42,209 nucleotides of DNA, from NCBI GenBank assembly GCA_947168935.1, contig CAMVNV010000017.1:1-42209 (forward strand). The letters run 5' to 3'. Shown piece by piece: positions 1 through 42,209 of the stretch; position 1 is the stretch's first letter; each line of letters begins with the position of its first letter. Origin of the DNA: an uncultured Butyrivibrio sp. (GTDB lineage Bacteria; Bacillota; Clostridia; Lachnospirales; Lachnospiraceae). The translations under genes were made by a program, and so were the position numbers. The notes under the pieces were generated by a model that saw only the letters and a program-made list of their open reading frames with translations, did no database searches and was not told the origin of the DNA.

Positions 1-182
1 ACCATATTCTCACCCCAGTCCGTAACAAACCAGGAATAGTTCACATACCAGTCAAGAGTTATAACACCCGTGTCTGCAGCAGGTACATTTTCCCCCTCAC
101 CTGCAGCATCTGCGCATCCGGCTAGCATGATAAGTGCTGATAAAAGAATATTAAATTTCCCCCAAATATGTTTTTTACCCAC
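1..182 (-). CDS. ABC-transporter solute-binding lipoprotein, N-terminus only (runs off window)
   Basis: Only the first 60 codons are present; the gene continues beyond the left edge. The start is a GTG at 182-180, with AAAGGAT about nine bases upstream. The product begins with a basic, hydrophobic signal peptide ending in the lipobox Leu-Ala-Gly-Cys (Cys23), followed by an acidic linker and the stretch ITLDWYVNYSWFVTDWG. That opening is typical of the large carbohydrate-binding lipoproteins of Firmicutes (LipO/YtcQ-like). It lies downstream of the two permease genes on the same strand, so the locus probably carries two binding proteins, or this is the first gene of a second transporter. Membrane-anchored extracellular sugar binding is inferred from family resemblance. 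Confidence 0.72.
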   Translation of the reverse strand, partial: MGKKHIWGKFNILLSALIMLAGCADAAGEGENVPAADTGVITLDWYVNYSWFVTDWGENM

Positions 183-306
183 TTTACACTTATCCTTTCA
201 TTAAACAGCTAAAAAACAGATAGATTTGGCATAATTATATCATGTGTAGAGTTTCACTCATCAATAAAAGCTGCCACCTAAGTGACAGCTTCTATTGGCC
301 TTGTTT

Positions 307-1134
307 TTATTCTTTAACCGCACCTGCTGAAATACTACTGATTATGTATCGCGAGAAGAAGCAGAACACAAGCAGGATCGGTATAACAGATATAGCTACT
401 GCAAGGTATGTAGCACCCTGGTTTCTGGCAGCATCTATGGATGCACGAAGGGTTGCCATCATAACAGGGAGTGTGAATTTCTCATTCTTGTTAAGGATGA
501 TCATTGGTAAGAGGTAGTTATTCCAGTTGCCAATGAATCCCATGATACCCATAGTTGCCATTGCAGGTGATATGATGGGAAGAGCAATCTTGTGGAAAGT
601 ATATATCTCAGGTGATCCGTCAATTCTTGCAGCTTCTACCAAAGACGGAGAGAGGGATGAGAGAATATACTGTCTTAGGAAGAATACTGTTCCCGGAGCT
701 GCAATTGCAGGCACTATAAGAGGTATATATGAGTTAACAAGATGAAGCTTTGTACACAACTGATAGAAACCGATAAGTGACAACTGTCCTGGGATCATCA
801 TGAATGTGAGGATCGCACCGAATATAACCTTGTTACCTTTAAACTTGTACATAGCAAGTCCGTATGCTGTAAGAGCTGAGAAATATGCTCCAAGGAGCGT
901 AGCAGGAACTGCAACTAATACACTATTGAACATACCTCTAAAGAGATTGAAGTATCCAAATAGTATATCCCAGTTCTCTTTAAGGTGAGTTCCGGGTATG
1001 AAAGTAAATGAACTTGATATTTCAGCTCCGCTTCTTGTTGCATTGACTATCATGAGAGTGAAAGGAAGAAGACAGGTTGCAGCAAGGATTATGAGAAGTA
1101 TATACAAAATGCCTTTTTTAATAGTAAAACCCAT
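307..1134 (-). CDS. carbohydrate ABC transporter permease (MalG-type)
   Basis: 275-aa integral membrane protein of the binding-protein-dependent sugar permease family. Several hydrophobic segments are visible (about residues 10-30, 70-95, 105-130, 140-160, 185-210 and 240-262). The EAA-type cytoplasmic loop that contacts the ATPase is seen as SLVEAARIDGSPEIYTFHKI near residue 165. Its Shine-Dalgarno AAAGGAG lies inside the last codons of the upstream permease, whose stop is one base before this ATG, so the two are translationally coupled. It forms the transmembrane channel with the neighbouring permease. No ATPase gene is present, so the pair probably uses a shared MsiK-like ATPase encoded elsewhere. 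The gene is followed by about 120 bases and the second lipoprotein gene. Confidence 0.93.
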   Translation of the reverse strand: MGFTIKKGILYILLIILAATCLLPFTLMIVNATRSGAEISSSFTFIPGTHLKENWDILFGYFNLFRGMFNSVLVAVPATLLGAYFSALTAYGLAMYKFKGNKVIFGAILTFMMIPGQLSLIGFYQLCTKLHLVNSYIPLIVPAIAAPGTVFFLRQYILSSLSPSLVEAARIDGSPEIYTFHKIALPIISPAMATMGIMGFIGNWNNYLLPMIILNKNEKFTLPVMMATLRASIDAARNQGATYLAVAISVIPILLVFCFFSRYIISSISAGAVKE

Positions 1135-1135
1135 A

Positions 1136-2065
1136 TCACTTCTCCTTTCTGTTAAATAATTTGATCTGTAACAGTGATACTGACAGGATGATTAAAAACA
1201 GTGCATATGCTATGGCAGATGCAAAGCCTGTCTGTACAGTACCTGAAGTAAATCCAAATTTGTACAGGTACATCATTACTGTCTGAACTGAACCATAAGA
1301 TGCTGTAGCCGGATTCACCATAAGGTATGGCAGATCGAACATCTGAAGTCCGCCGATAAGGGATGTGATAGCTACATACATCATGATAGGCTTTATAAGA
1401 GGAAGAGTGATCTTACCAAAGATAGTCCATCTGCCTGCGCCGTCAATAGCTGCTGCCTCGAAGTAGTCCTTGGATATACCCTGAACACCTGCCATAAGCA
1501 TGATGAATGAGTTACCAAACCACATCCAGGACTGGATAACTGCAATAGTAGGTCCTGCTGTTGCTGAGTTTCCGATCCAGTCAATAGGAGCATAATGTGC
1601 TCCAAAAAGCTTATAAACCTGATTAAGCAAAATATTAAAAGTACCAAATCTCCAGTCCAAAAGAGTACTGAAAAGAAATGCTACAGATGTTGCCGCGATA
1701 AGATTGGGAAGATAATACACAACCCTGAATACTGAAAGACCTGCCATCTTGTATTTGACATCACTAAATACCATCATAAGAAGGAATGCAAGTCCCAGCT
1801 GAAGTACAATGTTGACAGTCCAGATACGAACTGTGTTCCACAGTGCTATCCAGAAAAACTTGTCTGTCACAACTCGAGTATAGTTGTCAAGTCCGATAAA
1901 ATGAGCCTGTCCCATAACTTTAAGATCTGTAAAACTCAGATACAGAGTACGAAGAACAGGATATACGCTGAAAATAAGAAATACTATTACGAAGGGAGCT
2001 ACAAATGCGTATCCCCAGTTGTTATATGCAGTTAGTTTGCTTCTCTTTTTATTGATCTTACTCAT
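1136..2065 (-). CDS. carbohydrate ABC transporter permease (MalF-type)
   Basis: Integral membrane sugar permease of 309 aa, starting MSKINKKRSK. An upstream ATG at 2122 is in frame, but this start is preferred because GAGG sits six bases before the ATG at 2065 and the upstream extension would run into the intercistronic hairpin. The EAA loop reads KDYFEAAAIDGAGRWTIFGK around residue 200. Six hydrophobic segments are visible, consistent with MalF/UgpA-type permeases. It lies between the binding-protein gene (2181-3578) and the MalG-type partner, giving the usual order of binding protein, permease, permease. The substrate is probably a beta-linked gluco-oligosaccharide, inferred only from the two phosphorylase genes upstream. 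Confidence 0.92.
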   Translation of the reverse strand: MSKINKKRSKLTAYNNWGYAFVAPFVIVFLIFSVYPVLRTLYLSFTDLKVMGQAHFIGLDNYTRVVTDKFFWIALWNTVRIWTVNIVLQLGLAFLLMMVFSDVKYKMAGLSVFRVVYYLPNLIAATSVAFLFSTLLDWRFGTFNILLNQVYKLFGAHYAPIDWIGNSATAGPTIAVIQSWMWFGNSFIMLMAGVQGISKDYFEAAAIDGAGRWTIFGKITLPLIKPIMMYVAITSLIGGLQMFDLPYLMVNPATASYGSVQTVMMYLYKFGFTSGTVQTGFASAIAYALFLIILSVSLLQIKLFNRKEK

Positions 2066-2095
2066 AGTAACCTCGATTCTTTCTGTTTTAAAAAA

Positions 2096-2159
2096 CCGGA
2101 GAGAGGATCGATATTGGCACATTTCTACGCCACCAATATCGAACCGTTAGTCTCTCCGG
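2096..2159 (-). other. intercistronic hairpin between binding-protein and permease genes
   Basis: Inverted repeat with outer arms CCGGAGAGA (2096-2104) and TCTCTCCGG (2151-2159), and inner arms TCGATATTGG (2108-2117) and CCAATATCGA (2133-2142). It begins about 20 bases after the binding-protein stop codon and has no U-tract on the minus strand. It is therefore more likely an mRNA-stabilising or attenuating hairpin than a full terminator. Such hairpins commonly give more binding protein than permease from one transcript. Confidence 0.8.
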
Positions 2160-2180
2160 CGTGTTGTCTTTTAGCAGAAA

Positions 2181-3578
2181 TTACCTTGTTACTGTGATAT
2201 CAGGATATGTAGATTCAATTGTGTCATAGAAGGTGTTAAGAGCTTCTTCCTTAGTAGCCTGGCCGGTCTTGATAGCTCCGATTGCCTGACCCCATGCATC
2301 GCCGATAACCTTGTCATACTTAGTTACCTTAGAATAATCGATGCCTTCAGCCTGCTCAAGCCAGAAGCTGTAGAGCTTCTCACCGCCGTATACTGCGTTC
2401 TCGTCATCCTTGTGCTTGTCAAGAGCAGAGATCAGTGATACTGTGTCACCTTCAGATGTCTCGATCCACCAGTCAGCTGTCTCTTCGTTAAGTGTGCAGA
2501 ACTTGATGAAGTCCCAAGCAAGTTCTTTTCTCTCAGAAAGGCTTGAGATACCGATGTATGTACCGCCGCCAAATCCGTAAGCAGGTCCCTGGCATACGCC
2601 CCATTTACCTGATGTCTCGCCTACGTTGTCTCTCATTGTAAGAACGCCCCATGAAGGAAGGCCGAATGCGAATACTGTTGTCTTCTCAAGATCAGCTGTA
2701 GCCTCTTCGAAAGCTTCTGCATCCCATACGTTAACTGAATCATCTTCGTAGTTCTGGATCTCAGCTGTAAGGATCGGAACCTCTCCGCTCATAGCCTGAT
2801 ACCAAGGTGTTGACCACTGGTTAGCATAAGCTGTAAGGTCGTCCTGATAAAGTGAGATTACAAGATCCATATAATCAAGTCTTGCCTGTGATACGTTAAG
2901 TGCTCCGTCTACAACCCAAGCGCTGTCACCTGAGAAATAGTTGATCTCAGAGTCAGAAGCGAAGATTCTGTAGCCTGCATCCTTAAGTGTGTTAGCTGTA
3001 TCAAGGATTGTTCCATAATCTGCAAAATACTTGCCGATCTCTTCAGGATCATCTGTTCCGAATACTTCTGTTGCAATATCTCTTCTATAGTAGATTCCTG
3101 CAGGTGTGATCTGATATGAGATAGCTCTCTGAACGCCATCTGCATCCTGGCCGACTTTCCATACATAATCTACGATCTGGCCTTCATAATCCTTAGCTCC
3201 AAGCTCGTCAAGATCAGCAAAGAATCCATTATCATAGAAGTCTTCAAGCATCTGAGGCTCACCTACGATGATATCAGGCTCTGTCTCGCCGCCCATAAGA
3301 GCTGTCTGAACCTTTGTAGGATAGTCACCCGGCTCGATAACAACTGTCTCAACTTCTGTACCAGTCTGCTCTGTGTATCTTTCAGCAAACTGCTTAAGGT
3401 CAGATGCAAGTGTCCATACAACAAGCTTCTCGCCATTTGATGCTACTGCTTCACCGGAATTCTCTGTACCTGTTCCGTTGCCTGCACCAGTCTTGCCATC
3501 AGATGATCCGGCGCATCCCACCATAGAAGCAGCCATAGCACCTACTAATGAGATTGCCATTAACTTTTTCAACTTCAT
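2181..3578 (-). CDS. ABC transporter sugar-binding lipoprotein
   Basis: 465-aa extracellular solute-binding protein of the MalE/UgpB type. The signal peptide ends in the lipobox Met-Val-Gly-Cys (Cys22) and is followed by a Gly/Asn/Thr-rich linker to about residue 48. The mature domain begins KLVVWTLASDLKQF and contains the family features ALMGGETEPDIIVGEP and LAWDFIKFC. The Shine-Dalgarno AAGGAGGG lies eight bases before the ATG. It is followed by a stable hairpin and two permease genes, forming one import system. The phosphorylase genes immediately upstream suggest that the imported sugar is a beta-gluco-oligosaccharide, but the ligand cannot be read from sequence. A TATAAT element and a motif shared with the upstream phosphorylase gene lie in its leader region. 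Confidence 0.93.
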   Translation of the reverse strand: MKLKKLMAISLVGAMAASMVGCAGSSDGKTGAGNGTGTENSGEAVASNGEKLVVWTLASDLKQFAERYTEQTGTEVETVVIEPGDYPTKVQTALMGGETEPDIIVGEPQMLEDFYDNGFFADLDELGAKDYEGQIVDYVWKVGQDADGVQRAISYQITPAGIYYRRDIATEVFGTDDPEEIGKYFADYGTILDTANTLKDAGYRIFASDSEINYFSGDSAWVVDGALNVSQARLDYMDLVISLYQDDLTAYANQWSTPWYQAMSGEVPILTAEIQNYEDDSVNVWDAEAFEEATADLEKTTVFAFGLPSWGVLTMRDNVGETSGKWGVCQGPAYGFGGGTYIGISSLSERKELAWDFIKFCTLNEETADWWIETSEGDTVSLISALDKHKDDENAVYGGEKLYSFWLEQAEGIDYSKVTKYDKVIGDAWGQAIGAIKTGQATKEEALNTFYDTIESTYPDITVTR

Positions 3579-3617
3579 AAAAATAACCCTCCTTGTTAAA
3601 GCACGTTTTGTGTTTAT

Positions 3618-3690
3618 GCTTTGATTATAGGAGGGTTATAGGTGTCAAAAAATTATCCAAATTTTAAAATGGTGTCGTTTTTTTATATAA
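3618..3690 (-). promoter_or_regulatory. candidate promoter and shared upstream motif of the transporter operon
   Basis: On the minus strand a TATAAT lies about 45 bases before the binding-protein ATG. A TTGACA is present, but only 13 bases upstream of it, so the -35 assignment is uncertain. Farther up, at 3667-3686, the plus strand reads AAATGGTGTCGTTTTTTTAT. This matches 18 of 20 bases at 10343-10362, upstream of the first phosphorylase gene. GACACC occurs twice here, once in the shared motif and once beside the TTGACA. A common regulator is inferred; nothing identifies it. Confidence 0.45.
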
Positions 3691-3759
3691 CAAGATGTCA
3701 GCTAAAATCTGTTTTGGTCAGATCTTTTGGTCAAAATAGACATATAAATCTTCTATCTG

Positions 3760-6700
3760 TTAGTCAATATATACATCTGCCTTCTTGTAAGCACCATTTC
3801 TAAGTAACACAGCAGCATCATTTCCAAGAAGATGACCTTCAAATTCTTCCTGGGAGCCTTCAGCGTCTGTAAGAACTATTCTGGAAATCTTGTATTCACC
3901 TGGTATATAATCTCTTACGCTTCCAAGGTGATATACAATATCAGTCTGTCCCATGAATCTTGCACTTACAACTTTGTCGCCATAATCTGGTATAAGATAT
4001 GAAGGAATAAGAGGACTTGGCGCAAATACAAGCTTGCCTCCTTCAAACTTAAATGGACTACTACCAAACATCATGATCTTCCACATACTCATAAATTCTA
4101 TGGTAGATCCGCTAAGTCTAGCTACAAAGCCCTTACCATGGATATTATCATTAGGGCCTGCACTACTTGCTATAAATGAAGAGTTCTCATATATGCTTCT
4201 TCCATATATAGACGGATCCATAAAGGGAACAAGAGCTGTGCGAAGATCTTCTATATACTCTTTGTATAAGCCTGATCTTACAAGTTCCAGAAGGTACTTA
4301 TACTCCATATGCAGCCATATTGACTCATTTTCAAGCCATCCTGGAGTAAAGCATCTGCATCTTCCAAGTTCATAAGAAGCTTCTGATAAAGGTGCATTTA
4401 TTTTATACATCTTAAGCTTCTCATCATAAAGGTCACTATTTTTGATCCTGTCATAAAGTGATCTCTTCTTATCAAGATCCATGGCTGTCTTAAGATATCT
4501 TACAGGGCCTTCTAAGAAAAGAGGTACCATGTTGACCTTAAATGATACAGGATGTATACCCTCATCGTCCTTGGTATAATCTGTCACATCGAAGTAGAAG
4601 TATGTAGGACATATACCATCTCCATATCCTATTGCCTTCTCAATACCCTTGTCCACGATCTCTTTAAATCTTGTAAGAACTTTGGCAACTTCATCTGCTG
4701 ATGTTCTTTCTACAACGCCGTCTATATTTTCAAATACATCATCCCAGTACTTCTCTTTCCTGTCATTGGCAAGGTTCCAGTAGGATGCACCATCTCCAAG
4801 GTCATTGGATATATTATAAATATCGCTTACAAAATCCCACAGCTCTTTAAAGATAACAACGTCTTCGCCGCATCCCTTAAGACTATCAATAGTCCATGCA
4901 AGCATCCTTTCAAGCTCATAGCTTTCTGCCATGGAGGATCCAAGAAGTCCCGGAAGACCGTTAAGTGCATCATACCAGCCTGGCTTGCCGCCTTCCATCT
5001 CAACGCCCATCTGCTCAGGATCAAGTGCTGCAAATTTGGTAGTGCACAACAGTATCAGCTTCTCAAGAAGAGTTCCTTTATAGATAGAGCCATCTTTGGT
5101 TCTAAGTTCCTTCCCTGTATCCTGTCTTACAGCAGCTGTATCAAGTGCATAATACTGCCTTACGCCGCCTTCTGTTTCTTCATAACGCTTTGATCTTTTA
5201 TTAACTTTCTTTTGTGAGGCAAAATAGATATAGTCCTTCTCAAAAAGAAGGTCGCTGCGCTTCTCCGGATAAAGTGACAGGTACTCTTCTACAAGGTCAA
5301 GGTTGTAGGTCCAGTGATCTGACCAGTAGCCCTCTCCAAATGATGCATTAACATCAGCTGTGCTATTATCCATAATCTTGTCAAAAAGCTCTCCATCACA
5401 TACAAGTGACAGTCTTCCGGGTGTGAAATGCTTATCTTTTACAGCATCATATATAGTATTTCTAAACTTCTCTTTATTAAAGCTGTTTTTATCAAACTTC
5501 TCTTCATCAGATATATCATCATCAAAAAAGTCTTTAAGGCAAGCTTCCTTACAATCTATATGGCCTTCTTCTATCTTAGAAATATAGCCTTCTAATATAT
5601 CTTCCAGAACAACCCTATCTATACTATAAGTAATCTTCTCTATACTAAGAGGATTGTAGCCATCTGTCTGTATCAGAGAGTAGAACATCTTGATACCTGC
5701 TCTGTCTGTATATGGAGCAAAAAAGCTATCAAGTCTTCTGTTCTGATTGACATCCCTGAAGTTACCATTGCCCTGAGAATAGAACTCAGGAGACATGGCA
5801 AAATAGTTATATTCTCTTTCAAGATCTCCATGCTTTCTAGAATACACGTAGAATACTTTATTATCTCCGATCTTAATAGGAAGACCGCCTCTAAGGACAT
5901 TGTCCATAAAGGTGTATCTGGTGTATTCATCGAAGTTCTTGTCACCAGTCTTAGTCGCAACTATATCTGTAAGTTCATCTGTAAGTTCTATAGCGCGGTC
6001 AAGCTTATGATCAAAGAACTGCGGAGTAAGTCTTGTAAAGGTATTATTAGAAGATGCGCTATTTTCACCGAGTTTATCTTCTGATAAGAATCTCTTAAGT
6101 ACAGACACTTCCTCAACCTGACCTATAAGCTCATAGATGCAGGTGCCTTCGCCCTTTGAAAGCCTTACCTTTTTAGCAAAAAAGCTTGATGGTATAAGAT
6201 TAGATCTACTCTGCTTAGTGTTAAGTACGCCCTCAAGACCTCCTTCTATAAAGTTAACAGGCTTTGAAAGGCTGTTATCATAGCCAAAGACTGCGTCGGG
6301 GTCTATAACAGGCTTTAAGTAATCGCCCTTTTCATCTATTGCAAGAGAGAAGTTACCACCTGCAACTGTTATGACACTTGCTGTATCTTCCATGCTGGCT
6401 CTTACTCTATAGAATGAGATATTCTCAAAAGGCTCTTCCACCTGCATCCAGGCTTTGGAGAGTTGTGCCATGTTCTTCATAGAGTCAAGTGATACTCCGT
6501 AAGGGATAAGGGCAGGCATACCGTCTATAATCTCGATTTCTTTATCTTGATCTGAGATATTCTCAATGCATACCTTTCTGACAAGGCCACCAATCTTCTC
6601 TTCCGGAAGGACGAAGTAGGTGACTTTGGTCCTAAGGCCTGTATCAGCATTGTCTTCTTCTATAGACAGGGTATTGGCTCCAACTAGCATCTTGTGGGCA

Positions 6701-6969
6701 TTGTCTTCATCTGCAAAGCTCTCTGCAAACTTATCGCCTGATTTTATAAATGTTCTAAAGCCTGTTCTCTTAACATTCTGGTAAGCTGTATGTGCCGGGT
6801 AGAACTCCATGATGGCGTGGTCTTTGTTGTCTACTCCAAAGCTTACGACTCCCTGGCCTCTGTTGACGTAGTAGCACCAGATCGGGATGCCTTTTATGCC
6901 GGCGATTCCCGGAAGGAAGCTCGCAAAAGTCGTTTTCTTTCCATAACTATCTATAACAAAATTCTCCAT
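3760..6969 (-). CDS. large glycoside phosphorylase (GH94 superfamily, GH94/149/161-like)
   Basis: 1069-aa cytoplasmic enzyme, probably phosphorolysing a beta-linked gluco-oligosaccharide to sugar 1-phosphate. It is about 250 residues longer than cellobiose phosphorylase, closer to the long beta-1,2- or beta-1,3-oligoglucan phosphorylases. Supporting segments are an N-terminal beta-sandwich starting near residue 20, the motif FYSQGNGNFRDVNQNRR around residue 400, GKPGWYDALNGLPGLLGSS around residue 665 (probable catalytic Asp in Trp-Tyr-Asp), and a C-terminal YGRSIYENSSFIAS block. There is no signal peptide, as expected for an enzyme acting after uptake. AGGAGG lies five bases before the ATG. 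It sits between another phosphorylase gene and a sugar importer on the same strand. The linkage specificity (beta-1,2, beta-1,3 or beta-1,4) cannot be decided by reading alone. Confidence 0.8.
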   Translation of the reverse strand: MENFVIDSYGKKTTFASFLPGIAGIKGIPIWCYYVNRGQGVVSFGVDNKDHAIMEFYPAHTAYQNVKRTGFRTFIKSGDKFAESFADEDNAHKMLVGANTLSIEEDNADTGLRTKVTYFVLPEEKIGGLVRKVCIENISDQDKEIEIIDGMPALIPYGVSLDSMKNMAQLSKAWMQVEEPFENISFYRVRASMEDTASVITVAGGNFSLAIDEKGDYLKPVIDPDAVFGYDNSLSKPVNFIEGGLEGVLNTKQSRSNLIPSSFFAKKVRLSKGEGTCIYELIGQVEEVSVLKRFLSEDKLGENSASSNNTFTRLTPQFFDHKLDRAIELTDELTDIVATKTGDKNFDEYTRYTFMDNVLRGGLPIKIGDNKVFYVYSRKHGDLEREYNYFAMSPEFYSQGNGNFRDVNQNRRLDSFFAPYTDRAGIKMFYSLIQTDGYNPLSIEKITYSIDRVVLEDILEGYISKIEEGHIDCKEACLKDFFDDDISDEEKFDKNSFNKEKFRNTIYDAVKDKHFTPGRLSLVCDGELFDKIMDNSTADVNASFGEGYWSDHWTYNLDLVEEYLSLYPEKRSDLLFEKDYIYFASQKKVNKRSKRYEETEGGVRQYYALDTAAVRQDTGKELRTKDGSIYKGTLLEKLILLCTTKFAALDPEQMGVEMEGGKPGWYDALNGLPGLLGSSMAESYELERMLAWTIDSLKGCGEDVVIFKELWDFVSDIYNISNDLGDGASYWNLANDRKEKYWDDVFENIDGVVERTSADEVAKVLTRFKEIVDKGIEKAIGYGDGICPTYFYFDVTDYTKDDEGIHPVSFKVNMVPLFLEGPVRYLKTAMDLDKKRSLYDRIKNSDLYDEKLKMYKINAPLSEASYELGRCRCFTPGWLENESIWLHMEYKYLLELVRSGLYKEYIEDLRTALVPFMDPSIYGRSIYENSSFIASSAGPNDNIHGKGFVARLSGSTIEFMSMWKIMMFGSSPFKFEGGKLVFAPSPLIPSYLIPDYGDKVVSARFMGQTDIVYHLGSVRDYIPGEYKISRIVLTDAEGSQEEFEGHLLGNDAAVLLRNGAYKKADVYID

Positions 6970-7003
6970 GATTCCTCCTGAATGTGTGTGGTCGTTTCAG
7001 TCC

Positions 7004-7149
7004 GCAAGTCCGGGAGCTTAAGTGGTCCATTTGGGCTGACGCTTTCGCTCCGTGAAAAACGTAACGGTACTAAGGGGGCAAAGTACGCCCCCTAAGTGCC
7101 GACGTTTTTCAAGGCAGCCCAAATGGACCACTTAAGCTCCCGGACTTGC
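7004..7149. repeat. 146-bp near-continuous inverted repeat (hairpin or MITE-like element)
   Basis: Perfect 35-bp arms at 7004-7038 and 7115-7149 (left arm begins GCAAGTCCGGGAGCTTAAG). The interior also folds: TGAAAAACGT (7053-7062) with ACGTTTTTCA (7102-7111), CGGTAC with GTGCCG (one wobble), and GGGGGC with GCCCCC at the tip. It fills the spacer between the two phosphorylase genes and is more GC-rich than its surroundings. No clear target-site duplication and no U-tract are visible. It may act as an intercistronic mRNA hairpin or be a small non-autonomous mobile element. Confidence 0.85.
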
Positions 7150-7183
7150 TGGGTTTTGAAAACATTTACTGTATTTTTTTATT

Positions 7184-7396
7184 AGCGCTTTAGTTCTTTA
7201 TCTAAGCGCTACTTCTATTTGGGCTTTAGATTTTTATCCGAGTACTACTTTTATTTGTGCTTTGGCTCTTTATCTTAGTACTACTTCTATTTGTGCTTTG
7301 GTTCTTTATCTTAGTACTACTTTTAGTTGCGATTTGGTTCTTTATCTTAGTACTACTTTTAGTTGCGATTTGGTTCTTTATCCCAGTACTACTTCT
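7184..7396. repeat. 36-bp tandem repeat derived from the 3' end of a phosphorylase gene
   Basis: The anchor AGTACTACTT recurs at 7241, 7277, 7313, 7349 and 7385, exactly 36 bp apart, with a diverged copy (AGCGCTACTT) at 7205 and a partial one before it. The last unit overlaps the end of the 952-aa phosphorylase gene, and each downstream unit still carries an in-frame TAA at the equivalent place. The array is therefore an expansion of the gene terminus into the 3' untranslated region. There are no spacers, so it is not CRISPR. Confidence 0.9.
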
Positions 7397-10236
7397 ATTG
7401 TATTTCTTACGTTTAGGTCTAATGCGTCTATAACGTTCTTGCCTATAACCGCTTTAACTGCGCCATTTTCAGGTTTGACGTTTTTGCCTGCGACTTTGCA
7501 TTCTTTGATGTGGTACTGGCCGTGGTCTAGGTGGGCGGGGTTTATGATTTCTATTCTTAGGGGGCGGAAGGCGTATTCCAGTTCTATCTGGCATCTTCCG
7601 TTTTGATCGAACTGTTCTTGTAAGAGGCCTGGTTCTATTACTAGGTTGCCGTACTCTCCTTTTATTCCGAACATATTCATGGTTACTGTCATGAGGTACC
7701 AGCTGGCAGCTCCTGTGAGGTATCCGTAGAGTCCTTTTCCATGTCGTCCGAAATATTCGGGGATTCCGGGATAGATCTTCGAGGTGTCATAGTCTGAGCT
7801 AAGTTCATATAGGGCTTTAAGTGATTTATATCCCTGCCTTGCATAGCCTCTTTGATACAGAGCGCTTGCGTACATGACTGCCATGTGGCTAAAGACTGCT
7901 CCGTTTTCTTTTTCTCCGAAGGCAAATCCGAACATGCGTCCCATGTCAGTCTTGACAAGGCCAAAGTCTGTATTGAGTCTGTATCCGCCTGCGTCCTTGT
8001 CAAAAAGGAGCTTATCTGCGCTCTTACATATCTTCTCTATCTGGTCATCTGTTGCTGTGCCGTTCATGATGGAGAAGACCTGGCCTGTGAGCATCATATT
8101 CTTATGTCCGGGGATCGAGAGATCTAAGGCTCTTCCGCTGTTGTCATAATAGCTGTTGTACCAGCCAAGTTTCTCTTCATTGTAATCACACTGTTTCTTA
8201 TCATCAGGATTTGCAGTATCAAGTTCTGTATGATCTTCTATCCACTCATTGTGTCTTATGTGGTTTATGATCCACATTCCTTTATGACGAAGGTTTGATG
8301 ACAGGTTCCTTATATCTATACCGATAGTATTACCTGTGATATCTCCGGATACTTTTGACAGGAATCCTTCCAGTATATTTTCTTTACTTTTGATATCCTC
8401 ATAGATATTTTCATCATCTACAAGAAGGTCTCCAAGTTCTTCAAATACGTATACCTTGTCACCAGAAAGCTTACCTGATTCCAGCATATCTGCAAGGTGA
8501 ACAAGGTTTCCTGCATAGGCATTTGCAAATGTTACGCTTTCGCCTCTATCGCCTGCCATATCCAGAGCATCATTCCAGTCTGCATCTCGTATCTTTATGA
8601 TATTGTGCTCGCCAACTTCCCAGAAAGATGAAAGATTTTGAAGGAGTATGTGCTCTAAGACGCTGCCTGTATACTTGTCTCCATTTACCTGTCTAAGCGC
8701 ATTGTCATCTCTTGTAAGCTTAGGATTAACTTTACGTCCTCTAAAGATCTGCTTGTCACAAAAGTATCCGCACTTCTCGTTTAAAAATTCTATATCTCCT
8801 GTCTGGTCTATATAGAGTCTTGTTGTTATAAATGGCCATACGCCGTGATCCATCCATACTCTTGTGATTGAGTTTCTGTCAGCTTTGAACTCGCCGGGGC
8901 CATCTCCTATGATCGTTGCATTGGTTCCATCTATTCTGACTCCCTGATAGTTACCAAGCAGCATCTGCCTTACTCCGGAAGGGTCCATAAGAAGGAGTGC
9001 AAGGCAGTCCTGCCACAGGTCTCGCCAGCCTCTGCCACCTTTGCCATAGTCGTGGTGAGGAAGGAAAGAGCATCCGAATATCCTTCTAAGTTCCGGCTGA
9101 TAAGCTACCCATCTCATGAAGCCGTCGAAATATGCATCACCAGTTGTTATCTTGATATTGACCTTACTGATCCAGTAGCTTCTGGTTCTTTCAAGGCTTT
9201 CATATACTTTGGAAGGCGTAGCCAGATCTTCTCTGACCTTTCTAAACTCATCATCTTCTTTGTAAATACCTGCATATACTATGTAAGTCTTATCTTCACC
9301 GGGCTTTAGGTGCACCTTTTCAAAACTTATGGCACCTATTATCTCCTGGCCGCTTGCATCCTTACATTCGTGGAAGTTATGGACTGCCACTTCCTCATCC
9401 TTCTTATCTGATATAGCCTTATTACCATCACGATCACCAAGTGGAATATCAATTATATACTTATGATCGTCATCACCAGATACTGACTTCCTGATAACAT
9501 ACTCCGGCCAGTCGGGAGTTCCGTCTCCGATGAAGTCGTCAAGTACAGGTACGACCTTAACAGGATTCTCTACAAGTTCTTTACTTCCTATGCCGTATCC
9601 TTCTACGAAGTATCTGCTGTCTGCCAGATTGTGTCCTCTCTCGTCAAAAGACAGAGTTGGCGCATCTATTATGCCCTTATCTGTGATATATGTCCTTCCA
9701 AGAAGTGATGTTACATGCCTGTGGTCTCTTAAGTTGTCAGCACTTCTTCCATATACAGGGATAGCCGGTATGAAGGTTATGTCCATATCCTTATCACCTG
9801 CATTTGACAGCTTCACTATATGAACTTCAACGTTTTGATCGTATGGAACGAATGAAGTTATCTCTGACTTAATACCAAGTTTTTTATTTTCTCTTTCTAC
9901 CTTGTGCCACATGAATCCGGCAGTGACCTTACAAGGCTCCCTGTCATCAGTTAGCCTATCTACATTCTGTGATGCACTGCTGCCGTTTGCAGACCATGGC
10001 GCCCCATCAACAAGACACCAGAAATTCCTGGTAAGTCTGTTATTATTAAGGTTCTCAATGCTCATGGGTTCCAAGAGGAAGTGGTTCTGATCGATCTTGG
10101 AATCACCGGACAGAAGGGGTGTCACGCAGCTCTTAAGGCCGCGCTCGCTTGCAAGCGGAAAATACAGATTGTTACAAAGATCCGCATCCTCAAGCTCAAA
10201 TGTTCCGTTTTTATCAAGGAATTTAACTTTATTCAT
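7378..10236 (-). CDS. glycoside phosphorylase, GH94-type (cellobiose/laminaribiose phosphorylase-like)
   Basis: 952-aa cytoplasmic phosphorylase. An N-terminal beta-sandwich (to about residue 330) is followed by an (alpha/alpha)6 domain with RGWRDLWQDCLALLLMDP near residue 405, the family catalytic-acid motif DADWNDALD near residue 551 and KENGAVFSHM near residue 770, then a short beta C-domain. The ENGAVF.H and ADWND motifs are characteristic of GH94. It would convert an imported beta-glucoside and phosphate to glucose 1-phosphate and a shortened sugar. The start is set by GGAG four bases before the ATG. It is the first gene of the carbohydrate block on this strand; its stop codon lies inside the first unit of a 36-bp tandem repeat. 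Exact substrate is unresolved; length is between cellobiose (about 820 aa) and cellodextrin (about 985 aa) phosphorylases. Confidence 0.85.
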   Translation of the reverse strand: MNKVKFLDKNGTFELEDADLCNNLYFPLASERGLKSCVTPLLSGDSKIDQNHFLLEPMSIENLNNNRLTRNFWCLVDGAPWSANGSSASQNVDRLTDDREPCKVTAGFMWHKVERENKKLGIKSEITSFVPYDQNVEVHIVKLSNAGDKDMDITFIPAIPVYGRSADNLRDHRHVTSLLGRTYITDKGIIDAPTLSFDERGHNLADSRYFVEGYGIGSKELVENPVKVVPVLDDFIGDGTPDWPEYVIRKSVSGDDDHKYIIDIPLGDRDGNKAISDKKDEEVAVHNFHECKDASGQEIIGAISFEKVHLKPGEDKTYIVYAGIYKEDDEFRKVREDLATPSKVYESLERTRSYWISKVNIKITTGDAYFDGFMRWVAYQPELRRIFGCSFLPHHDYGKGGRGWRDLWQDCLALLLMDPSGVRQMLLGNYQGVRIDGTNATIIGDGPGEFKADRNSITRVWMDHGVWPFITTRLYIDQTGDIEFLNEKCGYFCDKQIFRGRKVNPKLTRDDNALRQVNGDKYTGSVLEHILLQNLSSFWEVGEHNIIKIRDADWNDALDMAGDRGESVTFANAYAGNLVHLADMLESGKLSGDKVYVFEELGDLLVDDENIYEDIKSKENILEGFLSKVSGDITGNTIGIDIRNLSSNLRHKGMWIINHIRHNEWIEDHTELDTANPDDKKQCDYNEEKLGWYNSYYDNSGRALDLSIPGHKNMMLTGQVFSIMNGTATDDQIEKICKSADKLLFDKDAGGYRLNTDFGLVKTDMGRMFGFAFGEKENGAVFSHMAVMYASALYQRGYARQGYKSLKALYELSSDYDTSKIYPGIPEYFGRHGKGLYGYLTGAASWYLMTVTMNMFGIKGEYGNLVIEPGLLQEQFDQNGRCQIELEYAFRPLRIEIINPAHLDHGQYHIKECKVAGKNVKPENGAVKAVIGKNVIDALDLNVRNTIEVVLG

Positions 10237-10304
10237 TCATCTCCTACCTTTTTCATAAAGAAACGATTATTTGCAAACCTTCCCAATTGGTTCCTTATCA
10301 TAAT

Positions 10305-10341
10305 AAAAAAAAGAAACCTTATTATTTAGGCTTCTTTTTTT
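10305..10341 (-). terminator. intrinsic terminator after the CPBP protease gene
   Basis: Minus-strand hairpin AAGAAGCC / GGTTTCTT around the loop TAAATAATAA, followed by a run of eight T. It would end transcription from the CPBP gene before the phosphorylase gene. Confidence 0.7.
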
Positions 10342-10342
10342 C

Positions 10343-10362
10343 AAATGGTGTTATTTTTTTAT
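10343..10362. promoter_or_regulatory. 20-bp motif shared with the transporter-operon leader
   Basis: Plus strand reads AAATGGTGTTATTTTTTTAT, differing at only two positions from 3667-3686. It lies about 107 bp upstream of the 952-aa phosphorylase start; the other copy lies 89 bp upstream of the binding-protein start. It also sits in the 3' region of the CPBP gene, just before its terminator. A common operator for the two carbohydrate transcription units is inferred. Confidence 0.35.
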
Positions 10363-10387
10363 TAAAAATTGACACTTGTAGGCATTT

Positions 10388-11449
10388 TTAATCTTCAGCA
10401 AAGAGAGGATATTCGCTAAGAACAACTTCCTTATTTTTCTTGTTGTAGGAAGGGGCAAAGATGAAAATCCAAAATACTACACAACATACAAAGACGAGCA
10501 TAACATCTGACCATGCAATTGTATTGTTCTGAATAACTTCAGGATTGATGACTCCTCCGGATCCTATTGTCAAAAAGTTGTTGTTAATGAAGTGTATAAG
10601 CGTAAGTGCCCATATATTCTTAGTCTTCATATAAGCATATCCATAGAATATTCCAAATGCAATACATGCAACGACCTGCCTTACGAGCATTTGAGGACCA
10701 GATTCTCTTGTGTAAAGCATAAAATCCAATCCAACATGCCACAACCCCCATACTATGCCAAGAATTACAACGCCTGCGCGAAGGCCATATTTTTTCTGTA
10801 AAATAGGTTGTAAATAATATCTCCACCCATATTCTTCACCCAAATAACCTATGAATGAAATTGGGAATATAGCAAGAAGAAAAGCCGCCGAACGTATATA
10901 ACCAACATTAAAAATCGACATAGTAAAATTAGTTATTATATCTCCATCTGCACCATAGAAAAGGATTTGAAGAATAAGACTAATGTACATTTGTCCATAA
11001 AACAAAACTATGTAAAGAGCAACAAATAAAGCCGAAAGACGAACATTATTTCTACTAAGGCCTATCCTTCTTCTCTTTTCTTTTCCACAAGCCCAGAACA
11101 TAATGTAAGCTATGAGATTTCCTGCCAAAAGGATATAATTCAATATCAAATACACGCTGTATGAAATCTTCCCGGTAAAAGCAACTGGCAAAAGGGTGAC
11201 TAAAACTGTTGCTGCAGAAACAATCAGAAACAAGATTATGCTTATTCTTGGAATCTTTTTTTCTTTTTTTCCAAACAATAGATACCCCAAAAATACACCG
11301 CATGCAGGATAAGTCATCTGAGCCGTTGCAAATCCAGAGAGATCTTGTCCCAATTTATACCCTATCCACATGGGGATGCACATAAGAAGATCAAAGCCAA
11401 ACGCGATCGCTATAAATATAATTAGTCTCTTTTTTTCTACTGTATTCAT
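10388..11449 (-). CDS. CPBP-family intramembrane metalloprotease (CAAX protease/bacteriocin-processing-like)
   Basis: 353-aa polytopic membrane protein with about eight to nine hydrophobic segments. The family motifs are in order: the Glu-Glu pair in YLGEEYGWRYYLQPIL (about residue 208), the His motif GLWHVGLDFM (about residue 240), and LIHFINNN (about residue 290). These residues bind the catalytic zinc in Rce1/CPBP proteases. Family roles include prenyl-protein or peptide processing and bacteriocin self-immunity. The ATG follows the 113-aa membrane protein by 24 bp, so the two are probably one operon. Its Shine-Dalgarno is weak (GGGG seven bases upstream). A nearby LytTR/GHKL pair suggests peptide signalling, but no AgrB or peptide gene was found. 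Confidence 0.85.
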   Translation of the reverse strand: MNTVEKKRLIIFIAIAFGFDLLMCIPMWIGYKLGQDLSGFATAQMTYPACGVFLGYLLFGKKEKKIPRISIILFLIVSAATVLVTLLPVAFTGKISYSVYLILNYILLAGNLIAYIMFWACGKEKRRRIGLSRNNVRLSALFVALYIVLFYGQMYISLILQILFYGADGDIITNFTMSIFNVGYIRSAAFLLAIFPISFIGYLGEEYGWRYYLQPILQKKYGLRAGVVILGIVWGLWHVGLDFMLYTRESGPQMLVRQVVACIAFGIFYGYAYMKTKNIWALTLIHFINNNFLTIGSGGVINPEVIQNNTIAWSDVMLVFVCCVVFWIFIFAPSYNKKNKEVVLSEYPLFAED

Positions 11450-11473
11450 TGGTATACCCCATTTCGCATTAGT

Positions 11474-11815
11474 TCAATCAACCACTTTGATCCTGGATTT
11501 TTCGAGCTCTGCTTTGAAGTATATTGCTGCGAATAATTCAACAATGCACTGTACTCCAAGTGCAAACATAAGAACTATTTTTACTCGAAACGGAGTAAAT
11601 ACAACGTTTTCACCAGTAAAAAATGTTACGACCATCACCAAAGGACCGTATCCGAACAATGTCCAGGCTGAAACGGCTTTGGCTTTGATCATAACATCCT
11701 TCATTTCCTTATCATTCCTGTATTTGATGTTATTACACATATTGTATAACACCAATGCTATAAGTGCCGCCATTGCAAAAAGCATGAAACCAAGTAAAAC
11801 TTTCTGACTGATCAT
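11474..11815 (-). CDS. small hypothetical membrane protein, three to four TM segments
   Basis: 113-aa hydrophobic protein, not recognised. Segments near residues 5-25, 48-65 and 80-100 are membrane-spanning by inspection, with a charged loop KYRNDKEMKDVMIK between the first two and a basic C-terminus. A strong Shine-Dalgarno (AGGAGG, six bases before ATG) supports the start. It is immediately upstream of, and probably co-transcribed with, the CPBP protease. A 37-nt hairpin abuts the ribosome-binding site. Confidence 0.75.
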   Translation of the reverse strand: MISQKVLLGFMLFAMAALIALVLYNMCNNIKYRNDKEMKDVMIKAKAVSAWTLFGYGPLVMVVTFFTGENVVFTPFRVKIVLMFALGVQCIVELFAAIYFKAELEKSRIKVVD

Positions 11816-11824
11816 TTTTCTCCT

Positions 11825-11861
11825 CCTATTAGTTCAATAATGTTTATTGGTTACTAATAGG
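11825..11861 (-). promoter_or_regulatory. dyad or hairpin abutting the ribosome-binding site
   Basis: CCTATTAGT (11825-11833) pairs with ACTAATAGG (11853-11861), and inside it CAATAA pairs with TTATTG. On the minus-strand transcript the 3' arm runs into AGGAGG, so the folded arm covers the first bases of the Shine-Dalgarno. It could be a translational switch in the RNA or a protein-binding dyad in the DNA. Confidence 0.5.
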
Positions 11862-12009
11862 ATTCTAGCAATATATTACCTCGATTCTTAAAGTAGTCCT
11901 GAAATGCCTTATTTTGATCTTTTTCGTATGGAGTATGTTTATTCACGACTTATTTTGCCAACTTTATTCAGGTCATGTATTTTCTATTTATTGGAATAGT
12001 CATGCAACA

Positions 12010-12093
12010 TCAGTATTATGCTTAATAATCTGTTTTTAAGTCCAACTTTCTTAGTCCAGATGATATTTATTGAAATCGGCATCCAAAAACCTC
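12010..12093 (-). pseudogene. remnant of a duplicated GHKL histidine-kinase N-terminus
   Basis: The minus strand encodes WMPISINIIWTKKVGLKNRL, almost identical to residues 12-31 (WMPISINIMWTKKVGLINRL) of the kinase at 12999-14291. Nucleotide similarity extends over roughly 70-80 bp and then stops. No start codon or continuation is present. It lies just upstream of the response-regulator gene in the orientation of the intact kinase, and indicates a past duplication followed by deletion. The rest of 11862-12182 shows no gene; an AT-rich stretch with TATACAAT near 12138 may hold the regulator promoter. Confidence 0.85.
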
Positions 12094-12182
12094 ATCTTTT
12101 AAGTAGTTTTTTTATTTTAATTACAAAATAAATAGTATACAATATTTACACTGTGATTTTTGTTTTTTGCTCCGAGGTTTTT

Positions 12183-12917
12183 ATGCTAAACATATATATT
12201 TGCGAAGATGATAATAAGCAGCGTGAACTCATCACTGAATACGTCAAGAATGCTATCCTGATAGAGGACTATGATATAAACCTTAGATTATCAACAGATA
12301 ATCCTCATGAAATATTATCCGAAATGGATAATACCAATGGGATAGGTTTGTATTTTTTAGATATAGATCTTAACTATGATATAAACGGCCTTACTTTGGC
12401 TCAGCAAATAAGGCATAAGGACCCTAGAGGATTTATAGTCTTTATCACAGCTCATTCAGAGATGTGTTATATGACCTTCACCTACAAGGTTGAAGCCATG
12501 GATTTTATCACTAAGGATGACGCAGATAATCTTAAGTCCCGTATTCACCAGTGTATAAACAGTGCATACGCAAGATATTCAGCATCCGGCAATTTTGCAA
12601 GCCGTATGCTTATCGCCAAGCTTGGAGACAAGGAATACTGCATTCCTCTTAATGAGATCATTTATATCGAAACGTCTCCTACTCCGCATAAGATAATCCT
12701 GCATACCAAAAATAGCGCCCTCGAATTTAAAGGGCAGATAAAAGAAACCTTATCCACCCTTGGCAATCAGTTTATAATCTGTCACAGGTCAACTATCGTC
12801 AACAAAAACCATATCAAAGAGATCGACCTTAAGAATCGAACCTTGACTCTTAGCTGCGGTGATGTGTGTCCTATAGCTGTCAGATATCTTCCAGCTTTAC
12901 ATAAGTGCTTATCATAA
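12183..12917 (+). CDS. LytTR-family response regulator (AgrA/VirR-like)
   Basis: Two-domain transcription factor of about 244 aa. The receiver starts MLNIYICEDDNKQRE with the acidic pair and has the phosphoacceptor Asp in YFLDIDL (about residue 60). The C-terminal LytTR DNA-binding domain begins near residue 145 (AKLGDKEYCIPLNEIIYIET) and includes FIICHRSTIVNKNHI. The start at 12183 is chosen because GAGG lies six bases upstream; a track-length start at 12153 lacks a Shine-Dalgarno. It is the only plus-strand gene in this region and converges on the GHKL kinase gene, an unusual arrangement for a cognate pair. Such regulators normally control peptide-quorum or bacteriocin genes; the CPBP operon is a plausible local target by inference. 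Confidence 0.93.
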   Translation: MLNIYICEDDNKQRELITEYVKNAILIEDYDINLRLSTDNPHEILSEMDNTNGIGLYFLDIDLNYDINGLTLAQQIRHKDPRGFIVFITAHSEMCYMTFTYKVEAMDFITKDDADNLKSRIHQCINSAYARYSASGNFASRMLIAKLGDKEYCIPLNEIIYIETSPTPHKIILHTKNSALEFKGQIKETLSTLGNQFIICHRSTIVNKNHIKEIDLKNRTLTLSCGDVCPIAVRYLPALHKCLS

Positions 12918-12925
12918 TTAATAAA

Positions 12926-12981
12926 CCTCTCCAAAAGGACAATGCCATCTTAACTTAATGACATTGCAACTTTTGGGGAGG
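12926..12981. terminator. bidirectional terminator between response regulator and kinase
   Basis: Long imperfect hairpin: CCTCTCCAAAAG (from 12926) pairs with CTTTTGGGGAGG (to 12981), and AATGCCATC partly pairs with GACATTG inside. A T-run follows on the plus strand (CTTTTTTATT) and an AATTATTA tract on the minus side. It serves the two convergent genes. Confidence 0.88.
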
Positions 12982-12998
12982 CTTTTTTATTCTTATGA

Positions 12999-14291
12999 TC
13001 ATGCATTTTCAATTACCAAAGTCTGAACAAAGTACTTATCCTTCATTTCGGTGATCTTATTTACATTTGTATATTCGCTTAGTATCTTAACTACGTTGCT
13101 AAGCCCTATTCCTCTTCCTTCGCCTTTAGTACTTACTGCATATTTTTCTGCGTCTTTGATTGATATACCTTTATTGATATAAGAGTTAGCTATTACTATA
13201 ACTACTGCATTACTATCACGGACTACATTGAACTTAACTTCCTTATCCTTAGTCTCAAGAGCAGCTTCAACAGCGTTATCTATGTATATTCCAAGAACTC
13301 TCGTAAGATCTAATACTTTCATGGATATATCAGGAATATCTTCCATAATGTCTACAAAAAAGTCTACTCCCTGATTTATTGCATTTATAAACTTAGCAGA
13401 TAGCATTCCCTTAATTGCCGGATCCTGAATCCTGGATAGCTTATGAAGATGATAATTACCCTTATTTATCTTTTCATTAGTAGGAAGAATCGACTTCTGA
13501 TAATAGCTACGTAGTCCCTCAATATCACCACTATCGATAAATCCTGACATGGTTAAAAGCATATTTGAATAATCATGTTTGAAGGATCTGAGCTCTTCAT
13601 ACATATTTTCAATCTGAGATGTGTACTCTAGAAGATTTCTTTTACTTTCTTCTTCTCTCTGGGCTATCTTACTTTTCAGTTCAGCCCTGGATACTGCAAA
13701 GAACAAAAGCACAAAGACCAAAAGTGCTGCAAAATCTATAAAGATATAGAACATAGTAGTTCTGATATCCAAATCAAAAAATCTAAGCTGCCAACCAATA
13801 TATAAATATAAAAGAGTTACTATAGAAACGATAATAACTATTGTCCAGATAAGACTTTTTGATTCTCTAACACTAATTTTTGTACTATAAAAATTAATCG
13901 CTTTTCGCACGACTAACGAAACAATAATTATTACTATCTGTAGCAACCATAAATTCGGACTAGTCCATGCAGTTCCAATATTAACACCCAAAGGAGTAAG
14001 CATACAGACATTGACCAGATAATTACAGAAAACACACAAAACATATGATCCGGGAACTAAAATAAGAGATAATATGTCTCTTCCAAAACAAAAGAATACA
14101 ACTATCATCGTTGCAGGAAATAAGTATATAACCTGAGTTTCGGAATACGATCTAAACATAATAGCCATATACACAATTGACATTAGTATACAGCTTAATA
14201 ATCTGTTTATAAGACCAACTTTCTTGGTCCACATTATATTTATTGATATTGGCATCCATAAACTGGACAATATTAACTCTGCATCAGGCAT
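12999..14291 (-). CDS. GHKL sensor histidine kinase (AgrC-like)
   Basis: 430-aa membrane kinase. The N-terminal half (to about residue 205) holds six to seven hydrophobic segments. The dimerisation helix carries the phospho-acceptor His in SFKHDYSNML (about residue 238), as in AgrC-type HPK10 kinases. The C-terminal GHKL ATPase domain has the N-box IYIDNAVEAALE and the G-box GEGRGIGLSNV near residue 395. GAGG lies nine bases before the ATG. It follows uvrC by 18 bp on the same strand and could be transcribed from it. Its probable partner is the convergent LytTR regulator. No autoinducer peptide or AgrB-like gene was found nearby, so the signal is unknown. Confidence 0.92.
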   Translation of the reverse strand: MPDAELILSSLWMPISINIMWTKKVGLINRLLSCILMSIVYMAIMFRSYSETQVIYLFPATMIVVFFCFGRDILSLILVPGSYVLCVFCNYLVNVCMLTPLGVNIGTAWTSPNLWLLQIVIIIVSLVVRKAINFYSTKISVRESKSLIWTIVIIVSIVTLLYLYIGWQLRFFDLDIRTTMFYIFIDFAALLVFVLLFFAVSRAELKSKIAQREEESKRNLLEYTSQIENMYEELRSFKHDYSNMLLTMSGFIDSGDIEGLRSYYQKSILPTNEKINKGNYHLHKLSRIQDPAIKGMLSAKFINAINQGVDFFVDIMEDIPDISMKVLDLTRVLGIYIDNAVEAALETKDKEVKFNVVRDSNAVVIVIANSYINKGISIKDAEKYAVSTKGEGRGIGLSNVVKILSEYTNVNKITEMKDKYFVQTLVIENA

Positions 14292-14309
14292 GCAACAAAA
14301 CCTCTTTTT

Positions 14310-16181
14310 TTATTTGTGAAAAAAATCATATACAGCCTGAGCCTCTTTTTCTCTGATCTCAGGAACATTTAAAAGCTCTTCCATAGAGGCATTCTTGATA
14401 TCCGTTATGGACTGGAAATCCCTCATTAAGGCCTTTCTTCTGGCTGGTCCAATTCCTGGTATATCATCAAGAACAGACTTAACCTGGGATTTGCTTCGAA
14501 GGGATCTGTGATACTCGATCGCAAATCTGTGGGCTTCGTCCTGAATTCTTGTGATCAGCTTAAAGCCTTCGCTGTGTCTGTCTATAGGAAGTTCTTCGTT
14601 GTTAAAATACAGGCCTCTTGTTCTGTGGTTATCATCCTTGACCATTCCGCATACAGGAATATTTATTCCAAGCTCTTCAAGAACCTGAAGACAGATATTG
14701 ACCTGGCCTCTTCCACCGTCCATAAGGATCAGATCCGGGAATCTTGTAAAGCTTCCGTATCTTGCATCTATCTTACGAAGCTCCATGTCTTCTCTTTCTT
14801 CAAGACCGTGTAAGAGCCTTCTTGTGAGGACTTCATGCATGCAGGCGTAATCGTTAGGTCCTTCTACCGATTTGATCCTGAACTTTCTATAGTCACTCTT
14901 TTTGGGTTTACCCTTTTCAAATACTACCATGGAACCAACATTGGCAAAGCCGCTTATGTTAGATATATCATAGGCTTCCATCCTGACAAGATTCTTCATG
15001 CCAAGGATCTGCTCTATCTCTTTGACAGCTCCAATGGTACGACCCTCTTCACGTTTGATGCGCTCCCTGTCTTTGGAAAGAACAAGGGCAGCATTTTCTG
15101 AAGCAAGCTCCATGAGCTTTTCTTTCTGGCCACGTTCCGGAACTGTTATATACATGCGGCTTCCTTTTCTTCCGGAAAGCCACTTCTCTATTATCTCCTG
15201 ATCTTCGATCCTTACGGGAAGCATCAGTTCTCTAGGAACAAAGGGCGTACCTGAATAGAACTGCTTAACAAAATCAAGCAGGATCTCTTCCTGAGGATTA
15301 CCTCCTACATGGGTCATATAGAAATGTTCACGTCCTATAAGTCTTCCATCTCTAACGAAGAATACCTGAATTACTGCATCATTTTCATCAGAAGCGATGG
15401 CAATGATATCCTTGTCCTCCATGGAGGAGTCTGTCATCTTCTGCTTCTGGGCTACGCTCCTTACATCATTAAGAAGATCTCTATAGCGCGCCGCATTTTC
15501 AAAATCCATCTCCTCTGAAGCCTTGAACATCTTTTCTTCAAGGTCTTTTAAGATGACATTATAATTGCCTGACAAGAAGTCCAGTGCTTTATCGATATGC
15601 TCTCTGTACTCTTCCTGACTGACTTTACCCGTGCAAGGACCACAGCACCTTCCCATATGGTAGTTAAGGCAGGGCCTTTGCTGACCTATATCTTTTGGAA
15701 GGGACCTGTTACAGGTCCTAAGTCCGTATATCTTGTTAATAAGATCAATAGTTGTCTTAACAGCCTGAGCACTGGTGAAGGGTCCAAAGTATCTTGCCTT
15801 ATCTTTTTTCATAAGTCTAGAAAAAAGAATCCTTGGATACTCTTCCTGAACTGTCACCTTAATGTAAGGGTAAGTCTTGTCATCCTTAAGAAGGGTATTG
15901 TAGCGAGGTCTGTTTTCCTTAATAAGGTTATTTTCAAGTACCAGAGCTTCAAGCTCTGAATCCGTGACAATGTATTCAAACCTGGCTATCTTAGATACCA
16001 TCTGATCTATCTGCGGGCCACGTCCGACTATCTTCCTGAAATATGACTGCACGCGCTTATGTAGGTCGATTGCCTTACCAACATACATGATGACATCATC
16101 TGCATCATGCATTATATAAACGCCGGGATTATGGGGCAGTTTTTTAAGTTCTTCTTTGACGTCAAATCTGCTTTCTTCCAT
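14310..16181 (-). CDS. uvrC: excinuclease ABC subunit C
   Basis: UvrC makes both incisions in nucleotide excision repair after loading by UvrB. The 623-aa protein shows the N-terminal GIY-YIG nuclease ([20 protein letters not shown] near residue 20), a UVR motif that binds UvrB ([16 protein letters not shown] near residue 210), the RNase H-like second nuclease ([10 protein letters not shown] and [11 protein letters not shown]) and a C-terminal helix-hairpin-helix ([15 protein letters not shown] near residue 575). A longer in-frame start exists at 16214, but GAGG is placed six bases before the ATG at 16181 (MEESRFD), which also matches the usual UvrC length. It lies downstream of ftsH on the same strand and upstream of the kinase gene. 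Confidence 0.96.
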
Positions 16182-16218
16182 ACATAACCTCATGTCTGGA
16201 TCATTTTTAAACAAAATA

Positions 16219-16242
16219 GGAGACAGTAGTAAAGCCGTCTCC
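16219..16242 (-). terminator. weak terminator or hairpin after ftsH
   Basis: GGAGAC (16219-16224) and GTCTCC (16237-16242) form a six-base stem. On the minus strand it is followed by TATTTTGTTT, a poor U-tract, so read-through into uvrC is likely. Confidence 0.5.
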
Positions 16243-16276
16243 CATTTTAATATCTTTGAATTATTGTTTCGCCATA

Positions 16277-18754
16277 TTAGTTGTTAGAGCCGTTGTCAGA
16301 GTCATCCGACTTTTTATCAGAATCAAAATCGTCCGGAACATGTGAAAATCTTCCGCCTGAGGAATGAGCTTCGCTTCCATCTTTCTTTTCATCAGACCAC
16401 AGATTCTCTGGCTGGTTAGCCCAGATATATCCGCTGTCTTTATTAGAATCAAAGCCGCCTCTTCTTGTCAGGATGTCCATTGGATCAGGCTCTGATGGCT
16501 TATCGTTTTTATCCTTGTTAGCATCGCTGCCATAGAGAGTGCTTGGCTTTTGAACTTCGCTCGCCGGTTCTCCGCTCATCCAGCTATGTGCATCACTCAT
16601 TGCTTCATCAAACGAACTCTTAGTCTTTACAGGTTCTGTACTTCCAGAAGTTGACAAGCTGCTTGAAGAAGTACTCTGTGATGATATAGAATCTGACGAG
16701 CTAGTCTGTGATGAAAAAGACTGGGAAGAAAGGCGGTCAATAGCGCTCTCTTTCTTGGGCTCTTCTACACCTTCGCCAACCTTGGCTGACTCAGGCCTTG
16801 TTGCATATATTCTAAGTCTTGACTGATTCTTCTCTTCTTCAGTAGGTTCTGCAAGACCTTCAACTTCTCGGTAGATTCTCATAAACTCTTTACCGGAGAT
16901 GGTCTCTTTACTTATAAGGTGCTCTGCAAGACGGTCCATTGTAGACAGGTGAGCTCTGATGATCTCCTTGGCTTCCTCATAGCAGGATGCAAGAACCTTC
17001 ATAACTTCCTTATCAACATCTGCTGCTGTCTGATCTGAGCAGTTAAGCTCTTTTCTTCCATCAAGGTAGCGGTTCTGTATAGACTCAAGCTGCATAAGTC
17101 CGAACTTGTCACTCATTCCGTACATAGTGATCATGGATCTTGCAATCTCTGTAGCCTTCTCGATATCGTTCTGTGCACCTGTTGTAACAGTGTTGAAAAT
17201 AACCTCTTCTGCAGCACGTCCGCCAAGAGCTACAACGATGTCATCATGCATCTCGTCCTTGGTACTTAGGAACTTCTCTTCTTCAGGAACCTGCATTACA
17301 TAACCAAGAGCTCCCATTGTACGGGGAACGATAGTGATCTTCTGTACTGGCTCTGTGTTCTTTTGAACTGCACTGATAAGAGCATGTCCAACTTCGTGAT
17401 AGGACACAAGCTTACGCTCTTCTTTAGAGAGGATTCTGTCTTTTTTCTCTTTTCCCACAAGAACCTGTTCAACAGCTTCCATGAGGTCCTTCTGAGATAC
17501 GTAGTCGCGCCTGCCTTTAACTGCGTTGATAGCAGCTTCGTTGATCATGTTGGCAAGGTCAGATCCAACCGCACCACTTGTTGCAAGTGCAACCTCTTCA
17601 AGATCAACAGTCTCATCCATCTTAACATCCTTGGAATGAACCTTGAGGATCTCAACACGGCCCTTAAGGTCAGGCTTATCAACGATAATTCTTCTATCAA
17701 AACGACCCGGACGAAGAAGGGCTTTATCAAGGATCTCAGGTCTGTTAGTAGCACCGAGAATAAGTACACCCTTACTTGAATCAAAACCATCCATCTCGGA
17801 AAGGAGCTGGTTGAGGGTCTGTTCTCTTTCTTCATTGCCGCCGCCAAACTTGGAATCACGGCTTCTACCGATTGCATCAATCTCGTCGATGAAGATGATA
17901 CATGGAGCGTTCTTGTTAGCTTCTGCAAAAAGGTCTCTTACACGGCTTGCACCTACGCCGACATAGAGCTCAATAAAGTCAGAACCTGCAAGTGAATAAA
18001 ATGGAACGTGAGCTTCACCTGCAACTGCCTTTGCAAGAAGGGTCTTACCTGTTCCGGGAGGTCCTACAAGGAGCGCACCCTTAGGGAGCTTAGCTCCGAT
18101 CTTAACGTATTTACCAGGATTGTGAAGGAAGTCTACAACTTCTACAAGTGACTCTTTAGCTTCATCTTCACCGGCTACATCCTTGAATGTAACACCTGTT
18201 TCCTTCTGAACATAAACCTTGGCGTTGGACTTACCAACGTTGAAGATACCACCTGCTCCTTTTGACATACGTCTAAAGAGGAATCCAAGGATTATCCACA
18301 AAAACACTATAGGAAGAACATATGACAGGATAAGGGATATGATATAGTTCCTTGAATCCGGAACTGTTGATGTATACTCAACGCCTGCATCTTCTAGCTT
18401 TTGCTGGATCTCAAAGTCAGTAACTATACCTGTATAAAACTTGGTATCAGGTGTTGCTACCTCATCGTCCTTAGTTGTCTGCTCGTTATAAGCTATTATT
18501 CCATCCTTATTAGGAGTTATTGTGATCTTGTCTGATTCGATCACTACAGACTCGATCTGCTCATTTTCAAGCATCTGAATGAACTGATCGTATCTGATTT
18601 CAATAGTGGATGCCGAACTTAAGGCATTGGTGAAATAAGAGATCACAAACATACAAACAAGTGCTGCAAGAAGTAGCATAAAAATGCTTTGTTTGTTGTT
18701 AGATGAATTATTTCCGCCTTGGCCGCGGCGTTCATTATTATTTTCGTTATCCAT
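16277..18754 (-). CDS. ftsH: ATP-dependent membrane zinc metalloprotease FtsH with long C-terminal tail
   Basis: Membrane-anchored AAA+ protease degrading unassembled membrane proteins and regulators. With the start at 18754 (MDNENNNER) it is 825 aa. Two TM segments (about residues 24-43 and 138-160) flank an external domain; then Walker A GPPGTGKT (231-238), Walker [12 protein letters not shown], the second region of homology [20 protein letters not shown], and the zinc site HEVGH (453-457). The last 160 or so residues are a low-complexity Ser/Gln/Asp/Asn-rich extension without recognisable fold, longer than in typical FtsH (about 610-680 aa). GTGAGG lies 11 bases before the chosen ATG; an upstream in-frame ATG at 18832 has no support. 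Same strand as uvrC; usually chromosomal and important for viability. Confidence 0.96.
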
Positions 18755-18879
18755 TAAGGTTATTACCTCACTTTTATTTATAGATAGCGCAATTATGCAC
18801 CTTATTGCATTATAAAATCTATTAAGACACAATGCAATTAAACAGCGCTTTTGAATTTCTTAAAGTTCGATAAAATGCT

Positions 18880-19050
18880 TTATATCTGATGCCTTACTAC
18901 ACCGTATTCGTCGTCGCTGCGCCAATAGGGGCACTTCTTTGAGCGTCTTGTGAGGAAATGATACATTTCGTCCTCATCAAGGTTTACACTACAGCTATAG
19001 GATTCGTCCTCTTCATCGTATTCGTAGTATGCGCATGTATCGCAGTCCAT
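18880..19050 (-). CDS. DUF6472-like 56-aa cysteine-rich protein
   Basis: A small acidic protein beginning MDCDTCAYYEYDEEDESYSC and ending DDEYGVVRHQI. GGAGG lies eight bases before the ATG. The Cys-x2-Cys start, the Tyr/Asp/Glu-rich body, the RFL/HFLT segment and the NCPY-type CPYW motif match the short DUF6472 proteins found in Lachnospiraceae; this is recognised from memory, not a search. Four cysteines suggest a metal site. Function is unknown. It lies between the ASKHA/ferredoxin gene and ftsH on the same strand. Confidence 0.82.
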   Translation of the reverse strand: MDCDTCAYYEYDEEDESYSCSVNLDEDEMYHFLTRRSKKCPYWRSDDEYGVVRHQI

Positions 19051-19069
19051 AATCTAAACCTCCATATAA

Positions 19070-19086
19070 AACCTTCAAATAAGGTT
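19070..19086 (-). terminator. small hairpin with short U-tract after the ASKHA gene
   Basis: AACCTT (19070-19075) and AAGGTT (19081-19086) form a short stem, followed on the minus strand by TTTATATGG. It lies between the ASKHA gene and the 56-aa gene, overlapping its leader; partial termination at best. Confidence 0.35.
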
Positions 19087-19116
19087 AAATCTTTTTCTTA
19101 TAGTCTGAGTACTACC

Positions 19117-20823
19117 CTAGAAGTTCATCGCTTCATAGTACTTATCACTGAATTCATCGTCCTGGGAAAGCTCTATTTCCCTGGCATTTTTTAAAATTAT
19201 GCTAAGAGTATCCCGGGCTATCTTTGTACCATATAACTCTTCAACGCACAAGTATTTAGCACAGCCCTTTAAAGATGTATTGCCAGCAACATATACATTA
19301 TCGCCGCTGTCTATGATATCTTCAGGGAACATCTTTAATTCTTTTATTCTGTCAAAAGAAAGTTTTGCTCCAAATCCGCCTGATATTATAACATAAGGTT
19401 TTGAGTCTGCGCCGGCGCTGATCCTCTCATTAAGATCCACTGCTTTGTAGCTGCCACTTTCAGATGTTTTAGAACGGATTTTTTCATATATCATATCAAG
19501 GCCAACATTGACAGCTGCCTTAGCCATCTGGACCTGTCTTATGTCATTTTGGGTTATGACAATATCACTTCCATCTACTGCCTTGCAAATAGGATAGCCT
19601 GTTTCGAAATACTCTTTATTAAGAAGACCTGTCCTGTCAACGATTCCTTCTCTTATAAGAGCACTTACTATTTCAAGAACTCCCGTTCCGCATATTCCAA
19701 CAGGAGGCTTATCTCCTATTGTTGTTAGTTTCAGCTTTCCATTTTTAAAATATGCCCCTGATATAGCTCCGGGAATTCCCGGAACACCAAAGCTTATACC
19801 GTTACCTTCAAACACCGGTCCTGCTGCCGTTGATGTGATAAAGAGCTTATCTCCGCATCCAGCAGCCATCTCACCATTTGTACCAAGGTCAAGGAAAAGA
19901 AATTCCTGTTTCTTTTTCCAGGGACGCTCTGCGTAAAGACCTGATAAGATATCAGCTCCAACAAAGGCGGTAAATCCCGGAAGAATGGTTACAGGTATAT
20001 CATCTATATAGTCTTCGTTTCTATCTGAAGTATGTTTTATCAATTTGGAAGAAAGCTCTTTTAACAAAGGAAATACATCCCCTACTGTAAGGCTCTCTAA
20101 GCCAATACTAAAGGGCGTGTAGGGATATACTCCAAGAGATTCGCAGTTATAGCCCCTTAGAAGGTGGAGCATCGTCGTATTGCCGGCGATAGCTATACCT
20201 GAAATCTGAGATATATCGCAGTATGTATCTTCAAGAAGTTCAATGATCAGGTTATCAAGATCCGTCTGAATGATCTCCTGCAATCTTGCACCTTTTTCCT
20301 TTGAAGCCTTAATCCTTGAAATGACATCCGTGCCATAACTTCTCTGGTGATTGACGCCTGTAGCTACTCCAATGACGCGATCTTCGCAAGGAAGCTCAAC
20401 AAGACAGGCTGCAAGAGTTGTTGTTCCGATATCTATACCAATTCCATATTTTTTATTTTTATCTGCTTTTTGGTTAATGCTAAGCGAACTTCCAAGTACT
20501 TCTATCTCATCTTCGCTATAGTCATCTATGAAGATCTCAGCATCTGATGTAAGCATGCACATACAGGCAAGGCGATATCCCCTTGCAAGGTCATCCTTGG
20601 AAATATGACGCATGTCTGCATTTGTAATACGGACACCGCTCCCCTCAAACCTTACCCTGCATTTTCCACAGGTTCCAGAGCCAGAACAGGGGCTATCAAG
20701 TTTAATATTATTATCGCGCAGAAGGTCGATCAGCTTTTTGTTTTTGCGAGCATTAAGCACCACTGGCTCTGACCCGTTTTTTCCTATATGAACTTTAATT
20801 TCAACTTCACTATTTCTTTTCAT
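19117..20823 (-). CDS. ASKHA-domain protein with N-terminal 2Fe-2S ferredoxin (RACo/DUF4445-like)
   Basis: 568-aa protein. The N-terminus (about residues 5-95) is a plant-type ferredoxin domain with cysteine motif CSGSGTCGKC and a fourth Cys in ACMC. The rest is the DUF4445 ATPase-like (ASKHA) region: phosphate-1 loop YGIGIDIGTTTLAACLV near residue 125, LDLGTNGEMA near residue 315, GICGTGVLEIV and ISGGFGAKLSF near the end. In methylotrophic and acetogenic anaerobes this architecture is the ATP-dependent reductive activator of corrinoid methyltransferases. In Lachnospiraceae without such a methyltransferase nearby, the partner is unknown. No corrinoid protein gene is in the window. The Shine-Dalgarno is weak (AGAAAG). 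It lies between the AraC-like gene and the DUF6472-like gene. Confidence 0.88.
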   Translation of the reverse strand: MKRNSEVEIKVHIGKNGSEPVVLNARKNKKLIDLLRDNNIKLDSPCSGSGTCGKCRVRFEGSGVRITNADMRHISKDDLARGYRLACMCMLTSDAEIFIDDYSEDEIEVLGSSLSINQKADKNKKYGIGIDIGTTTLAACLVELPCEDRVIGVATGVNHQRSYGTDVISRIKASKEKGARLQEIIQTDLDNLIIELLEDTYCDISQISGIAIAGNTTMLHLLRGYNCESLGVYPYTPFSIGLESLTVGDVFPLLKELSSKLIKHTSDRNEDYIDDIPVTILPGFTAFVGADILSGLYAERPWKKKQEFLFLDLGTNGEMAAGCGDKLFITSTAAGPVFEGNGISFGVPGIPGAISGAYFKNGKLKLTTIGDKPPVGICGTGVLEIVSALIREGIVDRTGLLNKEYFETGYPICKAVDGSDIVITQNDIRQVQMAKAAVNVGLDMIYEKIRSKTSESGSYKAVDLNERISAGADSKPYVIISGGFGAKLSFDRIKELKMFPEDIIDSGDNVYVAGNTSLKGCAKYLCVEELYGTKIARDTLSIILKNAREIELSQDDEFSDKYYEAMNF

Positions 20824-20846
20824 ATTGGATGTTTCTTTCTAAAAAA

Positions 20847-20868
20847 GGAGCAGACCTAAATCTGCTCC
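20847..20868 (-). terminator. intrinsic terminator after the small AraC-type gene
   Basis: GGAGCAGA (20847-20854) pairs with TCTGCTCC (20861-20868); the minus strand continues CTTTTTTAG. A clean stem with a U-tract. Confidence 0.88.
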
Positions 20869-20956
20869 ATCATAAAATCTTTTGTCTAAAACAAGATCTT
20901 CAAAAACTATTTTATATTTTTAGTATATATCCCCCAATTTATAATACAAGGATAAA

Positions 20957-21160
20957 TTATTTACCATCATCGCTAAGAGACTTCAGATAGCTATAGATGG
21001 ACATACCATATCCGTCCATAAAGTGAGTCTGGAGATTGGTCTGGTTCATCGCAAAGCGATCAGCCATATCCCTGAGTGAATAGTCGTCTACATGTTCCTT
21101 TAAATAGTCTTGCATTTCCTGAAGATTACTACTTGTTACATAAGTCATTTCCTCACTCAT
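20957..21160 (-). CDS. stand-alone AraC-type helix-turn-helix mini-protein
   Basis: 67-aa protein starting MSEEMTYVTSSN; GGAGGG lies six bases before this ATG, so it is preferred over the in-frame ATG at 21220. From about residue 15 it resembles the first HTH of AraC/XylS regulators: LKEHVDDYSLRDMADRF, then NQTNLQTHFMDGYGMSIYSY. Normal AraC DNA-binding domains have two HTHs in about 100 residues; the second is absent because the reading frame ends after YLKSLSDDGK. It has its own Shine-Dalgarno and terminator, so it may be a functional small protein rather than debris. It lies between the ASKHA gene and the RNA region. Function is unknown. Confidence 0.75.
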   Translation of the reverse strand: MSEEMTYVTSSNLQEMQDYLKEHVDDYSLRDMADRFAMNQTNLQTHFMDGYGMSIYSYLKSLSDDGK

Positions 21161-21453
21161 AGGATACCCTCCCTCTAATATTAAATTTACGCATGAAAGC
21201 CGGAACAGGATTAGTCGCATATATTAACGGTATACAGCCCTTATTTTAGGATGTAAAAGCGAATAAAAAATAATTCCGACAGTTAGATGTTTGATATTAA
21301 TATTGTACGTTACAACATGCATGTTCGCAACAACTTTTCGCACAATAATATGCGGCATCTTGTAATTGTCCTACTATTTATTTTGCGCATTTTAAGGGAT
21401 TTTTATAACCAGATATACCAAAAATATATTACGAAAAAATATTAAAAAAGTAC

Positions 21454-21482
21454 TTGCACTTTTTGTTAGCATATGCTAATAT
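21454..21482 (+). promoter_or_regulatory. strong promoter with palindromic operator for the small RNA
   Basis: TTGCAC (21454-21459), a 17-bp spacer, then TGC-TAATAT (extended -10, hexamer at 21477-21482). The perfect palindrome TTAGCATATGCTAA (21465-21478) lies in the spacer and overlaps the -10. A second dyad, GTTAGC-GATG-GCTAAC (21490-21505), lies at the predicted transcription start. Such GTTAGC/GCTAAC half-sites resemble operators of MarR- and DtxR-type repressors; the regulator is not identified. Confidence 0.75.
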
Positions 21483-21488
21483 GAATAT

Positions 21489-21626
21489 CGTTAGCGATGG
21501 CTAACATGTCAAGTTAGCCAATTGCCCCTGCCAGGGCACGGATCTTGCCAATCCGTATCGCCAACAAACATAGTCTGTAAATCTCCTACCTGAAACCCAT
21601 CGTACTTGCCATACGATGGGTTTTCT
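21489..21626 (+). ncRNA. candidate small RNA with repeated CUUGCCA hairpin loops
   Basis: About 135-nt transcript bounded by a strong promoter and an intrinsic terminator, with no open reading frame. Hairpins: GTTAGC/GCTAAC (21490-21505), with an alternative partner GTTAGCC at 21513; TGCCC/GGGCA (21523-21538) with loop CTGCCA; ACGGAT/ATCCGT (21538-21556) with loop CTTGCCA; and the terminator AACCCATCGTA/TACGATGGGTT (21594-21622) with loop CTTGCCA, followed by TTCTTTG. Presenting nearly the same seven bases in three loops suggests either a protein-binding site or a multi-copy antisense seed. It was not recognised as any known RNA family. The unpaired segment between the third and fourth hairpins is about 37 nt. 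Confidence 0.7.
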
Positions 21627-21825
21627 TTGTATTAATATAGGAAGATAAGGTAGAGAATTCTTACGATTTTATAAGTATTCTGACAATTCAAACCACTATA
21701 TATGGTATTTCAGTATATTATCATGCACAATATCTCTGAATAATACTTTTATTATTTTAAATTTACAGTTTATTGTTGTGATAAATCTGAATTTACAGAC
21801 AATATATATTTTTTTGTAAAAGTGA

Positions 21826-21854
21826 TTGAAAACTATCAAGTTATCTGTTATATT
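21826..21854 (+). promoter_or_regulatory. promoter of the second structured RNA
   Basis: TTGAAA (21826-21831), a 17-bp spacer and TATATT (21849-21854). Transcription would start near 21861. Confidence 0.7.
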
Positions 21855-21860
21855 AAAGTT

Positions 21861-22117
21861 ACTTAATACAAACGGAACGACATTAACAGAGAAAGAGTGG
21901 CTTAAGCTTCACTTGGACCTGTACACAACGTGTCAGATTGTATTTTCCGATTCATATAAGAATGGCTTTCGCTTCATTCGGATTGGGAATCAGGTAGGAA
22001 ATCGAGAAAAGGTGGTGTGACTGCTGGATCGAACGATTGAGAACCAGGAAAATATGATCACCGTTTTCGGAGATTAAGTACTAACAAAAGAGACGACGCA
22101 AGGTCGTCTCTTTTGTT
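21861..22117 (+). ncRNA. candidate structured RNA, about 255 nt, with closing stem and several hairpins
   Basis: The transcript runs from the promoter above to a strong terminator. The ends pair: TACTTAAT (21860-21867) with ATTAAGTA (22073-22080). Inside lie a hairpin CTG-T-ACAC / GTGT-CAG with loop AAC (about 21919-21936); a tiered hairpin formed by TTTCC, GATTC and GAATG against CATTC, GAATC and GGAAA (about 21943-22000); and a stem GAAAAGGTG / CACCGTTTTC enclosing CTGG/CCAG (about 22005-22068). No plausible protein start with a Shine-Dalgarno exists in it. The closed multi-hairpin shape is like that of known structural RNAs (6S-like or other large ncRNAs), but it was not recognised. The 235 nt between the two RNAs (21627-21860) are AT-rich with nothing else visible. 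Confidence 0.62.
22083..22117. terminator. terminator of the second structured RNA
   Basis: Perfect 15-bp stem AACAAAAGAGACGAC / GTCGTCTCTTTTGTT with loop GCAAG. The 3' arm itself contains the T-run, so it could act in both directions. Confidence 0.92.
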
Positions 22118-22154
22118 ATGCAGATTTTTGAACGGCTTTTTCTTCCTGTATTGC

Positions 22155-22199
22155 TCAAAAAAGCTGCCTCCTGAAAGTTATATTTTCACGAAGCAGCTG
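22155..22199 (-). terminator. terminator after the GH105 gene
   Basis: On the minus strand AGCTGC pairs with GCAGCT and TGAAAA with TTTCA inside, followed by TTTTTTGAG. It lies 20 bases after the GH105 stop. Confidence 0.8.
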
Positions 22200-22219
22200 T
22201 TTCCGCTTTTTTATATTAT

Positions 22220-23359
22220 TCAATTTCTTAATAATTCCGTATATGCATATATGAATGGGCCTACGCCTTTGGCTTCGTTTTCTACTACTGGTTCTGAGAA
22301 GTAGTATTCAAGAGAGCCATCTCTATGGTTTTCTCCGCCAAGGCCTGATACAAGGCAGATTCCTGAAAGCTTTGGTGTTCCGTCTTCATTTCTTCCAAGG
22401 TATTTATTGGCTATTCCGTCGAAAGCCTTTTCACCATATTCTCTATATTTTCCATCTATATAGCCAAGTCTTGTGCCTTTGAGTATCGCATAAGATATAA
22501 GGGCTGTTCCGGATGTTTCAAGATAGTTTCTTTCATCATCAGGAAGGTTAACTATGTCATAGAAAAGTCCGCTTTCATCCTGATATTTGATAAGGGCTTC
22601 TACAAGATCACCAAGCATCTTATGAAGATGTTCCTGCTCATCTTTGCAAACATCTCCTGCTGCCTCGCATACGTCAACAAGAGAAGCTGCAAACCAGCCA
22701 AGGGCTCTGAGCCAGAAATTCGGACTGCAGCCTGTTTCCTTATTAGCCCAGTACATTTCTCTGCTTTCATCGTAGCCGTGATAGTAAAGGCCAGTCTTTG
22801 GATCCTTCATGAACTTTTCTACGTTCCGAAACTGCTTAAAGCTATCCTTACAGCCTTCAAGGCTTCCGTATCTTCTTTCATATTCCATATAGAATGGCTG
22901 TGCCATATAAAGGCCATCAAGCCATACCTGATAAGGATAGATATTTTTGTGCCAGAAGTTACCATCTTTTGTACGTGGCATGGTTTCAAGCTGGGCTCTA
23001 ACTGTGTCCATTGCTTTTCTATACTTCTCTTTTCCCGTAAGGTCATAGAGTTTAAAAAGGCATGTGGCACTGTTAACGTTGTCTATATTGTATTCTTCAA
23101 CGCTGTAGGTCTTGATAGATCCGTCTTCATTTACAAACCAGCCAAGGAACTTGTCTGCAAAATCAAGATACTTCTTATCACCGCTTATATCATAAAGATT
23201 GAGAAGACTTGTGATCATGCAGCCATCAATATAGTTCCACTTATTGGGCTTGCCACCTAAGATCTTCTCAATATTCCACATGGGATGCTCCGCATCGGAT
23301 CTTGCCATGAGCATATCCACATATTCATTTAGCATGGTGATGGTTTCGTTTCTGTCCAT
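22220..23359 (-). CDS. GH105 unsaturated rhamnogalacturonyl hydrolase (YteR-like)
   Basis: 379-aa (alpha/alpha)6-barrel hydrolase of the GH88/GH105 type. It removes the unsaturated uronic acid left at the non-reducing end by pectin (rhamnogalacturonan I) or related polysaccharide lyases. The proton-donor Asp is in PYQVWLDGLYMAQPFY (Asp148, corresponding to Asp143 of Bacillus YteR); other supporting segments are KWNYIDGCMITSL, GYDESREMYWANKETGCSPNFWLRALGWF and YLETSGTALISYAILKG. There is no signal peptide, so it acts in the cytoplasm on imported oligosaccharides. AAAGGAC lies six bases before the ATG. It stands alone, with a LacI/CcpA-like operator upstream and its own terminator. Confidence 0.92.
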   Translation of the reverse strand: MDRNETITMLNEYVDMLMARSDAEHPMWNIEKILGGKPNKWNYIDGCMITSLLNLYDISGDKKYLDFADKFLGWFVNEDGSIKTYSVEEYNIDNVNSATCLFKLYDLTGKEKYRKAMDTVRAQLETMPRTKDGNFWHKNIYPYQVWLDGLYMAQPFYMEYERRYGSLEGCKDSFKQFRNVEKFMKDPKTGLYYHGYDESREMYWANKETGCSPNFWLRALGWFAASLVDVCEAAGDVCKDEQEHLHKMLGDLVEALIKYQDESGLFYDIVNLPDDERNYLETSGTALISYAILKGTRLGYIDGKYREYGEKAFDGIANKYLGRNEDGTPKLSGICLVSGLGGENHRDGSLEYYFSEPVVENEAKGVGPFIYAYTELLRN

Positions 23360-23448
23360 TATTGTCCTTTATGAAATAGCGCAACATGCGTGCATTTTAG
23401 CGTCTAAACGGCTTATGACACACTATTTTAAGCGCATTATTGTAGTTT

Positions 23449-23464
23449 TGGTAATCGCTTACAA
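23449..23464. promoter_or_regulatory. LacI/CcpA-type operator upstream of the GH105 gene
   Basis: The minus strand reads TTGTAAGCGATTACCA, an imperfect palindrome around CG matching 15 of 16 positions of the catabolite-responsive (cre) consensus. It lies 90-105 bp upstream of the GH105 start. It may be a cre site or an operator of a local LacI-type repressor. The rest of 23360-23665 shows no gene. Confidence 0.5.
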
Positions 23465-23665
23465 TCCCGAAATATAGGCAAAGATATAAACTCATCTGTA
23501 AGCAGTTACTATCATAACATATATAACACACTAAATGCATCTACTAAAGGTACCAATATTCTTTACGCCAATTTATCTATATTGATAAATTCAAGTTTCC
23601 AGATCGTTATCAATACCAAAACATAACTTCAGAAAAAAGAAATCTACTATTCCTTTTATATACAC

Positions 23666-23720
23666 TTAGTGCCCGTCCATGACAAAAAATGTTGGCCATA
23701 ATGTCATGGGCGGGCACTAA
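23666..23720. terminator. long hairpin after nrdG
   Basis: TTAGTGCCCGTCCATGACA (23666-23684) and TGTCATGGGCGGGCACTAA (23702-23720) form a 19-bp stem with a single G-T wobble, starting one base after the nrdG stop. The U-tract is weak (ACACTTAG side), so it may act as terminator or 3'-end stabiliser. Confidence 0.75.
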
Positions 23721-23721
23721 T

Positions 23722-24252
23722 CTAATTGTTATACTCTGAAAGAACAATAGTTCCTTCGTTAAGGGTCTTAGCTACATCGATGATCCTCTGGTTACTTGAA
23801 CCCCTGAATCTTAGCATCATATCTTTTTTGGCAAGAACAAATTCTCCATCAACAAGGATATCTGTCATTGAGAGGATCGCATCTGTATCGTCTCCGTGAC
23901 ATCTCTTATTATCAGGATCTGTCAGCTCTTCCCAGGTATAGCCCGAGTAGATCCACACAGTAGCTTTAGGAACTTCTGTTTTGATCCTCTCTATAAAAGG
24001 TCTTAAAGCTTCCTGATTTTTAATCTCCATGGGTTCTCCGCCAAGGATAGTGATTCCTGCTATATAAGCGGGCTTAAGAGATTCGATAATATCATCTTCT
24101 ACAGCCTTTGTGAACTTAAGGCCGTACTCAAAATCCCAGGTCATCTCATTGAAGCATCCTTTACAGTGATGGCTGCAACCTGAAACAAAAAGAGAAGTTC
24201 TGCATCCTATACCATTAGCAACGTCATTTTTTATTATTTGTCCGTAGTTCAT
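23722..24252 (-). CDS. nrdG: anaerobic ribonucleotide reductase activating protein
   Basis: 176-aa radical-SAM activase that installs the glycyl radical in NrdD. The 4Fe-4S/SAM motif Cys-x3-Cys-x2-Cys is seen as CSHHCKGC (Cys26, Cys30, Cys33), followed by FNEMTWDFEYG; the SAM-binding segment ITILGGEPM lies near residue 70. Length matches the family. AAAGAGG lies seven bases before the ATG. It follows nrdD on the same strand after about 175 bases containing a 12-bp hairpin. This is the usual nrdDG order, probably under NrdR control through nrdD's promoter. Unlike nrdD, it is intact. Confidence 0.96.
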   Translation of the reverse strand: MNYGQIIKNDVANGIGCRTSLFVSGCSHHCKGCFNEMTWDFEYGLKFTKAVEDDIIESLKPAYIAGITILGGEPMEIKNQEALRPFIERIKTEVPKATVWIYSGYTWEELTDPDNKRCHGDDTDAILSMTDILVDGEFVLAKKDMMLRFRGSSNQRIIDVAKTLNEGTIVLSEYNN

Positions 24253-24276
24253 TTTAAGCCTCTTTTTTTAGAACAA

Positions 24277-24304
24277 ATGAGGCCGGATCATAATCCGGCC
24301 TCAT
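24277..24304 (-). other. intercistronic hairpin between nrdD and nrdG
   Basis: ATGAGGCCGGAT (24277-24288) pairs perfectly with ATCCGGCCTCAT (24293-24304) around a four-base loop. On the minus strand there follow TTTGTTC and TAAAAAAAG rather than a U-tract. It may lower nrdG expression relative to nrdD. A second small dyad, CTTAAATC/GATTTAAG, lies at about 24402-24422 near the nrdD stop. Confidence 0.7.
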
Positions 24305-24426
24305 CCTCCCCATACCGCTGTTTTCATACCGAGCATACATATATGAACCATCCCGGTAATCAGCATTTTTACTGTGAACGCCTCTTAGATCCACAGTTTT
24401 CTTAAATCTCTTATAGATTTAAGAAG

Positions 24427-26652
24427 TTATGCATTAACAGTTTCTGCTATCTCTTCTGCCTCAGGTACAAGAGTTTCGTTTGATACATGAAGAACTCTTT
24501 CCTTGATCTCCTGGGTACGTCCCTGGTTCCAGTACTGAGTGCCGATGTAACCGCAAGTACGCCTTGCAACGTTCATCTTGTCCTGATTTTGGTTACCGCA
24601 GTTCGGGCACTCCCATACGAGCTTTCCGTCTTCGTCTGTGACGATCTGGATCTCTCCCGTGTAACCGCAGCACTGGCAGTAATCTGACTTTGTATTAAGC
24701 TCTGCGTACATGATGTTCTCATATATATACTGCATGATAGAAAGAACTGCATCGATGTTGTCCATCATATTTGGAACTTCTACGTAGCTGATAGCTCCAC
24801 CCGGTGAAAGGGCCTGGAACTCTGATTCAAATTTGAGCTTTGAGAAAGCATCAATTTTCTCAGATACATGTACATGATAGCTGTTTGTAATATAGTTCTT
24901 GTCTGTAACTCCAGGAATGATTCCGAATCTCTTCTGGAGGCATCTTGCGAACTTATAAGTTGTTGATTCAAGAGGAGTTCCATAAAGTCAAAATGCGATA
25001 TTAGTCTCAGCCTTCCACTTAGCACACTTATCGTTAAGGAACTGCATTACTTTAAGCGCGAACTCTTTACCATCTTCATCTGTATGTGATACGCCCTTCA
25101 TGAACTTTGTACACTCATAAAGGCCTGCATATCCAAGGCTTATTGTTGAGTAGTTATTGAAAAGGAGCTTGTCGATCGTCTCACCCTTCTTAAGTCTTGC
25201 AAGAGCACCGAACTGCCAAAGGATAGGAGCAACATCGGATGGTGTGCCTATAAGTCTTTTGTGTCTGCACATAAGAGCTTCGTAGCAAAGCTCTGTTCTT
25301 TCTTCCATAAGTTCCCAGAACTTATCTTCGTCCTGGCCTGATGAACATGCAACATCAACAAGATTTAAAGTAACAACGCCCTGGTTGAAACGACCATAGT
25401 ACTTGTGGCTTCCATCCTGGCCAAGACCTTCTGTATCAGGTGTAAGGAAAGATCTGCAACCCATGCAAGGATATACATCACCGTTCTTGTACTCACGCAT
25501 CTTCTTAGCTGAGATGTAATCAGGTACCATACGCTTAGCTGTACACTTAGCAGCAAGCTGTGTAAGATTCCAGTACTTAGAACCAGGAGTTACGTTATCT
25601 TCATCAAGAACGTAGATAAGCTTAGGGAAAGCAGGTGTGATATAAACACCCTTCTCGTTCTTAACACCCTGGATACGCTGCTTGAGCATCTCTTCGATAA
25701 CAGCTGCAAGGTCATCACGAAGCTGTCCTTCAGGAACCTCGTCGAGGTACATGAATACTGTGATGAAAGGAGCCTGACCATTGGTAGTCATAAGTGTGAT
25801 TACCTGATACTGGATCTCCTGAACACCATCCTTGATCTCCTTACGAACACGCATCTCAGCAATCTCGTCAATCTTCTCGTCTGTAGCGTCGATTCCGGCC
25901 TGCTCAAGTTCCATACGAACCTGTTTGCGGAATTTCTGACGGCTTACATCTACGAAAGGAACAAGATGTGAAAGTGTGATGGACTGTCCACCATACTGTG
26001 AGCTTGCGATCTGAGCGATAGCCTGAGTTGCGATATTACATGCAGTTGAAAAGCTCTTCGGAGGCTCGATAAGAGTCTCGGAAATAACTGTTCCATTCTG
26101 CAACATATCATCAAGGTTAACCAGACAGCAGTTGTGCATGTGCTGTGCAAAGTAGTCTGAATCATGGAAGTGGATGATACCCTCTTCATGAGCCTTAACT
26201 ACTTCAGGAGGCAGAAGGAAACGTCTTGTGATATCACGGCTTACTTCGCCTGCCATATAGTCACGCTGTACGCTGTTAACAGTAGGATTCTTGTTGGAGT
26301 TCTCCTGCTTAACTTCTTCATTATTGCACTCGATAAGTGACATGATCTTATCGTCAGTAGTATTAGCCTTACGCATAAGAGCATGCTGATAGCGATATGT
26401 AATATACTTGCGGGCAACGTCATTATTGCCGGCATCCATAAGTGCATTCTCAACGAAATCCTGGATCTCTTCTACGTTAGCTGCACGAGTAAGGTTATTA
26501 CATTTAGCTTCAACATCCTTCTCTATACGGATGATATCCTCATCTGAAAGTCGCTTATCCTCAGTGACTGTGAGATTAGCCTTCTTAATAGCTGCAATTA
26601 TCTTACCACCATCAAACGAAACCTCTTCGCCACTCCTCTTAATGATCTTCAT
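24427..26652 (-). CDS. nrdD: anaerobic (class III) ribonucleoside-triphosphate reductase, interrupted by one in-frame TGA
   Basis: Reduces NTPs to dNTPs anaerobically using a glycyl radical. The reading frame covers 741 codons, full family length. Features: ATP-cone (KIIKRSGEEVSFDGGK) at residues 2-17, active-site region HNCCLVNLDDMLQNG, catalytic loop CMGCRSFLTP, a zinc site of two Cys pairs (CQCC and CPNC), and the glycyl-radical motif RRTCGYIG with Gly701. At codon 555 (24988-24990) the frame reads TGA between NIAF and LYGTPLEST; downstream codons continue in the same frame with no other fault. In E. coli NrdD and relatives this position is Ser (SLYATP), so TCA to TGA is the simplest change. 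Possibilities are a sequencing error, a real nonsense mutation, or recoding. AGGAGGG precedes the ATG. It is followed by nrdG and preceded by tandem NrdR boxes. Confidence 0.9.
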
Positions 26653-26825
26653 GGAGCCCTCCTAAATTATTTTTTATCAAAATACAGCACAAAAACACAT
26701 CAGTACCCTGCGCGGTCCCAAAAACACCCGCCTGATCAATTTATGCTGATATATTTGTTTGGAAAAAAACTATTTTTGAAAAAATTTGGAAAATATAAGT
26801 AAAACTATCGTGAATGGATATTTAA

Positions 26826-26880
26826 TTACTATATATTGTGTTTCTAAATAAATGTTAATACAAAATGTAGTTATTTTCAA
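26826..26880 (-). promoter_or_regulatory. nrdD promoter with tandem NrdR boxes
   Basis: Box 1 at 26826-26841 (TTACTATATATTGTGT) and box 2 at 26858-26873 (ATACAAAATGTAGTTA) fit the NrdR consensus (ACACWATATATWGTGT type), the second less well. They are 32 bp apart, i.e. three helical turns, as is standard. On the minus strand TTGAAA (26880-26875), a 17-bp spacer and TAACAT (26857-26852) form a promoter whose spacer is box 2. NrdR repression of nrdDG when dATP is high is known for the family. The remaining spacer (26653-26825) has no gene. Confidence 0.78.
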
Positions 26881-26882
26881 GT

Positions 26883-26901
26883 GGGTAAAGAGACTTTACC
26901 C
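26883..26901 (-). other. small hairpin after murI
   Basis: GGGTAAAG (26883-26890) and CTTTACCC (26894-26901) form a stem with a three-base loop, about 50 bases after the murI stop. There is no U-tract; probably a weak terminator or an mRNA-end hairpin. Confidence 0.45.
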
Positions 26902-26952
26902 CGTGTAATTGTGCACAAAATTTAGACAATCGGCATTTTTACATAAAGAGCC

Positions 26953-27774
26953 TTATAGCTCTCGAACCGCTTCCAGTCTATTATGCATGCGCAATACATG
27001 ATTTAGTAGATTTTTTTCGGTTATCGGATTACCAGACACAAAATATTGTGTTTCTATATCATGAAGCATTTTATCTGTATCTGAAAAAGAGACTTTTGCA
27101 GTTCCCTTTTCGTTGTATTCAAGGCTGCAAACATCCGCAAGATGCCTTATAGTTCCAACGTTGCCGTCTACTAAAAGAATATCCTTACCAAAAGCCTTTC
27201 TGTATGAAGGCTTATAATAGTTAAAGTGTGTGCATCCCAGAACTAGTGCCTGGTATTTGGACAGGTCAAAAGAAGCAAACTGCTCGTGAATATACTCGTC
27301 AACTTCAGGACCTTCAAACTGCTCGTTCTCTGCAAAGGTTACAAGATGAGGCATGGCAAGAAGATCTACTCTGTGATCCTCATCAACTCTTTCAAGAAGA
27401 TGAGAGAGCTTCTTTTCCCTGATAGTTACAGGTGTTGCGATCACAAGTATGCGCTTTTTGGAAGAGGTCTCTTCTACAGCGGGCTTAACAGCTGGTTCCA
27501 TTCCAAGAATGGGAAGGTCAAACTCCTGACGGAGTGTCTCAACAGCAACAGCTGTAGCTGTATTGCAGGCTATAACTATAGCCTCAGCTCCCTTATCGAT
27601 CAGGAATCTTGTAATGTTTCTTGTATATTCTTTGATCTGCTCGGAAGTCTTGAGCCCGTATGGAACGTGATCAAGATCAGCATAAAAAAGATATTCTGCA
27701 TCTCCAAGTCTGTGGTAAGCTTCGTGAAGTACTGAAAGTCCGCCAAAACCTGAATCAAAAATTCCTATCTTCAT
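26953..27774 (-). CDS. murI: glutamate racemase
   Basis: Converts L- to D-glutamate for peptidoglycan. The 273-aa protein has the N-terminal FDSGFGGLSV motif (Asp7-Ser8), the first catalytic cysteine in IACNTATAV (Cys70), and the second in LVLGCTHF (Cys181). These are the two acid-base cysteines of the aspartate/glutamate racemase family. Length is typical. The Shine-Dalgarno is weak (GTGACC). It stands alone on the minus strand, with a spacer of about 400 bases upstream and nrdD downstream. It is essential unless a D-amino acid transaminase substitutes, which supports a chromosome-like role for this replicon. Confidence 0.95.
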   Translation of the reverse strand: MKIGIFDSGFGGLSVLHEAYHRLGDAEYLFYADLDHVPYGLKTSEQIKEYTRNITRFLIDKGAEAIVIACNTATAVAVETLRQEFDLPILGMEPAVKPAVEETSSKKRILVIATPVTIREKKLSHLLERVDEDHRVDLLAMPHLVTFAENEQFEGPEVDEYIHEQFASFDLSKYQALVLGCTHFNYYKPSYRKAFGKDILLVDGNVGTIRHLADVCSLEYNEKGTAKVSFSDTDKMLHDIETQYFVSGNPITEKNLLNHVLRMHNRLEAVREL

Positions 27775-28176
27775 AAGGTCACACTCTTCTTATTCTTACA
27801 ATCAAAAAACGCGTTAACTGTGCCTTTTGAGCGCTACTACACATATGAAACGGAGGCAGTAACTGCTGCCTCCGTTTCTGTCCTCATTAATAATATTCTA
27901 TTCCTGATATGGTGACAATGTATAAAAGTGCTGAAATGTTATTCTGATAAATCAATCTCCCAAAGGCACATAAAAACCGATTAATGCGGCAACTTCGCGC
28001 TTTAGGCAGTATACGTTTTTGCGTATAAATTAATTTTCTATTGTAGTTTTGCTAGAATTTTGGTGAGTTTATCCTATGCAAATATGACCATAACATTCGT
28101 CATGTATATAGATTACATCTGCATAGAATCCAATTCCAATTAACACCACAATTAATTCCATTTCGTACCAATTCTT
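27775..28176. other. gene-free spacer with hairpin and stray iteron-like pair
   Basis: No gene is visible. GAAACGGAGGCAG (27847-27859) and CTGCCTCCGTTTC (27866-27878) form a perfect 13-bp stem with a six-base loop and no U-tract. At 28133-28160 there are two ATTCCA elements 22 bp apart (ATTCCAATTAACACCAC, then ATTAATTCCA), like the iteron units at 41.5-42.2 kb. The remainder is AT-rich. Confidence 0.6.
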
Positions 28177-29175
28177 TTATTTGGTAGGTGAAAGATAAGC
28201 CTTGGAGCAGTAATAATACTGTCCCTGATAATAGACCTTAGCCCATCCGTTCTCTTCGCCCACATATATAAGCTCTGTTCCTGACTCAACTGACATTGCC
28301 TTGTTAGTATCTGTCTTTTCAGGTGAAGTTCTAAGATTAAGACCGCTTGTTGTATAAACAGGAGTACCATTAACCTCTTCCTGCGTCTGGGTCTTATCCT
28401 CTTCTACATCGCCGTTTTCTTCTGAAACTGTATTATCGCCGGTATAGGCAAATTCATCACCGGTCTCTTTTTCCTTGGCAGGATCATTGACTTTGTTAAA
28501 GATGAACATGGTTGCGATTATGATTATGAGAAGAGCTGTAACACCTGCAAGGATCTTGGTGATGATAGCCATCTTGTCTTCGCCGCCCTGCATATCCTCT
28601 GCATATTCTTCATAATCTGCCTGGTCCTGATACATTTCATCAGAGTAGCCCTGGGGATAACCTTGCGGATCTCCATAGTAATCACCCTGATCGTAATTGC
28701 CGTTATAGCCATCATCGTAGGGCTGTTCATAATAATCATCTTCATAGCCGTCAGAATATCCCTGACCCTGCTGATCATTATAACCGCCACTTCCATACTG
28801 GTTATTACCACGGTTGTTATAACCATTATTCTGATAAGAGTAGCGCGGATCTCCCTGATATGGTCCCTGATTACTTGCTCTTTGGCCCATATACTGAGCT
28901 CTTGCGCCAACTTGTTGTCTGACTGTTCCGGATCTTACTTCGCCTACAGCATTATTTCTGAGAATAGCCTCCTGGTGAGCCTTGATATACTCCTGCTTTT
29001 CCTCAGAAGTAAGGAAGTTCATTGGATCCTCAATCTGTATTTCATCAGGATTCATTTCATCAGGTCTGACATAAGGTGTGCGAAGTGCTGCCGGCTTTTG
29101 AGGAAGTTGTCCCTTTCCTCCAGCCTGTGCCTCTTCTTTTTTGAAATCACCGATGTTATAGATTTTTTCTGGCAT
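28177..29175 (-). CDS. membrane protein with disordered Gln/Gly/Tyr-rich region and C-terminal SH3b domain
   Basis: 332-aa protein. The N-terminal 110 residues are charged; about residues 110-190 are low-complexity, rich in Asn, Gln, Gly, Tyr and Asp (NQYGSGGYNDQQGQGYSDGY). A single TM segment, ITKILAGVTALLIIIIATMF, lies near residue 205. An acidic linker leads to a bacterial SH3 (SH3b) domain, SGLNLRTSPEKTDTNKAMS to the C-terminus. SH3b domains commonly bind peptidoglycan. With no signal peptide, the Tyr-rich part should be cytoplasmic and the SH3b domain outside. A strong Shine-Dalgarno (GGGGGAGG) is present. It follows trmB by 20 bp and is likely co-transcribed. Function is unknown; a cell-envelope role is inferred. 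Confidence 0.85.
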   Translation of the reverse strand: MPEKIYNIGDFKKEEAQAGGKGQLPQKPAALRTPYVRPDEMNPDEIQIEDPMNFLTSEEKQEYIKAHQEAILRNNAVGEVRSGTVRQQVGARAQYMGQRASNQGPYQGDPRYSYQNNGYNNRGNNQYGSGGYNDQQGQGYSDGYEDDYYEQPYDDGYNGNYDQGDYYGDPQGYPQGYSDEMYQDQADYEEYAEDMQGGEDKMAIITKILAGVTALLIIIIATMFIFNKVNDPAKEKETGDEFAYTGDNTVSEENGDVEEDKTQTQEEVNGTPVYTTSGLNLRTSPEKTDTNKAMSVESGTELIYVGEENGWAKVYYQGQYYYCSKAYLSPTK

Positions 29176-29195
29176 GTTAGTCCTCCCCCAGTCTA

Positions 29196-29834
29196 TTATC
29201 TGCTAACAATGTACTTGCAGATTGGGTTTCCCATAGATGAAAACTTCTCTTCGTACTCTGTCATTACGTTCCCCTCGTTCATGACAGGGTCATTGTGAAG
29301 ATCGTGTGTTACCTGATCCAAATGCCATCCGGCAGGCTCTACCTCTTCAAGTGCAAATGCAAAAAGATCTGTGTTATCTGTTTTGAATTCAACAACACCG
29401 TCTTTTTTCAAGATCTCATCATATCTGTGAAGAAATTCTCTTGAAGGAAGACGTCTCTTGGCATGTCTGTCCTTTGGCCATGGATCTGAAAAGTTAAGAT
29501 ATATTCTGTCTATCTCGCCCTTATCAAATACTTCTGTAAGAACCTCTGCTTCCATTCTGATAAAACGGATATTGGGAAGCTGGAGCTCTTCCTGCTTCTG
29601 AAGTCCTCTGAGCATTACGCTTGAATACTTCTCGATTCCAATGTAGTTAACGTCGGGATTAAGCTGCGCAAGAGTCATTATAAAACGACCTTTACCCATT
29701 CCAACTTCAATACGGATAGGGTTGTCGTTACCAAAAACTTCATTCCATTTTCCCTTATTTTTCTCAGGGTCTTTGATAGACCATTCGTTTTCAGCTATTT
29801 TTTCACGTGCGCCGGGTATGTTTCTAAGTCGCAT
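29196..29834 (-). CDS. trmB: tRNA (guanine46-N7)-methyltransferase
   Basis: SAM-dependent enzyme modifying G46 in the variable loop of tRNAs. The 212-aa sequence has the SAM-binding loop IEVGMGKGRF (about residues 43-52), the acidic IGIEKY, and the family signature NFSDPWPKDRHAKRRL near residue 115. A Shine-Dalgarno AAGGAA is present upstream. It is the first gene of a two-gene unit with the SH3b protein and diverges from the carboxypeptidase gene; the 169-bp spacer holds both promoters. Confidence 0.96.
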   Translation of the reverse strand: MRLRNIPGAREKIAENEWSIKDPEKNKGKWNEVFGNDNPIRIEVGMGKGRFIMTLAQLNPDVNYIGIEKYSSVMLRGLQKQEELQLPNIRFIRMEAEVLTEVFDKGEIDRIYLNFSDPWPKDRHAKRRLPSREFLHRYDEILKKDGVVEFKTDNTDLFAFALEEVEPAGWHLDQVTHDLHNDPVMNEGNVMTEYEEKFSSMGNPICKYIVSR

Positions 29835-30003
29835 AATTATTACATTTCCTTACTACTAATAACTTTCTATACTTTCAAACTCACCAACTATTATGTATAA
29901 TTTTACTAGTATATGTCAAACTTATTTGATGTACAAATTATTGCCTAATCGTTAACATTAAGTTTTGATGGCGAATATAAAACTACGAAAGGTCAGATAA
30001 GTA

Positions 30004-31515
30004 ATGTTTTCTGATTTTCATAATTATAGAAAAAAGTTTAAGTATAAACAGTCAACTCGAAAGCCTTTAGCCCGAATATCTGCTGCCTGCGCTGCAGCAT
30101 TTGCTACTGTATTTGTTACAATATCAGCTTTTTCTACTACCAGCTTAGCTGCTCCAGACTACAAAGCTGAAATGGAGAAGCGCAAAACTCTTGAAATACA
30201 GTCAAACAACACGGACGACTGGCCTGAAGGTCCTGCGATCGGAGCCCAGGCCGCAATCTTACTTGAAGTAAATACAGGCACTATCCTTTATGCCAAAAAT
30301 ATAGATGAAGAACTCTATCCGGCAAGTACCACCAAAATCCTGACCTGTCTTCTTGCAGCAGAAAATGCCGACATGAATGATACAGTAACCTTTTCCTATA
30401 ACGCTGTTCATTCTGTTCCAAGAGATGGATCAAACATAGGTATTGATGCCGGTCAGTCCATGAGTCTTGAACAGTGCCTTTACGGTATCATGGTCGGATC
30501 TGCCAATGAATGTGCCAATGCCGTTGCCGAACATGTTGCAGGATCTCTTGAAGACTTTGCTGATCTTATGAATAAGAGGGCAAAAGAGCTTGGATGTACT
30601 CATTCACATTTTGTAAATTCCAACGGTCTTTTTAATGAGGATCACTATACAAGTGCCCATGACCTTGCGCTTATAGCCAGTGCTTTTTTCTCAAATGAGC
30701 TATTATCAAGTATTGGAAATACTGCAAGATATCACTTTACTCCAACTGATACTCAGCCTGATGATTTCTATATAACCAATAAGCACAAGCTTATCAACGG
30801 CGAAATATCCTATGACGGAATCCTTGGCGGGAAAACAGGTTATACGGCAGAAGCTAGAGAGACGCTTGTAACCTGCGCACAAAGAAACGGAATGAAACTT
30901 GTATGCGTGGTCTTAAAAGAAGAATCACCATACCAGTTTACTGATACCTCTACTCTTTTTGATTACGGTTTTAATAACTTCCAGATAGTAAATGTATCTG
31001 ACAATGATACCTACTACATTCCTGAAGACACCAGCTTTTTTTCCTCAGAAAATGATATCTTCGGATACTCAGGCAATGTTATCGAGTGGAACGATGATGA
31101 CAGTATCATCCTTCCTATTACAGCATCGATAAACGACTGCACTTCTTCTGTAAGTAACGATGTGTCGGGTCAGCCACAAGGTACTATCGCTGTTGTGAAC
31201 TATTCCTATAACGGGGTCAACGTTGGATCTGCAAGGGTTATGACCAGCAGCTCCCAGACTTCGTTCTCGTTTTCAAATACTAAGTCGGATAGCGAGGTTG
31301 CACCTAATCAGTCGATCTATGTTAACGTCAAACTTATCATAATCATAGTATCCGCCGTAGCCGGAAGCATTATCTTCATAATGAATCTGTCAGCTTTTAT
31401 AAGCTCCCTTCATTATGCGGGCAATGATCCAGAGGAAAGAAGACGATACAAGAGAAGGCAAAAGCTTTTGAAGCAGCATAAGCTTACTTATAAAAAGCCA
31501 AAGAAGAGAAAATAG
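30004..31515 (+). CDS. D-alanyl-D-alanine carboxypeptidase (PBP5/DacF type)
   Basis: 503-aa peptidase S11 that trims the terminal D-Ala from peptidoglycan stem peptides. The three active-site motifs are present: Ser-x-x-Lys in ASTTK (Ser108-Lys111), Ser-Ala-Asn (166-168) and Lys-Thr-Gly in GGKTGYT (277-279). A signal segment is visible at about residues 25-50 after a positively charged N-terminus. The C-terminal part holds a second domain and one TM helix (IIIIVSAVAGSIIFIMNL) followed by a basic tail, replacing the amphipathic anchor of PBP5. The start has AAAGG about 11 bases upstream. It is monocistronic between divergent trmB and a convergent exonuclease gene with a shared terminator. Confidence 0.94.
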   Translation: MFSDFHNYRKKFKYKQSTRKPLARISAACAAAFATVFVTISAFSTTSLAAPDYKAEMEKRKTLEIQSNNTDDWPEGPAIGAQAAILLEVNTGTILYAKNIDEELYPASTTKILTCLLAAENADMNDTVTFSYNAVHSVPRDGSNIGIDAGQSMSLEQCLYGIMVGSANECANAVAEHVAGSLEDFADLMNKRAKELGCTHSHFVNSNGLFNEDHYTSAHDLALIASAFFSNELLSSIGNTARYHFTPTDTQPDDFYITNKHKLINGEISYDGILGGKTGYTAEARETLVTCAQRNGMKLVCVVLKEESPYQFTDTSTLFDYGFNNFQIVNVSDNDTYYIPEDTSFFSSENDIFGYSGNVIEWNDDDSIILPITASINDCTSSVSNDVSGQPQGTIAVVNYSYNGVNVGSARVMTSSSQTSFSFSNTKSDSEVAPNQSIYVNVKLIIIIVSAVAGSIIFIMNLSAFISSLHYAGNDPEERRRYKRRQKLLKQHKLTYKKPKKRK

Positions 31516-31541
31516 AAAGCTTTTCAAAATAGAAAAAATAT

Positions 31542-31586
31542 ATCCCATACCGGAACTTTTATAAAGTTCGTGTATGGGATTTTTGT
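31542..31586. terminator. terminator between carboxypeptidase and exonuclease genes
   Basis: ATCCCATAC with GTATGGGAT and, inside, GAACTTT with AAAGTTC; TTTTTG follows on the plus strand. It lies between convergent genes. Confidence 0.92.
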
Positions 31587-31615
31587 GTCTTGATTTAATT
31601 CTATATTTGGCAAAT

Positions 31616-32641
31616 TTATTTGGTATCTTTATTATCTTTGTTATTGCCTTTGCTATTTTCGTTGCCTATATCCTTAGCATTCTTTTTGAGCTCCGCGTTC
31701 TTTTTTACACGCCTTGAATGCGCCTTGGCACGAAGCTGCTTCTGCCTGATATCCTGCACTCCGTCAGCATCGACGAACTTACTGGTCTTAACGGCATAGT
31801 AACCGCCATCTTCAGCTTTTTTGACCCTGACCTTGGACTTCATAAAGCCGTGCTTAGGACATTGGGACAGAGCGTAGTAGTGCTTGCCGTTAGGAGTAAA
31901 CCATCTGATCTTGCGACGAAGATTCTTGTGACACAGGTAACACCTTGTACTTATAACTTCAGGATCCTGCAAGAGCTCTTCCTTATCAGCAAATTCTCTT
32001 GATATATACTTGGCATAATTGTCGAATACAATGTGGATCTCCTGGCGCTTATCCTTGGGAGTTACATAGTTGTCAAAAGACACATAGCGGAGGAACTTAT
32101 CAGGGATCGCCTGGAAAATACTTGCTGTATATCTTGCATCAGACAAGGCTCTGTGGAAAGCCTGGTCCTTATTAAGTTCCAGAAAATCTATTCCATACTC
32201 AAGTGATCTGCGGGATTTGCCATCTTCAAATGCAAGAGAAAAAAGCTTCTGCACATCCATGAATTCGATCGGACCATCTGATAAGGGATCCAGATCGTAG
32301 TAATCCATATTGCGCTGAAGCTCGGGAAGATCAAGAGTTCCCCAGCTGCAGAATATCGGGTCTTCTCCACACCATTCAAGAAAGTCTGCTATAACTGTCG
32401 TAAATGGATCTGCATCCTTAAGATCATCCATGGAAAGATGTATTATCTTGCCCGTGATCTGATGCATGGTCTGATAAACCTGTGGATGTATAAGTCTTGA
32501 AAAAGTGCCAGTTTCTACGCGGTCTTCATTAAGTCTGACCGCACCGATCTCAATTATTTCGAAAGGAAGCTCCTTAAGTTCCTGCTCCCTAACGCTCTCA
32601 CCCTGATTCCACTCAAGGTCAAAAACAATATAATTCGACAT
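31616..32641 (-). CDS. DEDDh 3'-5' exonuclease with zinc-finger C-terminus
   Basis: 341-aa protein beginning MSNYIVFDLEWNQGES. The DEDDh catalytic residues appear as DLEW (Exo I), SWGTLDLPELQRN (Exo II) and HRALSDARYTASIF (Exo III), as in the epsilon/KapD/RNase T superfamily. After about residue 215 there is an extra domain with Cys pairs RCYLCHKN and CPKHG (probable zinc ribbon) and a strongly basic C-terminal tail rich in Lys and Asn. GAGG lies nine bases before this ATG, so the in-frame start at 32665 is rejected. Likely substrate is RNA or DNA ends; which one is unknown. It converges on the carboxypeptidase gene. Confidence 0.88.
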   Translation of the reverse strand: MSNYIVFDLEWNQGESVREQELKELPFEIIEIGAVRLNEDRVETGTFSRLIHPQVYQTMHQITGKIIHLSMDDLKDADPFTTVIADFLEWCGEDPIFCSWGTLDLPELQRNMDYYDLDPLSDGPIEFMDVQKLFSLAFEDGKSRRSLEYGIDFLELNKDQAFHRALSDARYTASIFQAIPDKFLRYVSFDNYVTPKDKRQEIHIVFDNYAKYISREFADKEELLQDPEVISTRCYLCHKNLRRKIRWFTPNGKHYYALSQCPKHGFMKSKVRVKKAEDGGYYAVKTSKFVDADGVQDIRQKQLRAKAHSRRVKKNAELKKNAKDIGNENSKGNNKDNKDTK

Positions 32642-32813
32642 ATTACATTTCCTCGTATTAAGCAACTATATTATACAGTGAATCTGCACTATCTAGCAAA
32701 CAAAAAAGCCTTGGGATTATCGATTCATTATTGTTTTTAGCTCGCCTTATGGTATTTCGCTACATCAGAAATTACGCCAAATATAAACTTTTTAGAAAAA
32801 ACAGATATCTATG

Positions 32814-32842
32814 TTGACAATATGCATTGTATGCAATACAAT
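32814..32842 (+). promoter_or_regulatory. near-consensus promoter with palindrome upstream of gpx
   Basis: TTGACA (32814-32819), a 17-bp spacer and TACAAT (32837-32842). The dyad ATTGTAT-GCA-ATACAAT (32826-32842) covers the spacer and the -10. It is placed like a repressor operator; a peroxide-responsive (PerR/OhrR-like) factor is plausible for a peroxidase but the site is not the PerR consensus. Confidence 0.78.
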
Positions 32843-32865
32843 TGCATTAAATAATTTGTGTCTTT

Positions 32866-32923
32866 GGCAAAATATTCCGATATACATTTTGCCGGTAGTG
32901 ATTTTGGGCGGTTCATATGCCGC
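32866..32923 (+). other. structured leader of the gpx transcript
   Basis: GGCAAAAT (32866-32873) pairs with ATTTTGCC (32886-32893), and GCGG (32908-32911) with CCGC (32920-32923) just ahead of the AGGAG Shine-Dalgarno. It is short and not a recognised riboswitch. Confidence 0.45.
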
Positions 32924-32935
32924 AGTTAGGAGTAA

Positions 32936-33481
32936 ATGATGGGATTCTATGATTACAGTGTACTTAATTCAAAAGGCGAAGAAGTATCAATGAAGAATTT
33001 TGAAGGCAAAGTAGTCATGGTTGTTAATACAGCAACCGGATGCGGCTTCACACCTCAGTATGAAGATATCGAAAATATCTATGAAGCATTCCATGATCAG
33101 GGATTTGAAGTTGTAGATGTTCCTTGCAACCAGTTTGCAGGACAGACACCTGGTACTGATGAAGAGATCCATGAGTTCTGCACACTTAAGTACAATACTC
33201 AGTTCCCTCAGATGAAAAAGTCTGATGTTAATGGTGAAAATCAGCTTCCTTTATTCGAGTACCTTAAGAGCCAGAAGGGCTTCGAAGGATTCGGTAAGGG
33301 CGCTAAGGCACTTGCTATGAGCGCTATGCTCAAGACAATCGATAAGGATTACAAGAATAACCCTAACATCAAGTGGAACTTTACAAAGTTCATTATTGAT
33401 CGTAAGGGCGAAGTTGTAGCAAGATTTGAGCCTACTGCTTCTATGAATGATGTTAAGAAGTGCGTTGAGTCTCTTATTTAA
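32936..33481 (+). CDS. glutathione peroxidase-family thiol peroxidase
   Basis: 181-aa peroxidase with a thioredoxin fold. The active-site motif reads NTATGCGFTPQY, with the peroxidatic Cys at residue 36 where animal enzymes have selenocysteine. It also has CNQFAGQTPGT carrying the active-site Gln, and KWNFTKFIID with the Trp-Asn pair. Bacterial members of this kind generally use thioredoxin rather than glutathione. Two ATGs are adjacent (32936 and 32939); AGGAG lies at three and six bases respectively, so MGFYDYS may be the true start. It has its own promoter and a terminator shared with the convergent nitroreductase gene. Role: removal of peroxides after oxygen exposure in an anaerobe. Confidence 0.94.
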   Translation: MMGFYDYSVLNSKGEEVSMKNFEGKVVMVVNTATGCGFTPQYEDIENIYEAFHDQGFEVVDVPCNQFAGQTPGTDEEIHEFCTLKYNTQFPQMKKSDVNGENQLPLFEYLKSQKGFEGFGKGAKALAMSAMLKTIDKDYKNNPNIKWNFTKFIIDRKGEVVARFEPTASMNDVKKCVESLI

Positions 33482-33502
33482 GTTTAAACGCCTTTGTTCA
33501 TT

Positions 33503-33535
33503 AATAATCCCTCGCACGAAGTGCGAGGGATTATT
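33503..33535. terminator. bidirectional terminator between gpx and nitroreductase
   Basis: Perfect 15-bp stem AATAATCCCTCGCAC / GTGCGAGGGATTATT with loop GAA, followed by TTATA on the plus strand. It abuts the nitroreductase stop. Confidence 0.92.
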
Positions 33536-34066
33536 TTATAAAATTGTGACCTGTTTATCTTTTTCAAATGTGTGAGGCTCTTTAGTTGCAGCCTTGTGTC
33601 CAACTGCAAGAGCTATTTCAAATTCATAATTTTCAGGAAGCGCTAACTTCTCTGAGAAATATGCTTTCTTTTCACCATGAAGTGCATCGTAGATGCATCC
33701 GATGATAACATTACCAAGTCCAAGCTCTGTTGCTGCAAGTGCCATATTCTCTACAGCAATTCCTGCGTCAACCTGGCTCCACTTAAATCCAGCCTCTGCG
33801 CTAAGGATGATAACTGTTGGTGCTTCATAGTAGAAATTGTGCTCTACCTTATCAAGATTTCTAAGCTTGTTTTTCTCAGCTTCAATCTCTGCAAGTACAG
33901 GATTGTCTCCATTTAATACTGTGAAATGGATCTCCTGCTTGTTCATACCTGTTGGTGCAGCCAGACCAGCTTCAATGATCTGATCAAGTTCTTCTTTAGT
34001 TAACTTTTCTTCTGAGTAGCCACGTGTTGAACTACGCTCTTTGATTACGTCGAATGTCTTTCCCAT
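33536..34066 (-). CDS. nitroreductase-family FMN oxidoreductase
   Basis: 176-aa single-domain flavoprotein. The N-terminal FMN phosphate-binding pattern is IKERSSTRGYSEEKL, followed by IIEAGLAAPTGMNKQEIHF; the mid-region VDAGIAVENMALAATELGLG is typical, and the C-terminus has LAVGHKAA. It probably reduces quinones, nitro compounds or flavins with NAD(P)H. The start MGKTFDVI is chosen because GGAGGAG lies nine bases upstream; the in-frame ATG at 34117 is unsupported. It converges on gpx and follows the barstar-NUDIX gene by about 90 bp on the same strand; a redox-stress grouping is inferred. Confidence 0.92.
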   Translation of the reverse strand: MGKTFDVIKERSSTRGYSEEKLTKEELDQIIEAGLAAPTGMNKQEIHFTVLNGDNPVLAEIEAEKNKLRNLDKVEHNFYYEAPTVIILSAEAGFKWSQVDAGIAVENMALAATELGLGNVIIGCIYDALHGEKKAYFSEKLALPENYEFEIALAVGHKAATKEPHTFEKDKQVTIL

Positions 34067-34155
34067 GGTGAATTTCTCCTCCCAATAATGTGTCGGATGA
34101 TCATTTGTGAAGATCACCCTTTTGTTGATTGATTAATAAAACAGATAAATATATC

Positions 34156-35091
34156 TTACTCCATCCACATATCAGATACGTAATACATTAAAGCTATACA
34201 TGTATATACGCTGTAGAATATACCGTTATTATCAACGCCCTGCTTTATGATCTTTCTTGCTTCTTCCTTAGTTAAGATCTCAAAACCGTCAAAAAATTCA
34301 GAACCTTCTGCCCCATCCTGGGATAACTGACCTGCAATATCAGATTTTATTACTACAGATACAAGCGCGTTGCTTTCATCTGTCATACCTGGAGTACTAA
34401 ATACAAGTGGATTTACAGTCTTGATCACATCCTTATCAGAAAGAGTTATGCCTGTTTCTTCCTTGATCTCTCTGACTGCTGCCTTCTCGCAGGGACTAAG
34501 CTCTTTTCCTCCAAGAGTCTCTTTGCTATCAGCATCGCCTGCATCTATAAGTCCTGCAGGAACACTTAGAAGAAACTGCCCAGTTGGATATCTATATTCT
34601 CTTGACAAAAGAAGTCTAGGCTCATCGTACATTCCGTTGTCTACTATAACAAAACAGCTAACTGCATCAGGGATCATATCTGCAAATTCCTGTGCTGACT
34701 TAGTGCAAACAAGCTTTTCAGGGGATCTCCTGCTGGCATTAAGATAATGCCTTCCCTTCTTATATTCAAAGTCGTAAAGACTTATATATTTAGAAAGATA
34801 AATTCCGCTGATAATATGAAGACTGATATCCGGATTGATCTCTGAAGCATCTTCGAATACCTTTTTGATCTTCTGGATGTATTTTAAGCTGTCACTATCC
34901 TTATCTTCACCCTTTGAGACATCGAGAATGTTAATGTCACACTCTCCCATCTCGGTAAGAGCATCATAAAGAGCATCCAAATTGGTTCCGCAATAATCCG
35001 GAAGATGAAGCTTTTCTTTGAGAAGATCATAGATCTCTTCTTTTTCAAGATCTTCGAGTTCACTTAAATTGATCGTATATACTTTTTCCAT
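34156..35091 (-). CDS. barstar-NUDIX fusion: RNase inhibitor domain plus ADP-ribose pyrophosphatase-like domain
   Basis: 311-aa two-domain protein. Residues 1-95 resemble barstar: LPDYCGTNLDALYDALTEM matches LPEYYGENLDALWDCLTGW of Bacillus barstar, keeping both Asp residues (Asp35 and Asp39 in barstar) that plug the barnase active site. From about residue 130 there is a NUDIX hydrolase of the ADP-ribose pyrophosphatase type: REYRYPTGQFLLSVPAGLID, then an expanded loop, then KAAVREIKEETGITL with the core REUxEExGU of the Nudix box. GAGG lies six bases before the ATG; no signal peptide, so it is cytoplasmic. It follows a barnase-type RNase gene by 109 bp on the same strand, as immunity to toxin. 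What the NUDIX part contributes is unknown. Confidence 0.87.
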   Translation of the reverse strand: MEKVYTINLSELEDLEKEEIYDLLKEKLHLPDYCGTNLDALYDALTEMGECDINILDVSKGEDKDSDSLKYIQKIKKVFEDASEINPDISLHIISGIYLSKYISLYDFEYKKGRHYLNASRRSPEKLVCTKSAQEFADMIPDAVSCFVIVDNGMYDEPRLLLSREYRYPTGQFLLSVPAGLIDAGDADSKETLGGKELSPCEKAAVREIKEETGITLSDKDVIKTVNPLVFSTPGMTDESNALVSVVIKSDIAGQLSQDGAEGSEFFDGFEILTKEEARKIIKQGVDNNGIFYSVYTCIALMYYVSDMWME

Positions 35092-35200
35092 ATATATCCT
35101 CTTTTTAATATCTATGGCTATTTCAAGTCTAAATGCAATCTAAGCTCTTTTCTTAATTCTCTACATACAGTAAAGATATGCGAAAACAGCTGACAGACAC

Positions 35201-35872
35201 TTATTCTGTGAAAACCTCGCCATACTCAATCTCGCCATCAGTTACGATAATCTCTGTAAATGATTCATAATGATCCTCAGTATAATAGTACTGTCCGTCA
35301 TCAGAAAAAACAAGCCTGCAAGCGCCTCTTGAGTTTTTGCCGTTGGTGTCTATATCGCACTCAGTATAGTTATTGTCAGGAAGAATCCCTTCACGATTAC
35401 CAAACTTATCGCCGCCTATTGCTGCGCCCTCTTTGTAATCTTCAACAGATCCACCTTCCCATCCAAGAGCCTTGGCTTCTGACTTAGTAATGAAATTTGA
35501 AGGAAGCTTATCGTAAGTTTCAAGATATAAGACAACGCTCTCGACATCGTAGTAGTAGCCATCTTCGTCAAGAATGTCCAAGTCACCAGCCGAAGTGACA
35601 TTTTCATCATCACCTGTCTTATCTGCATTGCCTTCAGCTTTTGAATCATCAACAGATGAACCTTCAGTTGATACTCCTTCGTGTGTAGAACTATCATCTG
35701 ATGAAGCACCATCACTACTAAGTTCCACCAGCCCGGAATCTGACACTTCCTGCAAAACTATACTCTTACTAAGCTCCGCATTATCCTGATCATTCTTCTT
35801 AAACAGTTTACATCCTGTAAGCATCAACACTGATATCAGTACTAATGCAACTATTTTTCTTCCCTTTTTCAT
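35201..35872 (-). CDS. barnase-family guanyl ribonuclease, lipoprotein form
   Basis: 223-aa secreted RNase. The start MKKGRKIVALVLIS is set by AAGGA eight bases upstream. The signal peptide ends in lipobox Leu-Thr-Gly-Cys (Cys21). Residues 25-105 are a Ser/Asp/Glu-rich linker. The rest is a barnase domain: YLETYDKLPSNFITKSEAKA matches YLQTYHKLPDNYITKSEAQA and retains Lys27; AIGGDKFGNREGILP matches SIGGDIFSNREGKLP. The catalytic Glu73 equivalent is in YTECDID, the Arg in ACRLVFS, and the His102 equivalent in EDHYESFTEI. All catalytic residues are present, so activity is expected. Unlike Bacillus barnase it is predicted to be membrane-anchored. The barstar-NUDIX gene is immediately downstream. 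Confidence 0.9.
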   Translation of the reverse strand: MKKGRKIVALVLISVLMLTGCKLFKKNDQDNAELSKSIVLQEVSDSGLVELSSDGASSDDSSTHEGVSTEGSSVDDSKAEGNADKTGDDENVTSAGDLDILDEDGYYYDVESVVLYLETYDKLPSNFITKSEAKALGWEGGSVEDYKEGAAIGGDKFGNREGILPDNNYTECDIDTNGKNSRGACRLVFSDDGQYYYTEDHYESFTEIIVTDGEIEYGEVFTE

Positions 35873-36037
35873 ATTGCAATTCCTTTTATTGTTTTCATTT
35901 TTGATAATATAGACTATTTCTAAAGTCTTCTTTGAATCTTCATTATATCCATACCACACTACCTAAATACTTAACACGCACTTATACATTTGGCTAAATA
36001 ATCATTTTATTCCGTAGAAAGTGCATGAACGTAGATT

Positions 36038-36107
36038 GCAGGACTTTGGCAAATATAATTATTTCCGATTTTAACTGAGGCAATAATTATATTTGCCAAA
36101 GTCCTGC
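36038..36107. repeat. 26-bp perfect inverted repeat downstream of sbcC
   Basis: Arms at 36038-36063 and 36082-36107 (starting GCAGGACTTTGGC) are perfectly complementary around an 18-base loop. It begins 11 bases after the sbcC stop. No U-tract follows on the minus strand. It could be a 3'-end hairpin for the sbcDC transcript, a protein-binding dyad, or a small element. Confidence 0.88.
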
Positions 36108-36118
36108 TCCATCCTTCA

Positions 36119-39007
36119 TCACTCCGTCCTGCACTCGATGAAACTTCCGAGTCCCTGGGTTCCTGTTACGATAAGCTGATTATCGATCCTATCCTTAAGC
36201 TCATTCACATGGGAGATTATTCCCACAAGTCTATTACCCTCAGACAGCGATGCCAGCGAACTTATTGCCTGATCCAAAGTAGCATCATCGAGAGATCCAA
36301 ATCCTTCATCCACAAACATTGTATCAAGCTGGATTCCACCAGCACTTCTCTGAATCTCATCAGAAAGTCCAAGCGCCAGAGAAAGGGAAGCCATAAATGA
36401 TTCGCCTCCTGATAAGGTTCTTACATTTCTGGTTCCGCCATTATAATGGTCGATGACATCAAGTTCAAGACCCGTCTGGGATTTAAGACTATCTTCATCT
36501 CTTCTTACAAGTTCATAATGTCCGCCTGACATGGTCATAAATCTGACATTAGCCCTGTTTATGATCCTGTCAAAAAAGCTTCTCTGAATATATGTTTCCA
36601 GCATGATCTTTGCTTTACCACTAAGATTTCCATTCGCTGTCTGAGATATGATCTTCTTAATAGCAAGCTCATGTTCAAGCTTTGCAAGCTCTTTGCCAGA
36701 AGATAATACCTTACTTCTAAGCTCCTTATTATCTTCAATCCTGTTTTTTACTATAGATAGAGCTTTATTATTTTCAGTATACTTTTGGTTTACTTCGTTT
36801 TTCTTTTCTTCAAGAGCATTCAGATCTTCAGCTTTACCTTTTGAAAGGTTCTTGGAAAGAGCTGCTATCCTGCCTTCTAAGTCCTGAATCTTCTTTTCTG
36901 AATCTCGAAGCTTATTATCAGCATCTTTAAATGCTTTATCTATCTTAGATTTTTCAAGTTCAAGAGCACTTACATGTTCCTGAGCTTCTTTCTTGGTTGA
37001 GTAGGCAAGGCCTTTTTTAAGCTCTTTTTCCTGATCAGAAAGTCCCTTAGTTTTAGTTTCAACTTCTTTTAGTAAAATAGCCTCTTCGTTTTGCTTTTCA
37101 GTTATTGCCTTGATCTTCTTTTCAAGCTCTGGTACTTCTTTTGAAAGAGCATCTGCAAGTTCTGCTTCTTTCGTAATCTCAGCAATCTTATTATTCAGAG
37201 TCTTAAGAGCCTTTTTTAATTCTTCAAATTCAAGGGTGATGCTATCAAAAAGCCCCTCAGGGAATTCATACTTTTCTTTGCAGGAATTAAGATATTCGAT
37301 ATCTTTTATAAATTCGCCTATTTTTCCAGCATAAGATGATAATTCAAAATCACTTTCACTATTATCATTCTGTGATCCAGAAGGATTTGGTATCAAAGAT
37401 ACGTATCCCTTTATATCCTCAATGATACTGTCATATAGTTTATCAACTTCAGCCTTTTTTGCAGATGCAAGGCTGACAGCTTTTTGCATGACAGTTCTTT
37501 GCTTATCAGCATCCTTTTTGGCCGCATCAATTTCTTTTTGCGTTGGAACTTCACTTTGCAAAACGGCAAGATGAGGGTGAGATGTTGATCCACAAACTGG
37601 GCATGGCTCTCCATCGGCAAGACTGCTTGCAAGGATTCCAGCCTGCGCATCTAAGAAAAGGCGGCTTTTTTGGTCGTACTTTTTCTGATATTCATCGAAC
37701 CTGTCAGCTTCTTCCTTGTAATTATCCTGAAGCCTTTTAAGTTCTTCTCTTTCTTCAGGGTATCTGTCGCGGATTGCTACAACAATATCCTGAACGTCCT
37801 TACCTTTAGCCTTAACTTTAGCAAGATCTTCCTGGGCTTTGACCTTCTTTGCAGAAACATCTGAAAGCTTTTGCAACTGCTCTTTTTTATCAAGACATTC
37901 CTTTTCAAGATCTAAAAGCTTTTTCTTACTATCCTCTATATCTTTTGAATAGTCCGCCACCTTCTTATTTCCAGCTTCGATATTTTGCTGGATCTCAGAA
38001 AGCTTATCGTAGGATACAAGATTTTCTTTTTCAGCAGAGATCTTTATAGCAAGAGGTTCACTCTTTTTGAAATCCTCTTTAGCTTTTTTGTGATCTTCTT
38101 TTGCCTTTTCAAGTTCAGGCTTTGCTTCCTCAAGCATAGTCTGGCTCTTTTTCAGAAGTTCTTCAGATTTTTGTCTCTCGGTTGCAATACCAATAGCCTT
38201 GTTTAATTCTTCAAGTTCTTTACGAAGGTCAGATTCTTTTTTGGCTAGGATCTTCTGATCTTCCTTGTCAGCTTCTTCAATCTCGTCAAAAAGTTCTTCG
38301 ATCTCTCCTGGCTTTGAGCATTCAAGAAATCTCTTTTTATCTTCCTGTTCCTGCGTCCTTGTTTTGATCCTGTCTATATCATCAGCCGCAACCGCAGCTT
38401 TTATCTTATATTCACCGTCAGCTTTATTAGCCTCTTTTTTCAGATTATCCTGAAGTCTTTGATAGCGGCCGGTCATAAAGATCTGCCTGAAAATCTTGGA
38501 ACGCTCCGAGGTATCAGATAGCAAAAGCTTCATAAAATCGCCCTGGGCGATCATAGCGATCTGGGTAAACTGGTCCTTGGAAAGGCCAATTATCTCCTCG
38601 ACCTGCCTGGTAACTTCGCTTGTTTTAGTAATGGGTTCTCTTCCATCTGGGAAAAAAAACTCCGCATCAGACTTCTGGGTTGTAGTTCCGGACCCGCGAA
38701 GGGCAGGTCTTTCGTACTCAGGATTTCTTTTGACCCTGTACTCTTTTCCATGATAGGAAAAAACAAGTTCTACAAAAGTTGGAACAGATGGGTCTGAATA
38801 CTTACAGCGAAACATCTTGGGATCGCGACTGCTTCCGCTGGGCTCGCCATAAAGAGCAAAGCAGATTGCATCAAAGATCGTAGTCTTGCCGGCGCCGGTA
38901 TCTCCGGTTATAAGATACAGCCCCTTTTCCCCAAGCCTTGTAAAATCAATGGTGGTCTTATCCTTGTAGGGACCAAACGCTGAAATTGTCAGATTCAAAG
39001 GACGCAT
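36119..39007 (-). CDS. sbcC: exonuclease subunit SbcC (SMC-like ATPase)
   Basis: 962-aa Rad50-like partner of SbcD. The N-terminal Walker A is ITGDTGAGKTTIFD (about residues 33-46). Two long coiled-coil arms (about 180-460 and 480-770), rich in Lys and Glu, meet at a zinc hook CPVCGSTSHPH near residue 466. The C-terminal ABC signature is LSGGESFMASLSLALGL with Walker B MFVDEGFGSLD. Its ATG overlaps the sbcD stop codon (TGATG), so translation is coupled. The complex cuts hairpins and long palindromes and processes DNA ends. It is downstream of the replication-initiator gene on the same strand. Confidence 0.96.
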   Translation of the reverse strand: MRPLNLTISAFGPYKDKTTIDFTRLGEKGLYLITGDTGAGKTTIFDAICFALYGEPSGSSRDPKMFRCKYSDPSVPTFVELVFSYHGKEYRVKRNPEYERPALRGSGTTTQKSDAEFFFPDGREPITKTSEVTRQVEEIIGLSKDQFTQIAMIAQGDFMKLLLSDTSERSKIFRQIFMTGRYQRLQDNLKKEANKADGEYKIKAAVAADDIDRIKTRTQEQEDKKRFLECSKPGEIEELFDEIEEADKEDQKILAKKESDLRKELEELNKAIGIATERQKSEELLKKSQTMLEEAKPELEKAKEDHKKAKEDFKKSEPLAIKISAEKENLVSYDKLSEIQQNIEAGNKKVADYSKDIEDSKKKLLDLEKECLDKKEQLQKLSDVSAKKVKAQEDLAKVKAKGKDVQDIVVAIRDRYPEEREELKRLQDNYKEEADRFDEYQKKYDQKSRLFLDAQAGILASSLADGEPCPVCGSTSHPHLAVLQSEVPTQKEIDAAKKDADKQRTVMQKAVSLASAKKAEVDKLYDSIIEDIKGYVSLIPNPSGSQNDNSESDFELSSYAGKIGEFIKDIEYLNSCKEKYEFPEGLFDSITLEFEELKKALKTLNNKIAEITKEAELADALSKEVPELEKKIKAITEKQNEEAILLKEVETKTKGLSDQEKELKKGLAYSTKKEAQEHVSALELEKSKIDKAFKDADNKLRDSEKKIQDLEGRIAALSKNLSKGKAEDLNALEEKKNEVNQKYTENNKALSIVKNRIEDNKELRSKVLSSGKELAKLEHELAIKKIISQTANGNLSGKAKIMLETYIQRSFFDRIINRANVRFMTMSGGHYELVRRDEDSLKSQTGLELDVIDHYNGGTRNVRTLSGGESFMASLSLALGLSDEIQRSAGGIQLDTMFVDEGFGSLDDATLDQAISSLASLSEGNRLVGIISHVNELKDRIDNQLIVTGTQGLGSFIECRTE

Positions 39008-40158
39008 CAGATACCACCTTCCCAGAGTTCATCAATTTTGGACTGCACGTATGATGACTCTTCTTCGTTTAGGCTTCGGCCATTTTGAAGATTATAAAAC
39101 TCATCAAAAAGGTCAAGGGGCGACTTCTTTTCAACTTCATCAGGAATCTCGTTATTGTAGACAGCCCTGGTACGAAGGTTGTCATAATCCAGCTTCATGA
39201 TGTTGGGATAAATAGACCTGAGCCTTCCAAGGGCATCCGGAACATCTTCTTCATCAGTGAGTGTCACATGAAGATAATCCTCGGTGTTGGTATCTGCATA
39301 ATTTTTCTTTGCAGTAAGGTCCATGTAAGAACCCTTGATCTCGCGCATGTCCTTTACAGGCTTAAGGGGCACAAGTTCAATCTCAACATTACCCTTTTCC
39401 CTGAAGGTAATGATGGGGACACTTTTCTCCTGACTACATTCAGAAAAAGAGTATTTGAGCATAGTTCCGCAGTATCTTACTGTATCTTTGCCGCCAATTT
39501 TCTGAGGAGTATGGATATGTCCAAGTGCCACATAATCAAATCTGGCAAAAGAATCTGCGCTTATCCCATCAACTCCGCCAACATTTATTTCTTCGGAATC
39601 GCTTCTGGATGCGCCGGTTACAAACTGGTGCGCCATGATTATATTGCGGTCGTTTTCATCTATCTCACATTTTTCAAGAACGAAATCTATGGCTTCCTGG
39701 TATCCGGTAATCTTCTCTTTTTCCTGATCATCACTGGTATGTGCTCTGACCAGGGTTGGCTTTAAAAATGGCAACATGCAAATATGGACAGGGCCGAATT
39801 CATCTTCAAGATCAATTCTTGGAACAGTTCCGTCAAAAGTTCCACCAAAATAGATCCCGCTTCCTTCCATCAGCCTTGCGCCAAAAGATAATCTTTCCTG
39901 GGAATCGTGATTACCGGAGGTGATATAAACCTTGAATCCTGCATTTGATAATTTTGTGAGAAAAGAGTCAAAGAGTGCTACAGACTCTGCAGGTGGAACC
40001 TGTCTGTCGTAGATATCTCCAGAGATCATGATTCCATCAACTTGCTTTTTTCTGGCAACATCAATAAGCTGATCAAGCATATACTTTTGGTCATCATAAA
40101 GATCAAATTCGTATACCTTGATCCCAAGGTGCAGATCCGATAAATGCATTAGTCGCAT
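39007..40158 (-). CDS. sbcD: exonuclease subunit SbcD (Mre11-like nuclease)
   Basis: 383-aa metallophosphoesterase nuclease. Phosphoesterase motifs are in order: LMHLSDLHLGI (residues 3-13), MISGDIYDRQVPP, YITSGNHDSQERL, MAHQFVTG and YVALGHIHTPQ; these bind the two catalytic Mn ions. GGAGG lies eight bases before the ATG. It overlaps sbcC by the TGATG junction. It follows the rep gene after a strong terminator, so it probably has a separate promoter within the 60-bp spacer or receives read-through. Confidence 0.96.
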   Translation of the reverse strand: MRLMHLSDLHLGIKVYEFDLYDDQKYMLDQLIDVARKKQVDGIMISGDIYDRQVPPAESVALFDSFLTKLSNAGFKVYITSGNHDSQERLSFGARLMEGSGIYFGGTFDGTVPRIDLEDEFGPVHICMLPFLKPTLVRAHTSDDQEKEKITGYQEAIDFVLEKCEIDENDRNIIMAHQFVTGASRSDSEEINVGGVDGISADSFARFDYVALGHIHTPQKIGGKDTVRYCGTMLKYSFSECSQEKSVPIITFREKGNVEIELVPLKPVKDMREIKGSYMDLTAKKNYADTNTEDYLHVTLTDEEDVPDALGRLRSIYPNIMKLDYDNLRTRAVYNNEIPDEVEKKSPLDLFDEFYNLQNGRSLNEEESSYVQSKIDELWEGGI

Positions 40159-40183
40159 TTAGCTTTCCTCCCAATCCCCCGAT

Positions 40184-40209
40184 AAAAAAACGCCGACGTG
40201 ATGTCGGCG
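40184..40209 (-). terminator. intrinsic terminator after rep
   Basis: CGCCGAC (40191-40197) pairs with GTCGGCG (40203-40209) around GTGAT; the minus strand continues with seven T. It lies nine bases after the rep stop. Confidence 0.93.
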
Positions 40210-40217
40210 CATAAGTC

Positions 40218-41411
40218 TTAATTCTCTACGAATCTCTTTTCAAGTTCTTCAAAATCGTAGGTGTTTTGCTCAAAATCAGCATCTGCCGCGCCCGAAACGT
40301 TCTCGGTATAGCCATTCTTGATCGCACTTATCATCCATCCAACTATATTATCAATTCGTCCGGACTTTCTGGAAATACCATAAGCGTAACGAACTTTTTT
40401 CATATCCATGCCTGCTGCTTCTAAGATTGCCTTAGCATCACTTGCTGTGATCTTCTCACTAAAGAGCTGCTGCATTTCGTCGATCTGTTCGAAGATATCC
40501 TTCTTTGGAGCATCCTCAACTTCTTTAGCCTTTTCATGTCCAACTCTGGAAAGCTTGAAACAGATGCTTACAACCTTTCCGCCACGGCCCATTCTTACAG
40601 GCTTGTAATCTACACGGATACTGGATTTTTTATTAAGTTCCTTTTTAGCTCTTTCAAGGGCGTATCTTCTGAAGTCTGTATAGTTAGACATCTTGTTGAT
40701 ACCACTCTCTTCAGCCTTCTTCTCAATCTTTTCATAGTCAGGAGTCTCTTTTTTCAGAGCCTTTGCAATGTCTGCATTCTCCTGAGGATCAATGATTCCG
40801 AGCATAAGCTTAAGATCAGTGAGTTCGTAGGTCACTTCATAAGGACCTTCGGAATGACTGATCGCACGCTGATAATCCATTTCAGCTTTAAGTACTTCGT
40901 AAAGTCTGTATGTATATATGCTTGTGAAAGTTAAAGATTCTGACAGGTTCAAAACGGTATAGTTGTTCTTGAGACCTGTGATATATTTCTTGATCTTACT
41001 GTTGTATCGAAGTGTAAGTCTGCCATCGTGAAAAGTGACATCAGTGATAACATTTGATGCTTCGATCTTCTGCTCTTCCTTGTCTTTGTATATAATACGC
41101 CAGTCAAGAAGAGATGCCTTATTCTTCTGAGGCTCAACAAGTGCAACGATCTGATCGTAAAATGATCCGTTGTTTCTGCCGAGCGCTTTACGCAAATAGG
41201 TTCCGGGAATTATTGCTTCCAGACTTCCATCGTCAAGTTCTTTTGCCATCAGGATACCAATAGCAAAAAGCTTCTGGCCAAGAAGAGTAGATTTACCCTT
41301 TGCGGTGATCAGAGTATTGGACTTCTTGTACGTAACATTGCTGAGCATCGTACTGTTTTCAGTATTTTTCGTCTTAGATTCCAATTTTCTCTTACTAACC
41401 CCCATATCCAT
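40218..41411 (-). CDS. Rep_3-superfamily replication initiator protein
   Basis: 397-aa iteron-binding initiator. Two winged-helix domains are apparent: the first about residues 25-165 (opening VTYKKSNTLITAKGKSTLLG, with FAIGILMAKEL), the second about 170-290 beginning LNLSESLTFTSIYTYRLYEV, a segment typical of RepA/RepB/RepE-type initiators. The C-terminal 100 residues are charged and less conserved. The start is uncertain: ATG at 41411 or the one two codons later. An iteron-like ATTCCA overlaps the start codon, suggesting autorepression. A promoter is visible upstream and iterons fill the next 750 bp. No parA/parB was seen. It controls replication of this replicon. Confidence 0.9.
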   Translation of the reverse strand: MDMGVSKRKLESKTKNTENSTMLSNVTYKKSNTLITAKGKSTLLGQKLFAIGILMAKELDDGSLEAIIPGTYLRKALGRNNGSFYDQIVALVEPQKNKASLLDWRIIYKDKEEQKIEASNVITDVTFHDGRLTLRYNSKIKKYITGLKNNYTVLNLSESLTFTSIYTYRLYEVLKAEMDYQRAISHSEGPYEVTYELTDLKLMLGIIDPQENADIAKALKKETPDYEKIEKKAEESGINKMSNYTDFRRYALERAKKELNKKSSIRVDYKPVRMGRGGKVVSICFKLSRVGHEKAKEVEDAPKKDIFEQIDEMQQLFSEKITASDAKAILEAAGMDMKKVRYAYGISRKSGRIDNIVGWMISAIKNGYTENVSGAADADFEQNTYDFEELEKRFVEN

Positions 41412-41442
41412 TCCAATTTAGTCTTAGTTTATAAGTAAAATC

Positions 41443-41471
41443 ATTATACTCAAAAGACCATGCCCCCGCAA
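41443..41471 (-). promoter_or_regulatory. rep promoter
   Basis: On the minus strand TTGCGG (41471-41466), a 17-bp spacer and TATAAT (41448-41443). The start site would fall 25-30 bases before the rep ATG, next to an ATTCCA element. Confidence 0.75.
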
Positions 41472-41476
41472 TAGCA

Positions 41477-42209
41477 TTCCATTTTACTCGTACTTTCGAA
41501 ATCTTCCAAAATTCGGCATGTCTGATTCCAAAATTCGGCAAGAGTTAATTAATTCATTCCAAAATCAGACAGATGTATACCATTTTCATTCCAAAATCAA
41601 CCACAACTAATTCTAAAAAAAAATTTCAAAAAATATTTCCAGAAATTCCATCTTCCAAAATGCACCATGATAAATTCCAAATAAACCATTAATTCATTCC
41701 AAAAAACACCAGATCATTAATTTAGTAATGGATAAAATGATAATTTAAGCAATTACATTTTTAACAATTAAATCTCTAAAACGTCAATTTTTCACTTAGT
41801 ACGCTAAAATTGGAATGAAGAATCCAGTTTTTTCCGTACTTTCGCAGGGGTAAATTCCAATTAATTCCACATCTTTGTTCCAAAACTCACCATATCTTCT
41901 TAGCATAATAAACGTATAAGCCCAGGGTTTATTAATTTTGCACTTTTTCATAGTTTTTTGTTCCAAAATTCACCACCTCTTACGCATTTTTATTCCAGAT
42001 CACACTCAAACTAAGGTGATTTTATTCCAAAAAGCAGCAGGATTTATGGGTATGATATTCCGATTTTAATCACATCTTTGTATTTTCATTCCAGAAATAC
42101 GCACAAGTTCGAACGTGATTTTCCAAAGATTACCACATCTTTATCTCGCAAATTCCATTTTTACACACAAGTTTTACCCATTTATTCCAAAAAAAAGCAC
42201 ATCTTTGCC
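41477..42209. repeat. iteron array, predicted replication origin (runs off window)
   Basis: About twenty degenerate direct repeats with core ATTCCAAAA and, in the best copies, a second half CACATCTTT (for example 42121: TTCCAAAGATTACCACATCT). TTCC begins at 41961, 41993, 42025, 42058, 42089, 42121, 42153 and 42185, a period of 31-33 bp, three helical turns, so the initiator would bind one DNA face. A less regular set lies at 41504, 41526, 41557 and 41589 and onwards to about 41700. Between the groups, 41700-41850 is very AT-rich and could be the melting region. No clear DnaA box was found. No gene is present. The array is cut by the window edge. Confidence 0.88.

What the first reader, a model, noticed from the sequence alone, without database searches (positions are those of the whole stretch)
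34156..35872. Barnase made as a lipoprotein beside a barstar-NUDIX fusion
Seen: the upstream gene has all barnase catalytic residues (Lys27, Glu73, Arg and His102 equivalents) behind a lipobox and acidic linker. The next gene has a barstar domain with both barnase-plugging Asp residues fused to an ADP-ribose pyrophosphatase-like NUDIX domain. Known: barnase-barstar is a secreted RNase with a cytoplasmic inhibitor. Inference: a cell-surface RNase toxin or RNA scavenger whose inhibitor is coupled to nucleotide metabolism. The NUDIX part might sense or clear ADP-ribose or RNase products, so the pair may link RNase immunity to nucleotide stress. I know of no described barstar-NUDIX system.
Basis: partly seen in the sequence, partly recalled or inferred. 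Interest (0 to 1): 0.78.

Follow-up and report, generated by a model that had tools for sequence, protein, structure and literature searches.

The report
Barstar fused to a NUDIX enzyme
A gut bacterium makes an RNA-cutting enzyme with a membrane-anchor signal, and the antidote to it is welded to an unrelated nucleotide-clearing enzyme; in related genera the same antidote is welded to other proteins, so the weld is real but probably not a dedicated RNA-stress circuit.

Summary
On the minus strand lie a lipoprotein barnase (35872..35201) and, 109 bases on, a 311-residue protein with a barstar domain fused to an ADP-ribose-pyrophosphatase-like NUDIX domain (35091..34156). Key residues are kept, both halves show purifying selection, and no in-frame start codon would let the NUDIX part be made alone. 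The fusion is in 3 of 79 genomes of the genus, as one clade with shared synteny; 42 others match only over the NUDIX part. Lipoprotein barnase followed by barstar is the family's ordinary pair: barnase directly precedes 67 of 89 barstars in a 299-genome family sample. New here: in 5 of those 67 the barstar runs in frame into a long C-terminal domain, each different (NUDIX, GNAT, TrpB-like, weakly DAPG-hydrolase-like, one unassigned). The partner looks interchangeable. Best reading: an exported RNase with cytosolic immunity, whose inhibitor gene fused with whichever gene lay close downstream. A dedicated link between RNase immunity and ADP-ribose metabolism is not supported. All functions are inferred from sequence.

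The parts
35201..35872 (-). barnase-like lipoprotein, 223 aa
   Evidence: PF00545 E 4.8e-18; PDB barnase E 6.8e-22
35810..35872 (-). signal peptide with lipobox LTGC (residues 1-21)
   Evidence: sequence; Cys21 invariant in 9 aligned barnases; motif scan
35570..35794 (-). acidic, serine-rich linker (residues 27-101)
   Evidence: 20 D/E, 3 K/R, 15 S in 75 residues
35249..35542 (-). barnase catalytic domain (residues 111-208)
   Evidence: alignment to PDB barnase
34156..35091 (-). barstar-NUDIX fusion gene, 311 aa, preceded by an AGAGGA ribosome-binding-like site
34807..35091 (-). barstar domain (residues 1-95), predicted strand-helix-helix-strand-helix-strand
   Evidence: PF01337; alignment with solo barstars; model
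34699..34806 (-). junction (residues 96-131), low confidence in the model; no start codon in frame
34159..34671 (-). NUDIX domain proper (residues 141-311), ADP-ribose/ADP-sugar pyrophosphatase-like
   Evidence: PF00293; NUDT5 profile match E 1e-8; Foldseek NUDT5 E 5.9e-10
34447..34554 (-). Nudix box with insert (residues 180-215)

Best explanation
It is an ordinary lipoprotein barnase/barstar pair whose inhibitor has been fused to an enzyme. The RNase is exported, lipid-anchored and shown outside the cell on an acidic linker (inferred from the lipobox), where it cuts RNA of competitors or for feeding (role unknown). Barstar stays in the cytosol and blocks any RNase not yet exported (inferred from intact interface residues). 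In one lineage of this genus (probably Butyrivibrio) the barstar gene became joined in frame to a NUDIX gene that is free-standing in most relatives that have it; barstar stayed complete and the NUDIX lost only about its first dozen residues. Both halves are kept by selection (shown). The NUDIX half most likely still hydrolyses ADP-ribose-like substrates as a housekeeping activity (inferred). The join is one of several between barnase-linked barstars and close downstream genes; the partner's chemistry is not what was selected.
For: Domains and residues. Junction: solo barstars end and solo NUDIX proteins begin around residues 90-100. No in-frame start codon near the NUDIX native start in 3 of 3 fusions. 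Three fusions form one clade, support 100/99, with the same order sbcD-sbcC-barnase-fusion-nitroreductase. dN/dS (NG86) 0.06-0.22 for barstar and 0.06-0.09 for NUDIX. The pair is standard: barstar hit beside barnase in 29 of 30 genus barnase loci; 67 of 89 in the family sample. Other joins: 5 of 67 barnase-linked barstars have an in-frame C-terminal extension of 120 aa or more, no two alike. Among the 62 others, 20 have a same-strand frame starting -35 to +31 bases from the barstar stop.
Against: Long C-terminal frames are commoner on barstar than on two control families (5 of 67 against 0 of 150 and 1 of 150 listed frames), which hints at selection for joining rather than accident. The NUDIX branch below the fusion is long (1.18 changes per site), so its role may have changed. 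In the order and phylum samples (82 and 29 barstar places, overlapping the family sample) the only C-terminal enzyme fusions were the NUDIX ones, so the pattern may be confined to this family. No activity was tested.
Confidence: 0.65

Rival explanations
1. Selected entanglement. Joining barstar to a useful enzyme is favoured because neither can then be lost alone: stop or frameshift mutations early in the gene remove both immunity and enzyme, and production of the two is fixed one to one.
For: Excess of long C-terminal frames over controls; different partners in five genera; overlap of barstar by 35 bases with a 183-aa frame in five genera, one of them identified as YgjP-like; synthetic precedents appear in a search listing (titles and abstract openings only).
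Against: 62 of 67 linked barstars are unfused. In two of the five cases an ATG with a GAGG upstream remains at the junction (L049, L120), so the second protein may still be made alone. Tight gene packing explains opportunity without selection.
Confidence: 0.2
2. One reading: the NUDIX half senses or clears ADP-ribose or RNase products, so RNase immunity is tied to nucleotide stress.
For: The NUDIX half resembles NUDT5-type ADP-ribose pyrophosphatases and its metal-site motif REIKEETG is invariant.
Against: No barnase beside the NUDIX in 31 solo loci read as DNA; fusion in 3 of 79 genus genomes; other barstars have unrelated partners. Barnase products are not NUDIX substrates of the ADP-ribose type (general knowledge).
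Confidence: 0.08
3. The NUDIX half is a scaffold: NUDT5-like enzymes are dimers (general knowledge), so the fusion presents two barstars, or stabilises barstar, and catalysis is secondary.
For: NUDT5-like fold; long NUDIX branch and fusion-specific insert after the first part of the Nudix box.
Against: Low dN/dS (0.06-0.09) and intact REIKEETG argue that catalysis is kept. The model is of one chain, and the junction region, which would carry dimer contacts, has pLDDT under 50.
Confidence: 0.15

Closest known systems
Barnase-barstar of Bacillus amyloliquefaciens
   Same: RNase domain and inhibitor domain with the key residues; RNase gene first, exported enzyme, inhibitor without a signal peptide
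   Different: RNase is a lipoprotein behind an acidic linker; its domain is acidic (net charge -11 in the window; median -6 in 94 related domains), whereas Bacillus barnase is basic (recalled); inhibitor fused to NUDIX
Simple barnase-barstar gene pairs (toxin-immunity order) discussed in PMC3482391 (passages seen)
   Same: Two-gene toxin-then-immunity order; Imm-barstar specific to barnase-like toxins
   Different: None of the 12 passages shown describes barstar-enzyme fusions or lipoprotein barnase
NUDT5 / bacterial ADP-ribose pyrophosphatases
   Same: Fold and sequence profile; REIKEETG and a PGxTDE-like motif
   Different: First Glu of the Nudix box is Asp; insert in the box in the fusions; about a dozen N-terminal residues replaced by barstar
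Type II toxin-antitoxin systems
   Same: A toxic RNase neutralised by the product of the neighbouring gene
   Different: The RNase carries an export signal and is not an intracellular effector of its own cell

Membership tests
Barnase (PF00545) | Profile match over curated cutoff | tested here: met
   65.9 bits against 24
Barnase (PF00545) | Catalytic Lys27, Glu73, Arg83, Arg87, His102 | tested here: met
   alignment; numbering recalled
Barnase (PF00545) | RNase activity | not testable with these tools
   needs an assay
Barstar (PF01337) | Profile match over curated cutoff | tested here: met
   44.3 bits against 23.4
Barstar (PF01337) | Asp35 and Asp39 in the binding helix | tested here: met
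   NLDALYD kept in 3 of 3 fusions
Barstar (PF01337) | Inhibits the neighbouring barnase | not testable with these tools
   complex not modelled (only single chains can be predicted); needs binding assay
NUDIX hydrolase (PF00293) | Profile match over curated cutoff | tested here: met
   34.8 bits against 21.1
NUDIX hydrolase (PF00293) | Canonical Nudix box Gx5Ex7REUxEExGU (recalled) | tested here: inconclusive
   REIKEETGI kept; first Glu is Asp186 and spacing lengthened by an insert
ADP-ribose pyrophosphatase (NUDT5-like) | Fold and profile similarity | tested here: met
   profile E 1e-8; Foldseek E 5.9e-10, TM 0.64 by target
ADP-ribose pyrophosphatase (NUDT5-like) | Curated equivalog model over cutoff | tested here: not met
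   best NCBIfam model NudE, 24.4 bits against 169
ADP-ribose pyrophosphatase (NUDT5-like) | Substrate | not testable with these tools
   needs assay
Lipoprotein | Positively charged, hydrophobic signal ending in lipobox Cys | tested here: met
   MKKGRKIVALVLISVLMLTGC; lipidation itself not tested
Type II toxin-antitoxin system | Both products cytosolic | tested here: not met
   toxin has a lipobox signal
Dedicated barnase / barstar-NUDIX system | Architecture conserved beside barnase across lineages | tested here: not met
   3 of 79 genus genomes; only the window's own genome among 89 barstar places in 299 family genomes

The most novel reading that the evidence does not exclude
In Lachnospiraceae, secreted-barnase immunity is repeatedly and adaptively entangled with cytosolic genes, by in-frame fusion (NUDIX, GNAT, TrpB-like and others) or by overlap. 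The fused enzyme is thereby locked to an indispensable antidote: a natural form of the gene entanglement that synthetic biologists use to stabilise genes.
Probability: 0.2. Interest if true: 0.65.

Novelty: new variant of a known kind. Interest (0 to 1): 0.42.

Why it matters
Barnase-barstar is a textbook pair, normally pictured as a free enzyme and a free small inhibitor. Here the inhibitor tolerates, and may profit from, being the front half of unrelated enzymes, and the RNase is lipid-anchored and acidic. If fusion is selected, this is a natural example of an immunity gene used to lock a neighbouring gene in place, which can be tested by loss rates on trees. If not, it shows how freely barstar can be fused, of use in protein engineering.

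Tried and rejected
Intermediate form: a match in G362 covering query residues 34-311 with one stop looked like barstar-stop-NUDIX; reading the locus showed a NUDIX alone. Rejected.

Empty site: the nitroreductase downstream of the fusion was searched in the 79 genus genomes (10 matches). The 7 without the fusion show no barnase, barstar or sbcC hit in the flanks held, so the history of the site stays open.

Defence system: PADLOC has no match at E 0.001 for the fusion or the barnase; its matches to sbcC and sbcD are to related ATPases and nucleases.

Alignment A2 (82 sequences) put barstars on NUDIX columns and was dropped; the 17-sequence A3 was used for the model. Foldseek's 50 listed matches are all NUDIX-type enzymes as titled, none a barstar; the barstar fold rests on Pfam, alignment and predicted topology. 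The barnase-barstar complex was not modelled.

Intrinsic terminators and promoters: 6 promoter-like and 1 terminator-like sites, not more than in shuffles; no operon claim is made.

Controls: ParE and PhdYeFM lists are cut at the best 150 matches, whereas the barstar list is complete, and the extension side in the one long PhdYeFM frame (219 aa) was not read. P-values (0.0025 against ParE alone; 0.0009 against both pooled) are therefore rough.

In the downstream scan, at least one of the 20 frames (L043) looks like a chance frame.

Full report
What is there. Two genes on the minus strand, barnase 35872..35201 and the fusion 35091..34156, 109 bases apart. Upstream on the same strand are sbcC and sbcD, downstream a nitroreductase. 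The barnase has a lipobox signal, an acidic linker and a PF00545 domain (E 4.8e-18) alignable to PDB barnase with its catalytic residues. The fusion has barstar (residues 4-84) and NUDIX (141-278), both above Pfam's cutoffs. The window's genome holds one barnase and a second, unlinked barstar.

Is it one protein? Solo barstars end and solo NUDIX proteins begin in the same stretch of the alignment. In the window's gene the only start-like codons in frame up to about residue 125 are at residues 1, 38 and 48; the solo NUDIX start would fall near residue 84. In the other two fusions, none but the equivalent of residue 48 (G042) or none at all (G358) occurs in the stretch scanned. The model has confident barstar and NUDIX parts (mean pLDDT 79.2, pTM 0.58) and a poorly defined junction, residues 96-131. 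Barstar topology is as expected; Foldseek finds NUDT5 for the NUDIX part (E 5.9e-10), as does the profile search (E 1e-8).

How widespread? All 79 held genomes of the genus were searched. 45 match at E 1e-20 or better: 3 over the full length (window; G042 86%; G358 80%) and 42 essentially over the NUDIX part only. The named-genome scan returned 20 relatives, matching from residue 74 or later, so no further fusion; the tool says near relatives of the window may be left out there. The three fusions are one clade (100/99), outside the main clade of 31 solo sequences, on a long branch of 1.18; their nearest solo relatives are weakly placed. Order sbcD-sbcC-barnase-fusion-nitroreductase is shared by the three. 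No second close copy of the NUDIX turned up in the three genomes, so the fused copy seems to be the only one.

Selection. NG86 dN/dS between the three: barstar 0.18/0.829, 0.146/2.361 and 0.246/1.664; NUDIX 0.057/0.957, 0.139/1.582 and 0.148/1.935. dS above 1 is near saturation, so the ratios are rough, but all are well below 1. The YN00 method failed in most comparisons.

The pair itself is ordinary. Barnase is in 43 of 61 genus genomes sampled; of the 30 loci returned, 29 have a barstar hit beside it (the exception L090 has its barstar about 2 kb off). In a family sample of 299 genomes (about one per genus) there are 89 barstar places in 82 genomes. Using a barnase profile built here, 67 of 89 have barnase within 600 bases upstream on the same strand. 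A lipobox-like motif was found in 68 of 97 distinct barnase frames; 25 more have some other hydrophobic stretch, several of them with a lipobox that the pattern missed, and 4 have none or are cut.

The wider pattern. Of the 89 barstars, 7 run in frame into 120 or more further residues; 5 of these are among the 67 barnase-linked ones: G000 NUDIX; G331 GNAT acetyltransferase (PF13420 E 9.2e-35); G218 TrpB-like enzyme (NF009057 E 3.7e-204); G289 weakly DAPG-hydrolase-like (E 0.00095, under cutoff); G141 unassigned. The two unlinked ones are both esterase-like, and their barstar Asp pair is altered. In G331 and G141 no start codon with an upstream purine motif was seen near the junction; in G289 and G218 an ATG with GAGG upstream remains, so those may also make the second protein alone. 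Outside the family, the order sample (74 of 392 genomes, 82 places) and the phylum sample (20 of 398 genomes, 29 places), which overlap the family sample, show no other C-terminal enzyme fusion; their other long frames have the extra sequence mainly in front of barstar.

Is 5 of 67 more than expected? In the same 299 genomes, the 150 best ParE toxins include no frame of 190 aa or more (longest 184), and the 150 best PhdYeFM antitoxins include one (219 aa). Fisher P is 0.0025 against ParE alone, 0.011 against 1 of 150, and 0.0009 against both pooled. These lists are truncated and not matched for gene spacing, so I read this as a hint. Opportunity is plentiful: of the 62 unfused linked barstars, 20 are followed by a same-strand frame starting -35 to +31 bases from the barstar stop. 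The ten downstream proteins scanned include YgjP-like and M29 peptidases, RecJ, Sua5, diacylglycerol kinase and an ABC ATPase.

How it most likely works. Export of the RNase, lipid anchoring and cytosolic protection by barstar follow from the lipobox and from established barnase-barstar biology (inference). Whether the RNase attacks rivals or scavenges RNA cannot be told here. The NUDIX half probably keeps an ADP-ribose or ADP-sugar hydrolase activity (inference from fold and motif). Since partners differ from genus to genus, the chemistry of the partner is unlikely to be the point. The join is either a tolerated accident of tight packing (favoured) or a way of locking genes together (novel reading).

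Literature. 'barstar' with 'NUDIX' returned two papers, unrelated by title and abstract opening; 'barstar, fusion, Lachnospiraceae' and 'barnase, barstar, Butyrivibrio' returned none; 'barnase, lipoprotein, barstar, Firmicutes' returned only PMC3482391. Of that paper I saw 12 passages: it ties Imm-barstar to barnase-like toxins and calls simple barnase-barstar pairs a possible incipient toxin-immunity order. Searches were seen as listings only. The library lacks most subscription journals.

Noticed in passing
window 35249-35542 (-) and 94 related barnase domains: Barnase domains here are acidic: median net charge -6, only 8 of 94 with pI over 7, while barstars are acidic too (median -6.5 in 56). 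The textbook picture of a basic enzyme meeting an acidic inhibitor (recalled) does not hold by net charge.
   Followed up: partly
L048, L054, L142, L145, L146: In five genera a 183-aa frame, YgjP-like metallopeptidase in the one scanned (L048), overlaps the end of the barnase-linked barstar gene by 35 bases.
   Followed up: partly
L098:4595-7702 (+): A relative of the NUDIX domain is fused in frame to about 800 further residues that look GGDEF/EAL-like by eye.
   Followed up: no
L128 (G609) and L122 (G132): Barstar-like domains at the C-terminus of a helicase-like 846-aa frame and of a pyridoxal-kinase-like 400-aa frame (by eye), with no barnase hit in the stretches held.
   Followed up: no
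L119 and L121: Barstar domains with an altered Asp pair fused to xylanase/feruloyl-esterase-like domains, without barnase in the stretch held.
   Followed up: partly
L003:1153-1767 (+), G000 contig C193: A second barstar protein of the window's genome, 205 aa with an unassigned N-terminal part of about 115 residues and no barnase in the 2.5 kb held.
   Followed up: no
L183-L186: Four 252-295-aa frames in one other family of the phylum carry a weak C-terminal barstar match behind about 170 residues of unassigned sequence.
   Followed up: no
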